Below are positions 1 to 52,886 of a stretch of 52,886 bases of DNA, one piece after another. The notes under the pieces were generated by a model. That model made no database searches. It saw nothing but the letters and a program-made list of their open reading frames with translations, and was not told the DNA's origin. Position numbers and translations under genes: made by a program. Position 1 is the stretch's first letter. Each line of letters opens with the position of its first letter. The stretch comes from Planctomycetota bacterium (lineage in GTDB: Bacteria; Planctomycetota; Phycisphaerae; Phycisphaerales; SM1A02): positions 1 to 52,886 of the forward strand of contig JAQCEQ010000020.1 of NCBI GenBank assembly GCA_027618565.1. Direction: 5' to 3'.

Positions 1-1
1 C

Positions 2-322
2 GACCCGCCGCGCCAAAGTAACGAAGAGTTGGCCGAAAAGGTGATCGAGTTGATCGAGGCCACGTGTGAGCCCGAGGCCTGGGAGTCGAACGGCGGCAGC
101 TGGGCCACCATCCGGTACTTCCAGGGGTCGCTCATCGTGACGGCGCCGGACTTCGTGCAGCGCAAGATCGGCGGCTATCCCTTCGCACCGCGAGTCCCAC
201 AGGCCGCACCGTCCAGCGAGCGACGCTATGTGCAGCTCTCGGCCCCCTTCGGAGTCGCGGAACTCATCGGGTTCACCTCGGTTCCCGTCGGGGGGGCCGT
301 TGGCGGAGCAGGCACTCCCTAG
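2..322 (+). CDS. C-terminal end of an unrecognised protein (cut by window edge)
   Basis: The reading frame is open from the first bases of the window to a TAG at 320-322, so this is the tail of a longer gene whose start lies upstream. About 106 residues are visible. The pattern of a short helix (KVIELIEATCEP), a GGSW turn, then SLIVTAP and VQRKIGGY resembles the small secretin/TonB short N-terminal-like module common in planctomycete surface or secretion proteins, where a linear test of the form V.ELI..T..P..W...GG recurs. That is a resemblance only; no catalytic motif is visible. An internal TTG at 29 exists but there is no reason to think translation begins there. The stop overlaps the end of the convergent kinase gene by four bases. 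Confidence 0.6.
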   Translation, partial: DPPRQSNEELAEKVIELIEATCEPEAWESNGGSWATIRYFQGSLIVTAPDFVQRKIGGYPFAPRVPQAAPSSERRYVQLSAPFGVAELIGFTSVPVGGAVGGAGTP

Positions 323-1881
323 GCACCTGTGGCCATCAGCGGCGGTCGCTCAGGACCCTTGAACGCCAGCGGCAACTCCAGCCAGAAACTGGCACCGGCA
401 CCGGGAGTGGACCGCATCCCCACCATCCCACCCAGCATCTGCGACAGCTCCCGGCAGATCGCCAGCCCAAGCCCGGTTCCCTGATGGGATCGAGTGTGGC
501 TGGCATCCACCTGGCGGAACTTCTCGAAGATCGTCTCCTGCATGTCCCACGGGACGCCGGGGCCACGATCGGTGACGGTGAGCCGAACGCTGGTGCCATC
601 GCCAGCGACCTCCACTTCGATGGTCACCGCCGCTCCATCGGGCGAGAACTTGATGGCATTGCTGAGGAAGTTGTAGAGAACCTGCTGCACCTTGCCGGCA
701 TCGGACTCCAAGAGCGGAAGCTCCGGCGGGACGCGACGATGGAACTCGATGGACTTCGCCTGGGCTAGTGACTGCAGGATGGCACAGAGCCCCTCCACCA
801 GGTCGCCCAGCGCGATCTTGCCGAGCGTCACTTCCATCCGACCCGCCTCGATCTTGGCCATGTCCAGGAGTTCGTTGATCATCTCCAGGAGCATCCGGCC
901 GCTGCGGAGGATGTTCCCGATGTAGCGCAAGCGCTTGGGGTCGGCGTGTTCATCGCCCCGCGCCAGCTCATCGAGCAACTCCGCGAAACCGATGATGGAA
1001 TTGAGTGGCGTGCGCAGTTCGTGGCTGACATTGGCCAGGAATTCCCCCTTGAGCCTGCTGGACTCGGAAAGCCCCACATTGGATTCGGCCAACTCCGCAA
1101 CCTTGAGGTCGAGGTTTCGGTTCACGCTTTCTATTCGCGCCTGCGTGGCTTGCAACGACTCCAGCATCCCGTCCAGCGCGCGAGACAACTCTTCCAGCTC
1201 GTCACCCGTCTTGAGGGTGGAGCGGGCGTCCAAGTCCCCGCGGCGGACCCGATCCGTGGTCGCTCGAAGCGCGCGCACTGGTCGAATCACCAGCCGCCGC
1301 TGGATAAGGAACGAGGTGGCCAGCGCGATGGCCAGCGCCACCAATCCGGCCGCCGCGATATAGGCATCGTTGAGCAGCAGCTGGCTGCTCGCCAACGCAC
1401 TCCCACGTTCCACGATGATGATGCCGCGGAGCGGGTCGTTGATGGAGGTGTCGTTGGCGCGCGGCGTGAAGTCCACATGCGTCGGATCCGCGATCTGCCG
1501 CCATTCGGCTTCGCGGATCGCCCGCGCGTAGAGCGTCCATCGCTGGCCTTCGCGCTCCTCGGTATCGAACGCCTCTTCCAACTCGGATCGATCCTGGAAC
1601 GACTCCCACGCGACCTCCACAAATGGGTCGGTCGACTCCTGTGCCTGCGCCGCCGAGAGGACTCGGACGGGAATCTCCACGCCCTCGGAGCGCTGGATCG
1701 AGAACCCGTTCGCCAGCCAGGTCTGCGCGATCTGCCTCGCCACCTCCACCTGGCTCTGCTCGATGCTCTTCCTCGCCCGCTCCCACGGCACGAAGAGGGC
1801 ACCCCCCAGCACCAAGGCAATCGCCACGCCGAACAGCAGTTGGCTCTTGTTGGCGAGTGAGAGTCCCTTCACTCGGCGCAC
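319..1881 (-). CDS. Membrane sensor histidine kinase (HAMP-HisKA-HATPase)
   Basis: This is a 520-residue sensor kinase of a two-component system. An N-terminal membrane segment (about residues 12-30) is followed by a roughly 140-residue extracytoplasmic sensor region, a second membrane segment (about 172-192) and a HAMP linker. The HisKA phosphoacceptor motif SHELRTPLNS has its histidine at residue 287. The ATPase domain shows the N box (NFLSNAIKFSP), the G1 box (DRGPGVP) and the G2 box (GTGLGLAI). No receiver domain is fused and no response regulator lies next to it, so its partner is elsewhere. The track start is a GTG at 1881; an in-frame GTG at 1872 sits 7 bases after a TAGAGT hexamer with no Shine-Dalgarno sequence and may be the true, leaderless start. 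The sensed signal cannot be inferred. Confidence 0.9.
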   Translation of the reverse strand: MRRVKGLSLANKSQLLFGVAIALVLGGALFVPWERARKSIEQSQVEVARQIAQTWLANGFSIQRSEGVEIPVRVLSAAQAQESTDPFVEVAWESFQDRSELEEAFDTEEREGQRWTLYARAIREAEWRQIADPTHVDFTPRANDTSINDPLRGIIIVERGSALASSQLLLNDAYIAAAGLVALAIALATSFLIQRRLVIRPVRALRATTDRVRRGDLDARSTLKTGDELEELSRALDGMLESLQATQARIESVNRNLDLKVAELAESNVGLSESSRLKGEFLANVSHELRTPLNSIIGFAELLDELARGDEHADPKRLRYIGNILRSGRMLLEMINELLDMAKIEAGRMEVTLGKIALGDLVEGLCAILQSLAQAKSIEFHRRVPPELPLLESDAGKVQQVLYNFLSNAIKFSPDGAAVTIEVEVAGDGTSVRLTVTDRGPGVPWDMQETIFEKFRQVDASHTRSHQGTGLGLAICRELSQMLGGMVGMRSTPGAGASFWLELPLAFKGPERPPLMATGA

Positions 1882-1951
1882 TCTACTGGTGGAGGCATGC
1901 CCCCGCCGCTACCCTCCACCCGTGCATCGCGCAGGCTGCGACCCAGGCAAC

Positions 1952-2296
1952 ATGTCCCCCGCGGACATCCTCTGCGATTTCTGCACCGTGCCCTGGGACG
2001 GCGAGTCGATCATGGTGGAAGGGCATCGCGGTTCGTGCATTTGCGTCCCGTGCCTCCGACACGCGGCGAGGGTCCTGCTCTCGGCGGAGGCCGACTCGGC
2101 AGGACCATCGGCTCCAGGCGCATGCGTCCTCTGCCTTCGTCCTGACCGCGACCCTGTCTGGCGTGGCGCGCAAGCGGCGGCTGAAGCGTCGATTTCGGGC
2201 GCCGCCATCTGCCGCGGGTGCGTCCGCCGCTCGATCAGGCTGGTTGATCCGGCGGCCCCACACTCGGTCCCTTTGCCGAGCACGGCCGAGGACTGA
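1952..2296 (+). CDS. Small protein with two zinc-ribbon-like CxxC pairs of motifs
   Basis: The 114-residue product carries four CxxC motifs: C8/C11 and C31/C34 in the first half, C58/C61 and C87/C90 in the second half. This is the pattern of two tandem zinc ribbons or treble clefs. The conserved-looking stretch CDFCTVPW followed by VEGHRGSCIC suggests a structured first module. I know of similar uncharacterised small planctomycete proteins but cannot assign a function; nucleic-acid or protein binding through zinc is the usual guess. The ATG at 1952 is chosen because the upstream part of the open frame is the antisense of the kinase gene and is low-complexity. Its 3' end overlaps the convergent trmB gene by 62 bases. 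Confidence 0.65.
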   Translation: MSPADILCDFCTVPWDGESIMVEGHRGSCICVPCLRHAARVLLSAEADSAGPSAPGACVLCLRPDRDPVWRGAQAAAEASISGAAICRGCVRRSIRLVDPAAPHSVPLPSTAED

Positions 2297-2951
2297 CACG
2301 CGTGAGCGTCATCGAATGGAAGGGTCGACCTTCCCGGGCGTACTTGCGTTCAAAGTTGCTCCCCACAAACTCGCCCTCGGCCGCGCTGGCGGGCCGCTCA
2401 AACGGACTTCGCGAAAAGAGGTTGGTGTGTCGCGCCGCGTGCTCCTGCATCCACGCCCACAGCGCATCGTGGTCGGTGACGATCCTGAGTTCGCCGCCGG
2501 GCTGGAGTACCCGATGGAACTCGGCCAGCGAATGATCCTGGATGACCCGCCGCTTGTGGTGTCGACCCTTCGGCCACGGGTCGGAGAAATACAAGTGGAT
2601 CACGCGGACGCAGCCGTCGCGAAGCCACCCGGAGAGGAACTCGACCGCATCTCCATAGAGGACGCGAACATTGGGGCGCTCATGCCGGCGAATCCGATCC
2701 GCGGCGTATCGATAGAACTCGCCCGTCCACTCGATCCCAAGGAAGTCCGTGGCAGGCTCCAGTGCCGACTGCTGAAGGAGAAAGGTCCCCTTCCCCGAGC
2801 CGATCTCCAGATCGAAGGGGCGAGACTCGTCGCGACCCGTAAAGAAGAACTCTGGCCCGATGCGCCCGGCCTCGGAGGGAGGAAGTCCGTTGCGATCGAT
2901 GCCCCACGCGCCGGGCTCCAGCGTGCGGCCGCGCCCCAGCCCGAAGCTCAC
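2235..2951 (-). CDS. trmB: tRNA (guanine-N7-)-methyltransferase TrmB
   Basis: This SAM-dependent enzyme makes m7G46 in the variable loop of tRNAs. The product shows the TrmB signatures: LEIGSGKGTFL (SAM-binding loop), FLGIEW, the central HLYFSDPWPKGRHHKRR motif and RIVTDH near the C-terminus. I place the start at the GTG at 2951-2949, which gives an N-terminus MSFGLGRGRTL typical of planctomycete TrmB and creates a 4-base GTGA overlap with the rsfS stop codon. The alternative ATG at 2990 would overlap rsfS by 43 bases and add unrelated residues. It is the last gene of an rpsU-rsfS-trmB operon joined by translational coupling. Length with this start is 238 residues, normal for the family. The 3' end overlaps the convergent zinc-ribbon gene. 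Confidence 0.93.
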   Translation of the reverse strand: MSFGLGRGRTLEPGAWGIDRNGLPPSEAGRIGPEFFFTGRDESRPFDLEIGSGKGTFLLQQSALEPATDFLGIEWTGEFYRYAADRIRRHERPNVRVLYGDAVEFLSGWLRDGCVRVIHLYFSDPWPKGRHHKRRVIQDHSLAEFHRVLQPGGELRIVTDHDALWAWMQEHAARHTNLFSRSPFERPASAAEGEFVGSNFERKYAREGRPFHSMTLTRVSPRPCSAKGPSVGPPDQPA

Positions 2952-3403
2952 GACGCCGCGCGCCCCTTGGCAGAGGGCGATTCCGCCCATGGGATCACGG
3001 CACCGTCGCGCCAGAGTCCCTCGATGTCGTAGTACTCGCGCTGCCCGGGCTCAAAGAGGTGGACCACGACATGGACTAGGTCCACCACGATCCAGCTGCC
3101 GCCGGTGTCGATGGCTCGGCGCCATGCGGACATCGACATCGCCTTCGCGACATCGGCCAGGTCATCCGCCACGCTCTTCATCTGCCTGGAGCTGGTGCCG
3201 GAGGCGATGACGATGTGGTCGCACACGGGGCTGAGCCCGGCAACCTCCAAGATCGTGACATCGGTGCACTTGCTCCGCGCTGCTTCGCGAGCCACGGCGA
3301 TCGCGACCTCGCGATGTCGCTCCACGTCGTCCCGTGAAACATCCGTACGGACACGCGTCCCGGCGCGCGCTGGCTTCTTCTTATTGGGGGACGCCGCCGT
3401 CAC
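2948..3403 (-). CDS. rsfS: Ribosomal silencing factor RsfS (Iojap family)
   Basis: The 151-residue protein matches RsfS, which binds uL14 on the large ribosomal subunit and blocks subunit joining when nutrients are short. Diagnostic stretches are KCTDVTILEV, CDHIVIASG, SSRQMKSVADD, the GSWIVVDLVHVVVHLF segment and the terminal REYYDIEGLW with the tryptophan typical of the family. The N-terminal roughly 20 residues are basic and probably disordered. The ATG overlaps the rpsU stop codon by four bases (ATGA), and its own stop overlaps the trmB start by four, so all three genes are probably translated in a coupled way from one mRNA. Confidence 0.95.
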   Translation of the reverse strand: MTAASPNKKKPARAGTRVRTDVSRDDVERHREVAIAVAREAARSKCTDVTILEVAGLSPVCDHIVIASGTSSRQMKSVADDLADVAKAMSMSAWRRAIDTGGSWIVVDLVHVVVHLFEPGQREYYDIEGLWRDGAVIPWAESPSAKGRAAS

Positions 3404-3627
3404 CGGCTTGGTCGTTCAAACTTCTCGCGGATCGGGCGCGGCTGCAATGCCATCAGGCGAAGTGCGACGCGACGCTTCGCGGCCTTTCGCCTGACCATCG
3501 AGGGCTTTTCGTAGGCCTGTCGGTCCTTGACCTCGCGGGTCAGTCCCTCCTTCTCGCAGCTCTTCTTGAAACGGCGGAGCATCTGCTCGATGGATTCGTG
3601 ACCTCGGCTCTTGACTCGGATCGGCAT
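3400..3627 (-). CDS. rpsU: 30S ribosomal protein bS21
   Basis: The 75-residue, strongly basic product begins MPIRVKSRGHESIEQMLRRF, with the FKKSCEKEGL core of bS21, the small-subunit protein near the anti-Shine-Dalgarno end of 16S rRNA. Its length is normal. A Shine-Dalgarno sequence (AGAGGA) lies five bases before the ATG, and a -35/-10-like pair lies about 30 bases further upstream, making this the probable first gene of the rpsU-rsfS-trmB operon. Grouping a ribosomal protein, a ribosome-silencing factor and a tRNA methylase gives the operon a clear translation theme. Confidence 0.95.
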   Translation of the reverse strand: MPIRVKSRGHESIEQMLRRFKKSCEKEGLTREVKDRQAYEKPSMVRRKAAKRRVALRLMALQPRPIREKFERPSR

Positions 3628-3660
3628 GCAGTCCTCTGTGGGTGTGGAACGGGGAGTCAG

Positions 3661-3691
3661 GTATTAGAGCTGGAAACTGCTGCACCCGCAA
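3661..3691 (-). promoter_or_regulatory. Candidate promoter of the rpsU-rsfS-trmB operon
   Basis: On the minus strand TTGCGG (3691-3686) is followed after 17 bases by TCTAAT (3668-3663), or after 19 by TAATAC. Transcription from here would give a short leader of about 27 bases containing the AGAGGA Shine-Dalgarno sequence of rpsU. It lies in the only gap (112 bases) between rpsU and the end of dnaE. The match to consensus is moderate. Confidence 0.35.
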
Positions 3692-3739
3692 GCGGCGGGG
3701 CTCAGTTCTCGACGCTTATCGGACGATTTAACGATTCTG

Positions 3740-6700
3740 TCATTCGCCATCCGCCCCCCCGCGCCAGCGCTGGGAGAAGTCTCGGCGCTGGAGAGGGGCC
3801 GGCGTCCAGCCCCCCGCGACCACGATTCGCCCCCGACCCTCGCAGGTGGCACGCAACTTGGCGATGGCATCGCGGCTTGGAACAATGCGCAGGCCATTGG
3901 CCACCAGGCGGACTCGCCGGTTCCCTCGCGGCACCACAACATGCACTTCCACGGTGCGCCCTCGGGTGGCATCGACGCTGTTGGAGAGCTGCCGAAGCAC
4001 GCCCGCCAGCATTCTGATGCTTCCCGCGCCAGCTTCCGCCACCATCTCTTCGCTTTCGAGCAGGACTTCCACCCTGGTGGCCAGGTGAGACGCGGCGTCC
4101 TCGATGGCGATCACCTTGTTGACCTTCACTCCGGGCTGCTCCCTGGATCGATCGACATGCCCGATGAGCACCACCATCGCGTCGGACTGGAGCAGCGCCC
4201 CGTACTTCGCGAACTCCTCCGCGAACATCACGCCCCCACACTTGCCCTCCATGTCCATCAGGTCAAAGAGCGCCATCCGTTGCCCCGCGGCGCGCCCGGA
4301 CTTGGTGACGATCGGGCGCACACCGCCCAGGATGCCACCGATGACCACCGGCGCATCCTGCCCCATGCTGGCCAGTCGCGACGAGGTCGCGTTGCAAAAC
4401 GCGCGGAGCGCCGGGCGGTGCAGGTCCAGGGGATGCCCCGAGACATGCATGCCAAGCACCTCCTTCTCGAAGGCCAGTGCCTGCATCCGGTCCCAGGGCT
4501 TGTTGGACCGCAGCCACGCCAGTGTCGCAGAACCGCCAGCGGCATCGCCATGTTTCGGAGGTGCCGGCTCGATGAGCCCGCCGAACATGTCCATTTGGCC
4601 GGACGCAGCCTCCTTGGCTCGCCTGCCGGCGGATCGCATGACCTCCTCCAGGCTGCCCACCAGCGCGGCGCGCTGCTCCACTCCGTGAAGCGAATCAAGC
4701 GCACCGGCCTTCACCAACGACTCCACGGTCGCGCGGTTGCAGGCGCTGAGGTCGACGCGCTCGCAGAAGTCCATCAGGTCCTTGAAGGGGCGATCGCCCC
4801 GGGCCTTGATGACGGCACGGATGGCCGACTCGCCCGACCCCTTGATCGCCGCCAGCCCGAATCGGATGTGGCCCGTCGTGGAGGTCGCCTTCTCGCCCGC
4901 CGCAAACCGGACGCTGAACCATTGCCCCGACTGGTTGATGTCTGGAGGCGCCACCTCGATGCCGACATGCCCCGCTGCTGACCGGCCGTCTTGCGTGGGC
5001 CATCGAATCACCCGGCACTCGTCCAGGTTCACTCGCCAGTCCTCCACCTTGCTGGCCTGCGACTCGTAGGTGAGTACCGCCGCCATGAACGCCGCTGGGA
5101 AGTAGGTCTTCAGGTACGCCGTCTGGTACGCCAGGATCGCGTAGCCGGCACTGTGGCTCTTGTTGAACCCGTAGCCCGCAAATCGCTGGATCGTCGCGAA
5201 GTGTGCGTCCGCCACCTGCGCCGAGATGCCGTTCATCCCGGCGCCGCGCACGAAGTCGTCCTTCGCTGCGGCAATCTCCGACTCCTTCTTCTTGGAAATT
5301 GCCTTGATGATGGAGTACGCCTGCCGCAGCGGAATGCCACCAACGCGATTGAGCACCTGCATCACCTGCTCTTGGTAGACCATGATGCCGTACGTCTCCG
5401 CGACGACGGCATCCAGCACCGGATGCACGTTGGGGACCGATTCCTTCCGTAACTTTCGTGAGGCATAGAGCGGGATGGACTCCATCGGCCCGGGCCGGAA
5501 GAGCGCCGCAGCGGCGATCAGGTCCTCCAGCCGATCGGGCTGGATCTGTTGGAGCGTCCGCTTCATCCCGTCGGACTCGAACTGGAAGATGCCTTGCGTC
5601 TGTCCCCGGCGAAACGACTCAAAGACGCGTTGGTCGTCGGTCGCGATGCGGTCCAGGTCCAGCGGGTGGTGTGCACCTGGCTGGCGCGCCTCGCCCGATC
5701 GACCCACCGCACGCCAGATCTCCTCCTCCGGCAGCGTCTCTCGCACCATCCGCTTCGTCAGCTCGATGGTGGAGAGCGTCCTCAGCCCGAGGAAATCCAT
5801 CTTCAGGAGACCCGCCTTCTCGCAGGTGGGGCCATCCCACTGGGTGACGGTCGCCTCGCCGCCGTCGGGCCGGTAGAGCGGGACGATGTTCTCCAGCGGC
5901 TGCGTCGCGATGATCACGCCAGCAGCGTGCACGCCCGCACTTCGCGCGTGTCCCTCCAGCGCCATGGCGTGGTCAAAGAGCCGGCGCGTCTTGGCATCGC
6001 GACCGATCTCGTCGCGCAACTGCTTCACCTGGTCGATCGCTTCCTGGAGCGTCGTCCCCAGCGCTTCAGGGACCAGGTTGCACAGGCGCTGCGTGTGGTC
6101 GGGCGTGAACCCCATCACGCGGCCCACGTCCTTGATCGCCGCACGCGCCTTCATCCGGTTGAAGGTGATGATCTGCGCGACATAGCCGTACTTCTGCCGC
6201 ACATAGTCGATGACACGGCCCCGGCCGTCCTGGCAAAAGTCAATGTCGATGTCGGGGTACTCAGTCCGGTCAGGATCGGTGAATCGCTCGAAGAGCAGCC
6301 CAAACGCCTCCGGGTCGGCATTGGAGAGCCCCAGCACGAAGCCCACCATCGTCCCCACGCCTGAGCCACGCGCCATCGCGGGGATCTCATTCTGGCGCGC
6401 CCAGTTGACGAAGTCCCACACGATGAGGAAGTACGGGCTGATCCGCTTGTCGCAGAGGATGCCCAGCTCTCGGTCCAGCCGCGTACGCCTGGCGCCCGTC
6501 GCGCCCTCGGGACCGTAGCGCCACACGGCGCCCGCATCGCACAGGAGGCGCAGCGCGCGATCACACTCGTGGCGCACCTCATCGTCGTCCCCGCTCCCCA
6601 GGACATACGCCTCCAGCGTCACATGGCGGCAGGCCGACTTGAACCACTCGGTCAGGTCGCCGCCGTCAAAGCATGGCAACAGGTGGGGCGCACGCACCCG

Positions 6701-7633
6701 CACGACCGGCGCGTGGTTCTCCTTTTCCGGCAGGATGACCTGGCACCGCGCAGCGATGCGGACCGTGTTGGCCAGCGCCTCGGATGCTTCCGGGAAGAGT
6801 GTGGCCATTTCCGCCGGCGACTTCACGTAGAGCGACCCCGGGTATCGGTGACGCTCGGGGTCGTCCTTCAGCTTCCCGCCCATGGAAATGCAGCAAAGCG
6901 TGTCGTGGACATCGTGGTCGGTCTCGCGCAGGAAGTGCGCGTCGTTGTCGCACACCATGGGCAGCGAGAGCTCGCGCGCCAGCTTGGCGAGCAACGGGTT
7001 GATGCTCTCCTGCTCCGCGTTGTGCCGCTGGAGCTCCACGAAGAACGACGGCTCCCCTTGTTCGTCTGGTCCAAAGACCTGCGCATGCCACCGCGCCTCT
7101 TCCAGCGCGGCCTCCCAACACCGATGGTCCCCACCGGTCACGAAACGACGGAGATGCCCCGCGATGGACGATCCGAGGTGGCCGTTGATCGCGATGAGTC
7201 CACGTGCGTGCGCCGCGAGCGTCTCGTGGTCCATGCGCGGCCGCCCGTAGAACCCGTTGACAAACGAGTCGCTGGAGAGGTGCATCAGGTTGCGCCAGCC
7301 CTCGCCGTTCCGCGCGAGCAGGACGAGGTGGGCTCCACCCGAGCGGATGCCCTGGCCTCGCTGCCGTCGGCTGCACGGAATCCCATCGGTGGTCTCCGCG
7401 ACATACGCCTCGATTCCCAGGATCGGCTTCACACCAGCGCTTCGCGCCGCGGCATAGAACTCACGCACGCCAAAGAGGTTTCCGTGGTCCGTCACGGCGA
7501 CGGCTTCCATCCCCAGCTCCTTCACCCGGGCCACCATTTGCTTCATGCGATTGCCACCGTCCAGGAGCGAATACTCCGAGTGCAAGTGGAGATGGACAAA
7601 GCCAGGCGGGGTGTCCGTGCCGTTGGAACTCAT
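3740..7633 (-). CDS. dnaE: DNA polymerase III alpha subunit
   Basis: This is the replicative polymerase, about 1297 residues. The N-terminal PHP domain starts with HLHLHSEYSLLDG and VTDHGNLFG. The palm carries YPDIDIDF with D461 and D463, and MDFLGLRTL with D613; these match the three catalytic aspartates of E. coli DnaE (401, 403, 555) in spacing. Further hallmarks are FNKSHSAGYA, the helix-hairpin-helix region around ACNRATVESLVKAGALD, and a C-terminal OB-fold region. I choose the ATG at 7633 (MSSNGTDTPPG just before the PHP domain) over the ATG at 7690, whose extra 19 residues look like non-coding leader. A TATCCT hexamer at 7661-7656 could be its -10. The gene stands alone on its strand. 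Confidence 0.96.
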   Translation of the reverse strand: MSSNGTDTPPGFVHLHLHSEYSLLDGGNRMKQMVARVKELGMEAVAVTDHGNLFGVREFYAAARSAGVKPILGIEAYVAETTDGIPCSRRQRGQGIRSGGAHLVLLARNGEGWRNLMHLSSDSFVNGFYGRPRMDHETLAAHARGLIAINGHLGSSIAGHLRRFVTGGDHRCWEAALEEARWHAQVFGPDEQGEPSFFVELQRHNAEQESINPLLAKLARELSLPMVCDNDAHFLRETDHDVHDTLCCISMGGKLKDDPERHRYPGSLYVKSPAEMATLFPEASEALANTVRIAARCQVILPEKENHAPVVRVRAPHLLPCFDGGDLTEWFKSACRHVTLEAYVLGSGDDDEVRHECDRALRLLCDAGAVWRYGPEGATGARRTRLDRELGILCDKRISPYFLIVWDFVNWARQNEIPAMARGSGVGTMVGFVLGLSNADPEAFGLLFERFTDPDRTEYPDIDIDFCQDGRGRVIDYVRQKYGYVAQIITFNRMKARAAIKDVGRVMGFTPDHTQRLCNLVPEALGTTLQEAIDQVKQLRDEIGRDAKTRRLFDHAMALEGHARSAGVHAAGVIIATQPLENIVPLYRPDGGEATVTQWDGPTCEKAGLLKMDFLGLRTLSTIELTKRMVRETLPEEEIWRAVGRSGEARQPGAHHPLDLDRIATDDQRVFESFRRGQTQGIFQFESDGMKRTLQQIQPDRLEDLIAAAALFRPGPMESIPLYASRKLRKESVPNVHPVLDAVVAETYGIMVYQEQVMQVLNRVGGIPLRQAYSIIKAISKKKESEIAAAKDDFVRGAGMNGISAQVADAHFATIQRFAGYGFNKSHSAGYAILAYQTAYLKTYFPAAFMAAVLTYESQASKVEDWRVNLDECRVIRWPTQDGRSAAGHVGIEVAPPDINQSGQWFSVRFAAGEKATSTTGHIRFGLAAIKGSGESAIRAVIKARGDRPFKDLMDFCERVDLSACNRATVESLVKAGALDSLHGVEQRAALVGSLEEVMRSAGRRAKEAASGQMDMFGGLIEPAPPKHGDAAGGSATLAWLRSNKPWDRMQALAFEKEVLGMHVSGHPLDLHRPALRAFCNATSSRLASMGQDAPVVIGGILGGVRPIVTKSGRAAGQRMALFDLMDMEGKCGGVMFAEEFAKYGALLQSDAMVVLIGHVDRSREQPGVKVNKVIAIEDAASHLATRVEVLLESEEMVAEAGAGSIRMLAGVLRQLSNSVDATRGRTVEVHVVVPRGNRRVRLVANGLRIVPSRDAIAKLRATCEGRGRIVVAGGWTPAPLQRRDFSQRWRGGADGE

Positions 7634-7730
7634 CGGGCTGGTCAAGGCTGGACCGAGGATACGGCAGCGGATTCGTCTGCCGATCTCCACGCATCGCAGG
7701 TTGCCGGATCGCGCGTCGTATCGTGCGCGG

Positions 7731-8213
7731 ATGCCGCCGTTTTCTCGTCCCGACCCGCCGCGAGGCCGCCGATGGCTGCGTCCGATCGTCTACGCGGCAG
7801 CGGTGCTTGGCGCGGCATGGATCATCTTTCGGGTGGAATCCGGCCCGCAGGCGGCGGGCAGGAGTGCGGCGCTCAAGGCGTCCGACCAACTGCGCGACTT
7901 CACCGTTCACGAGCCCGGCCAGGGCCGTCCCGAGTTTCTGCGTCGTTCGGACCCCCTGGTCACCGAGCCAACCATGCTCCTGCTGCCACGGTTTGACCTC
8001 AACGCGATCCAGGTCGGCACCGCAGCCGATGTGCCGGAGGACTGCGCCCATCCGCCTTCAACGGTCCACTGCCTGGCCCTCCGGTCATCCACGGGAGAGT
8101 TGCTGGTGCTGTGGATCGCCCGCTCTGCAAGCGACGAACCGATGCTGGTGGGCTACTGCCTGACACGCGGCAGTGATCTTCCCACGGCGACCACACGCAC
8201 ACCGACGAGTTAG
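7731..8213 (+). CDS. Small protein with one N-terminal membrane segment, unknown function
   Basis: The 160-residue product has a short basic proline-rich N-terminus, one hydrophobic segment (about residues 17-33: LRPIVYAAAVLGAAWII), and a soluble domain of about 120 residues that would lie outside the membrane. I do not recognise the family. The soluble part has two cysteines (in the stretch PEDCAHPPSTVHCLALR) that could form a disulfide. The ATG at 7731 follows TATCGT by six bases without a Shine-Dalgarno sequence. Its stop overlaps the end of the convergent anti-sigma gene by four bases. Neighbouring a sigma/anti-sigma pair on the opposite strand may be chance. Confidence 0.6.
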   Translation: MPPFSRPDPPRGRRWLRPIVYAAAVLGAAWIIFRVESGPQAAGRSAALKASDQLRDFTVHEPGQGRPEFLRRSDPLVTEPTMLLLPRFDLNAIQVGTAADVPEDCAHPPSTVHCLALRSSTGELLVLWIARSASDEPMLVGYCLTRGSDLPTATTRTPTS

Positions 8214-9133
8214 ATCTCCGCGGTGAGCGCCACGGCTCCAGTCTCGCGATCGACGACCTCGATCCGGCTGCCGGGACCCAAGACCGCGTTGCCGAAGTTG
8301 AGTGCGATCGAATCGATCGAGTCCGTCGGCGCGTATCCGCTGTGGATGGTCCAGGAATCAGCTCCTGACCGAACAACGATGTCGTAGATGCTCCGCTTGG
8401 GGAGCTTTATCGCCACCAGCAGTCCGCTCTGGGCTAGCGGTGACTTGATCACCATCCCGGCGGCGTTATTCCCAGAGGGTGCCACCATGCCCCGGATAAT
8501 CGACTCGCCCTGCAATTGCTGTGTAAGCGCCGGTCCGGTGAACTGCACCAGGTCGGCTCGCGTGGAGGCGCCGAGCGCCAGCTCGCTGATGTGGCTGACC
8601 CGGTTCGTGAGCGAGTAGTTCGCCAGCATGACGACAAGCAGGCTGGCGCCGAGCGCCACGCTGGCCGCACGCCAGAAGACGGCGCTGAAACGCCACCGCG
8701 CCACGAGCGCGTCCGTGTTGGACTCTCGGGCGGCACTGAGCAGGCTCGCCGAGACGGCTTCCTCCGCGTTGTCGAATCGGGTGCGACGCGCGCCCAGAGA
8801 CCCGGGCTGGGTGCCCAGCCGATCGCTGGAAAGTTCTCCCCGCGGCACCTCCCCAAGCGACGCCAGCGGCGTGAGCCCGTCACGGCGACGGAGCTCTGCC
8901 GCGTCGGCGATCCCCGCCAAGACGCGCGACCGCAGGGCGGCATCCGGATTCACGTCGGGAAGCAGGTCATCGTCAGCGGCGAGAGCAGCCTGAAGGTCCA
9001 GCACCTCGGCGAGGAGGGCTGCAGGAGCCCGCCGACGAAGTGCCTCTAGCCGGGAGAGATCGGGGTCATCCAATGCTCCCAGCAACTCCAACTGCGCGAG
9101 TTCGAACAATTCATCTCGGTCGACTGGACTCAT
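8210..9133 (-). CDS. Anti-sigma factor with a single membrane segment
   Basis: The 307-residue protein lies downstream of the ECF sigma gene on the same strand, the usual place for its membrane-bound antagonist. The first ~90 residues are acidic and leucine/alanine-rich (DELFELAQLELLGALDD), resembling the N-terminal sigma-binding helices of zinc-less anti-sigma factors. A membrane segment follows at about residues 160-178 (AASVALGASLLVVMLA), then an extracytoplasmic domain of about 125 residues of the kind seen in RskA-like proteins. No HxxxCxxC zinc motif is present. GAGGGA before the ATG serves as a Shine-Dalgarno sequence. The identity rests on position and architecture more than on motifs. 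Confidence 0.75.
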   Translation of the reverse strand: MSPVDRDELFELAQLELLGALDDPDLSRLEALRRRAPAALLAEVLDLQAALAADDDLLPDVNPDAALRSRVLAGIADAAELRRRDGLTPLASLGEVPRGELSSDRLGTQPGSLGARRTRFDNAEEAVSASLLSAARESNTDALVARWRFSAVFWRAASVALGASLLVVMLANYSLTNRVSHISELALGASTRADLVQFTGPALTQQLQGESIIRGMVAPSGNNAAGMVIKSPLAQSGLLVAIKLPKRSIYDIVVRSGADSWTIHSGYAPTDSIDSIALNFGNAVLGPGSRIEVVDRETGAVALTAEI

Positions 9134-9148
9134 GATTCCCTCAAAAAA

Positions 9149-9226
9149 TCACAAGCTGGTCACGCCTTCCGGCGCGCCGGCTTCCTTTCCTTCCTCGACC
9201 TCGACTCGGACTGCCGCCTGGGTCAT
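9149..9226 (-). CDS. Possible 25-codon small ORF between sigma and anti-sigma genes
   Basis: An ATG at 9226-9224 begins a 25-codon frame (MTQAAVRVEVEE...) ending in TGA at 9151-9149. A perfect AAGGAGG Shine-Dalgarno sequence sits nine bases before it, stronger than that of any neighbouring gene. The stop lies 15 bases before the anti-sigma ATG, so translating it could couple to the anti-sigma gene. The peptide is acidic in its middle. The same frame stays open upstream into the sigma gene, so it could also be a chance open stretch. No homologue is recognised. Confidence 0.3.
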   Translation of the reverse strand: MTQAAVRVEVEEGKEAGAPEGVTSL

Positions 9227-9306
9227 GCCAAGCGCCCTCCTTATCGAGGCATCAGCCTCCAATAGCCCTCGCTGCACATTTCGGACAGCGATGGCTCCCT
9301 GTTTCG

Positions 9307-9876
9307 TCAGGCCAGAGATTCTCTGGAAAAACCTTTCCTCATCGTCTCCAAACCCCTGCTCAGCGCGGACTTCACGGTGCCCGATGGGATACCCAGCGCT
9401 TCGGAAGTTTCCCGGATGGACTTCCCCTCAAGGTAGACACTCTCCAAGACCGCCCGCTGGGATGCCGGAAGCGCACGAATCCTCCGCCGCAGCGGACTCT
9501 GCTCAAAGTCGTCGGTGTTCGCATTGGCCGCGGCGGGTCCCCAATCGCCACCCTGCACATCAAACGAAGCGATGGACTGCAGGCGCGGACGGCTCCTGGC
9601 GGCGCGGAGGCGATCGATGAGGAGTCGCCTGGTCATCAAGGCGACCCACGAAATCAGCCGGGACTTGTCGGCGTCGTAAACGGCCGCCGTCTGCCACAGT
9701 TGTACGAAGATGTCCTGGACGGCATCTTCCGCCTCCGCCCGGGTAGGCAGCACCTGCATCGCCTGCCGATAGACGAAGCGTCCGAACTGGTCGTACATCC
9801 GACCGATCGCTGCCGCGTCGCCGCGTGCGACGGACTGCATCAAAAGCCGGTCTGCGGTGGAAATATCGAGCGTCAT
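9307..9876 (-). CDS. ECF (extracytoplasmic function) RNA polymerase sigma factor
   Basis: The 189-residue protein has the two conserved ECF domains: region 2 (MYDQFGRFVYRQAM, then AEDAVQDIFVQLW and SRLISWVALMTRRLLIDRLR) and region 4 (LPASQRAVLESVYLEGKS, then ALGIPSGTVKSALSRGL, the helix-turn-helix that reads the -35 element). The ATG at 9876 is preferred because AGGAAAAGG precedes it at a suitable distance and the domain begins right after; the longer open frame back to 10077 is leader sequence. A TTGACC/TAGGTT promoter lies about 70 bases upstream. The gene is followed on the same strand by its likely membrane anti-sigma factor. The signal it responds to is unknown. Confidence 0.92.
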   Translation of the reverse strand: MTLDISTADRLLMQSVARGDAAAIGRMYDQFGRFVYRQAMQVLPTRAEAEDAVQDIFVQLWQTAAVYDADKSRLISWVALMTRRLLIDRLRAARSRPRLQSIASFDVQGGDWGPAAANANTDDFEQSPLRRRIRALPASQRAVLESVYLEGKSIRETSEALGIPSGTVKSALSRGLETMRKGFSRESLA

Positions 9877-9946
9877 TAGATCCTTTTCCTCATCTTTGTT
9901 TCTTGCAGCAGCGACAACGCAGCAGCAGAAAACCTCCGCAGGTCTC

Positions 9947-9974
9947 AACCTAGCACGGATCGGAACGCGGTCAA
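9947..9974 (-). promoter_or_regulatory. Candidate promoter of the ECF sigma gene
   Basis: On the minus strand TTGACC (9974-9969) is followed by a 16-base spacer and TAGGTT (9952-9947), the latter preceded by TGC as in an extended -10. This predicts a leader of about 64 bases before the ATG at 9876. The form suggests the housekeeping sigma factor and not an autoregulated ECF promoter. Confidence 0.5.
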
Positions 9975-10029
9975 GAGAAAATCGATTTCCCGGAAGCCTC
10001 AACGGGAGATTTGGTGATCTTGCGTAAAT

Positions 10030-10042
10030 TGTTTCCGAAACA
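10030..10042. promoter_or_regulatory. Palindrome TGTTTCCGAAACA, possible operator
   Basis: A perfect palindrome with 6-base arms around one base lies in the 274-base gap between the divergent sigma and prepilin genes. Its position upstream of both starts is what an operator would show, but only one copy was seen and no regulator is identified. Confidence 0.25.
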
Positions 10043-10150
10043 CTTCCAAAGTCCGTGGCATCGGGCACAATGTTCACGGTGTTGGGGAACAGGGGTCCGA
10101 TGGTGTGCTGGGCTTAAGTCCCTGCAACCAAGCATTCGGAGGAAACGCCC

Positions 10151-11002
10151 TTGCCCCAAGAGACTTGCTTTGCAACTTTCGTGGGCATGCATCGTGGGGA
10201 TGCACCAGGCGGTCAGCTCGACAGTGCGCGCTCGCGGCGCGCGCTCACATTGGTCGAGTTGCTGGTGACCTTCGCGATCGTGTCCATCCTTCTGAGCATC
10301 CTGCTCCCTGGCCTCAGCCAGGCGCAGGCTGTGGCTCGGCGAATCGTGTGCGCAGCCCATGAGTCCAGCATCGGCATCGCACTCACCCTCGACGCGGACC
10401 AGAACAGCCAGAAACTCGTCGAGAGCTGGTTCGCGCAGATCGGGCGACCCTCAGAGACGATGGCCGCGACGCGCGGCTACTTTGACGGCAGCTTCCAGTC
10501 GATCACGGCGCCGATTCCGAACCTGTCCCCGGACGGCCGGCGATGGGACGGGCTGGGGAAGTTGGGGTACAAGGGAACCGCGTGCTTGGACTCGCCCGAG
10601 GCGCTGTTCTGCCCCTGCCACCGCGGCGATCATGCGTGGGAGGTTGAACGCGATTGCTTCGTCTTTGACGCCCCGACCACGGATGAGACGAAGCGGTACT
10701 TCACCAACTACCAGTACTCGGGGCACCTTGAGAAGGACGGCGATCGACGTTCCCTCGCGCGGTTGAGCAATGCCGATGTCCTTGTCGCGGATGGCTTCCG
10801 AACCCGGGACGATGTCAACCATGAGACCGGCGCCAATGTCCTGCGCGGCGACCTCTCGGTCAAGTGGTGGGCCGCCAACCGATTTGAGTTTGAATCGCTT
10901 CCCGTGGATTCATTCTCGGAGAGCGTGAGCGACACGGCATGGATCGACCCGGTCTACAACCCCTGGGACCAAGTCTGGGACGCGGTGGCCCGCGAGCGCT
11001 AG
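10151..11002 (+). CDS. Prepilin-like protein (type II secretion/type IV pilus N-terminal motif)
   Basis: The N-terminal motif RRALTLVELLVTFAIVSILL is a prepilin signal: a basic stretch, the cleavage site, glutamate at mature position 5 (E36), and a hydrophobic helix. Alanine replaces the usual glycine before cleavage and leucine the usual phenylalanine after it. The remaining ~230 residues form a soluble domain with an LFCPCHRGDH stretch, resembling the many planctomycete DUF1559/pseudopilin-type surface proteins, though I cannot confirm the subfamily. The start is a TTG at 10151 with GGAGG eight bases upstream; the next ATG (10187) has no Shine-Dalgarno sequence. The long leader of ~31 residues is compatible with planctomycete prepilins. 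It is divergent from the ECF sigma gene and could be its target. Confidence 0.8.
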   Translation: MPQETCFATFVGMHRGDAPGGQLDSARSRRALTLVELLVTFAIVSILLSILLPGLSQAQAVARRIVCAAHESSIGIALTLDADQNSQKLVESWFAQIGRPSETMAATRGYFDGSFQSITAPIPNLSPDGRRWDGLGKLGYKGTACLDSPEALFCPCHRGDHAWEVERDCFVFDAPTTDETKRYFTNYQYSGHLEKDGDRRSLARLSNADVLVADGFRTRDDVNHETGANVLRGDLSVKWWAANRFEFESLPVDSFSESVSDTAWIDPVYNPWDQVWDAVARER

Positions 11003-11958
11003 TTCGCTTGGTTTTCGCCACCGGCCAGCCACACCAGCTGCCCACGATGGGCGCCGATGCCGGGGTCGAAGGTCTCGCAGCGCAGGACTCGCGAGGGATC
11101 GACCACGAGGGCTTGATCAATGCGGAGCAAGGGGAACTCTCGCGGGAAAGTGGCACCGATTCCATTCCCCGCCGACGCGAATGCTTCCGCGCCTTCGGGG
11201 ACCAGTATTCGGCGCGGCGCCCCGGGAGAGGTGTTGAAGTCGCCGATGATCAGGTCCGGCACGATCCCCTCCGACTGGATGGCCCTGGCCACGCCTTCAA
11301 TGGCATCCGTCCGAAGGTCTCGCCACGATGAGGGAAGGTCAACCGCGACCAACGTGAACGGCTCCTCGCCGAGGAGTCCGCGGCGCTGAAATTGGAACAG
11401 TGAGGCACGCGCGGGTGGTGCCACCGGGAGGGCGCGCGCCGTGACGCAGGGCCAGCGTGAGCCGACCAGCGTGTTTCCTTGGGCGGCCACCTCGCGCCCG
11501 GCCTCTCGCCACTGCTCGTCCAGCGCCGTCCGCGCCAGCTGTCCGCACTCGGTGACCACGATGATGTCGGCGTCGACGCCGCGCAGCGCCACGGCCCACT
11601 CGTCTGCGGCCCTGCCGGGATGGCGTGCGTTGACATGGGCGATGCTGATCAAGGCCTGGCCGCCGGGAGCCGCCAGCCATGGTCGCCATGCCAGCGCGGT
11701 CGTCCAAGCGATCCAAAGTGCGGCCATCAAGGACAGGAGTCCTGTCATGCGGAACCATCGATGGCGCGGCGCCAACCCCACCAGCGCCGCGAACACGAGC
11801 ACGACCGGTGGACACCACGCCAGCCACTGCACGACGACCGCGCTGGGAACGACCGCTCGGGCGAAGCACGATGTCGCAACCAGCGCCTGTGCCGAGAGCC
11901 CCATGCACACCACCCAACGACGCGACGCCACACGCGCACGCACGGCGCGATCGGTCAT
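10999..11958 (-). CDS. Membrane-anchored endonuclease/exonuclease/phosphatase-fold protein
   Basis: The 319-residue protein starts with three predicted membrane helices (about residues 11-90), followed by a domain of the endonuclease/exonuclease/phosphatase superfamily. Visible family marks are ISIAHVNARH, the catalytic-glutamate region DIIVVTECGQL, IIGDFNTSP (the GDFN motif) and RIDQALV, and a terminal GAHRGQLVWL where related enzymes have the SDH histidine. This layout (helices then EEP domain) is common in bacterial proteins of unknown substrate. The start is the ATG at 11958, whose ATGA overlaps the stop of the upstream gene; the longer frame is antisense noise. Its stop overlaps the prepilin gene by four bases. 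Confidence 0.85.
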   Translation of the reverse strand: MTDRAVRARVASRRWVVCMGLSAQALVATSCFARAVVPSAVVVQWLAWCPPVVLVFAALVGLAPRHRWFRMTGLLSLMAALWIAWTTALAWRPWLAAPGGQALISIAHVNARHPGRAADEWAVALRGVDADIIVVTECGQLARTALDEQWREAGREVAAQGNTLVGSRWPCVTARALPVAPPARASLFQFQRRGLLGEEPFTLVAVDLPSSWRDLRTDAIEGVARAIQSEGIVPDLIIGDFNTSPGAPRRILVPEGAEAFASAGNGIGATFPREFPLLRIDQALVVDPSRVLRCETFDPGIGAHRGQLVWLAGGENQAN

Positions 11959-13016
11959 GGGCGGCTCCCGCACGCCTTGGCCGACTCCTCGGCTAGCTCC
12001 TGGGCGATCGCGGCGACGATGGCGGCGTGGTGTTCCCCGGCACACGCCAGCGTGCCAGTCGTGCCGCGCATCACGCCGTCCGCCCCAAAGTGTGGCGCCA
12101 CGCCAAAGATGTCCGAGGTGGCGGCGCCGGACTCGGACGCCACCAACATGCCTGCGGCGTGGTCCCACGCCTGCTCAGGCGCGGAACCTGGCTTGGCCAC
12201 CCGAAACGCAAGGTCACCGTGACCGAGCGCGACGAGTCCGTACTTACATTGGCTGTCGATGGGAACATGCTTCGTGTCCGGCAGTGCCCGGTCGAGGACG
12301 CGTCGACCCCGCTCCGTTCGGGATCCACCTCGCACGGAACACAGCCAGACTGGCGGGCTGGCACATGGGCCACGCCTCACCCGATGCACCACTCGCCCAA
12401 GGTCGGGTCCGGCGGCACTGCGAAGGTGACATCCGGCACCCAGGGTGGCGGTGAGGAACAGTCCATCGGCAAGCGACGGCAGCGTGTTCCACTCCCTCGG
12501 AGGCGGGGACATCGCGATTCCACCGGCAAGGCATCGATCATTCTCAATGAATCCGAGGCAGGTGGCGTACGCACGGCCCGCCACCCAGCCGCTGGTGCCG
12601 TCGATGGGGTCAAGGCTCCAGTAAGGCGCATCGGAGGAATCGTCGCGTCCCCAGAGCAGGCGCCGCTTCGCCTCTTCGGCAGTGACCGGCGCGAGCCCGG
12701 ACCATGGGGCACACTCCTCCAGCGCCTGGACCACCAACGACCACGCCGCCGAATCGTCACCCAAGCTCGCGGGGGTCTCTTCAGCGATCACGCGGACGGC
12801 GCCGATTCGTTCACGCAGGCCATGGAGGACCAACAACTGCACGACCATGTCCGCCGCCGTGACAGGACTGCCGTCGGACTTGGCGGTCGAAGTCCGGAAC
12901 TCATCCAGCGTCCCCATCCAGGCCGTCGCCCGGAGGGCCACTGCGAGGAGGTCGGCAATCGTCTCCTCGTGCTGGACCCGATGGTTCGATGGGCTGCCGT
13001 GGTGCGCGCTGGTCAA
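11955..13016 (-). CDS. Inositol monophosphatase-family enzyme, probably 3'(2'),5'-bisphosphate nucleotidase-like
   Basis: The product (353 residues) has the metal-binding motifs of the Li+-sensitive phosphatase superfamily: KSDGSPVTAAD, IAEET, LDPIDGTSGW (the DPxDGT signature) and WDHAAG. It is longer than inositol monophosphatase and resembles the HAL2/BPNT type, which removes the 3'-phosphate from PAP. A second enzyme of this superfamily, cysQ, occurs near the sulfate genes at 42-43 kb, so this one may have a different substrate. The start is a TTG at 13016, eight bases after TATCCT, without a Shine-Dalgarno sequence; later in-frame starts are possible (GTG 12938). It is coupled to the downstream EEP gene by ATGA. 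Confidence 0.8.
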   Translation of the reverse strand: MTSAHHGSPSNHRVQHEETIADLLAVALRATAWMGTLDEFRTSTAKSDGSPVTAADMVVQLLVLHGLRERIGAVRVIAEETPASLGDDSAAWSLVVQALEECAPWSGLAPVTAEEAKRRLLWGRDDSSDAPYWSLDPIDGTSGWVAGRAYATCLGFIENDRCLAGGIAMSPPPREWNTLPSLADGLFLTATLGAGCHLRSAAGPDLGRVVHRVRRGPCASPPVWLCSVRGGSRTERGRRVLDRALPDTKHVPIDSQCKYGLVALGHGDLAFRVAKPGSAPEQAWDHAAGMLVASESGAATSDIFGVAPHFGADGVMRGTTGTLACAGEHHAAIVAAIAQELAEESAKACGSRP

Positions 13017-13071
13017 TGGTCGGGAGGATAGATTCGAGGAATCGAGGCAACCTCGGAACCCAGCAAGTAGA

Positions 13072-13088
13072 TTGGCACGTGGTTTGCT
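13072..13088 (+). promoter_or_regulatory. Sigma-54 (-24/-12) promoter upstream of dnaK
   Basis: The sequence TTGGCACGTGGTTTGCT matches the sigma-54 consensus YTGGCACGrNNNTTGCW at every strongly conserved position. GG (13074-13075) and GC (13086-13087) are exactly 12 bases apart. Transcription would begin near 13098, giving a leader of about 40 bases that includes the AAGGA Shine-Dalgarno sequence of dnaK. The element lies in the 121-base gap between divergent genes. Confidence 0.7.
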
Positions 13089-13137
13089 CTAGCACCTGAT
13101 CGCGTTCCCCGTGGGACCGAAAGAAGGAATACACAGC

Positions 13138-15072
<1,935 letters not shown>

Positions 15073-15095
15073 GCCCCCTCGCTGCGATCGTTTTC

Positions 15096-15150
15096 CCCGG
15101 ATGATGGTGAGAAGGGGCGCCTGAAGGGCCCCTTCTCACCATCATCCGGG
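15096..15150. terminator. Perfect 23-bp inverted repeat after dnaK, probable terminator or mRNA stabiliser
   Basis: Left arm 15096-15118 (CCCGGATGATGGTGAGAAGG...) and right arm 15128-15150 are exact reverse complements over 23 bases with a 9-base loop. The hairpin starts 23 bases after the dnaK stop. No T-run follows on the plus strand, so it is not a classical intrinsic terminator. It may act as a U-less terminator or protect the dnaK 3' end. Confidence 0.7.
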
Positions 15151-15156
15151 CGTGAC

Positions 15157-15162
15157 TAGAAT
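15157..15162 (+). promoter_or_regulatory. Possible -10 element of ptsI
   Basis: TAGAAT lies just after the inverted repeat and 73 bases before the ptsI ATG. A good -35 was not found. If used, it gives a leader of about 67 bases ending with a GGAG Shine-Dalgarno sequence. Confidence 0.3.
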
Positions 15163-15235
15163 CTCCCCCGACGCAAGACCGTCGCCCCTGACCCGGTTCG
15201 TGGCCGTGTCGCGGTGACTGCTCCTGGAGCGCCCC

Positions 15236-16990
15236 ATGCACGCCATTCGTGGCATCGCAGTCAGTCCGGGCATCGCCTTCGGGCGCGCGCTGACACTTTC
15301 CAGCACGGTCGACAATGTGGAGTACCGGACCGTGGCGCCGGACTTGGTTGCGGCCGAGCTGGTCCGGCTGCAGCATGCGCTGGAGTCGACCTGCAAGGAC
15401 CTGGACAAGCTGATCGAGGACACGCGCACGCGTCTGGGCGACGAGCCCGCGAAGATCTTCCAGTTCCACCGCAGCATCTTGGTGGACGCCTCGCTGCTCA
15501 AGATGATGCGCGGTGACATTGAGCGCGAGCATGTCGTGGCGGAGTACGCCGCCAGCGAGGCTCTCCGGAAATTTGCCGCCACCCTCCGAGCGGTGGAGGA
15601 TGAGGCCTTCCAGAGCAAGGCGGCCGATGTGGTGGATGTGGAGCGGAGGCTGGTCAGCGCCCTCATGGGCGCCAGCGACGAGCGGCTGAAGCGCCTGGAC
15701 GGCCCCGTCGTGGTGGTCGCACACGAACTGACTCCGACGCAGGCCGCGGAGCTGCACCGGCTGCGCGTGGTCGCCTTCGCCACCGACGGCGGCGGGCTCA
15801 CCAGCCACACCTCGATTTTCGCTCGGGCGCTGGGGATTCCGGCAGTCACCGGCTGCGTGAATGCGACGGATGTCATCGAGGAGGGAGACGAACTCATTGT
15901 CGACGGCGACACGGGCACGGTCATCGTCCGCCCCAATGACGAGGCGCGCACTCACTACTCCATCGAGGCCACGCGCATGGCACAGCGCCGCAAGGTGCTC
16001 CACGATGCCGCCCGCGAGGAGCCGGTCACGCGCGACGGCGTGAGGATCGAGCTGCTCGGCAACATCGAGCTGGCCGAGGAAGTCCCGCTCATCATGGAGA
16101 ACGGGGGCGAGGGTGTGGGGCTCTACCGGACGGAGTACCTGTACCTCACCAACGCCCGCGCACCGACGGAGCAGGAACACTTCGAGGCGTACACGGAAGC
16201 GCTCCGCCACTGCGCGGGAAGGACGCTCACGATCCGGACGCTGGACCTTGGCGCAGACAAGTACACGCAGGAACACCTGGAGGAGCCGGAGCGAAATCCC
16301 TTCCTGGGGTTGCGCAGCATCCGGTACTGCCTGAGTCGACCCGCGATGTTCAAGACACAACTGCGCGCCCTCCTTCGCGCCAGCGCCCATGGCCCGCTCA
16401 AGATCATGTTCCCGCTGGTGTCCTCCGTGATGGAGCTCCGGCAGGCCAAGATGCAGCTGAGGGACGCGGCGGAGGAGTTGGAAGAGGACGGGATTCCCTT
16501 CCAACGAGATGTCCAGGTCGGGATCATGATCGAGGTCCCCAGCGCGGCCATCATGGCCAGGTCGTTTGCCGGCGAGGCGGATTTCTTCTCCATCGGGACC
16601 AACGACCTCATCCAGTACACCGTGGCCGTGGATCGAGGCAATGAGCGGGTGGCCCATCTCTACTCTCCCGCACACCCAGCCGTCTTGCAACTTGTCAAGT
16701 CGGTCATCAAGGCTGCGAAACATGCTTCCATCGATGTCAGCCTTTGTGGGGAGATGGCGGGTGACCCCCTCTTTACGCTCTTGCTGGCTGGCCTAGGATT
16801 GCGTACATTCTCCATGTCCCCGAGCCAGCTTCCTGCTATCAAGAAGCTCGTCCGGGGCATGGATATAGGACATTGTGAATGGGTCGCGCGACGCGTCGGC
16901 TCATTCGAATCGGATCGGCAGGTGGTGAACTACCTGCGCGATGAAACTCGGAAGATTGACCCCGAGGCCCTCGTCGGACAGTTGCACTGA
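15236..16990 (+). CDS. ptsI: Phosphoenolpyruvate-protein phosphotransferase (PTS enzyme I)
   Basis: The 584-residue protein transfers phosphate from PEP to HPr. The swivelling domain carries the active histidine in GGLTSHTSIFARALGIPAV. The PEP-binding barrel shows GVGLYRTEYLYL, GLRSIRYCLSRP, FFSIGTNDLIQYTVAVDR and LCGEMAGDP with the active cysteine. Length and domain order are normal for PtsI, and no GAF domain (as in PtsP) is present. GGAG six bases before the ATG is the Shine-Dalgarno sequence. No HPr, enzyme II or HPr kinase gene is nearby. In organisms with few sugar permeases such an enzyme often serves a regulatory phosphorelay; that is inference here. Confidence 0.95.
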   Translation: MHAIRGIAVSPGIAFGRALTLSSTVDNVEYRTVAPDLVAAELVRLQHALESTCKDLDKLIEDTRTRLGDEPAKIFQFHRSILVDASLLKMMRGDIEREHVVAEYAASEALRKFAATLRAVEDEAFQSKAADVVDVERRLVSALMGASDERLKRLDGPVVVVAHELTPTQAAELHRLRVVAFATDGGGLTSHTSIFARALGIPAVTGCVNATDVIEEGDELIVDGDTGTVIVRPNDEARTHYSIEATRMAQRRKVLHDAAREEPVTRDGVRIELLGNIELAEEVPLIMENGGEGVGLYRTEYLYLTNARAPTEQEHFEAYTEALRHCAGRTLTIRTLDLGADKYTQEHLEEPERNPFLGLRSIRYCLSRPAMFKTQLRALLRASAHGPLKIMFPLVSSVMELRQAKMQLRDAAEELEEDGIPFQRDVQVGIMIEVPSAAIMARSFAGEADFFSIGTNDLIQYTVAVDRGNERVAHLYSPAHPAVLQLVKSVIKAAKHASIDVSLCGEMAGDPLFTLLLAGLGLRTFSMSPSQLPAIKKLVRGMDIGHCEWVARRVGSFESDRQVVNYLRDETRKIDPEALVGQLH

Positions 16991-17313
16991 CCACTGCGGT
17001 CGGTGCCCACGAGGTCCTCACAACTTGGATCAAGGCGCGAAAAAAGACGCCACCCGCTCACGCGGTCGAGCAGAACCCGTGCGGCCATTCCGGTCCCGGC
17101 CACTCTCTCCCGCACGCAGGCGCCAGTTCGCGCTGACACGCACACCCCGGATGATGAACCCACACGGGATCCATCAAGAACGCCAAGGCCCCCGCTGCTC
17201 CCATCATGAGATGCGAGCGGACGGCGGTGCTCATGGTGGCCTTGGACGGTCCTCGGGCAATCGGCTGGTTGTGCGCGTCACACATGGCCGCGAGATTGCG
17301 GCAGGACTCTTGG
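16991..17313 (+). other. 323-base gap upstream of the RNase E/G gene
   Basis: No convincing gene is seen here on either strand. The frame of the RNase gene stays open back to an ATG at 17206, so its protein could begin earlier, but those residues lack the composition of the rest. A short hairpin with an A6-containing loop occurs near 17033-17052. In other bacteria RNase E controls its own level through a long 5' leader, so a leader with that role is conceivable. Confidence 0.35.
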
Positions 17314-20300
17314 ATGAACGCACAGACAACCAGAACAACCGACACCACACCCACGCCTGGGACGCAGCCGCCTGAGGCCGAAGCCACCACCACCTCCCCA
17401 GAGGTGACACCTGAAGTCGAGACCTCGGCTGACACAGCCAAGGCTCACGTGAAGGCCAAGCGCGCGCCCCGCAAGCGCGCCCCGCGGAAGCCGCGAGCGG
17501 CATCCACGCCACCAACGCAGGCGGACGCCGATGAAGCGGCAGCAGAGCCCGCCGACCTCGTGGAAAACGTAGAGGAAACCGGCGCCACGACGGCTGGTGG
17601 CGAGGACGGCCACACCGTGGGCGGCGGGGACGGCCACGACGATGTCGAGGACGATGTCGAGGACGCCCACGGCGACGAGGACGAGAGTGATCCGGAGGAC
17701 GACGGCTCGGATGACGGCGAAGACGAGGACTCCGGCGAGCCAGGCGAAAAGCAGCCACCCAAGCGCAAGCGGGAGCGGAAAGAGATGCGGCGCGAACGGT
17801 TCGGCGTGCAGACCACGCTGGAGCCGCCACCGTTTGGCCCCTCGGTCATGCTGGTGGAGGAGTCGGTCGGCGACGAGTGCCGCGTGGCGGTCCTGGAGTC
17901 CGGCCGGATGAGCCACTATTTCGCGGAGCGAGAATCGACCGCCACCAATGTCGGCTCGATCTACAAGGGCCGCGTGGCCAATGTGGAGCCGGCGATCCAG
18001 GCCGCCTTCGTCGACTTTGGCCAGGGGCAGAACGGATTCCTGCATGTCTCTGACTTGCACCCGAAGTACTTCCCCGGCGGGGAAGTGACCGAACGAGTCG
18101 GGAAGAAGATTGCGCGCCGCGACCGGCCGATGATCCAGGACGCACTCAAGCGCGGCCAGGAAATCATCGTCCAGGTCATCAAGGAAGGAATCGGCACCAA
18201 GGGGCCGACGGTCACCAGCTACATCTCGATTCCCGGGCGCTTGCTGGTGATGATGCCGGACATGGACAAGGCCGGGGTCAGCCGCAAGGTCGCCGACGAG
18301 GACCAGCGCCGCGCGATGCGCAAGATCCTGGACTCACTGGAACTCCCGGATGGATGTGGCTTCATCCTTCGGACGGCGGGCCTGGACCGCAGCAAGAGCG
18401 AACTCCAGCGGGATGCGGCCTACCTGGAGCGCCTGTGGACCGCGATGCGGAAGCGCATGGACCGGACCGGCGGCCCGTGCGAGCTGTACACCGAGGGCGA
18501 CCTCCTCATCCGGACCCTGCGTGACCTGGCGGACCCGTGCATCAAGGCGATCGTGGTCGACACGCCGGCCGCCTTCGACCGCGCGCAGATCTTCATGGAC
18601 ATCGTGGCTCCCGGCACCGGGCCGGCGCTTCACTACTGGAACAAGTCAACGCCCCTGTTTACGGCGTTTCGGGTCGAGGAACAGATCGCCATGATCCATG
18701 CGCGCGAGGTTCCGCTCCCGTCGGGAGGCGCGCTGGTGTTTGACGAGGCCGAAGCGCTGGTCGCGATCGATGTGAACTCGGGACGGAGCCGTGCGGCGAA
18801 GGATTCGGAGACCAACGCCTATCAGACCAACCTCGAGGCCGTCGATGAGATCACGCGACAGCTCCGGCTGCGAGACGTGGGCGGCCTCATCATCAACGAC
18901 TTGATCGACATGCGGCTGCCCAAGCACCGCCGCGCGGTCGAAGAGCGCTTTGCGGCGCTGCTCAAGCGGGATCGCGCCAAGACGACGCTTCTCCCCATCA
19001 GTGACCTGGGCATGGCCGAGATGACTCGCCAGCGCATGCGTCCCAGCCAGCGCAAGGCCAACTACACGGCGTGCCCGCACTGTCAGGGGTCCGGCGAGAT
19101 CCGGATGCCGGATGTGGTGGTGGCAGACATCGTGCGCCTTTCGGCGACGCTGCTCTCGCACCAGCATGTCAAGCGTGTCGAAGCGGTCTGCAGCGTGCGC
19201 GTGGCCAGCGAGATGCTGGGCCGAGGCCGTCGCCTCATCAATGCCCTCGAGGATCGGCTGGGCAAGTTGGTCGATGTGCGCATCAGCGAGGCGTTCTCGG
19301 TGGATCGGTTCGAGGTGTACGCCTATGACGAGCGCGGCGCGGACATCGAGATCGATCGGTTGCCCATTCCCTCGCGACCGGTGGTCGCAGACCTTCCGCT
19401 GGAGTTGACGGAGGAAGCGGAGCTGGAACTGGATGCGGAATCCGAGAGCCCGCGCCGACGGCGGCGCCGGCGCAAGCCCGCTCCGGCAGACGCGACGGCC
19501 ATCGCCCTGGCCGGCGGCTTTGACGACTTGCCGCCGATTGACATGAGCGAGACCCCTCTTCTGGAGACGCTCACCCGGCGCGAACGCGAGGCGGAGCCGA
19601 AGGCCGAGACCCATCCGCGGGAGTCCCGCAGGCGAGGATCGCGTGACGGCGATCGACGCGGCGGACGAGACGGAGAGCGCCGGGCGGACCGAGACGGCGA
19701 GCGCCAGCCGGACCGAGACGGCGAGCGCCGCCCCGGGCGCGACAGGGAGCGTCGCCCTGATGCGGCACCCGCCGGGGACAGTCGTCCCGAGCACGGTGAT
19801 GCGCACGGCGGGCGTCGACGCCGTGGCAAGCGGCGTGGCGGTCCGCAGCAGGGTCGATTGGTTCCTGGCGAGCCCGCGCCCCTGGATCGCTGCGAGACGA
19901 CGCTGCTCGCGCGGCATTACGGGGTCACTCCCGAAGAGTTGCTGTCGAAGTTGCGCGAGCTCATCCCTTCTGACCTTGAACAGTTTGTCACGGCCGACCG
20001 GCACATGCTGCCTTGCGAAATAGTGCAATTCGTGCGTACTCACTTCACGCCGGTCTCTGCCAAGGCATTCGCGGCATCACAACCTGTTGACGCAGAGGTC
20101 GGCGCGGGAGCGGTGGAGGCCAACACTCCAGCGTCGCGGGACGGTCACGGCGGCTCCGCTGAGGGTGGCGATGAAGAAAGCGAAGGCAGCGGCCGAAGGC
20201 GTCGGCGACGACGGCGTGGCCGTGGTCGAGGCCGCGGAGATGACGATGGTCCAGTCAGCGACGCGCCAGCGCGTCCGGTGAATAACCGTGCCGGCCACGA

Positions 20301-20478
20301 GCCGCGTTCGACGGCCTCCGAGGCGACTGGGGCGTTCGTCCCCACCCCGACACCGCCGCCAGCACCGGAACCCGCCGCCGCAACGGCTGGAGTGACCTGG
20401 AAGCCCCTCCGCTCCCTCTATGGCGCCGCAATGCGCCGATTGCGCCCAGGGGAGTCGGGCGGGAGCCGAGAGTCGTAG
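17314..20478 (+). CDS. rne: Ribonuclease E/G family endoribonuclease with long disordered extensions
   Basis: The 1054-residue protein contains a complete RNase E/G core. The S1 domain begins near residue 213 (GSIYKGRVANVEP). Catalytic aspartates are D486 (AIDVNSG) and D529 (NDLIDM), 43 apart as in E. coli RNase E (303 and 346). The zinc-link cysteines are C587 and C590 in CPHCQG, 101 after the first aspartate as in E. coli. Around the core are an N-terminal basic then acidic disordered region (to about residue 170), and a C-terminal tail with five 8-residue RDGER-type repeats (777-816), a small conserved-looking helical segment (DRCETTLLARHYGVTPEELL) and a proline/alanine-rich end. The start ATG at 17314 follows AGGA. 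It heads a run rne-dxr-rseP-SDR. Confidence 0.93.
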   Translation: MNAQTTRTTDTTPTPGTQPPEAEATTTSPEVTPEVETSADTAKAHVKAKRAPRKRAPRKPRAASTPPTQADADEAAAEPADLVENVEETGATTAGGEDGHTVGGGDGHDDVEDDVEDAHGDEDESDPEDDGSDDGEDEDSGEPGEKQPPKRKRERKEMRRERFGVQTTLEPPPFGPSVMLVEESVGDECRVAVLESGRMSHYFAERESTATNVGSIYKGRVANVEPAIQAAFVDFGQGQNGFLHVSDLHPKYFPGGEVTERVGKKIARRDRPMIQDALKRGQEIIVQVIKEGIGTKGPTVTSYISIPGRLLVMMPDMDKAGVSRKVADEDQRRAMRKILDSLELPDGCGFILRTAGLDRSKSELQRDAAYLERLWTAMRKRMDRTGGPCELYTEGDLLIRTLRDLADPCIKAIVVDTPAAFDRAQIFMDIVAPGTGPALHYWNKSTPLFTAFRVEEQIAMIHAREVPLPSGGALVFDEAEALVAIDVNSGRSRAAKDSETNAYQTNLEAVDEITRQLRLRDVGGLIINDLIDMRLPKHRRAVEERFAALLKRDRAKTTLLPISDLGMAEMTRQRMRPSQRKANYTACPHCQGSGEIRMPDVVVADIVRLSATLLSHQHVKRVEAVCSVRVASEMLGRGRRLINALEDRLGKLVDVRISEAFSVDRFEVYAYDERGADIEIDRLPIPSRPVVADLPLELTEEAELELDAESESPRRRRRRRKPAPADATAIALAGGFDDLPPIDMSETPLLETLTRREREAEPKAETHPRESRRRGSRDGDRRGGRDGERRADRDGERQPDRDGERRPGRDRERRPDAAPAGDSRPEHGDAHGGRRRRGKRRGGPQQGRLVPGEPAPLDRCETTLLARHYGVTPEELLSKLRELIPSDLEQFVTADRHMLPCEIVQFVRTHFTPVSAKAFAASQPVDAEVGAGAVEANTPASRDGHGGSAEGGDEESEGSGRRRRRRRRGRGRGRGDDDGPVSDAPARPVNNRAGHEPRSTASEATGAFVPTPTPPPAPEPAAATAGVTWKPLRSLYGAAMRRLRPGESGGSRES
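19642..19761 (+). repeat. Five 24-base tandem repeats coding RDGERR-type octapeptides
   Basis: Inside the RNase E/G gene, five consecutive 8-codon units read RDGDRRGG, RDGERRAD, RDGERQPD, RDGERRPG and RDRERRPD. The unit is rich in arginine and aspartate, as in disordered RNA-binding or degradosome-scaffold tails. The DNA copies are similar but not identical. Confidence 0.85.
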
Positions 20479-20482
20479 GGAG

Positions 20483-21679
20483 ATGGCCGCTCCGAGGCGT
20501 GTCATCCTGCTCGGCGCTTCTGGCTCGATCGGTCGAAGCACGGTCGAGGTCATCGAAGACCTCTCGCAGCGCGGAGAGCGGCCTTTCGCGCTCGTGGGCG
20601 CTGCGGTTCGCGCGGATCACGCGTGCCTCCATGCGCTGGCGGAGAATCATCCACTTGAGTGCGTCGCCATCGCCGAGGCGCGACCGGGATTGGTGGACGC
20701 CGGAACCGGAACGGGCAACACGCTGGGGACGCCGCTGCGCATCTTTTCGGGGCCGCGCGCAGCGTGCGACCTCATCGATGCCATCGCTCGGCCGGGCGAC
20801 CTGGTCGTGGCAGCCATGGTTGGTGCAGCCGGAATCGAACCCGTGCTGGCGGCGATCGCCCGCGGGTGCGACATCGCCCTTGCCAACAAGGAGACGCTGG
20901 TGGCAGCGGGAGCGATCGTCATGCGCGAGGCGACCGCGCGTGGCGTGCGCGTCATTCCCGTTGACAGCGAACACAGCGCGGTGGCGCAGTGTCTGGCGGG
21001 ACTGCCTCGCGGGAGCGCCGATGTCTCCCGCGTCGTGCTCACCGCGTCAGGCGGACCGTTCCGGACCTGGACGCGCGACGCGATCGCGGCCGCCACCCCG
21101 GAACAGGCGCTCAGGCACCCCACCTGGAGCATGGGGGCCAAGGTCACCATCGACAGCGCCAGCCTGATGAACAAGGTGCTGGAACTCATCGAGGCGCACT
21201 GGCTGTTTGGGCTCCCCGCCGACCAGCTCCATGCGGTCATCCATCCGCAGTCGATGGTGCACGCCTTCGTGGAGTGCCTGGATGGAAGCGTGCTGGCGCA
21301 GATGTCGCCGCCAGACATGCGCTTGCCGATCCAGTGTGCGCTGTGCTGGCCAGCACGCCATCGCGGACTGGCACGGCGAGTGGACTTCTCGATGCTCCGC
21401 GCGTTGGAGTTTGAGGAGATCGACCCAACCCGATTCCCGGCGATCGCCCTCGCGCGCGAGGTGATGGACGCTGGCGGGACTGCGGGGGCGATCCTCAACG
21501 CCGCCAACGAGATCGCGGTCGAGGCATTCCTCGGCGGGCGCATCCCGTTCGCCGCAATCCCTGTCGTCGTGTCACGCACGCTGGACGCCGTTCCTGCCGC
21601 CGCCGCCGATTCGATCGCGTCCGTGCTGGAAACCGACCGCGAGGCGCGAGCCAGCGCTCGCCGACTGCTCCCGTCCTAG
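20483..21679 (+). CDS. dxr: 1-deoxy-D-xylulose 5-phosphate reductoisomerase
   Basis: Dxr (IspC) catalyses the first committed step of the MEP isoprenoid pathway, converting DXP to MEP with NADPH. The 398-residue protein, the same length as the E. coli enzyme, shows the NADPH motif LLGASGSIGRST, ALANKETLV, the metal/substrate motif PVDSEHSA, LTASGGPFR, MGAKVTIDSASLMNK, HPQSMVHAFVE and ILNAANEIAVEAF. The ATG at 20483 lies four bases after the RNase gene stop; the GGGAG before it is very close to the start, so translation is probably coupled. rseP follows after 23 bases, the same dxr-rseP neighbourhood seen in many bacteria. Confidence 0.96.
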   Translation: MAAPRRVILLGASGSIGRSTVEVIEDLSQRGERPFALVGAAVRADHACLHALAENHPLECVAIAEARPGLVDAGTGTGNTLGTPLRIFSGPRAACDLIDAIARPGDLVVAAMVGAAGIEPVLAAIARGCDIALANKETLVAAGAIVMREATARGVRVIPVDSEHSAVAQCLAGLPRGSADVSRVVLTASGGPFRTWTRDAIAAATPEQALRHPTWSMGAKVTIDSASLMNKVLELIEAHWLFGLPADQLHAVIHPQSMVHAFVECLDGSVLAQMSPPDMRLPIQCALCWPARHRGLARRVDFSMLRALEFEEIDPTRFPAIALAREVMDAGGTAGAILNAANEIAVEAFLGGRIPFAAIPVVVSRTLDAVPAAAADSIASVLETDREARASARRLLPS

Positions 21680-21702
21680 CCCCCACCTAGACTCCACGAC
21701 CC

Positions 21703-23820
21703 ATGGTTTCCTCCGCTGCGTACCTGATCCTCACGATCCTCGGGTTTGGCCTCCTGATCCTCATCCACGAGGCAGGGCACTTCTTCATGGCGAAGCGGGC
21801 CCGCATCCGCGCGCACCATTTTGCGATTGGGTTCGGGCCGATCCTGGCCAGCTACCGACCGGGCGTCGGCTGCACGCTGGGCTCCACCGAGGCGGCGACG
21901 ATGGCCAAGATTCGCACGGCGCTCGCCCATCGCGACCTCCCCGCGCATGTCAATGAGATACCCAGGGACATGCTGGCCCGTGCGGGTGTCGGCGAGACGC
22001 AGTACGAACTTCGCATCCTGCCGCTGGGAGGATTCGTCGGCATGGCGGGACAGGACGACACCAACCCCGGCGCGCGCAGCGAGGACGAGGGCTCCTTCAA
22101 TGCGGCCAGCCTGGGTGCGCGCATGTGGGTCATTTCCGGCGGCGTGATCGCCAACTTGATCCTCGGCGTGGTCCTCTTCGGCGTCGCCTTCATGCATGGC
22201 GTGGAGTTCGAGGCACCAACGATCGGCCCGCTCATGCCAGGGTCGCCGGCCGCGAAGGCGGGCCTTCAAGCGGGTGACACGATCGTGTCGATCGACGGCG
22301 CTCCCATCGAGACGTTCACCGATTGCCGCATCGCCACGGCCTTGGGGGGGGACGGATCACCGATGTCCGTCGTCGTCCATCGGCCGACCGACGACGGTGG
22401 ACTGGAGACCGTCACCCTGACCGTGACTCCGATGGACTCGGGGAACGGGATCCGACACATCGGGATTCGGCCGTCCACCAGCCTGCTCATCGACCCTCGG
22501 ACCATCCGCGCGGGGCAGCGCGATGCGCTGGTGTCGGCTTTCCCGGGCCTGACGAATGCGCTTGCCGAGAACGCGAACATCCTTCTGTCTCAGGCGAATG
22601 GACGCTCGGTCGAGACCTGGGCGATGCTGGATCAGGCCTTCGAGGCATCCGCCGGCAAGCCCGTCCGAATCGTCGCGCAGGTGAACGAAGCCGTGATCGA
22701 TTCACCAGTCATTCCCCTGCCGCCGTTTGCCATGACCGATATTGCTTCGGGTCCCGACGTGATCCCCACGCCGGAGTACACGGTCGCGGGGCTGACCCCG
22801 CTGACGATGATTGGCGATGTCCAGCCGAACTCCGCCGCGGCCGGAAAGCTGGAGGCTGGCGACATCGTCGTCCAGTTGCAGGGAAGGGCGGGTCCGATGC
22901 GCCAGGAGTTCCGCGAGGCCGTGCAGTCGGCGCGCGGGAAGCCGGTGGCCTGCGTGGTGGAGCGCGGCGGCAAGCGCCGCGAAGTCATTCTGACCGTCCC
23001 CCGCTCCGGCATCGTTGGCGTCCACCTGCAGCTGGCCACGGATGACAACCGCATCGCCAGGCCGGCTGCCTTCTGGAGTCCCTTGGATGGCGGTGCCCGA
23101 CCAGCGGAACCAACTCCCGCGGCCGGTGCCGGGGTACAGCCGCTGAGCAGGATTGCAACGATTGACGGAGTGGCCGTCGATCCCGCCCAAGCCTGGTCGA
23201 CTCTCACCGTCAGGGCGCATGATGCTTCGATGAACCAGCCCTCGGACGCTTCGTCCATGACCATCACTGTCGGGATCGAGGGACCGGACGACGAGGATGG
23301 TGTTCGTCAGGTCTCGCTGGTCCTTGAGGGCTGGGCACTGGCGGCGGAACAGTCCGCCACCTGGGGCAATCCATTCCCAATCGACCTGTTCCTCCCCAAC
23401 CAAGTGGTTCTCTCCTCTGATGGCGACCCGATCGGCGCGGTGGCGATGGGATTCCGCCAGACCGGCGCGATTCTGACCAATGTGTTCCTGACGCTTCGCG
23501 CACTCTTTCGGGGGGATGTTGGCGTCAACCAGTTGTCGGGGCCCGTCGGCATCGTGCATGCGGGCACGATCGCCGCCGAGCGCAGCGTCTGGTACTTGCT
23601 CTTTTTCCTGGCGCTCATCTCCGTCAACCTGGCGTTTCTCAACGCACTGCCCATCCCCATCGCCGACGGTGGCCACATGGTGTACCTGCTCTGGGAGGCC
23701 ACCACTGGCAAGGTGCCCTCGCCACGATTCCAGAATGTCGCGGCCCTGGTGGGACTGACCTTCTTCGTGGGGCTCTTCCTGCTGACCTTCTACAACGATG
23801 TGCTTCGACTGATCTCGTGA
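21703..23820 (+). CDS. rseP: RIP metalloprotease RseP (site-2 protease family)
   Basis: This 705-residue intramembrane zinc protease has the HEAGH active-site motif (H22-E23, H26) in its first membrane helix and the second motif NALPIPIADGG near the C-terminus, where the catalytic aspartate is kept but the usual L-D-G reads A-D-G. Between them lie at least two PDZ-like domains (PLMPGSPAAKAGLQAGDTIVS near residue 180; PNSAAAGKLEAGDIVVQL near residue 380), and a possible third. It is longer than the ~450-residue E. coli enzyme. RseP cleaves membrane anti-sigma factors; the anti-sigma factor at 8.2-9.1 kb is a conceivable substrate. TAGACT lies nine bases before the ATG without a Shine-Dalgarno sequence. 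Confidence 0.93.
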   Translation: MVSSAAYLILTILGFGLLILIHEAGHFFMAKRARIRAHHFAIGFGPILASYRPGVGCTLGSTEAATMAKIRTALAHRDLPAHVNEIPRDMLARAGVGETQYELRILPLGGFVGMAGQDDTNPGARSEDEGSFNAASLGARMWVISGGVIANLILGVVLFGVAFMHGVEFEAPTIGPLMPGSPAAKAGLQAGDTIVSIDGAPIETFTDCRIATALGGDGSPMSVVVHRPTDDGGLETVTLTVTPMDSGNGIRHIGIRPSTSLLIDPRTIRAGQRDALVSAFPGLTNALAENANILLSQANGRSVETWAMLDQAFEASAGKPVRIVAQVNEAVIDSPVIPLPPFAMTDIASGPDVIPTPEYTVAGLTPLTMIGDVQPNSAAAGKLEAGDIVVQLQGRAGPMRQEFREAVQSARGKPVACVVERGGKRREVILTVPRSGIVGVHLQLATDDNRIARPAAFWSPLDGGARPAEPTPAAGAGVQPLSRIATIDGVAVDPAQAWSTLTVRAHDASMNQPSDASSMTITVGIEGPDDEDGVRQVSLVLEGWALAAEQSATWGNPFPIDLFLPNQVVLSSDGDPIGAVAMGFRQTGAILTNVFLTLRALFRGDVGVNQLSGPVGIVHAGTIAAERSVWYLLFFLALISVNLAFLNALPIPIADGGHMVYLLWEATTGKVPSPRFQNVAALVGLTFFVGLFLLTFYNDVLRLIS

Positions 23821-24536
23821 GCGCCGCGAGGACGATCCTGGTCACCGGCGCCTCCAGTGGGATCGGCGCCGCCACGGCGGTCGCCGCCGCACGCGAGGGC
23901 TGGCACGTCGTCATCACAGCTCGCGACGAAGCTCGGCTGCATGCGACTGCTGCCTCGTGCGCCACGAGTGGCGCTGCTGGAGTGGTCGCTGTCGCGCTCG
24001 ATCTTGATGCCCCCTGGGACGCCGCGCGATCGCTGGGCGCTGCCTGCGACGACGCTTCACTCCGTGTGGACTCCATCGTGAATGCGGCAGGCGTGGCCGC
24101 ATTTCAGCCGATTGGCGAGACGGATCCGAGGTTCTTCGAGGCAACCATGCGAGTCAACGCCCTCGCCCCGGCGGCGATTATCTCGCAGTTTTGGGGATCA
24201 CTGGTCGCGCATGGCGCTGGCCGCATCGTGAATATCTCCAGCATGGCCAGCGTCGATCCCTACCACAACCTTTTCGCGTACGGCGCCAGCAAGGCGGCAC
24301 TGGACAACCTCACGCGATCCTGCGCGGGCGACGGAAGCGCGCTGGGCGTGAAGGCGTGGTCCATCCTCCCGGGTGTCGTGGAGACCCCGATGTTGCGCCG
24401 CCTCTTCACCGAGGCGCAAGTCCCCTCTCACAGAGCCACCCCTCCCGGGGACATGGCCCGAGTGGCCATCGACCTTATTGCCGATCGGCGGCCGGAGTCC
24501 AGTGGATCCCTCCTGGAGTTTCGCGCGGATCCGTGA
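23817..24536 (+). CDS. Short-chain dehydrogenase/reductase
   Basis: The 239-residue protein is a classical SDR: cofactor motif VTGASSGIGAATA (residues 9-21), VNAAGVAAF, and the catalytic triad from ISSMAS and AYGASK. The arginine in TARDEA after the second strand suggests NADP(H). Substrate is unknown. The GTG start overlaps the rseP stop by four bases (GTGA), so it is translationally coupled to rseP. It is the last gene of the rne-dxr-rseP run and ends 21 bases before the convergent smpB gene. Confidence 0.9.
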   Translation: MSAARTILVTGASSGIGAATAVAAAREGWHVVITARDEARLHATAASCATSGAAGVVAVALDLDAPWDAARSLGAACDDASLRVDSIVNAAGVAAFQPIGETDPRFFEATMRVNALAPAAIISQFWGSLVAHGAGRIVNISSMASVDPYHNLFAYGASKAALDNLTRSCAGDGSALGVKAWSILPGVVETPMLRRLFTEAQVPSHRATPPGDMARVAIDLIADRRPESSGSLLEFRADP

Positions 24537-24557
24537 TCGTCGATCGCACGGTGTCCA

Positions 24558-25052
24558 TCACCGCCGGCGCGTGGTCGCCCGCGCCATGTCCTTGCGATCT
24601 TCCTTCGCCCTGAGCGCCTCCCGCTTGTCGCCCTTCTTGCGACCCAGTGCGATGCCGACCAAGACCTTGACCCGCCCCTTCGAGAAGTAGACCTTGAGGG
24701 GGACCAAGGTGGTGCCCTTGGCTTTCATGTCGATCGCCAGCCGCTCGATCTCCTTCGCGTGCGCCAGCAGCCTCCGGATACGGCGCGGCTCATGCTGGTG
24801 CTGCGGTAGCGCCTGCGGGTACTCGTCGATGTGGACTTCGTGGAGCGTCATCTCTCGTGGGTGCAGCCGTGCCATCACAAACCCGTTGGCCAGCGTGATG
24901 CGACCGTTCCGGATGCTCTTGACCTCACTTCCCGTGAGGGAGATTCCCACCTCGATGGTGTCCAGGATCTGGAAATCGAACCGAGCCTCGCGGTTCTCGA
25001 TCGTGGGAGCCATGGGACCCTTCCGACCCTTGTCATGAGGCTTGGAGGCCAT
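24558..25052 (-). CDS. smpB: SsrA-binding protein SmpB
   Basis: SmpB binds tmRNA and brings it to stalled ribosomes for trans-translation. The 164-residue product has ENREARFDFQILDTIEVGI, LTGSEVKSIRNGRI, ANGFVMAR, HIDEYPQA, HEPRRIRRLLAH, TLVPLKVYFSKGRVKVLVGIALGRKKGDKRE, and a basic tail, all classic for the family. No tmRNA gene was recognised in the window. GATAAC lies eight bases before the ATG. It converges with the SDR gene. Confidence 0.97.
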   Translation of the reverse strand: MASKPHDKGRKGPMAPTIENREARFDFQILDTIEVGISLTGSEVKSIRNGRITLANGFVMARLHPREMTLHEVHIDEYPQALPQHQHEPRRIRRLLAHAKEIERLAIDMKAKGTTLVPLKVYFSKGRVKVLVGIALGRKKGDKREALRAKEDRKDMARATTRRR

Positions 25053-25340
25053 TAGGAGAGGTTATCGATGCCCCTCCGGTCCGACTGACAGTCGCACGGG
25101 CGGGGTGGCCCGAGTGCATCCGGCGACACCCCAACCACGAAGACTGCTAAGATAGTCCTATAACTTACGAGACTCACATTGGTGATGTGATTGGAACCTC
25201 TCGCGCAACTGCGCCGAACTTGAGAAAGTTCTTGGAATCAGCCATCGTTGTGGCAGACTCATCTATGTTGCACTGGCTGTTTCTTTGCAGCCAGACCCCC
25301 CACGACCGCAACACCGCGGAAAACTAGCCAGGAAATCAGG

Positions 25341-28115
25341 ATGAAGACACATTTGACCATTGCAAGCGCTTTGCTTGCCGCAGCGACCGCCTTGCTCACC
25401 GCTTCCCAGGCCCAGGTGGTTTCTGGCGCCGACGATGACGGCATCGCGCCGCTCTCCATCCAGGCGAAGCGCGCATTCCTTGAGTCCCATCCCGGCACGG
25501 CACTCTCCGTGAGTGACGGCCGCATCTCGCGCGTCCACGGCAACGCCTTCTCCCACGGCGCCAGCGAGCTTGATTCCGCCGGCTCCTTTGTCCAGCAGCA
25601 CTCGGGTCTCTTCGGCGTGCCGGTCTCAGACCTCGTCCCCGTCGGCCCCTGGGGCGGCGGCGACCATGTCCTCCCGCTCATCTGGGACGCCGAGCGCCAC
25701 GACTGGAAGTTCTTCGTCGTCGGCTACAAGCAGGAAGTCGCCGGCATCCCCGTCTTCCGTTCCGACCTGCGAGTCCTCACCCGCAACGAGCCCGGCTCAC
25801 CGGCCGTCCTGGCCTCCTCCAGCCTGCGGGACCTGGGATCCTTCCGCGACGCGGTGGTCGCCTCGTCCCCCACGCTCTCTTCCTTCAGCAAGGGCAAGTA
25901 CGCCGCGCAGGCCCTGCGATTGCACGGTCGCGACTCGCGCATCGACTCAGAGCGCCTGGTGGTCTGGGCCGGCTACGACGAGCTCAATCCCGTGCCGCGA
26001 CTGGCTGTGGAGCTGGTCATCGTCGACGGCGATCCATCGCTCGGCGCCGAGAACTACCACAAGGTCCTGTACGTGGTCGATGCCCAGTCTGGCGCGTTCC
26101 TCTACGAAGAGAACCTCATCTGCAACTTTGACATCACGGGCGCCGTCCGCGGCAACGCGACGCAGGGCTGGGGCGCCGATGAGTGTGGCGCCGAGATCAG
26201 CACTGCACTCCCGCACTCCAAGATCACCCTCAACGGCACAACCTACTACTGCAACGCCGCGGGCAACTTTGTCATTCCCGGCCTCACTAGCGGCACGGTG
26301 TCCAGCACCATTGGCGGCAAGTACTTCACCGTGAACGACAACGGTGGTTCGCTCTCCACCGTGACGGGCCAGGCGCTCGGTTTGCCAGTCAACCTGCTCC
26401 ACAACCCGGCCAACACCAGCGAGTACGTTCGTGCGCAAGTCAACGCCTACCTGCACGCCAACATGGTGCGTGACTTCACGCTCTCCGTGGCACCCAGCTA
26501 CCCGGTCATCGCCGACCAGCAGAACTGGCCGATCAATGTCCAGGTGAGCGGCTCGTGCAACGCGTTCTACAACGGATCGAGCATCAATTTCTATGCCGCG
26601 GGTGGCGGGTGCAACAACACCTCATTCAGTGTCGTGGTGCACCACGAGTACGGTCATCACCTCGTCGCCTGCGCCGGCAGCGGCCAGGGCGCCTACGGCG
26701 AGGGCATGAGCGACGTGATGAGCGTCCTTATCTCCCAGACGCCGATGCTGGCGGTCGGCTTCTATCAGGGCAACTGCACCAGCGGCATCCGCAATGCCGA
26801 CAACGCGTGCCAGTACAGCGCAAGCTCGTGCTCGTCGTGCGGATCGGCCATTCACGCGTGTGGACAGTTGATTTCAGGGTGCGTCTACGACCTCTGCACG
26901 CACCCGACCGGCGGATACGCCGTCGCCGCGCCACTCGCGATCAATTCCATGCCGCTGCACTCCGGTACCACGATCAACAGCGACATCACGATCGACTTCC
27001 TGACGCTGGATGACAACGACTCCAACATCAACAACGGCACGCCAAACTTCTCTGCGATCGAGCAATCGTTTGCCCTACATGGGCTGTCCAGCGGCATCAG
27101 CCTTCCAGAAGTGGCGATCTCGGTGGTTTCGGCGCCGACGATGGTCCACCCCTTGACGGGTGCAACCGTGAGTTGCACGATCTCGGGGGGCACGGGCACG
27201 CCCAATTACTCGACGCTGCGGCTCAACCACCGCGTGGGCACCAGCGGCTCCTACACGGCCTCGACAATGACCAACTCAGGTGGCACCTACTCCGCCAACC
27301 TCCCCGGCGCCGCGTGCTTTGCCACGATCCAGTACTACATCTCGATCCAGACGACGAGCGGCAACACCATCAGCTCACCCGTCACGAGCGCCACGGTCGC
27401 GACCGGCAACGTGATCGCCATCGACGACACCATGGAGACCAACATGGGCTGGACCGTTGGCGCCAGCGGCGACTCTGCAACGACCGGCATCTGGGAGCGC
27501 GCCGTCCCGCAATCGACCGCTGCGCAGCCTGGCGCTGACCACACACCGACTGGCACCATGTGCTTCATCACGGGTCCGCTCGCCGGATCCTCACTGGGAA
27601 CGCACGACATCGATGGCGGCATCACCACGCTGACCTCGCCGGCGTTCGACGCGACCAGTGGCGGCACCCTCTCCTTCTGGCTCTGGTACTCCAACGACCA
27701 GGGCTCCACTCCGGAAACCGACACCTTCCCCATCGAGATCTCCAACAACAACGGAGCCTCGTATCTCCCGCTGGAGACACTGCCAACCACCGGTAGCACC
27801 AACGCTTGGGTGCTCAAGGAGTACAACATCTCGTCGGTGATCACCCCCAGTGCCCAGATGCGCGTTCGCTTCCGTGCTGCGGACCTGGACAGCGGGTCAA
27901 TCGTCGAGGCGGCGGTCGATGACTTCAGCTTCGGCGGGCTGGAGTGCGATGACACCCCCTCCACACCCGGTGACCTCAACGGCGATGGCATCGTGAACGG
28001 CGTCGACCTGAGTGCCATGCTGGCTGGGTGGGGCACGGCGGGCGGTGACGCCAACGGTGACGGCACCACGGACGGCGTGGACCTGGGTGTGCTCCTCGCC
28101 AACTGGGGCGGGTAA
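25341..28115 (+). CDS. Secreted zinc metallopeptidase (fungalysin/thermolysin-like) with dockerin-like C-terminal repeats
   Basis: The 924-residue protein starts with a signal peptide (MKTHLTIASALLAAATALLTASQAQ). A propeptide-like region follows, with a FTP/PepSY-type stretch (FFVVGYKQEVAGIPVFRSDL). The zinc motif HHEYGHH has HExxH at residues 435-439, with a candidate third ligand in YGEGMSDV (E454). This suits a fungalysin (M36)-like or related gluzincin. Several cysteine-rich loops (CQYSASSCSSCGSAIHAC) suggest disulfides. A middle beta-sandwich region precedes the C-terminal ~48 residues, which hold two EF-hand-like repeats (GDLNGDGIVNGVD and GDANGDGTTDGVD) each followed by an L..WG end, the sorting or anchoring tail typical of Phycisphaerae. 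AGGA precedes the ATG; the frame back to 25248 is leader. A strong terminator follows. Confidence 0.85.
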   Translation: MKTHLTIASALLAAATALLTASQAQVVSGADDDGIAPLSIQAKRAFLESHPGTALSVSDGRISRVHGNAFSHGASELDSAGSFVQQHSGLFGVPVSDLVPVGPWGGGDHVLPLIWDAERHDWKFFVVGYKQEVAGIPVFRSDLRVLTRNEPGSPAVLASSSLRDLGSFRDAVVASSPTLSSFSKGKYAAQALRLHGRDSRIDSERLVVWAGYDELNPVPRLAVELVIVDGDPSLGAENYHKVLYVVDAQSGAFLYEENLICNFDITGAVRGNATQGWGADECGAEISTALPHSKITLNGTTYYCNAAGNFVIPGLTSGTVSSTIGGKYFTVNDNGGSLSTVTGQALGLPVNLLHNPANTSEYVRAQVNAYLHANMVRDFTLSVAPSYPVIADQQNWPINVQVSGSCNAFYNGSSINFYAAGGGCNNTSFSVVVHHEYGHHLVACAGSGQGAYGEGMSDVMSVLISQTPMLAVGFYQGNCTSGIRNADNACQYSASSCSSCGSAIHACGQLISGCVYDLCTHPTGGYAVAAPLAINSMPLHSGTTINSDITIDFLTLDDNDSNINNGTPNFSAIEQSFALHGLSSGISLPEVAISVVSAPTMVHPLTGATVSCTISGGTGTPNYSTLRLNHRVGTSGSYTASTMTNSGGTYSANLPGAACFATIQYYISIQTTSGNTISSPVTSATVATGNVIAIDDTMETNMGWTVGASGDSATTGIWERAVPQSTAAQPGADHTPTGTMCFITGPLAGSSLGTHDIDGGITTLTSPAFDATSGGTLSFWLWYSNDQGSTPETDTFPIEISNNNGASYLPLETLPTTGSTNAWVLKEYNISSVITPSAQMRVRFRAADLDSGSIVEAAVDDFSFGGLECDDTPSTPGDLNGDGIVNGVDLSAMLAGWGTAGGDANGDGTTDGVDLGVLLANWGG

Positions 28116-28147
28116 GCCGTTTCCCCACGCGTTTCTTGTAGTTTCCG

Positions 28148-28180
28148 ACTGCCCGGCCTCACGGCTGGGCAGTTTTCTTT
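28148..28180 (+). terminator. Rho-independent terminator of the metallopeptidase gene
   Basis: An 11-bp stem (ACTGCCCGGCC paired with GGCTGGGCAGT, one G-U pair) with a TCAC loop is followed by TTTCTTT. It lies 33 bases after the stop codon at 28113-28115. Confidence 0.9.
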
Positions 28181-28227
28181 AGTGGGTGGTGGCGCCTCGC
28201 TTGCGGAACCGTCTCGTCGGCCCCTTC

Positions 28228-28323
28228 CTCTTCAAAGAGTCCCTCATCTGCAACTTTGACATCACTGCCCATGTCCACGGGCGCGCCACCGAGGGTTGGG
28301 CTTCCGATGCGTGTGGAGCGGAG
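28228..28323 (+). pseudogene. 32-codon decayed fragment of a second copy of the metallopeptidase
   Basis: The translated segment (LFKESLICNFDITAHVHGRA...) aligns without gaps to residues encoded at 26100-26195 of the upstream metallopeptidase (LYEENLICNFDITGAVRGNA...), with 21 of 32 residues identical. It has no start, signal peptide or catalytic domain of its own. Beyond both ends similarity stops. It sits between the terminator and the tRNA-Leu gene. The likeliest reading is a remnant of a tandem paralogue lost by deletion; a surviving short cassette is possible but less likely. Confidence 0.75.
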
Positions 28324-28384
28324 GCGACCGGCTTGAGGCCGTTGAGCACACCCTTCGGCAACGACTCAGCGTGCACACCATCGC

Positions 28385-28390
28385 TATACT
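28385..28390 (+). promoter_or_regulatory. Probable -10 element of tRNA-Leu
   Basis: TATACT lies 35 bases before the tRNA gene, in an otherwise GC-rich gap. No clear -35 is seen. Confidence 0.4.
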
Positions 28391-28425
28391 TTCCGGCTCG
28401 CCCGAGCACCCCTCGGGGCCACCAT

Positions 28426-28511
28426 GCCGTGGTGGCGAAATTGGCAGACGCGCCAGCTTGAGGTGCTGGTGGGAGTAAAATCCCTTGGAGGTTCGAGTCC
28501 TCTCCACGGCA
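28426..28511 (+). tRNA. tRNA-Leu (anticodon GAG)
   Basis: An 86-base class II tRNA. Acceptor GCCGTGG pairs with CCACGGC (28504-28510), discriminator A at 28511. The anticodon arm CCAGC-TTGAGGT-GCTGG gives anticodon GAG. A long variable arm (TGGGAGTAAAATCCCTT) and T-arm GGAGGTTCGAGTCCTCT complete the cloverleaf. The 3' CCA is not encoded. Confidence 0.95.
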
Positions 28512-28562
28512 TTCCCCGTTTCCCCTGAGCCTTCGGCAGCCGCCGCAAGCTCGAGGGAGTCG

Positions 28563-29234
28563 CTGCGGATCAACGAAGTGTTTCATTCCATCCAGGGCGA
28601 GAGCACCCGCGCGGGAGAGCCGTGCGTCTTCGTGCGCCTCGCGGGCTGTCCCCTTCGGTGCACCTACTGCGACACCAGCTACGCGTTCCGTCAGGGGACC
28701 CGGTTTGCGATCGACGATGTGGTCGCGGCAGTGCTGGGGGTCGGCTGCCCACTGGTAGAGCTGACGGGTGGCGAACCCTTCGCGCAGGCTGGTGTCTTTG
28801 ACCTGGCGCACCGGCTCTGTGATCTTGGGCTGACCGTGATGGCGGAGACTTCCGGCGCGATTGCGCTTGCCGCGGTTGACCCCCGGGTGGAGCTGATTGT
28901 CGATGTCAAGACGCCGTCGTCAGGCGAGTCGCACCGGATGGTGTGGGAAAACCTTGACCAGCTTGATGCCAACGACGAAGTGAAGTTCGTGGTGGGAAAC
29001 CGCGCCGACTATGAGTTTGCGAAGGAAGTCATCGCCAAGCACATGCTCGTTGGGCGTGTCCGCGCCATCCTCATGAGCCCGGTCTTTGAACAGCCCGGCG
29101 ACAGCGAGATCGCGGGCCACGCGGGACTTCCGGCTCGGGATCTGGCGGAGTGGATGCTTGCCGATCGACTCCAGGCACGGCTGCAACTGCAACTGCACAA
29201 ATTCATCTGGGAGCCGCGCACACGTGGTGTGTGA
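28563..29234 (+). CDS. queE: 7-carboxy-7-deazaguanine synthase (radical SAM)
   Basis: QueE makes 7-carboxy-7-deazaguanine from CPH4 in the queuosine precursor pathway. Family marks are RINEVFHSIQGES near the start, the radical-SAM cluster motif CPLRCTYCDTSYAF (CxxxCxxC), LTGGEPF, and DVKTPSSGES. The start is uncertain: the only in-frame ATG/GTG/TTG that keeps the first strand is a TTG at 28485, which lies inside tRNA-Leu. A CTG at 28563 gives the expected N-terminus (M)RINEVF and has GAGGGAG just upstream, so I use it; a GTG at 28578 would cut into the domain. Product from CTG is 223 residues. Other queuosine genes are not in the window. Confidence 0.9.
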   Translation: MRINEVFHSIQGESTRAGEPCVFVRLAGCPLRCTYCDTSYAFRQGTRFAIDDVVAAVLGVGCPLVELTGGEPFAQAGVFDLAHRLCDLGLTVMAETSGAIALAAVDPRVELIVDVKTPSSGESHRMVWENLDQLDANDEVKFVVGNRADYEFAKEVIAKHMLVGRVRAILMSPVFEQPGDSEIAGHAGLPARDLAEWMLADRLQARLQLQLHKFIWEPRTRGV

Positions 29235-29281
29235 GAGTCCGGCGTGTGCCGCAGCCCGGAACACCGCGGTGCTCATTCGAT

Positions 29282-29518
29282 TCAGTTCGACCCGCACTGG
29301 CCCGTGGTCTTGCCGCAGGGGCAACACCCACCGGTGTGAACATGCCCGCCTCCGGCCGGGCCAGACTGCGTGCCGTTGACGCCAAAGACGGAGTGGCGCC
29401 TCCCGAAGGTTCGGTCCTTGCCATCAGGGTCCTCGACCGGCTTGTCGGCATCGCGCATCGGGCGGAGGAGCTCAATGACGGTTCCGTCTTCCTTGCACTC
29501 GTATTCGTAGATCGGCAT
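29282..29518 (-). CDS. Small FmdB-like zinc-ribbon protein
   Basis: The 78-residue protein opens MPIYEYEC as in FmdB-type putative regulators, but the second cysteine of the usual YxCxxCG ribbon is missing (CKEDGTV instead). A cluster of cysteines at the C-terminus (GGCCPCGKTTGQCG) after a histidine/glycine linker could supply the other metal ligands. Such proteins are frequent in planctomycetes and have no proven function. The start at 29518 is the only one that fits the conserved N-terminus; the longer frame upstream is the repeat tail of the neighbouring gene in another frame. It lies 31 bases after the pseudouridine synthase gene on the same strand. Confidence 0.8.
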   Translation of the reverse strand: MPIYEYECKEDGTVIELLRPMRDADKPVEDPDGKDRTFGRRHSVFGVNGTQSGPAGGGHVHTGGCCPCGKTTGQCGSN

Positions 29519-29549
29519 GATTCCAGTCTGGCAGAACTGCCCGCGCGAA

Positions 29550-31016
29550 TCAAGGGCGTCGCGCTGGGCGGCGATCTCCGCCGGGACGGCCACCGGGACG
29601 ACCTTCGGGACGGCCACCGGGACGACCTTCGGGACGGCCACCGGGACGACCGCCGGGACGGCCACCGGGACGGCCACCGGGACGACCTTCGGGACGACCG
29701 CCGGGACGACCTTCGGGGCGCGGTGCGGAGAGGCCGAGTCTTCCTCTCGGGCCAGCGGGGCCTGCGGCACCGCGTGGGTCGCCTGAATTTCTGGCGTCTC
29801 GCGGGGCACGGTCGTCTCGCCGACCGCGCGCGTCGCGGTCATCTTGCTGGCCGCGCGTGTCTCGAACCCCGTGCGAACCGCCGCCGCGTGGACCTGCCTT
29901 GTCGCCCCACGCCACGATCTCGCGACGCGACGAGGGGGGCCGCTTCGTGCGCCCCTTCGCCTCAAGTTCCTTGTCCCGTCGCAACTTCCGTGCCGCGCCC
30001 CGCGCGGTGGTGGGAAGAGCGTCCAAAACCTCGGCCGGCTTGGTGGCCGGAGCCGCCTTGGTCGACGGGACAGCCGCCGATTTCTCCGCCTTGGCCGCAG
30101 CACGCTTGCCCTTGGCCTGCGCGTCCGCCCGGTCGCGCCGACGGGCAATCGTTGCCGCATCCGCAAACGCTTCGCGCTTCAGGAGCGTCAATTCCGTTGA
30201 GGTCAGCTCGCGCCACTCGCCGGGCGAGAGCCCGCGCAACCGCAGCGGCCCCATGCTGACGCGGCGGAGTTTCTTCACGGGATGCCCGACCCCAAGCATC
30301 ATCCGGCGGATCTGCTTGTTGCGGCCCTCGCGCAACTCCATGTACAGGACCGAGCGATCACGGTCGCGCTGCCGGACTTCCAGCACGCCGGTCTGTGCGC
30401 GACGCGCAGCTGGTCGCTCGTTGGAGTGCCCGTGGGGCGTCCGGCCAGGCCGAGCGTTCCCGGGGGATCGAAACTCGCGCGGCGGCTTCTCCGCGAGGAA
30501 GATCCAGCTCTCGATGCTGCGCAGGTCCGCGTCAGTCAGATGGCCCGCGACCGTCACTTCGTACCCCTTGTGCATCTCGTAGCGGGGGTGGGTCAGGCGG
30601 TCCGCCATCTCTCCGTCGTTGGTCAAGAGCAGGAGGCCCGATGCATCCATGTCCAATCGACCGACGGGGTAGAGACGAAGCCCGCTGGGGTGCTTCACCA
30701 CATCGCCAATCGTCGGGCGGCCCTCGGGATCGCTGAGCGTGGTCACCACCCCCTTAGGCTTGAAGAGCATGACATAGAAGGTCCTCCCGGTCCTGCGGAG
30801 CGGCTTGCCGTCAACCTCGATCTCATCTTTGGTGGGGCTGGCCCACGCCGGCAGGGTCGTGACCAAGATGCCATTCACCCTGACGAATCCGCCCTCGATG
30901 AGTTCCTCGGCGGCTCGCCGGCTGGCGAATCCCGCGGCCGCGATCAGCTTCTGGAGGCGCTCGCCCCGCGACTCGTCAGTGAAGGGATGGGAACCAATGT
31001 TCCGACGAGTGACCAT
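29550..31016 (-). CDS. RsuA/RluB-family pseudouridine synthase with a GRPG/GRPE repeat tail
   Basis: The 488-residue protein has an S4 RNA-binding domain (RLQKLIAAAGFASRRAAEELI, GFVRVNG) and a catalytic domain with the RsuA-family motif YPVGRLDMDASGLLLLTNDG, whose first aspartate is the catalytic residue, plus the later ELREGRNKQIRRMM. It modifies 16S or 23S rRNA; the RluB/E/F versus RsuA choice is not resolved. After residue ~290 a 200-residue tail follows, first lysine/alanine-rich, then arginine-rich, ending in repeats of GRPG and GRPE. Such RGG-like tails bind RNA in other proteins. TACGAT lies six bases before the ATG without a Shine-Dalgarno sequence. Only 27 bases separate it from the divergent lipoprotein gene. 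Confidence 0.9.
   Translation of the reverse strand: MVTRRNIGSHPFTDESRGERLQKLIAAAGFASRRAAEELIEGGFVRVNGILVTTLPAWASPTKDEIEVDGKPLRRTGRTFYVMLFKPKGVVTTLSDPEGRPTIGDVVKHPSGLRLYPVGRLDMDASGLLLLTNDGEMADRLTHPRYEMHKGYEVTVAGHLTDADLRSIESWIFLAEKPPREFRSPGNARPGRTPHGHSNERPAARRAQTGVLEVRQRDRDRSVLYMELREGRNKQIRRMMLGVGHPVKKLRRVSMGPLRLRGLSPGEWRELTSTELTLLKREAFADAATIARRRDRADAQAKGKRAAAKAEKSAAVPSTKAAPATKPAEVLDALPTTARGAARKLRRDKELEAKGRTKRPPSSRREIVAWGDKAGPRGGGSHGVRDTRGQQDDRDARGRRDDRAPRDARNSGDPRGAAGPAGPRGRLGLSAPRPEGRPGGRPEGRPGGRPGGRPGGRPGGRPEGRPGGRPEGRPGGRPGGDRRPARRP
29585..29716. repeat. Eleven perfect-length 12-base tandem repeats
   Basis: On the plus strand the unit is GACGRCCNNCGG, repeated 11 times without a gap, in three variants ending CACCGG, TTCGG or GCCGG. 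Read on the minus strand it encodes the GRPG/GRPE tail of the pseudouridine synthase. A 12-base unit keeps the frame when copies are gained or lost. Confidence 0.95.
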
Positions 31017-31036
31017 CGGGACATCGTACCTAGACT
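31009..31036 (+). promoter_or_regulatory. Candidate leaderless promoter of the lipoprotein gene
   Basis: GTGACC (31009-31014), a 16-base spacer and TAGACT (31031-31036) lie seven bases before the ATG at 31044. The opposite-strand TACGAT (31028-31023) serves the divergent pseudouridine synthase, so the two promoters overlap. Confidence 0.45.
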
Positions 31037-31043
31037 GGATGCC

Positions 31044-32108
31044 ATGAATCGGCTCTCGGCGAAGTGGTTGGTTCGAGATTGGACTCGATCGGCCGCCTCC
31101 GCGACAATCGCGTTCGCGCTGGCGGGATGTGCGGCAGTGTCACTCCAGCCGCCCGAGTCGGCGGTCGCCATCGCGCCGGCACCCGCGTGCTCAGTCGACG
31201 CGTCGCCCGTCCCCCCACTTGGACAGGCCGCACTCCTCCTGGCCAGCGCCTGGGGCGTGACATTGGACGGGCTTCCATCGCAAGGCACGATCTCGCTGGA
31301 GTCGCGCATGCCCGCGTGGTACGCGATCGACACCTTCTCGCGGGGCGCGGCGCCTGCCGTCAACGACGCCGTGGCCGCGACGGATCGTCGCGCCGCTGCG
31401 GAGGCCTGGGTCCGCGCGCTCTCGATGCTCTCCTTCTTCATCGAGCGCGGTGAGCATCTCACGGCGGGACCTGCCCTGCCGGTTCCGGAGGAGTTGGCCG
31501 AGGCCATCCGTGGCGAGGTGCTCTTGGCCGAACATGTGGAGGGGCTCGGGTGGATCGTTGTCGGGAGCGAGGGCGACAACAGGTACGACATGTCCGTCAT
31601 CGCCGGCGTCTTCGACTGTGGCGGCGACGACCGCTACATGTGGGGCGCAACCGCCCCAAAGTACCAGGCCATCGTCGATCTCGCGGGAGATGACCGCTAT
31701 GCCGCCGCCGACCCATTCGCCGAGGGCGTGGTGGCGGGACCGGCAATCGCCGTCGATGGGATCGCCTTCATCGATGACCACGCCGGTGACGACCAGTACA
31801 TCTCCGGCCGCACTCCCCCCGTCACGGCCATGCGTGGCCTGGCGATCCTGCTGGATCGCGGCGGTGACGATTGGCTGGGATGGGACATGTCGACCTCTGG
31901 CCGCGAGGCCGAGCCGGCCAGCGAATCGAACTTGGGCGGGTTGGCCCTCTTGGTGAAGCCCGAAGGATCGATCTCGTTGCTGACCACCGGAGGCGAGGCT
32001 GGGGGCGTTGGCAATCGCCTGCGTGCGACGGCCCTGATCGAACTCACTGCGGCGGGGTGGGTGGCGTCTCCGCCGGTGCCCCCGGTTCCGATGGCGTCGG
32101 CTCCGTAG
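31044..32108 (+). CDS. Lipoprotein with repeated GDD motifs, unknown function
   Basis: The 354-residue protein has a lipoprotein signal ending in LAGC, with the lipidated cysteine at residue 29. After a helical region, four loops recur: [27 protein letters not shown] and GGDDWLGWD. Such aspartate-rich loops suggest calcium-binding beta repeats, but the family is not one I can name. The last ~25 residues are rich in proline. The start at 31044 follows TAGACT by seven bases; the open frame upstream belongs to the antisense of the pseudouridine synthase. Its 3' end overlaps the convergent DUF1570 gene by 65 bases. Confidence 0.75.
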
Positions 32109-33297
32109 GGGAATCGGGCGACGGCACCGTCCCGGCGGCGGCCTCGGCGGCGGCGCGAATGTCCACCCGCACATCGGGGACGGTGTTTGCGACCAGGTCC
32201 ACCGCCCATCGGCTCACGCTGGTGCCGCGGAGTCGCCGGAGCTCGAACCGCTGCCAACTCCGTTCCAGCACCGCGATCGGGCCAAAGAACCTCTCGAACA
32301 CTTCCACCAACTGGTTGCCAGCCAGCCGACGCCCACGCCCCTCCGTCCGAAACCACTCCAGGAAGTGAGCCAGTTCCGTCCTTCGATGGTCCAGCATCCA
32401 GCCGACAAGCGCACCGCTCTCGGCGTAGAAACGCTCGCGGTCCGTCTGCTCGGTGGGCGGTACCGTGCGCGTCACGATGATCGGGAGCAAGTCGGGCCGG
32501 TCGCTGCGCACCAGTTCCGCCCACGCGGCCTCGCGCTTGGCGCTCCGTGCGGATGGGCCGAACGGTTCGTCGGTCGAGGTGCCCTCGAAGCAGACGGCCA
32601 GTCCCTCCGCCACCCAGAGCGGGTACATCGATGCGTGGGTCTGGATGCCCCTCTCGAAGAGCAACTGGTGCGCACCTTCGTGCGTGACGATGGAAGTCAG
32701 TTGCTGGAGCATCTCACCCGTGATGCGTTCCAGCTCGGACTGGATGCGCCGCTCCTCGGCACGAGCCTTGCCGATGAGCTGGTCGGCCTTGGCGGTCGCC
32801 CCCGCACGCCGAGCCTTCTTGGACTCCTCGATCAACTGCCCGATGGCTGTCTGCGCCTGGTGGAACTGGGATGCCGCGGTCATCGCGTCGCGGCTGTTGC
32901 GGACATCGAAGAAGATGGAGCAGAGGTGCGCCGGCGCGTAGAAGCCACTCCTCGAGACGCCGCCCGCGTTGAAGACCTTAGCCGCCTGCTCATAGCCCGG
33001 CTCCGTCTCGAAGAACAGCACGACATGCCGAGGCGGCGATGGCACCAGGTTCCACCCCTGCCGGTCCGATTCGGCATCGAGCACATCGACCAGAGCGTCC
33101 AGCGAGGCCATGAACGATCCCACGACCTGTGGCTGCGCGTCGCTCCAGACGGTGAAGTTCGCTCCCTCCGTGGGACGGAGCCCCAAGGATCGCAATTGCT
33201 CCGTCGACGGTGGTTCCGGTCCACCCGCGGGGGCGGCCGCTCCCAGCAGTGCGGCCGCGAGGCCGTGCACGCAACAAACAAGTGCACCACGTGTCAT
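32044..33297 (-). CDS. Exported DUF1570-type protein (putative gluzincin-like metalloprotein)
   Basis: The 417-residue protein has a signal-like hydrophobic start ([20 protein letters not shown]). The core motif [13 protein letters not shown] followed by [14 protein letters not shown] is typical of DUF1570, which resembles metallopeptidase active sites (HExxH-like: HEGAH, then a downstream glutamate in AEG). The motif is intact, so activity is plausible but unproven. A coiled-coil-like helix rich in E/R/K (about residues 155-205) precedes it, and the C-terminal ~35 residues are proline/serine/glutamate-rich. TAGATT lies eight bases before the ATG with no Shine-Dalgarno sequence. The gene tail overlaps the lipoprotein gene by 65 bases on the other strand. 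Confidence 0.8.
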
Positions 33298-33305
33298 CGA
33301 CCCGG

Positions 33306-33311
33306 AATCTA
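33306..33311 (-). promoter_or_regulatory. Possible -10 of the DUF1570 gene (leaderless spacing)
   Basis: TAGATT on the minus strand is eight bases before the ATG at 33297. No -35 match or Shine-Dalgarno sequence is apparent. Confidence 0.35.
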
Positions 33312-33372
33312 CCCCGCCGCTGGCGCAGGGGTACGCGAAGGACTAGAGTATTTGGGCTCCACCAAGACTCCC

Positions 33373-33951
33373 ATGGGCATCGAAACTGCACTCCCCGTCG
33401 ACAGCGTCGTCACGACGCAGCTGCACCGCGTGATGAACTGGGCCAGGCGCTCCAGCGTGTGGCCGTTGCCCTTTGCCACCGCGTGCTGCGGCATCGAGCT
33501 CATGGCGACCGCGTGCAGCCGCTTTGACCTGGCGCGATTTGGCGCGGAAGTCATGCGGTTCTCGCCGCGGCAGTCGGACCTCCTCATCGTGGCGGGTCGC
33601 GTGTCGATCAAGACGCTGCCCGTCCTGCAACGCATCTACCAGCAGATGGCCGAGCCCAAGTGGGTCATCTCGATGGGTGCGTGTGCCTCCACCGGCGGCG
33701 TCTTTGACACCTACGCGGTGGTCCAGGGCGTGGACCAGTACATCCCCGTCGATGTCTACGTGCCCGGCTGCCCGCCGCGACCCGAGATGCTCATCGAGGG
33801 GATCATGGCGATCCAGCGGATCATCGACGCGGACAACATCCCGCGGGACCCCTCGGGCAAGCGGCTGCCACTCAACATCGCGGTCGAGCCGAACTACCAG
33901 CCGAGGCCGCAGCCCATCCCGGTGCGCATCGGCTCGCTCGCTGGTCGCTGA
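33373..33951 (+). CDS. nuoB: NADH-quinone oxidoreductase subunit B
   Basis: NuoB carries the N2 iron-sulfur cluster next to the quinone site of complex I. The 192-residue product shows [14 protein letters not shown] (two adjacent cysteines), the third cysteine in [10 protein letters not shown] and the fourth in VPGCPPRPE, all four ligands present. It ends with a short proline-rich tail. The ATG at 33373 ([10 protein letters not shown]) starts right before the conserved domain; upstream open frame is antisense to the DUF1570 gene. TAGAGT at 33343-33348 may be its -10, giving a leader of about 16 bases. No other nuo gene lies next to it: neighbours on both sides are on the opposite strand. Confidence 0.95.
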
Positions 33952-33975
33952 GCCCCTGCTTGGTCTGGTGCCGGG

Positions 33976-35253
33976 TCAGCGCAGGCTGGTCACGAACTCG
34001 CCAAGCCGGGAAAGCCCCTTCTCGATCTGTGGTTCGCCGCACGCAAACGAGATGCGGATGTTGCGACGCGCGCACTCGCCAAAGTCCTCGCCGGGGACGA
34101 CCGCGACGGCGTGTTCGTCCAGGAGCGCCTCGGCAAACGCCTGCGCGCCGTCGATGAGCCTGCCCCTTGGCGTCGTGAGCCCCATGCAGGCCGAGATGTC
34201 CGGGAAGGAATAGAACGCGCCATTGGACGCCACCGACGAGAGCCGCGGCATGGTCACGAGGCGCTGGTGGACGAGGATCGCGCGCCGCGCAAACGCCTCG
34301 CGCATGCGCTCCACATCGGCGGCGCCATTCGTGAGCGCCTCCACGATGGCCGGCATCGCGAACGAAGAGACGTTGTTCGTCTGCTGTCCCTGCAGCTTGA
34401 TGAACTCCTTCATCCAGCCGCCGCCATTGGCGGGCGTGGCGATGTAGCCGAGTCGCCACCCCGTCATGGCGTATGCCTTGCTCATGCCATTGACCGTGAT
34501 GGTCCGGTCCGAAAGGCGAGGATCGCTGCCGGGTGACCAATGGGACAGCCCCGGGGTCACCTCGGGGTAGACCAGCTTCTCGTAGATCTCGTCGCTGAGC
34601 ACGCACACCTGCGGGTGGTCCGCGACGACATCGGCAATCGCACGGAGTTCCTCAACGGGATACGCGATGCCGCACGGATTGGATGGCGAGTTGAGGAGGA
34701 TGCCCACCGTCCGCGGCGTGATCACTGCCGCCACTTGCTCTGCGGTCACCCTGAAGCCATTCTCGAAGGAGCCGGCCACTTCGATGCAGCGTCCACCGGC
34801 CAGTTCGATGAGCGGGCGGTAGCTGACCCAGGCCGGCGTGGGGAGGATCACTTCATCGCCCCGCCCGGGCTCGATGAGCATGTGGAGCGCCATCGCCACG
34901 GCATACTTGGCGCCGCAGGTGATGGAGACCTGCTGCCACTGGACCGGGATCCCGTTCTCGACTTGGAGCTTGTTCGCGATCGCCTTGCGCGCATCGGCGG
35001 CGCCCGGCGTTGGCTCGTACTTCGTGCGCCCGGACTCCAGCGCACGGATGGCCGCCGCCTTGATCGACGCGGGCGTGTCAAAATCGGGCTCGCCGACGCC
35101 GAAGCCGACGACATCGACGCCCTGCGCCTTGAGCGCGGCCGCGCGCGCCGTGACGGCAAGCGTGGCCGACTCCTTCATGCGGGCGATGGACGAATTGACA
35201 GGCACGGTGGTCGGGACCGCGAGCGTGGGCATCGCCGCGAGTTTACGCGCCAT
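33976..35253 (-). CDS. Class I/II PLP-dependent aminotransferase (aspartate aminotransferase-like)
   Basis: The protein (about 425 residues) is an I-gamma type aspartate aminotransferase. Marks are VVGFGVGEPDFDTP, TCGAKYA, the NSPSNPCG motif, LSDEIYEKLVY, and the PLP lysine in TVNGMSKAYAMTGWRLGYI. The final arginine of substrate carboxylate binding is in RNIRISFA. Aspartate/2-oxoglutarate is the likeliest pair, but aromatic or prephenate substrates occur in this branch. Start choice lies between ATG 35253 (MARKLAAMPT, with AGGTGG just before) and ATG 35232 (MPTLAVP). It is divergent from prfB with only 18 bases between starts. Confidence 0.92.
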   Translation of the reverse strand: MARKLAAMPTLAVPTTVPVNSSIARMKESATLAVTARAAALKAQGVDVVGFGVGEPDFDTPASIKAAAIRALESGRTKYEPTPGAADARKAIANKLQVENGIPVQWQQVSITCGAKYAVAMALHMLIEPGRGDEVILPTPAWVSYRPLIELAGGRCIEVAGSFENGFRVTAEQVAAVITPRTVGILLNSPSNPCGIAYPVEELRAIADVVADHPQVCVLSDEIYEKLVYPEVTPGLSHWSPGSDPRLSDRTITVNGMSKAYAMTGWRLGYIATPANGGGWMKEFIKLQGQQTNNVSSFAMPAIVEALTNGAADVERMREAFARRAILVHQRLVTMPRLSSVASNGAFYSFPDISACMGLTTPRGRLIDGAQAFAEALLDEHAVAVVPGEDFGECARRNIRISFACGEPQIEKGLSRLGEFVTSLR

Positions 35254-35259
35254 CCCACC

Positions 35260-35265
35260 TATACT
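35260..35265 (+). promoter_or_regulatory. -10 element of prfB at leaderless spacing
   Basis: TATACT ends six bases before the prfB ATG at 35272. Transcription would start at or within a base or two of the ATG. The promoter lies inside the 18-base gap to the divergent aminotransferase gene. Confidence 0.5.
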
Positions 35266-35271
35266 TGCCCG

Positions 35272-36403
35272 ATGCACTTTGACGCACTTCAACCTGTCAT
35301 CGACGACCTGCGGGCGCGGATCGTGACCATCCGCGACTCCCTTTGACTACCCCGCCAAGCAGTCGGAGCGGATGCGGCTCCAGGGATTGATGGGGGGCGA
35401 CGGGTTCTGGGACTCCCCCGACAAGGCCAACAAGGTGATCGCCGACCTCAAGGTCGTCCGAGCGCAGATCGAGCCCTTGGAGGCTGTGATGGTGGCACTC
35501 GACGATGCCGAGGTGGCCTACGAGCTGGCGAAGGAGTCCAACGACAAGGCATTGATGGTGGAAGCGGACAGCGCACTCTTCTCGCTCCGGGCGGACATGG
35601 AGAGCGTGGAGACCAAGTCCCTCCTCTCCGAGCGGCATGACCACCGCAACGCGTTCGTGGTGATCCAGGCAGGCGCGGGCGGCACCGAGGCCAACGACTG
35701 GGCGGAGATGTTGGAGCGGATGTACCTCAAGTGGTGGGAGTCGATGGGCTGGAAGGTGGAGGAGATGAGCCGTTCGTATGGGACGGAGGTCGGTATTTCC
35801 GAAGCCACTTACGCCGTGCGCGGCGCGTTCTCGTACGGCTACAACCGCTGCGAGCACGGCACGCACCGCCTTGCGCGCGTCTCGCCCTTCAACGCGGAAG
35901 GCAAGCGCCAGACCAGCTTCGCGACGATCGACGTGACACCTGAATTTGAGGATTCCAAGCTGGAGATCCACGATCGCGAACTGGAGATCACCCCGTTCGT
36001 CCGCGCCTCGGGGCCGGGCGGGCAGAATGTCAACAAGGTCGCCTCCGCAATCCGCGTCGTGCACATCCCCACCGGCATCATGGTGGTGGCCAGCACCTAT
36101 CGCGACCAGCCGCAAAACAAGAAGCAGGCCCTCTCCATCCTCCGGTCCAAGCTGGAGGCCCTCGAAGAAGAGAGGCGCGAGGCGGAGCTGCTGGCGGCGA
36201 AGGGCGGCAAGGTGGAGCGCGGCTGGGGCACGCAAATTCGCTCGTATGTCTTCTACGACAACCGGGTCAAGGACCATCGCACCAACCACGAGGAGGGCAA
36301 CCCACAGTATGTGCTGGACGGGCGCCTGGATGCGTTCGTGGACGCCGAGCTCAAGCGCCGTCGCTCCGAGCGCGAGCACGTCGAGGCAGCGAGCAGGCGG
36401 TGA
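35272..36403 (+). CDS. prfB: Peptide chain release factor 2, with programmed +1 frameshift
   Basis: RF2 reads UGA and UAA. The first frame gives 24 codons (MHFDALQPV...IRDSL), ending in CTT TGA C at 35341-35347. A +1 shift continues as LDYPAKQSERMRLQGLMGG and gives a 376-residue protein. The codon-reading tripeptide SPF is at residues 204-206 and the catalytic GGQ at 249-251, almost exactly the E. coli positions (205-207, 250-252). The in-frame UGA lets RF2 limit its own synthesis. The usual Shine-Dalgarno-like element just before CTT is missing: the bases are GCGACTCC. The next gene starts with GTGA over the prfB stop. Confidence 0.96.
35341..35347 (+). promoter_or_regulatory. RF2 programmed frameshift site CTTTGAC
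   Basis: The slippery leucine codon CTT, the in-frame TGA and the following C match the universal RF2 recoding site, and the protein continues in the +1 frame with LDYP as in other RF2s. No AGGGGG-like stimulator lies upstream. Confidence 0.9.
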
Positions 36404-38373
36404 CGGTTCGATCCAACGAATGGCTGGTGACCGCCGGCGATGGGTCGTACGCCATGGGGACAACCTCCGGGATTCGCACGCGCCGGTACCACGGCTTGCT
36501 CATGCACGCGGTCGAGCCCACCGCCGTCCGGCGCCTCCTGGTGACGGAGGTGACCGAGCAAGTGGGCATCGGCGATGCATGGCTGGACCTGGGAGTGCGG
36601 CGGTGGCGTGACGGGTCGACCTCACCCGACGGTGGCGGATTTCTCCGATCGTTCACGCTCGAGGCGGGCATCCCGACCTGGGTGTACGAGCTACCGACCG
36701 GCAGGCTGGTCAGACGAGTCTTCATGGAGCGAGAGGCTCCGGTCACACAGGTCACCTGGGAGTGGCTGGGAGAGTTCCCCGCCGCCGTGCGCGTGGCCGT
36801 GCTCTGTGTGGAGCGCGACGCGCACGGGTCGATGCGGGCTGGCGCACGCACTCCGGCATTCAAGCTGGCCCGCGGCGGCGCGAACGCCGTGTGGCCCGCA
36901 GAGGATGCCAAAGGCGCATCGATCACGCTGCATGCGCGATCCGTCAGCGCCCAGTTCTCCGCCGGCACGGGCTGGTGGATGGGGCAGTTCCTCGGCGAAG
37001 AGGCGGCGCGCGGCTACGACGCGACCGAGGATGTGTTTCATGTCATGGATGTCTCCTTCACGATGCCGCCAGGCACGAGGCACATGCTCGCGGTTGGCGC
37101 GGTGGAGCCGGCTCGACTGGACCCCGCGGAAGCGGAGGCGTTCCAGCGCCAGCGATCGCAACAGTTGGCAGGCGCACTCCACCCGGGCATCCAGGCGCCT
37201 TTCCGCGAATCGCTCGCGCTGGCAGCGGACCAGTTCATCGTGCGGCACGGCACTCCTTGGAGCCCGGTTGGTGGGCTGGTCTCTCGCGCGACGCCCGGGC
37301 GGTCGATCATCGCCGGTTATCCGTGGTTTGCCAGTTGGGGTCGCGACACAATGCTCTCGATCCGTGGGCTCCTCCTGCTCACGGGACGGACTCCGGAGGC
37401 AGAGGCCCTGCTCCTTCAGTGGGCTGGATGCCTCCACGATGGTGTGCTGCCCAATCGACTTCCCGATCGGGCGGGCGAAGAGGTTGAAGTGAATTCCGCC
37501 GATGCGGCCTTGCTCTTCGTGCGCGCGATCGGACAGTTGGAGAACTATGGAGGGCGATCCGAGATCATGGAGGCGCTCCTGCCGAGCGTGCGTGAGGTCG
37601 TGCGCGCGTATCGAGACGGCCTCCCCATCGGCGTGCAGGTCGATCCTGCCGACGGACTGGTGCACGCCGCGGCCGACGGCCTGCAGCTCACCTGGATGGA
37701 TGCCAAGTGCGGGGATTTGGTCGTGACGCCACGAAGAGGCAAGCCGATCGAACTTTCCGCGCTGTGGCATCGGGCGTGCATCGTGCTGTCGCGGCTGGAG
37801 AGGCGATTGGGGAACGCGCGCCTCGCCGAGGAGGCCACCACACTCGCCGCGCATGTCCGCGGCGGCATGCAGCGCTATTGGTCGGCAGAGCGGGGATTCC
37901 TGGCCGATGTCCTTGATGGCCCCGGCGGAGACGACTGGTCCCTGCGGCCCAACCAGCTCTTTGCGCTGGTCGAGTTGGAACCCGCGCTCTTCCCGCCCGC
38001 GGTCCGCGCCCGTGCCCTAGCCACCCTCACGCGACAGCTCCTCGCGGGCCCAGCCGTGCGGACGCTCGACCCATCCGACCCTCGATATCGAGGGCGATAC
38101 GAAGGCGATATCCACGCGAGGGATGCCGCCTACCACAACGGGACGGCGTGGCCCTTCCTCTCGGCGCTCGTGGTCGAGGCCGTCGGTTCGATAGGCGATG
38201 GTGCGGTGCATGTGTCGGCCGCCGCCCTCGCCGACATGCTCCTGGCGTCCGGGTCCGTATGCGAGATTGTCGATGGCGACGCGCCCCACGCCGCGCGGGG
38301 CTGCCCCATGCAGGCGTGGAGCGTGGCCGCGGCGGCTGAAGTCCTGGCGAGGCGTACGATCCCGCCGCGATGA
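36400..38373 (+). CDS. Amylo-alpha-1,6-glucosidase (glycogen debranching enzyme type)
   Basis: The 657-residue protein has the bacterial/archaeal glycogen debranching layout: an N-terminal beta domain (NEWLVTAGDGSYAMGTTSG, RRYHGLL) and a C-terminal (alpha/alpha)6 glucosidase domain with GYPWFASWGRDTMLSIRGLLL, DAALLFVRA, TWMDAKCGD and a final NGTAWPFLS segment. It hydrolyses alpha-1,6 branches of glycogen left after phosphorylase action. The GTG start overlaps the prfB stop by four bases, and its own stop overlaps the next gene by four (ATGA), so it is in a coupled prfB-debranching enzyme-kinase operon. No other glycogen gene is nearby. Confidence 0.92.
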   Translation: MTVRSNEWLVTAGDGSYAMGTTSGIRTRRYHGLLMHAVEPTAVRRLLVTEVTEQVGIGDAWLDLGVRRWRDGSTSPDGGGFLRSFTLEAGIPTWVYELPTGRLVRRVFMEREAPVTQVTWEWLGEFPAAVRVAVLCVERDAHGSMRAGARTPAFKLARGGANAVWPAEDAKGASITLHARSVSAQFSAGTGWWMGQFLGEEAARGYDATEDVFHVMDVSFTMPPGTRHMLAVGAVEPARLDPAEAEAFQRQRSQQLAGALHPGIQAPFRESLALAADQFIVRHGTPWSPVGGLVSRATPGRSIIAGYPWFASWGRDTMLSIRGLLLLTGRTPEAEALLLQWAGCLHDGVLPNRLPDRAGEEVEVNSADAALLFVRAIGQLENYGGRSEIMEALLPSVREVVRAYRDGLPIGVQVDPADGLVHAAADGLQLTWMDAKCGDLVVTPRRGKPIELSALWHRACIVLSRLERRLGNARLAEEATTLAAHVRGGMQRYWSAERGFLADVLDGPGGDDWSLRPNQLFALVELEPALFPPAVRARALATLTRQLLAGPAVRTLDPSDPRYRGRYEGDIHARDAAYHNGTAWPFLSALVVEAVGSIGDGAVHVSAAALADMLLASGSVCEIVDGDAPHAARGCPMQAWSVAAAAEVLARRTIPPR

Positions 38374-41300
38374 AGGTCGCTCGCTCCATCTGGATGGTGT
38401 CGGGAAACGCATGCCTTGTCATGGGTGCTGGGGTCTTGGCTGCCGCGTCGGGAATCGGGGGACCGTGGCTCCCCGCGTCCCCCGGGGTGCCGCCCACGGG
38501 TTGGGTTGGCGTGGCGGCAGCCGGCGCCCTTCTCGCCAGTCTCGCCCTCCTGTTGCCACACCGCAGGATGGGTCGCGGACTCTCCCTTCACGGCGTGCTG
38601 ACGGTGGGGCTTGCGGCCCTGATGGTCGCGGCGCTCCTGTGGGTTCCCGCCCTGGTGCCAGGCGCAGCCCTGAGCGCGGCACTCCTGGCCACCATCGCGT
38701 GGCGCGATGATGGCCACTGGAGCACCGCCACGCTTGGTGCGGCGCTGGTCGGCATCGGCCTGGTCCGGCTGGTCACTGGTTCGGTGCTCCATGAATCGGA
38801 CGGCCTCCTCCACACGATCGCGTCCATTCCCGACTGGCTTGGCCTGCTCGGGCTGCTGATCGGGCTCACTGGTTTGGCGCGCGCGGTCACCCAAGCGCGC
38901 CACTGGCGATGGGGTCCGGCGTGGCTGCCGCTGCCCGTCTTCGTGATCCTCGCCGCAATCTCCAGTTCGGTCTCCCTGAACCTGCGGGTCGCGGGCGAGG
39001 TTGAAGTGAGCGAGCGAGCGCGATCCCAAGCCACCCTGGTGAAGCACCTCCTGGAGCAGCAGTGGCGATCGCGAGAAGAGTCGCTCGCGCGCATGGCCAC
39101 GCTGATCGCGGGCGAGGAAGCGGACAGCACCGACGTGCCGGAGATCGCTGGCCTCTACTTTGGGGACCTTCCGGAACTGGTGAGCATGGTGCTGTACGAC
39201 GAGGAAGGCGAGCCGTTGCGCGAACTGCGGGGCTCGCACGTGGGTGGCCCGCGCCTGAACCGGGGGCTGGTGCGCTCGCTCCTCATGGAGGTCCGGCTGC
39301 GAGGACTGCCCGTCGCACAGCTCGCGCTCCACGGGGACCCTGCGAAGCTGGTGGCGGTGGTGGCACTTCCCGTGGAGTCAAGGCCGGGACTTCACTCGGA
39401 TCGAGCAGCCGTCGCGCTCCTGGACCTGGCCACTTTTTGTGCCTCGGCCATCCCCCAGGACACGACGCGGTTCGGGATCCGCCAAGGAGTCTTCGTCGGC
39501 AACGACACCCTCTTGGGGGGTGCGCCTGCACCCATCGCGATGGGCGCAGGTGGAACGGCTCCCCAGAAGGGAGTCCCGAGCATGCACGCCAATGTGGGCG
39601 GCGAACTGCTGACGGTGTGGGCAGAACCAGATTCCACCGAGGTGGATCGACACCTGGGCCGGTATCCACGCGCCATGCTGACGGCTCTGCTCGCCGTGGC
39701 CGGGTTGCTCGCCGCGTCAACGGCGCTTGTGCAGCAGTCTCTTCGCCGCACCGATGCGGCCGTCCGGAACCGCCAGCGCACGGAGCGGCTGATCGAGGCG
39801 GCGCCCATGGTGGCCGTGATGGTGACCGACGCGAGCGGTGTCTTCACCCGCTTCAACGAGGCGGCCCACCACATTACGGGGTTCCTCGCCAACGAGCAGA
39901 TCGGCGCCCGGACGCTGGCGTCGCTGCTCACCAACGCGGAGCTGGACCGGCTCGGCGTGCAGCGTCCCGACGCGGAGGCCAGCGCGCTCCTCGCCCGGCA
40001 GGTGATGGAGGAGGGTTGGCTGCGAGGCCGGGATCGGCGACCGATGCGCGCGTGGGGCATCCGGTGCCGCGACGGCTCCGAGCGCCAGCTCCTGCTTGCG
40101 GCGACGGAGTGGACGGACGAGGACGACCAGCCGGGACACCTCTTGGTGGGCGTGGATGTCACGGATGAGAAGGCCAGCATGGCAGCGCTCGAACGAGCGC
40201 GGGCGCGAGCCGTCGACGCGAATGCGCGCAAGTCGCAACTCCTCGCCGATGTCTCCCACGATGTCAAGAATCCGCTGCAGAGCGTGAAGGGCTTCGCGGA
40301 ATTGCTGGAGGACCCCAGGATCGGGGAATCGGAGCGCGCGGACTACGTCGCGCGCATCATCCAGTGGAGCGACTACATCGACCGGGTCGTGAAGGCCATC
40401 ATCGACGAGCACCAGGTCGAGGCGGGTCAGATGTCCGTCGAGCGCATCGAGACCCATCCCGCCAAACTTGTCCGGGAAGTCGCCCGCCTGCTCGAGCCGG
40501 AGGCCAAGCGCAAGGGGCTTGCATTCACCTGCGTCGTCGCCGGCGCTGCCGATGCCATCTGCCTGAGCGACCCGACGCGCCTGGAGCAAATCATCCTGAA
40601 CCTCGTAGCGAATGCCGTCAAGTTCACCGAATCCGGCTCCGTGTCCATCCAGTTCAGTGCGACGGAAGAGCGGGGCACGTTGAGCTTCACCGTGGAGGTA
40701 CGCGACACGGGCATCGGCATCTCGCCCGACGGTCTGTCGCGGCTCTTCCAGACGTATGGACAGGCGGACCCCTCGATCCATCGGCGCTTCGGCGGGTCCG
40801 GCCGGGGACTCCGGATTTCCCGAGGGCTGGCGGCGCGGCTCGGCGGCACGATCACGGCGCAGAGCGAGCCGGGCGTGGGATCGACCTTCACGCTTCGGTG
40901 CCGCGCCGCAATGGTGAGCCCAGCCACCCCGGAGCTCCCCGAGTCCAGCAAGGACCGTCGCGAGAAAAGGGCATCTTCCAAGCAGGGGCTGGACGGCCTT
41001 CGGATCCTTCTTGCCGAGGACGGACCAGACCTTCGACGGCTGTTCGAGCGCTACATGCACAAGGCGTGCGCGACGGCGTCCCTGGTTCCCGACGGCATCG
41101 CTGCGGTTGAGGCGGAACGAGAGGCGCGCGTCGCGGGCACGCCGTTTGACCTCGTCGTGCTGGACCTGGACATGCCGCGGATGAGCGGCGCGGACGCCGC
41201 ACGCACCATGCGGGACTCAGGATGCTCCTCGCCGATGATCGCCCTCACCGGCGTGACTTCCAGCACGCTGGACCAACAAGCGCTGGGTGATTCGTTTGAC

Positions 41301-41384
41301 GAGGTGATCTCGAAGCCGATTGGGATGGATCGATTCATCGAGGTCTGTGCGAAGTTCGCCCGGCGCGGACCGACACCTAGTTGA
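38370..41384 (+). CDS. Hybrid histidine kinase (membrane sensor, PAS, HisKA, HATPase, REC)
   Basis: The 1004-residue protein begins with about seven hydrophobic segments (residues 1-200), then an extracytoplasmic sensor region to another membrane helix near residue 440 (AMLTALLAVAGLLAASTALV). A PAS domain (RLIEAAPMVAVMVTDASG) follows. The HisKA motif is SHDVKNPLQSVKGF with H630. The ATPase domain has NLVANAVKF, DTGIGIS and GGSGRGLRIS. The C-terminal receiver (LRILLAEDGPD) has phosphoacceptor D932 in VVLDLDMPRMSG and the lysine of SKPI. The ATG overlaps the debranching enzyme stop. It may sense something linked to carbon storage, judged only by operon position. Its end overlaps the convergent TauE-like gene by eight bases. 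Confidence 0.92.
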   Translation: MKVARSIWMVSGNACLVMGAGVLAAASGIGGPWLPASPGVPPTGWVGVAAAGALLASLALLLPHRRMGRGLSLHGVLTVGLAALMVAALLWVPALVPGAALSAALLATIAWRDDGHWSTATLGAALVGIGLVRLVTGSVLHESDGLLHTIASIPDWLGLLGLLIGLTGLARAVTQARHWRWGPAWLPLPVFVILAAISSSVSLNLRVAGEVEVSERARSQATLVKHLLEQQWRSREESLARMATLIAGEEADSTDVPEIAGLYFGDLPELVSMVLYDEEGEPLRELRGSHVGGPRLNRGLVRSLLMEVRLRGLPVAQLALHGDPAKLVAVVALPVESRPGLHSDRAAVALLDLATFCASAIPQDTTRFGIRQGVFVGNDTLLGGAPAPIAMGAGGTAPQKGVPSMHANVGGELLTVWAEPDSTEVDRHLGRYPRAMLTALLAVAGLLAASTALVQQSLRRTDAAVRNRQRTERLIEAAPMVAVMVTDASGVFTRFNEAAHHITGFLANEQIGARTLASLLTNAELDRLGVQRPDAEASALLARQVMEEGWLRGRDRRPMRAWGIRCRDGSERQLLLAATEWTDEDDQPGHLLVGVDVTDEKASMAALERARARAVDANARKSQLLADVSHDVKNPLQSVKGFAELLEDPRIGESERADYVARIIQWSDYIDRVVKAIIDEHQVEAGQMSVERIETHPAKLVREVARLLEPEAKRKGLAFTCVVAGAADAICLSDPTRLEQIILNLVANAVKFTESGSVSIQFSATEERGTLSFTVEVRDTGIGISPDGLSRLFQTYGQADPSIHRRFGGSGRGLRISRGLAARLGGTITAQSEPGVGSTFTLRCRAAMVSPATPELPESSKDRREKRASSKQGLDGLRILLAEDGPDLRRLFERYMHKACATASLVPDGIAAVEAEREARVAGTPFDLVVLDLDMPRMSGADAARTMRDSGCSSPMIALTGVTSSTLDQQALGDSFDEVISKPIGMDRFIEVCAKFARRGPTPS

Positions 41385-42186
41385 GCACCATCTTCGCGGC
41401 GATGCCGATGAGCGCCACCCCGAGGAGCCCACGAAGCGCCGAGGTTGGGACCTTGGAAGCCAAGGCGCTGGAAACGATCGCCGCCGGTATCCCGCCCAGC
41501 AGCATCCATCCCAGGAGTGGCCAGTCGGTCTTCCCAAGCGCGGCGTAGGTGCCCCCCGCCAGGAGCGCTACCGGGATGGCGTGAATCGTGTCGGTGGCCA
41601 CCAGCCGCAGGGGATTCATCCGCAGCGGGTAGAGCGCCCGCAGGAGCGCGGCGCCGATCGCACCCGCACCCACGCTTGTGGCGGACACAACGGATCCCAG
41701 GAGGAACCCACTTCCCACCGTGAGCGGTGCCTGCAGGCGCTTGAAGGCGCTCGGATTGGCGACGCGGGACTCTCGGCGAGCGGTATGCACCTTGCGGCCC
41801 AGCAGCAGGCTGGCGCCCGAGATCGCGATGATGACTCCGATCGGGCGGTTCATGACTTCGGACCAGTCCCCGACGGTCCCCCAGGCCACGAGGGCGCTGA
41901 GGACGATGCAGGCGGGGATCGATCCCGTCCAGAGGCGCCTCACGACCTGCCAGTCGACGCTGCCTCGCCTCATGTGCACCGCCCCGGAACAGCACTTGGT
42001 CATGGCTGCGAACATGAGATCCGTCGCAATGGCTTGCACGGGTGGGATGTCGAACCCCAGGATGAGGATCGGCGTCATGAGGGCGCCGCCCCCGACGCCC
42101 GTCAGGCCCACCAGGACACCCACCACCGCCGAGGCGGCGGCAATCCCAGCGGGATTGATCGCCAGCTCATGCACGGAAGGCACCAC
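41377..42186 (-). CDS. TauE/SafE-family permease (sulfite/sulfonate exporter-like)
   Basis: The 269-residue protein has about eight hydrophobic segments and the family marks GVLVGLTGVGGGALMTPILI near the start and the inverted second half GSVVSATSVGAGAIGAALL. Members move sulfite, sulfoacetate or related anions. Lying right behind cysQ on the same strand and opposite cysD-cysNC, it probably works in sulfur assimilation, for example exporting excess sulfite or a related anion. The start is GTG at 42186 or the next codon GTG at 42183; either overlaps the cysQ end by some 17-20 bases. Confidence 0.88.
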   Translation of the reverse strand: MVPSVHELAINPAGIAAASAVVGVLVGLTGVGGGALMTPILILGFDIPPVQAIATDLMFAAMTKCCSGAVHMRRGSVDWQVVRRLWTGSIPACIVLSALVAWGTVGDWSEVMNRPIGVIIAISGASLLLGRKVHTARRESRVANPSAFKRLQAPLTVGSGFLLGSVVSATSVGAGAIGAALLRALYPLRMNPLRLVATDTIHAIPVALLAGGTYAALGKTDWPLLGWMLLGGIPAAIVSSALASKVPTSALRGLLGVALIGIAAKMVLN

Positions 42187-43033
42187 TGGCCCGGACGCGC
42201 TCGATGGCGCCAGACACTTCGCTCGTGAACGCGCTGCCGGCCACCGCCACGAAAGGTGGGTTCTTGAACGGCATGCGACCGTAGCGGAGCGGCGTGCCGT
42301 CCAATTGCAGCACGGCGCCGCCAGCGCCCTCTAGGACGGCTTGTGCCGCGGCCGTGTCCCACTCACTCGTCGGCGCGAGCCGCGGATACACATCTGCGGA
42401 GCCCTCCGCAACGCGGCAGAACTTGAGGGAGCTTCCCGCCTGCACGAGGTCCACCGATCCCAGCGCCTCAATGAACGCTCTGGTCGCAGCATCCATGTGG
42501 GAGCGGCTGGCCAGGACGCGCATGGGATCACCCGCGACCATCGCCTGGGCGCGAACACGAACCTCACTGCTGTCTCCCTTCCGACACCAGGCTCCGGCAC
42601 CACCGGGGAGGAATCGACCACCCCAAAAGGTCTCTCCCAGAGCCGGCGCGTGGACGACTCCCCACAGCGGACCGCTGCCAGACATCAACGCGATGTTGAC
42701 CGTGAACTGCCCGTTTCCAGAGATGAACTCTCGGGTGCCGTCCAAGGGATCGACCAGCCACCAGAGTCCGGAGAGGTCTCTGGGGGAGTGCAAACTGCCC
42801 TCTTCGGAGACGATCTGGATCCGAGGCGAAATCGATCGGAGTGACTCCTCGATCAGCGTGTGGCTGGCCGTGTCCGCTTCTGTGAGCGGAGAAGCGTCGG
42901 ACTTTTCCACAATCGAGGAGCAAACACCGTAGTGTCCCATAATCGTGACGCCGGCCTCTACCCCAATGCTGAGCACCCGGACGAGCAGTTTCTCGCTCGA
43001 TTCAAGTGTCGTCATTTGCGTATTTGATGCCAT
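42167..43033 (-). CDS. cysQ: 3'(2'),5'-bisphosphate nucleotidase CysQ
   Basis: CysQ converts PAP to AMP, clearing the by-product of PAPS-dependent reactions. The 288-residue product shows EKSDASPLTEAD, IVSEEG, the metal site LVDPLDGTREFISG (matching the CysQ form DPLDGTKEF), and SEWDTAAAQAVLEGAGG. It lies divergent from cysD-cysNC with an 80-base gap, which supports the sulfate-activation role. TATTAT is eight bases before the ATG at 43033, with no Shine-Dalgarno sequence; a second ATG at 43015 is possible. A second family member is at 11955-13016. Confidence 0.94.
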   Translation of the reverse strand: MASNTQMTTLESSEKLLVRVLSIGVEAGVTIMGHYGVCSSIVEKSDASPLTEADTASHTLIEESLRSISPRIQIVSEEGSLHSPRDLSGLWWLVDPLDGTREFISGNGQFTVNIALMSGSGPLWGVVHAPALGETFWGGRFLPGGAGAWCRKGDSSEVRVRAQAMVAGDPMRVLASRSHMDAATRAFIEALGSVDLVQAGSSLKFCRVAEGSADVYPRLAPTSEWDTAAAQAVLEGAGGAVLQLDGTPLRYGRMPFKNPPFVAVAGSAFTSEVSGAIERVRASGAFRA

Positions 43034-43041
43034 CGAAGGAG

Positions 43042-43047
43042 ATAATA
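43042..43047 (-). promoter_or_regulatory. -10-like element of cysQ at leaderless spacing
   Basis: TATTAT on the minus strand (five of six to consensus) ends eight bases before the cysQ ATG. Confidence 0.45.
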
Positions 43048-43076
43048 TCGTGAAAATAGGTTGCGTCTACCGATTC

Positions 43077-43106
43077 TTGGCGTTACTTTGTAAATTGCGA
43101 CAGAAT
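43077..43106 (+). promoter_or_regulatory. Candidate promoter of cysD-cysNC
   Basis: TTGGCG (43077-43082), an 18-base AT-rich spacer and CAGAAT (43101-43106) end seven bases before the cysD ATG at 43114. There is no Shine-Dalgarno sequence. Confidence 0.4.
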
Positions 43107-43113
43107 CACAATC

Positions 43114-44619
43114 ATGGATCTCTTGCGCCTAGCCAAACTCACCGAGGAAACTGCGTCAACGAACGCACCCGTTTGGACCACCGAACGCGCCGTGTCGGAA
43201 ATGCAGGGGTGCGGCGCCGATTCGTCCCAACGGACTGTGGAACGCGCATTGGCTGCATGTGACTGGCTTCCCTCTCCACGCCCCTTGGAGGGCGTCCGAG
43301 ACGAAATGGGGCGCTCGCTCAAGCAGGCCGTGGTCGCGCAACTGGTGGATGTCGCGCATCGCCGGAGAGACCTCAGCCTGGTTCTTCAGGTCACGCCGAC
43401 TCGCGAGCAACGCGGCGCGCGTGTGGTAGCCGCGAACGATGGGCGTGACGGACGGCGCTGGGTGCCGATCGGCGAGGGCGTGCTGGATGCATCACGACTT
43501 CGCGGGGTCCTCGCCGCCCTGGCGGAACACGCCGGGAAGGACATCGTGGTGTGGCCACACGGTGAAGTCATGCGCGCGTGCCGAGCGTTGGCCCTGGAGG
43601 AGGGCACGCACGCGCTGCGCCTGGGCGGTCACACGGTGCGCCTTGGGTCGATCGCGGCTCTTCCAGTACTGGAAGTGGCGCCAGCCGTGACCCACGCGCC
43701 CGCTGGCTTCCTGGGCGGATCGGCCCTCTCGCACCTGGACCGGCTGGAGAGCGAGGCGATCCACATCATGCGGGAAGTGGTCGCGCAGGCCGAGCGGCCC
43801 GTGATGCTCTACTCCATCGGCAAGGACAGCGCCGTCATGCTGCACATCGCGCGCAAGGCGTTTGCGCCGGGGACGCCGCCCTTCCCGCTGATGCATGTCG
43901 ACACTCGATGGAAATTCCAGGACATGTACCTGCTGCGGGACGAGATGGCCAGGCGCAGCGGCATGGAGCTCATCGTCTATCAGAATCCCGAGGGCGTGGA
44001 GCGTGACATCAACCCGATCACGCACGGGAGTGCGCTGCACACGGACATCATGAAGACGGAGGGGCTGAAGAAGGCGCTGGATCACTATTCGTTCGACGCG
44101 GCGTTTGGAGGCGCCCGCCGCGACGAGGAGAAGAGCCGCGCGAAGGAGCGTGTCTTCTCCTTCCGGAATGCGCAGCATCGATGGGACCCCAAGAGCCAGC
44201 GCCCGGAACTGTGGCGCCTCTACAACGCGCGGCACAATCCCGGCGAGTCGATTCGCGTGTTCCCTCTCTCCAACTGGACGGAGCTGGACATCTGGCTCTA
44301 CATCCACCGGGAGAAGATCCCGATCGTCCCGCTCTACTTCGCGCGCGAGCGCCCGGTGGTGGAGCGTGACGGCACGCTCCTGATGGTGGACGACGATCGG
44401 CTCCCGATCGGGGAGACGGAGACGATCCAGTGTCGCCGGGTCCGGTTCAGGACGCTTGGTTGCTACCCGCTCAGTGGCGCGGTGGAATCCGACGCCGTGG
44501 ACCTGCCGGGCATCCTGCTGGAACTGATCCGGGCTCGAACGAGTGAACGCCAGGGCCGCCTCATCGACACCGACTCCGCGAACAGCATGGAGAAGAAGAA
44601 GGTGGAGGGGTACTTCTGA
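43114..44619 (+). CDS. cysD: Sulfate adenylyltransferase subunit CysD with a ~200-residue N-terminal extension
   Basis: CysD is the catalytic subunit of ATP sulfurylase, making APS from ATP and sulfate with CysN. Residues from about 204 on are a normal Cys[21 protein letters not shown]-loop [11 protein letters not shown] (233-243), [36 protein letters not shown], and the terminal [10 protein letters not shown]. Before this lie ~200 residues without a family I recognise, in good coding sequence continuous with the CysD frame; they include [12 protein letters not shown], a strand-rich middle ([13 protein letters not shown]) and [18 protein letters not shown]. Typical CysD is ~300 residues. An in-frame GTG at 43687 could give a standard-size product. 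cysNC follows with a TGATG junction. Confidence 0.93.
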
Positions 44620-46592
44620 TGGCACGGCGCACAAAGAAGACGGCGGGTTTCGCGCCTGCGGGTCCCACGCCATCTGGCTCCAAGCCAGCCGCCAACCCGG
44701 GACCGATGGACGCCGCCGGGCGTGCCGCGGCGATCGACGGCTACCTTGCCGACTATGCCCGGCTGGACACGCTGCGCTTCATCACCTGCGGAAGCGTGGA
44801 CGATGGCAAGAGCACGCTCATCGGGCGCCTCCTGTGGGACTCCAAGGCACTCTTTGATGACCAAGTCTCCGCACTCAAGAGTGATTCCAAGCGGCTTGGC
44901 ACGCAGGGCGGCGCCATCGACTACGCGCTCCTCGTGGACGGCCTCAGCGCGGAGCGAGAGCAAGGCATCACGATCGATGTCGCCTATCGCTTCTTCTCTA
45001 CCGAGCGGCGGCGATTCATCGTCGCGGACACGCCCGGGCATGAACAGTACACGCGCAACATGGCCACTGGCGCCTCCACGGCCGAGGTCGCCATCATCCT
45101 GGTCGATGCCAAGCAGGGCGTGCTCTCGCAAACCAAGCGGCACTCGTTCATCGCATCGCTGATGGGCATCCGGCATGTCGTTCTGGCCGTCAACAAGATG
45201 GACCTGGTGGGGCACTCCCGCGAGGTTTTTGACCGGATCGTGGATGACTATCGACACGTCTCCGCGCGCCTGGCCTTTGCGTCGGTCACGCCGATCCCGC
45301 TCAGCGCGCTCAACGGCGACAATGTGATGATCCGCAGCGGCACGATGCCGTGGTACCGGGGTCCGACGCTGCTTGCGTACCTGGAGTCGGTGGAGGTGCG
45401 GGGCACCGAAGATGTGCGACCACTCCGCCTGCCCGTGCAGTGGGTGAACCGACCCAACAGTCAGTTCCGCGGGTTTTGCGGAATGGTGGCGTCCGGGCAC
45501 GTGACGCCGGGGCAAGAAGTGCGCGTGCTGCCCGCTGGTGTCACGGCAGTGGTGAAGGAAGTGCTGGTCGGAGACCTCGCCGTCACTGGGGCACCCGCCG
45601 ACACCTCCGTCACGGTCACCCTTGACCGGGAGGTGGACGCCTCCCGCGGCGACATGATCGTGACCGCTGACAGCCCGTGCGAGGTGGCAGACCAGTTTGA
45701 GGCGGAAGTCGTGTGGATGGATGCGCAGCCCGGGCATGTCGGCCGCGGCTACTTGCTCCGTGCGGCATCGGGGAGCGCGAACGCCACGATCACGGACATC
45801 CGGGGGCGCATCAACATGGCCACACTCGACGAGGTGCCCACACGCCAGCTGGAGCTCAATGACATCGGCACCGTCAAGGTGAGCCTGGACCACGACCTGC
45901 CGTTTGACCCCTACTCCAGTTGCCATGAGACCGGGTCGTTCGTGCTCATCGATCGCTTCACCAACGCCACCGTCGGTGCCGGGATGATTCGCCACGCGCT
46001 GCGCCGCGCGAAAAACATCCACCGGCAGGCGCTCTCCGTTGACCGTGCCTCGCGTGAACTCCTCAACGGTCACCACGCTCGCTGCGCGTGGCTCACGGGA
46101 CTCTCTGGCTCGGGCAAGTCGACCATCGCCAATCGCGTGGAACAGTTCCTGCACGCACGCGGCATCCGGACCTACCTCCTGGACGGCGACAATGTCCGCC
46201 ACGGCCTCAACCGAGACCTTGGGTTTACCGATGCGGACCGCGTCGAGAACATTCGCCGCGTCGCGGAAGTGGCCCGACTCATGGTGGACGCCGGCCTGGT
46301 GGTCCTGACCAGTTTCATTTCGCCGTTCCGTGCGGAGCGCGAGATGGCCCGCCGCCTCTTTGCGCCCGGCGAGTTTGTCGAGGTCTTCGTCGATGTTCCC
46401 TTGGACGTGGCGGAGTCGCGGGATCCCAAGGGGCTCTACCGCAAGGCCCGCAAGGGAGAGATCCCAAACTTCACCGGCATTAACAGCCCCTACGAAAGGC
46501 CTGAGCATCCCGAGTTGCACTTGCACGGCGACGCGATATCTCTGGATGAGTCTGCCGCGCGAGTCATCGCATCACTTGGGTTTGGATCCTGA
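44619..46592 (+). CDS. cysN: Bifunctional sulfate adenylyltransferase subunit 1/adenylylsulfate kinase CysNC
   Basis: The 657-residue protein fuses the GTPase CysN with APS kinase CysC. The N-terminal part has G-protein motifs [18 protein letters not shown] and NKMDLVG, then elongation-factor-like beta domains. The C-terminal ~190 residues have the kinase P-loop [24 protein letters not shown], and [10 protein letters not shown], ending in a normal CysC. Together with CysD it converts sulfate to APS and then PAPS. The first ~30 residues are basic and probably disordered. The ATG shares a base with the cysD stop (TGATG). No cysH or sulfite reductase is in the window. tRNA-Ser follows after 51 bases. 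Confidence 0.96.
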
Positions 46593-46643
46593 GAAGGGCT
46601 TGGCTCGATGGCGTGGCACTCCCGGTAGGCTCCACCGCCTGCA

Positions 46644-46730
46644 GGTAGGGTGGCCGAGTGGTTGAAGGCGCCGGTCTTGAAAACCGGTAGACCCGTCAGG
46701 GTCTCGCGGGTTCGAATCCCGCCTCTACCG
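46644..46730 (+). tRNA. tRNA-Ser (anticodon UGA)
   Basis: An 87-base class II tRNA. Acceptor GGTAGGG pairs with CTCTACC (46723-46729, one G-U pair), discriminator G at 46730. The anticodon loop CTTGAAAA between CCGGT/ACCGG-type arms gives anticodon TGA. A long variable arm and GCGGGTTCGAATCCCGC T-arm are present. CCA is not encoded. TAGGCT at 46626-46631 may be its -10. Confidence 0.95.
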
Positions 46731-46761
46731 CTTCCAGATCCGAGCCGACTCGAGCCACACC

Positions 46762-48431
46762 ATGCCGACGCCCGTTCCTCGCCGGCATGTGCTCCTGATC
46801 GATGACCAAAACATCGTCGCACGGGCAGCCCAGGCGCTCATCGACTCGCAGGGCGCTGGCGCGGAGTTTGTCCTGAGCCACGCGCCATCCGCGCGCGAGG
46901 GCGTGGCGAGCGCGGGTGCTGAGGCCCCCGACGTGGTGCTGCTGGACCTCACCATGCCGGACCGCAACGGTCTGGATGTGCTTCGCGAGCTTCGGTCGAT
47001 GGTGATGATGGCGGATGTGCCGATCGTGGTGCTGTCCGCGACCGCGGATTCTGCCGTGAAGGAGCGTGCGTTCCAGCTGGGCGCCAACGACTACCTGGTG
47101 AAGTTTCCTGACGCGGTGGAGTTTGTCGCGCGGCTTCGCCTGCACACGCGCGGCGGCCGGACGGCCGCCAGCCGCGCCGCCGAGCTCAGCCGCTGCGCCG
47201 ATGCGCTCGCCCAGGCACAGGACCTTGCCGAAGTGGAAGAGCTGACGCTCACCACGGCACGGCACCTGACCGATGCCGACGCCGGCGGACTCTGGCTCAT
47301 CGAACCGCTGCCCGCCGTGGGAGAGTCGTTGACCGAGCGATCTCGCCTCCGGCTGGTCTGCTCGCAGAGTGACCTCATCCAGGGGCGCCTCGGACCCGGA
47401 GCGCGCCTTCCGCTGGAGGATGTTGTCCTGCAGGCGACCCCCGACTCGATCATTGGCCATGTGGTGCGAACGAATGAGACCCTGCGGATTGACGATGTGG
47501 CCTCGATCTCTCCGGATCTTCCGTACAGGTTCAGTGGCCGCTTCTCACAGCAGATCGACTACCCCACGGTGTCCGTACTCGTGGCTCCGCTTCACGATGG
47601 GATCGGCCGGATCATCGGCGCGCTGCAGCTGGTGAACGCGCGCGGCGGTGCCGGGCCCGGCGGCGCGTTCGTGCCGTTCACGCCGGGCGATGAATCGGCC
47701 TTCGAGGTCTTCACTGGCCTCACGGCGATCGCGATGGAGCGAGCGCGCCTCATCCGAGCCTCTATCCTGCGCCTCGTCGCCGCCACCGAGATGCGGGATC
47801 CGATGGAGACCGGCTCGCATGTGCAACGCGTTGCCGAATGCAGCGTCGCCATCCACGACCGATGGGCGGCCAAGCATGGGATCAGCCTTGAAGAGACGGC
47901 ACGCCAGCGCGATCGGCTTCGGCTGGCGGCGATGCTGCACGATGTGGGAAAGATCGCGATCCCCGACGAAATCCTGAAGAAGCCGGGGCCACTCTCTCAC
48001 GCAGAGCGCGACCGCATGGAGACACACACCACCTGCGGTGCCCGGCTCTTCTCTGGGAGCGTGGGTGCGCACGACTTGGCCTCGCGCGAGGTTGCACTGC
48101 ACCACCATGAGCGATGGGATGGCGCGGGCTACCCAGGCAACCTGGCCGATGCGCTGCTGGACTCTCTCCCTCGAGAGTTCTTGAAGAACCCCGATGCTGA
48201 CACACTCTCTGGCGCCGCAATCCCGCTCTTCGCACGCATCGTTGCCATCGCGGATGTCTACGACGCCCTCACCAGCCAGCGTGCGTACAAGCAAGCCTGG
48301 TCGCGTGCCGCCGTGGAAGAGTTGCTGCGCACGGAAGCCGGCAGGCACTTCGACCCCGAGCTCGTGCCGATCGCGCTGAAGTTGATTCCCTATTTCGAGA
48401 GCGTGCGGCTGCGGCACCCCGAGTCAGCGGG

Positions 48432-48435
<4 letters not shown>
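46762..48435 (+). CDS. Response regulator with REC, GAF and HD-GYP domains
   Basis: The 557-residue protein starts with a receiver domain (VLLIDDQNIVARAAQAL) whose phosphoacceptor is D62 in VVLLDLTMP. A GAF-like domain follows at roughly residues 145-330, and then an HD-GYP phosphodiesterase domain: LRLAAMLHDVGKIAIPDEIL with H393-D394, and HHHERWDGAGYP with G456-Y457-P458. HD-GYP enzymes hydrolyse cyclic di-GMP (or related dinucleotides). All key residues are intact, so it is probably active, with the receiver setting the response to an unidentified kinase. The ATG at 46762 has no clear Shine-Dalgarno sequence. Its stop overlaps the next gene by four bases. Confidence 0.92.
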
Positions 48436-48998
<563 letters not shown>

Positions 48999-49005
48999 GG
49001 ATCGG

Positions 49006-49011
49006 ACTCTA
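49006..49011 (-). promoter_or_regulatory. -10-like element that overlaps the fcl stop codon
   Basis: TAGAGT on the minus strand begins with the TAG stop of fcl (49011-49009) and ends seven bases before the next ATG. Confidence 0.4.
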
Positions 49012-49995
49012 CAACGACCGAACATCGCCCTCACAGAATTCCTGGTAGGCCAGTTTCAACCCACTCTCCAGACTCGTGTTAGAACAAAATCCGAGGCGTG
49101 AGAGGCGTGCCACATCCATGAGCTTCCGGGGCGTGCCATCCGGCCGCGACGCGTCGTAGGACATGCGACCTTTGTACCCAACCACCCGTGCGATCGCGCC
49201 CGCCAACTCGGCGATGGTCACATCCGTTCCAGAACCAACATTGATGTGGCTCTCCATCGGCTTTGTCTCCGCGTCATAGGCGGTTCTCGGCAATCCCATG
49301 ACGAAGACACAGGCTTGAGCCATGTCGTCCACGAAGAGGAACTCGCGTCGCGGTGTGCCCGTTCCCCAAATCATCACTTCTGGGGCACCGGCCAACTTTG
49401 CGTCGTGGAATCGGCGCATGAGCGCGGGGATGACATGGCTGTTCTCGGCGTGGTAGTTGTCGCCGGGCCCATAGAGGTTGGTGGGCATCACGCTCCTGAA
49501 GTCGCATCCATGTTGCCGGTTGTACGACTCGCAGAGCTTGATACCGGCGATCTTGGCAATCGCATAGGGCTCGTTGGTCGACTCCAGTTTTCCGGTGAGC
49601 AGCGCCTCCTCGCGCATCGGCTGGTCGGCCAGGCGCGGGTAGATGCACGACGATCCCAGGAAGAGAAGTCGCTTCACGCCGTGCTTCCACGCGGCGTGGA
49701 TCACATGGCACTCCATCACCAAGTTTTCGTAGATGAACTGCGCGGGATAGGTGCTGTTGGCGTGGATCCCGCCCACCCGAGCGGCGGCGAGGTAGACCTG
49801 CTCGGGCCGCTCCCTCTCGAACAAGGACTCCACTGCGGATTGGTTCGTCAGGTCCAGCTCTGCGTGCGTGCGAAGCAACAGGTCGTCGCGCCCGCTTGCC
49901 CGGAGCACCCGGCAGATCGCCGACCCCACCATGCCGCGGTGCCCAGCCACATAGATCGGCCCGGGCCGTGGTTCGGGTGCAGCGGGTGTGCTCAT
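49009..49995 (-). CDS. fcl: GDP-L-fucose synthase
   Basis: Fcl (WcaG) is the epimerase/reductase that turns GDP-4-keto-6-deoxymannose into GDP-L-fucose with NADPH. The 328-residue product is an extended [16 protein letters not shown] (cofactor loop), [23 protein letters not shown], the catalytic [10 protein letters not shown] (YxxxK), [11 protein letters not shown], and [10 protein letters not shown]. The ATG at 49995 lies 18 bases after the gmd stop, so the two form an operon that makes GDP-L-fucose for surface glycans. No glycosyltransferase is adjacent within the window. Confidence 0.95.
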
Positions 49996-50013
49996 GAGGG
50001 GGATTCGGGGGGC

Positions 50014-51141
50014 TCACTCGTGTCGGTCGAACGCCGTGAATCCGTGGCGGCGGATCAGGTCGTCGCGTCGCGCCGACTCATAGTCCGACTCCATCATCTC
50101 GCTCACCAAGGTCTCAAAGCTGGTGGCGGGCTGCCACCCCAGCTTCTGGTGCGCCTTGGTGGGATCACCCAAAAGAGTCTCCACCTCGGTCGGGCGGAAG
50201 TACCTGGGATCGACTCGGACAATGACATCGCCGACTCGACACTTCGCCTTCGTCCCTCGGACATCCTTGACGACGCCGTGTTCTTGGACGCCCTCACCTT
50301 CCCATCGCAGGCTGACGCCAACCTCGGCAGCGGCGCGGTCGCAGAACTGCCGGACGCTGAACTGCTTTCCGGTGGCGATGACGAAGTCTTCGGGCTTCTC
50401 CTGCTGCAGCATGAGCCACTGCATCTCGACATAGTCGCGGGCGTGCCCCCAATCGCGAAGTGCCGAGAGATTGCCCAAATACACGCACTCCTGGAGCCCC
50501 AGCGCGATGCGTGCCATGGCCCGCGTGATCTTGCGTGTGACGAAGGTCTCGCCGCGGATAGGGCTCTCGTGGTTGAAGAGAATGCCGTTGCAGGCGTAGA
50601 TCCCGTACGCCTCGCGGTAGTTGACCGTGATCCAGTAGGCGTAGAGCTTGGCGCAGGCGTAGGGGCTGCGCGGGTAGAAGGGTGTGGTCTCCTTCTGCGG
50701 CGTCTCCTGCACCAGCCCGTACAGTTCCGAGGTGCTCGCCTGGTAGTAGCGCGCCTTTTTCTCCAGATTGAGTATTCGGATCGCCTCCAGGACCCGCAGC
50801 GCCCCGATAGCATCGGCGTTGGCGGTGTACTCCGGCTCCTCAAAGGACACCGCGACATGGCTCTGCGCCGCCAGGTTGTAGATCTCGTCGGGCTGGACCG
50901 CCTGGATGATCCGGATCAGGCTGGTCGAATCGGTCATGTCCCCATGGTGCAGGATGAACTTCCGGTTGCCGACATGCGGGTCCTGATAGAGATGGTCGAT
51001 GCGGTCCGTATTGAAGAGGCTGGACCGTCTCTTGATGCCGTGGACCGTGTAGCCTTTTTTGAGGAGAAGCTCAGCCAGGTACGCGCCATCTTGGCCGGTG
51101 ATGCCCGTGATGAGGGCCACCTTGTTCGAATTCTGGGACAT
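50014..51141 (-). CDS. gmd: GDP-mannose 4,6-dehydratase
   Basis: Gmd catalyses the first step of GDP-L-fucose synthesis. The 375-residue product shows [40 protein letters not shown], the catalytic STSELYG and [14 protein letters not shown] (YxxxK), [19 protein letters not shown] and [15 protein letters not shown], all standard for Gmd. TAGGAT lies nine bases before the ATG. fcl follows on the same strand. Confidence 0.97.
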
Positions 51142-51261
51142 GGGGAAGTGATCCTACTGCGCGCCCCATCGACGGATCGTTCGCGGCGATTGACCTATTC
51201 TCGCGTGAATCACACCGATTGGCCCACTCCGACCGCCACACCCTGCCTACAACGAGAGACC

Positions 51262-52886
51262 ATGACAATCCCCTCCCTGCTGCTCGCGCTTCCCGTCCTG
51301 GCCGCCGGCGACTTCCAGAGTCCGCCCGCAACGCTTCTTCGATACCCGGATATCGGAAAGGACTCAATCGTCTTTTCCTTCGCCGGCGCTCTTTGGCGAG
51401 TGCCCAGCTCCGGCGGCGATGCCGCGCCGGTCGCCTCCCCTCCCGGGTCCGCAGGCTTTGCAAAATTCTCGCCCGATGGATCGACCATCGCCTTCGTCGG
51501 TGACTACAACGGCGGGCGCGACCTGTACACGATTCCCTCTGCAGGCGGCGTGCCGTTCCAGGTGACACATCACCCTGCAGGCGAGACGCTGAATGAGTGG
51601 ACCGCTGACGGCCGGCTGCTCTTTACCGCCGGAGGAATGGGTGTCTATCCGCGTGCCACCGAGCTCTACCTCGTTCCCGCAACCGGCGGATTGCCCGAGC
51701 CGCTTCCGGTTCCCTACGGAGCCAACGGCACGATTGACTCAACCGGCACCTGGCTGGCGTACACGCTGCACTCCGTCGACCACCGCACTTGGAAGCGCTA
51801 CCGCGGCGGCATGGCCACCGACATCTGGATCTACAACTTGAAGACCAGCGAGGCACGGCAGGTCACCACCTGGGAAGGCGTGGACACGATTCCGATGTGG
51901 CATGGCGACACGCTCTACTACCTCAGCGACGAGGGGGAGGGCGCCCGCAGCAACATCTGGAGGTTCAATCCCAAGACGGGCCAGCGATTGCGGCTCACCT
52001 CGTACACGGACTTTGATGTCAAGTGGCCCAGCGTGGGCAGCGTCGATGGCTCCGCCGGCGAGATCGTCTTCCAGCACGGCGCCGATCTGGTCGTGCTCAA
52101 CCTTCAGGGAAACACGACGCGGACCGTGAGCGTGCGGATCCCCGGCAATCGGCCGGAATTGGCGGTGGAAGACACCAATGTCGCCGGACAGCTTGGGACC
52201 TGGAACACGGGGCCAAGCGCCAAGCGCGCGATCGTCGATGCACACGGCGACATCTTCACGCTGCCGGCCGAGAATGGGTCGCCGCGAAACCTCACCAACA
52301 CCAGCGGTGTTGCCGAGCGCTACCCCACCTGGAGCCCGGACGGCACCTGGATGGCGTGGTTCGATGACTCCGCGGGCGATGGGTACGACCTCTACATCGC
52401 GGAGGCAGAGACGCTGGCCAACAGGCGACGTCTCACGACCGATGGCATCTTCAAGCAGGAGATGAACTGGAGCCCAGACTCCAAGAAGATCGCCTACACC
52501 GACAAGACAGGCACGCTGTATGTAGTTGATGTCGAGAGTGCGGAGCGCACCGAGATCGGCAAGGAGCGCTTCGATGAAAACATCCCGCTGCCGGCCTGGA
52601 GCCACGATGCCTCGTGGCTCGCCTGGACGCAGACGCTTCCTGCGGAACCCTTCCACGGCATCTTCATTCGAGACATGGAATCCGGCGAAGTGCATCGACT
52701 CTCCAGCGGGCAATTCCCGGCGGGTCGCCCCACTTTTGACCGCAAGGGTGACTGGCTTTACGCCGCCACCGACCAGTCCTTCAATGTGACCTACTCGTCG
52801 CTGGACACGACCTGGATCTACGGCGAGAGCGAGGTGCTTGTCGCATTCCCGCTGCGTAGCGATGTCAAGAGCCCCAAGCCCATCGA
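51262..52886 (+). CDS. Tricorn-like/TolB-type beta-propeller protease, N-terminal part (cut by window edge)
   Basis: The frame runs from an ATG at 51262 through the window end, giving 541 residues with no stop. A signal peptide (MTIPSLLLALPVLAAG) leads into repeated beta-propeller blades with the WD40/TolB-type pattern: FSPDGSTIAFVGDYNGGRDLY, PTWSPDGTWMAWF, MNWSPDSKKIAYT, AWSHDASWLAWT. Phrases such as TDIWIYNLKTSEARQVT and DIFTLPAENG match tricorn protease homologues, which carry a C-terminal PDZ and S41 serine-protease domain; that part would lie past the window edge. TATTCT at 51199-51204 could be a -10, and GAGAG lies before the ATG. Confidence 0.85.
   Translation, partial: MTIPSLLLALPVLAAGDFQSPPATLLRYPDIGKDSIVFSFAGALWRVPSSGGDAAPVASPPGSAGFAKFSPDGSTIAFVGDYNGGRDLYTIPSAGGVPFQVTHHPAGETLNEWTADGRLLFTAGGMGVYPRATELYLVPATGGLPEPLPVPYGANGTIDSTGTWLAYTLHSVDHRTWKRYRGGMATDIWIYNLKTSEARQVTTWEGVDTIPMWHGDTLYYLSDEGEGARSNIWRFNPKTGQRLRLTSYTDFDVKWPSVGSVDGSAGEIVFQHGADLVVLNLQGNTTRTVSVRIPGNRPELAVEDTNVAGQLGTWNTGPSAKRAIVDAHGDIFTLPAENGSPRNLTNTSGVAERYPTWSPDGTWMAWFDDSAGDGYDLYIAEAETLANRRRLTTDGIFKQEMNWSPDSKKIAYTDKTGTLYVVDVESAERTEIGKERFDENIPLPAWSHDASWLAWTQTLPAEPFHGIFIRDMESGEVHRLSSGQFPAGRPTFDRKGDWLYAATDQSFNVTYSSLDTTWIYGESEVLVAFPLRSDVKSPKPI

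Follow-up and report, generated by a model that had tools for sequence, protein, structure and literature searches.

A candidate sigma-54 heat-shock system with an NtrC-family activator and a phased enhancer at dnaK in Planctomycetota

Our analysis revealed a sigma-54 promoter element, TTGGCACGTGGTTTGCT, directed toward dnaK in the window, the whole 52,886-nucleotide stretch of planctomycete DNA analysed here. Its conservation at orthologous dnaK loci decides the matter, and at the level of sequence the element is confirmed as real and conserved. Very probably, sigma-54 together with a dedicated activator of the NtrC type drives a regulon of which dnaK is one member, for which we name a candidate activator and a palindrome predicted to be its binding site. 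A fuller reading, which on balance we favor, is that heat shock in Planctomycetota is governed by sigma-54: a single dedicated activator of the NtrC family, anciently linked to dnaK, and a phased enhancer of the form YGCCAN3TGGCAG would drive dnaK, hsp20, groESL or groEL, clpB or clpC and an M48 protease, replacing RpoH and HrcA. In the genus of the window a single activator would be left and the enhancer lost, and chaperone control would be what is left there of the sigma-54 system. Bacterial heat-shock control is usually taught as resting on RpoH or on repressors such as HrcA. Sigma-54 depends on ATP and an activator and stays silent until a signal arrives.

The promoter element at dnaK and its conservation

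The first-pass annotation had described an element with the invariant sigma-54 bases and exact GG-to-GC spacing that lies between genes, points to dnaK and leaves a sensible leader, and the sequence agrees on each of these points. The -24 GG (13074-13075) and the -12 GC (13086-13087) are 10 nt apart, and this GG-N10-GC core sits inside TGGCAY-N5-TTGC, the arrangement by which a sigma-54 promoter is recognised. The divergent inositol-monophosphatase-family gene has its first possible start near 13016, and the element falls in the gap between there and the dnaK ATG. Promoters of the -24/-12 type start transcription some 12 nt past the -12 GC, which gives the predicted start and leader listed in Table 1. 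Directly after the dnaK stop codon, two perfect 22-bp arms (about 15096-15117 and 15129-15150) form an inverted repeat; it has no T-run, precedes a ptsI-like gene, and is possibly a terminator or a processing hairpin.

Table 1. Coordinates of the promoter, the neighboring genes and the candidate activator (window positions, except for the last row)
Feature	Position	Strand	Basis and remarks
Sigma-54 (-24/-12) promoter element, TTGGCACGTGGTTTGCT	13072-13088	+	Read directly; toward dnaK
Predicted transcription start	~13099	+	Inferred, ~12 nt 3' of the -12 GC
Predicted leader, ~39 nt	13099-13137	+	Shine-Dalgarno-like GAAGGA at 13123-13128
dnaK (Hsp70), 644 aa, ATG at 13138	13138-15072	+	Pfam HSP70, E 4e-256; NCBIfam DnaK equivalogs over cut-off
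Inositol-monophosphatase-family gene, divergent from dnaK	11955-13016	-	Pfam PF00459, E 6e-27
Sole strong bEBP gene, candidate activator	G000:C54:65910-67295	-	PF00158, E 1e-64

Within the window, this element was the sole exact match to TGGCACGNNNNTTGCW, and the 11 matches with up to two mismatches were at chance level (mean 9.75). Across the 2.26-Mb draft genome, TGGCAYN5TTGC gave 13 matches versus 9 for the reversed control, so a site in a single genome is weak evidence. We therefore rely on the comparison of dnaK orthologues from 81 genomes (own, same genus, family and order), of which 76, own included, had usable upstream DNA; the other five were left out, either for a missing dnaK N-terminus (G039, G045, G072) or for a contig end that cuts the upstream region (G012, G025). 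Relatives that could be named are for the most part MAGs of uncultured Phycisphaerales and other planctomycetes; the contig scan that kept the best 80 of a larger set also has a few titles with Bacteroidia, Limnohabitans or Vicinamibacteraceae, presumably mislabelled bins. TGGCAYN5TTGC was found within 300 nt of the dnaK start codon at 67 of the 76 loci, own included, and the looser TGGCRYN5TTGC at 71, while 100 dinucleotide shuffles gave means of 0.09 and 0.19 loci, respectively, and the reverse strand of the same 76 regions gave no element at all. By eye, one-mismatch variants are present at the five loci lacking the TGGCRY form. At two of the 67 loci the element ends just 14-15 nt 5' of the called start codon, which casts doubt on either the start call or the promoter at these loci. 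Conservation of the -24/-12 element upstream of orthologous dnaK genes, as a check on the site in the window, was thus borne out.

Among the other elements in the window's own genome, two stand before chaperone genes in the right orientation: TGGCACGCCGTTTGC begins 46 nt 5' of the clpB start, and TGGCACGCAGTTTGC precedes an operon in which a receiver-like ORF is joined by groES and groEL. Among the relatives, a TGGCRY element lay upstream of clpB at 6 of 28 parsed loci and upstream of groES at 4 of 28, own included in both cases and with 2 of 30 loci not parsed; for groES, 1500 nt upstream were read, and a promoter may sit farther out. These counts do not support the idea that the elements at clpB and groESL are generally conserved. 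As far as these upstream regions tell, the conserved target of the element in the order is dnaK, and clpB and groESL vary.

The receiver-like ORF at the head of the groESL operon (L100:4131-4556 on the minus strand, corresponding to G000:C11:32130-32555) has counterparts, recognised by eye, before groES at L107, L115, L116, L118, L122, L124, L125, L129 and L203. It retains a VVDLAIP-like motif whose Asp is a possible phospho-acceptor, but, judged by eye, it mostly has neither the acidic pair nor the Lys found in true receivers, and the match to Pfam Response_reg is weak (E 0.006). A feedback role for this protein, as a partner of the activator, is conceivable.

A phased palindrome and the genes behind it

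Upstream of the conserved elements we observed a palindrome. GCCAN3TGGC occurred within 250 nt upstream of the element at 33 of 71 dnaK loci, while any such dyad reached at most 10 loci in ten resampled sets. Matches of at least 9/10 to TGCCAN3TGGCA were present at 62 of the 71 loci (resampled mean 0.7, maximum 4) and absent or below 9/10 at the other nine, and the order-wide consensus is YGCCAN3TGGCAG. The five dnaK loci without a TGGCRY element do carry the palindrome, at most 400 nt from the start codon. Of 61 sites at 55-175 bp upstream, 57 lie at 64-115 bp and four at 139-167 bp, with clusters near 64, 74, 84, 95, 106 and 115 bp. The spacing has a period of 10.65 bp with R 0.74, a value that 0 of 2000 random sets reached, on loci that are related and hence not independent; the significance persists when each distinct position is counted once. 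Such spacing is face-of-helix phasing, which fits a protein that has to touch polymerase.

The genus of the window departs from this pattern. No in-phase palindrome was found upstream of the dnaK, clpB and groESL elements of the window's genome, nor at dnaK of the sister species G001, and the inositol-monophosphatase-family gene occupies the stretch that bears the palindrome in most relatives. In the 800 nt upstream of the sigma-54 promoters of this genus the best dyads scored 7-8 of 10, with the exception of G002, whose 9/10 palindrome at 237 bp lies beyond the usual range, is counted among the 62, and is probably a chance occurrence. Gapped 4-mer pairs common to the seven promoters of the genus were at shuffle level. 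In these dyad and 4-mer comparisons, no enhancer common to the sigma-54 promoters of the genus was found.

A search of 298 genomes of the class for the combined pattern GCCAN3TGGCAG-N65-95-TGGCN7TTGC gave 58 matches in 54 of them, versus three for the reversed pattern; the pattern is narrow, so 54 of 298 is no gauge of regulon frequency. Fifty of the 58 matches head chaperone or M48-protease units. Downstream Pfam assignments comprised 17 Hsp70, 14 Hsp20, 11 Cpn60, 6 Clp ATPases and one M48 peptidase, which we take to be HtpX-like; in the fiftieth unit (L203), an ORF that by eye resembles the receiver-like protein, without a Pfam match, is followed by groES. The remaining eight are not clearly heat-shock genes: L221 has a weak receiver match and no groES in the stretch inspected, and L195, L211, L214, L305, L310, L328 and L330 are without heat-shock assignment. 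At L305 (469-672), a 68-aa ORF with no Pfam match stands behind the palindrome and the sigma-54 element, and is a possible small member of the regulon.

Beyond the order set, 64 further dnaK loci were taken, mostly from the higher-scoring of about 95 genomes of other classes for which a dnaK position was listed. One (L375) was not parsed, which left 63, all from other classes except L346, which belongs to the own-order genome G052. The TGGCRY element was present at 19 of these, the palindrome at 9/10 or better at 31, and both at 13, with resampled means of 0.05 for the element and 0.55 for the palindrome. With a looser, weighted element score of at least 19, the count rose to 43 of 63 versus 1.7 in resampled sets.

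The candidate activator and its linkage to dnaK

The window's genome has an rpoN gene (PF04552, E 8e-52), as sigma-54 control would lead one to look for. Such control had also been said to imply an enhancer-binding activator (bEBP), and here the genome offers just one strong candidate: a PF00158 search gave five matches, of which one was strong (217 bits; Table 1) and the others scored at most 27.5 bits, the weak match on contig C42 being ClpB. The strong bEBP carries a receiver domain (PF00072), an AAA+ domain (PF00158) with a GAYTGA loop and a Fis-type HTH (PF02954), and a GAYTGA or GAFTGA loop is present in 30 aligned orthologues, the features that mark an NtrC-type bEBP. Orthologues scoring at least 522 bits were found in 77 of the 81 genomes, own included, with partial ones in G021 and G041, versus 331 bits for the best paralogue match. 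The HTH of the window genome's protein resembles that of the orthologues despite the missing palindrome, and since the genome has one strong bEBP, activation may do without a specific enhancer. Within the stretch L098 (G000:C54:58000-68922), the bEBP gene has a murC-like gene as its divergent neighbor and two permease-like genes after it, as named from sequence. No histidine kinase adjoining the bEBP was noticed in the flanking stretches inspected, to which no kinase model was applied. Upstream of the 30 orthologues, the stretches available held no TGGCRY element, and auto-regulation of the activator by sigma-54 was dropped for this reason.

The position of the bEBP relative to dnaK was compared in 78 genomes of the phylum with both genes among the matches listed. 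Among these listed matches, the best bEBP match of 31 genomes lay on the dnaK strand and under 1.5 kb upstream of that gene, with 64-868 bp between the two matches; in three more it lay within 6 kb of dnaK, one of them divergent. In the other 44 the best match was not near dnaK (36 on another contig, eight far away on the same contig), although two of these, G380 and G400, have a lower-ranked bEBP match directly upstream of dnaK. In many genomes of the phylum, matches to the bEBP number a dozen or more. Loci at which the adjacency was seen are L407, L412, L413, L415, L416, L418, L421, L425, L426 and L452-L471. In a tree of 99 bEBPs, built with a quick method, midpoint-rooted and with some long branches, a branch with SH-aLRT 98 set the Phycisphaerales proteins, the dnaK-linked proteins and other top-match bEBPs apart from 20 paralogues; of the 29 dnaK-linked proteins included, 28 were best matches and one was the lower-ranked G380 protein. 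Linkage to dnaK is not tied to the enhancer: in 22 dnaK-linked genomes with the upstream region read, the palindrome reached 9/10 in 13 and the element score reached 19 in 14, proportions hardly different from the 31 and 43 of the 63 loci above. Among the papers listed by our literature search, we found no description of a bEBP directly preceding dnaK; an earlier mention may exist in the study of Pirellula bEBPs by Studholme and Dixon (2004).

A profile search for HrcA was negative in all 81 genomes and positive in 7 of 14 controls. For RpoH, no match exceeded the curated cut-off in the 81 genomes, and 2 of 14 controls exceeded it. Matches below the RpoH cut-off in 80 of the 81 genomes indicate that other RpoD-family sigma factors exist, and a second dnaK promoter is therefore possible. 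In Rhodopirellula baltica, according to the part of the study available, heat induces dnaK, groEL, clpB and hsp20, and rpoH, rpoE and rpoN are present with no regulation of them seen (PMC2754498). That no regulation of the sigma genes was seen agrees with control of activator activity, without showing it, and an rpoH gene in this species would count against a phylum-wide absence of RpoH.

Proposed mechanism, competing explanations and known systems

In the mechanism that we propose, sigma-54 RNA polymerase would use the -24/-12 element (13072-13088) to transcribe dnaK, and the promoter would require ATP-dependent activation by an NtrC-type bEBP. The candidate for this role is the protein encoded at G000:C54:65910-67295(-), which shares its tree branch with the dnaK-adjacent bEBPs of other classes. 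In most Phycisphaerales relatives the activator would bind YGCCAN3TGGCAG at sites that mostly lie 64-115 bp upstream of the -24 element, spaced by steps of about 10.65 bp. The same activator would also drive, varying by lineage, hsp20, groESL or groEL, clpB or clpC and the M48 protease. Stress would activate the bEBP, probably through phosphorylation of its receiver, and the promoter in the window may work without a recognisable palindrome since no competing bEBP remains. Taken together, the conservation, the palindrome phasing, the gene set, the synteny, the tree and the lack of HrcA and of an RpoH over the cut-off make sigma-54 with a dedicated activator the most likely explanation.

That the element is a chance match might be argued from the strict pattern, which genome-wide is barely over its control, but 67 of 76 orthologous loci against a shuffle mean of 0.09, none on the reverse strand, and the phased palindrome beside the element in relatives reduce this reading to a negligible probability, and we regard it as ruled out by conservation. 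If the promoter is real, it might still be served by another bEBP, or by several, outside the dnaK-linked family. The dozen or more bEBP matches in many genomes of the phylum and, among the matches listed, the 44 of 78 genomes with the best match away from dnaK would allow this; the single strong bEBP of the window's genome, an orthologue in 77 of 81 genomes, the synteny in 31 of 78 (again among the matches listed) and a branch that excludes 20 paralogues speak against it and make it improbable.

A more substantial alternative, though an unlikely one, is that the sigma-54 start is auxiliary and that basal or heat-induced dnaK expression comes mainly from a promoter of the sigma-70 family; it is partly compatible with our preferred explanation, and the probabilities of the two overlap. 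Essential chaperones often have several promoters, and RpoD-family paralogues exist in these genomes. The hrcA-grpE-dnaK operon of Chlamydia, as described in the available part of PMC8762339, resembles the present case as a dnaK-containing operon with a sigma-54 promoter and has tandem sigma-66 and sigma-54 starts; it differs in having HrcA and the sigma-66 promoter, whereas HrcA was found in 0 of 81 genomes here. Against this alternative, a scan for sigma-70-type sites at 12900-13137 upstream of dnaK found none, a weak test that used the E. coli consensus only.

The sigma-54 regulon with a dedicated activator, as proposed here, shares features with several known systems. Like the sigma-32 (RpoH) regulon, it would coordinate dnaK, groESL, clpB and hsp20, but sigma-32 is a sigma-70-type factor that uses neither an enhancer nor an AAA+ activator, and RpoH over the cut-off was found in 0 of 81 genomes here. 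HrcA/CIRCE likewise controls dnaK and groESL, but HrcA is a repressor and was missing from the same 81 genomes. With NtrC, AtoC and ZraR the candidate activator has in common a receiver, an AAA+ domain and a Fis-type HTH, and AtoC and NtrC are its closest NCBIfam models, yet it falls below the cut-offs (AtoC 391 versus 714, NtrC 377 versus 559, ZraR 335 versus 760) and differs as kin of a dnaK-linked group with no adjacent kinase noticed. Sigma-54 and NifA control groESL3 of Bradyrhizobium, and E. coli has sigma-54 promoters at ibpB and rpoH. These are single chaperone or heat-shock genes under sigma-54, isolated cases in organisms whose main heat-shock control is otherwise, and not a whole regulon. 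COG0542 is the group of ClpA and ClpB.

The first-pass annotation had called sigma-54 control of dnaK unusual; this holds against sigma-32 and HrcA/CIRCE, but within this phylum such control looks common. A survey (PLoS One, 2025) reported predicted sigma-54 promoters enriched at the GroEL, IbpA, GroES, GrpE, DnaJ and DnaK groups in Planctomycetota, mostly in Planctomycetia and less in Phycisphaerae, with protease groups including COG0542 also enriched in Planctomycetia (PMC12316311). As far as its available text goes, the promoter finding is thus anticipated at the level of gene groups. The same text states that bEBP specificity was not available for every organism covered; neither bEBP nor UAS occurs as a word in its main text, and in what it says on chaperone genes no activator, enhancer or dnaK synteny is named (PMC12316311). 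It was the only report on chaperone sigma-54 promoters in Planctomycetota among the papers listed by our literature search, which showed no description of a dedicated sigma-54 heat-shock activator in this phylum.

If true, sigma-54 control by a dedicated activator would be a third architecture for the regulation of core chaperones across much of the phylum, and would account for chaperone regulation in planctomycetes in which neither HrcA nor RpoH over the cut-off was detected. It names one activator gene and one short enhancer that can be tested, and leads on to how protein damage is reported to that activator, by which kinase or which feedback from chaperones.
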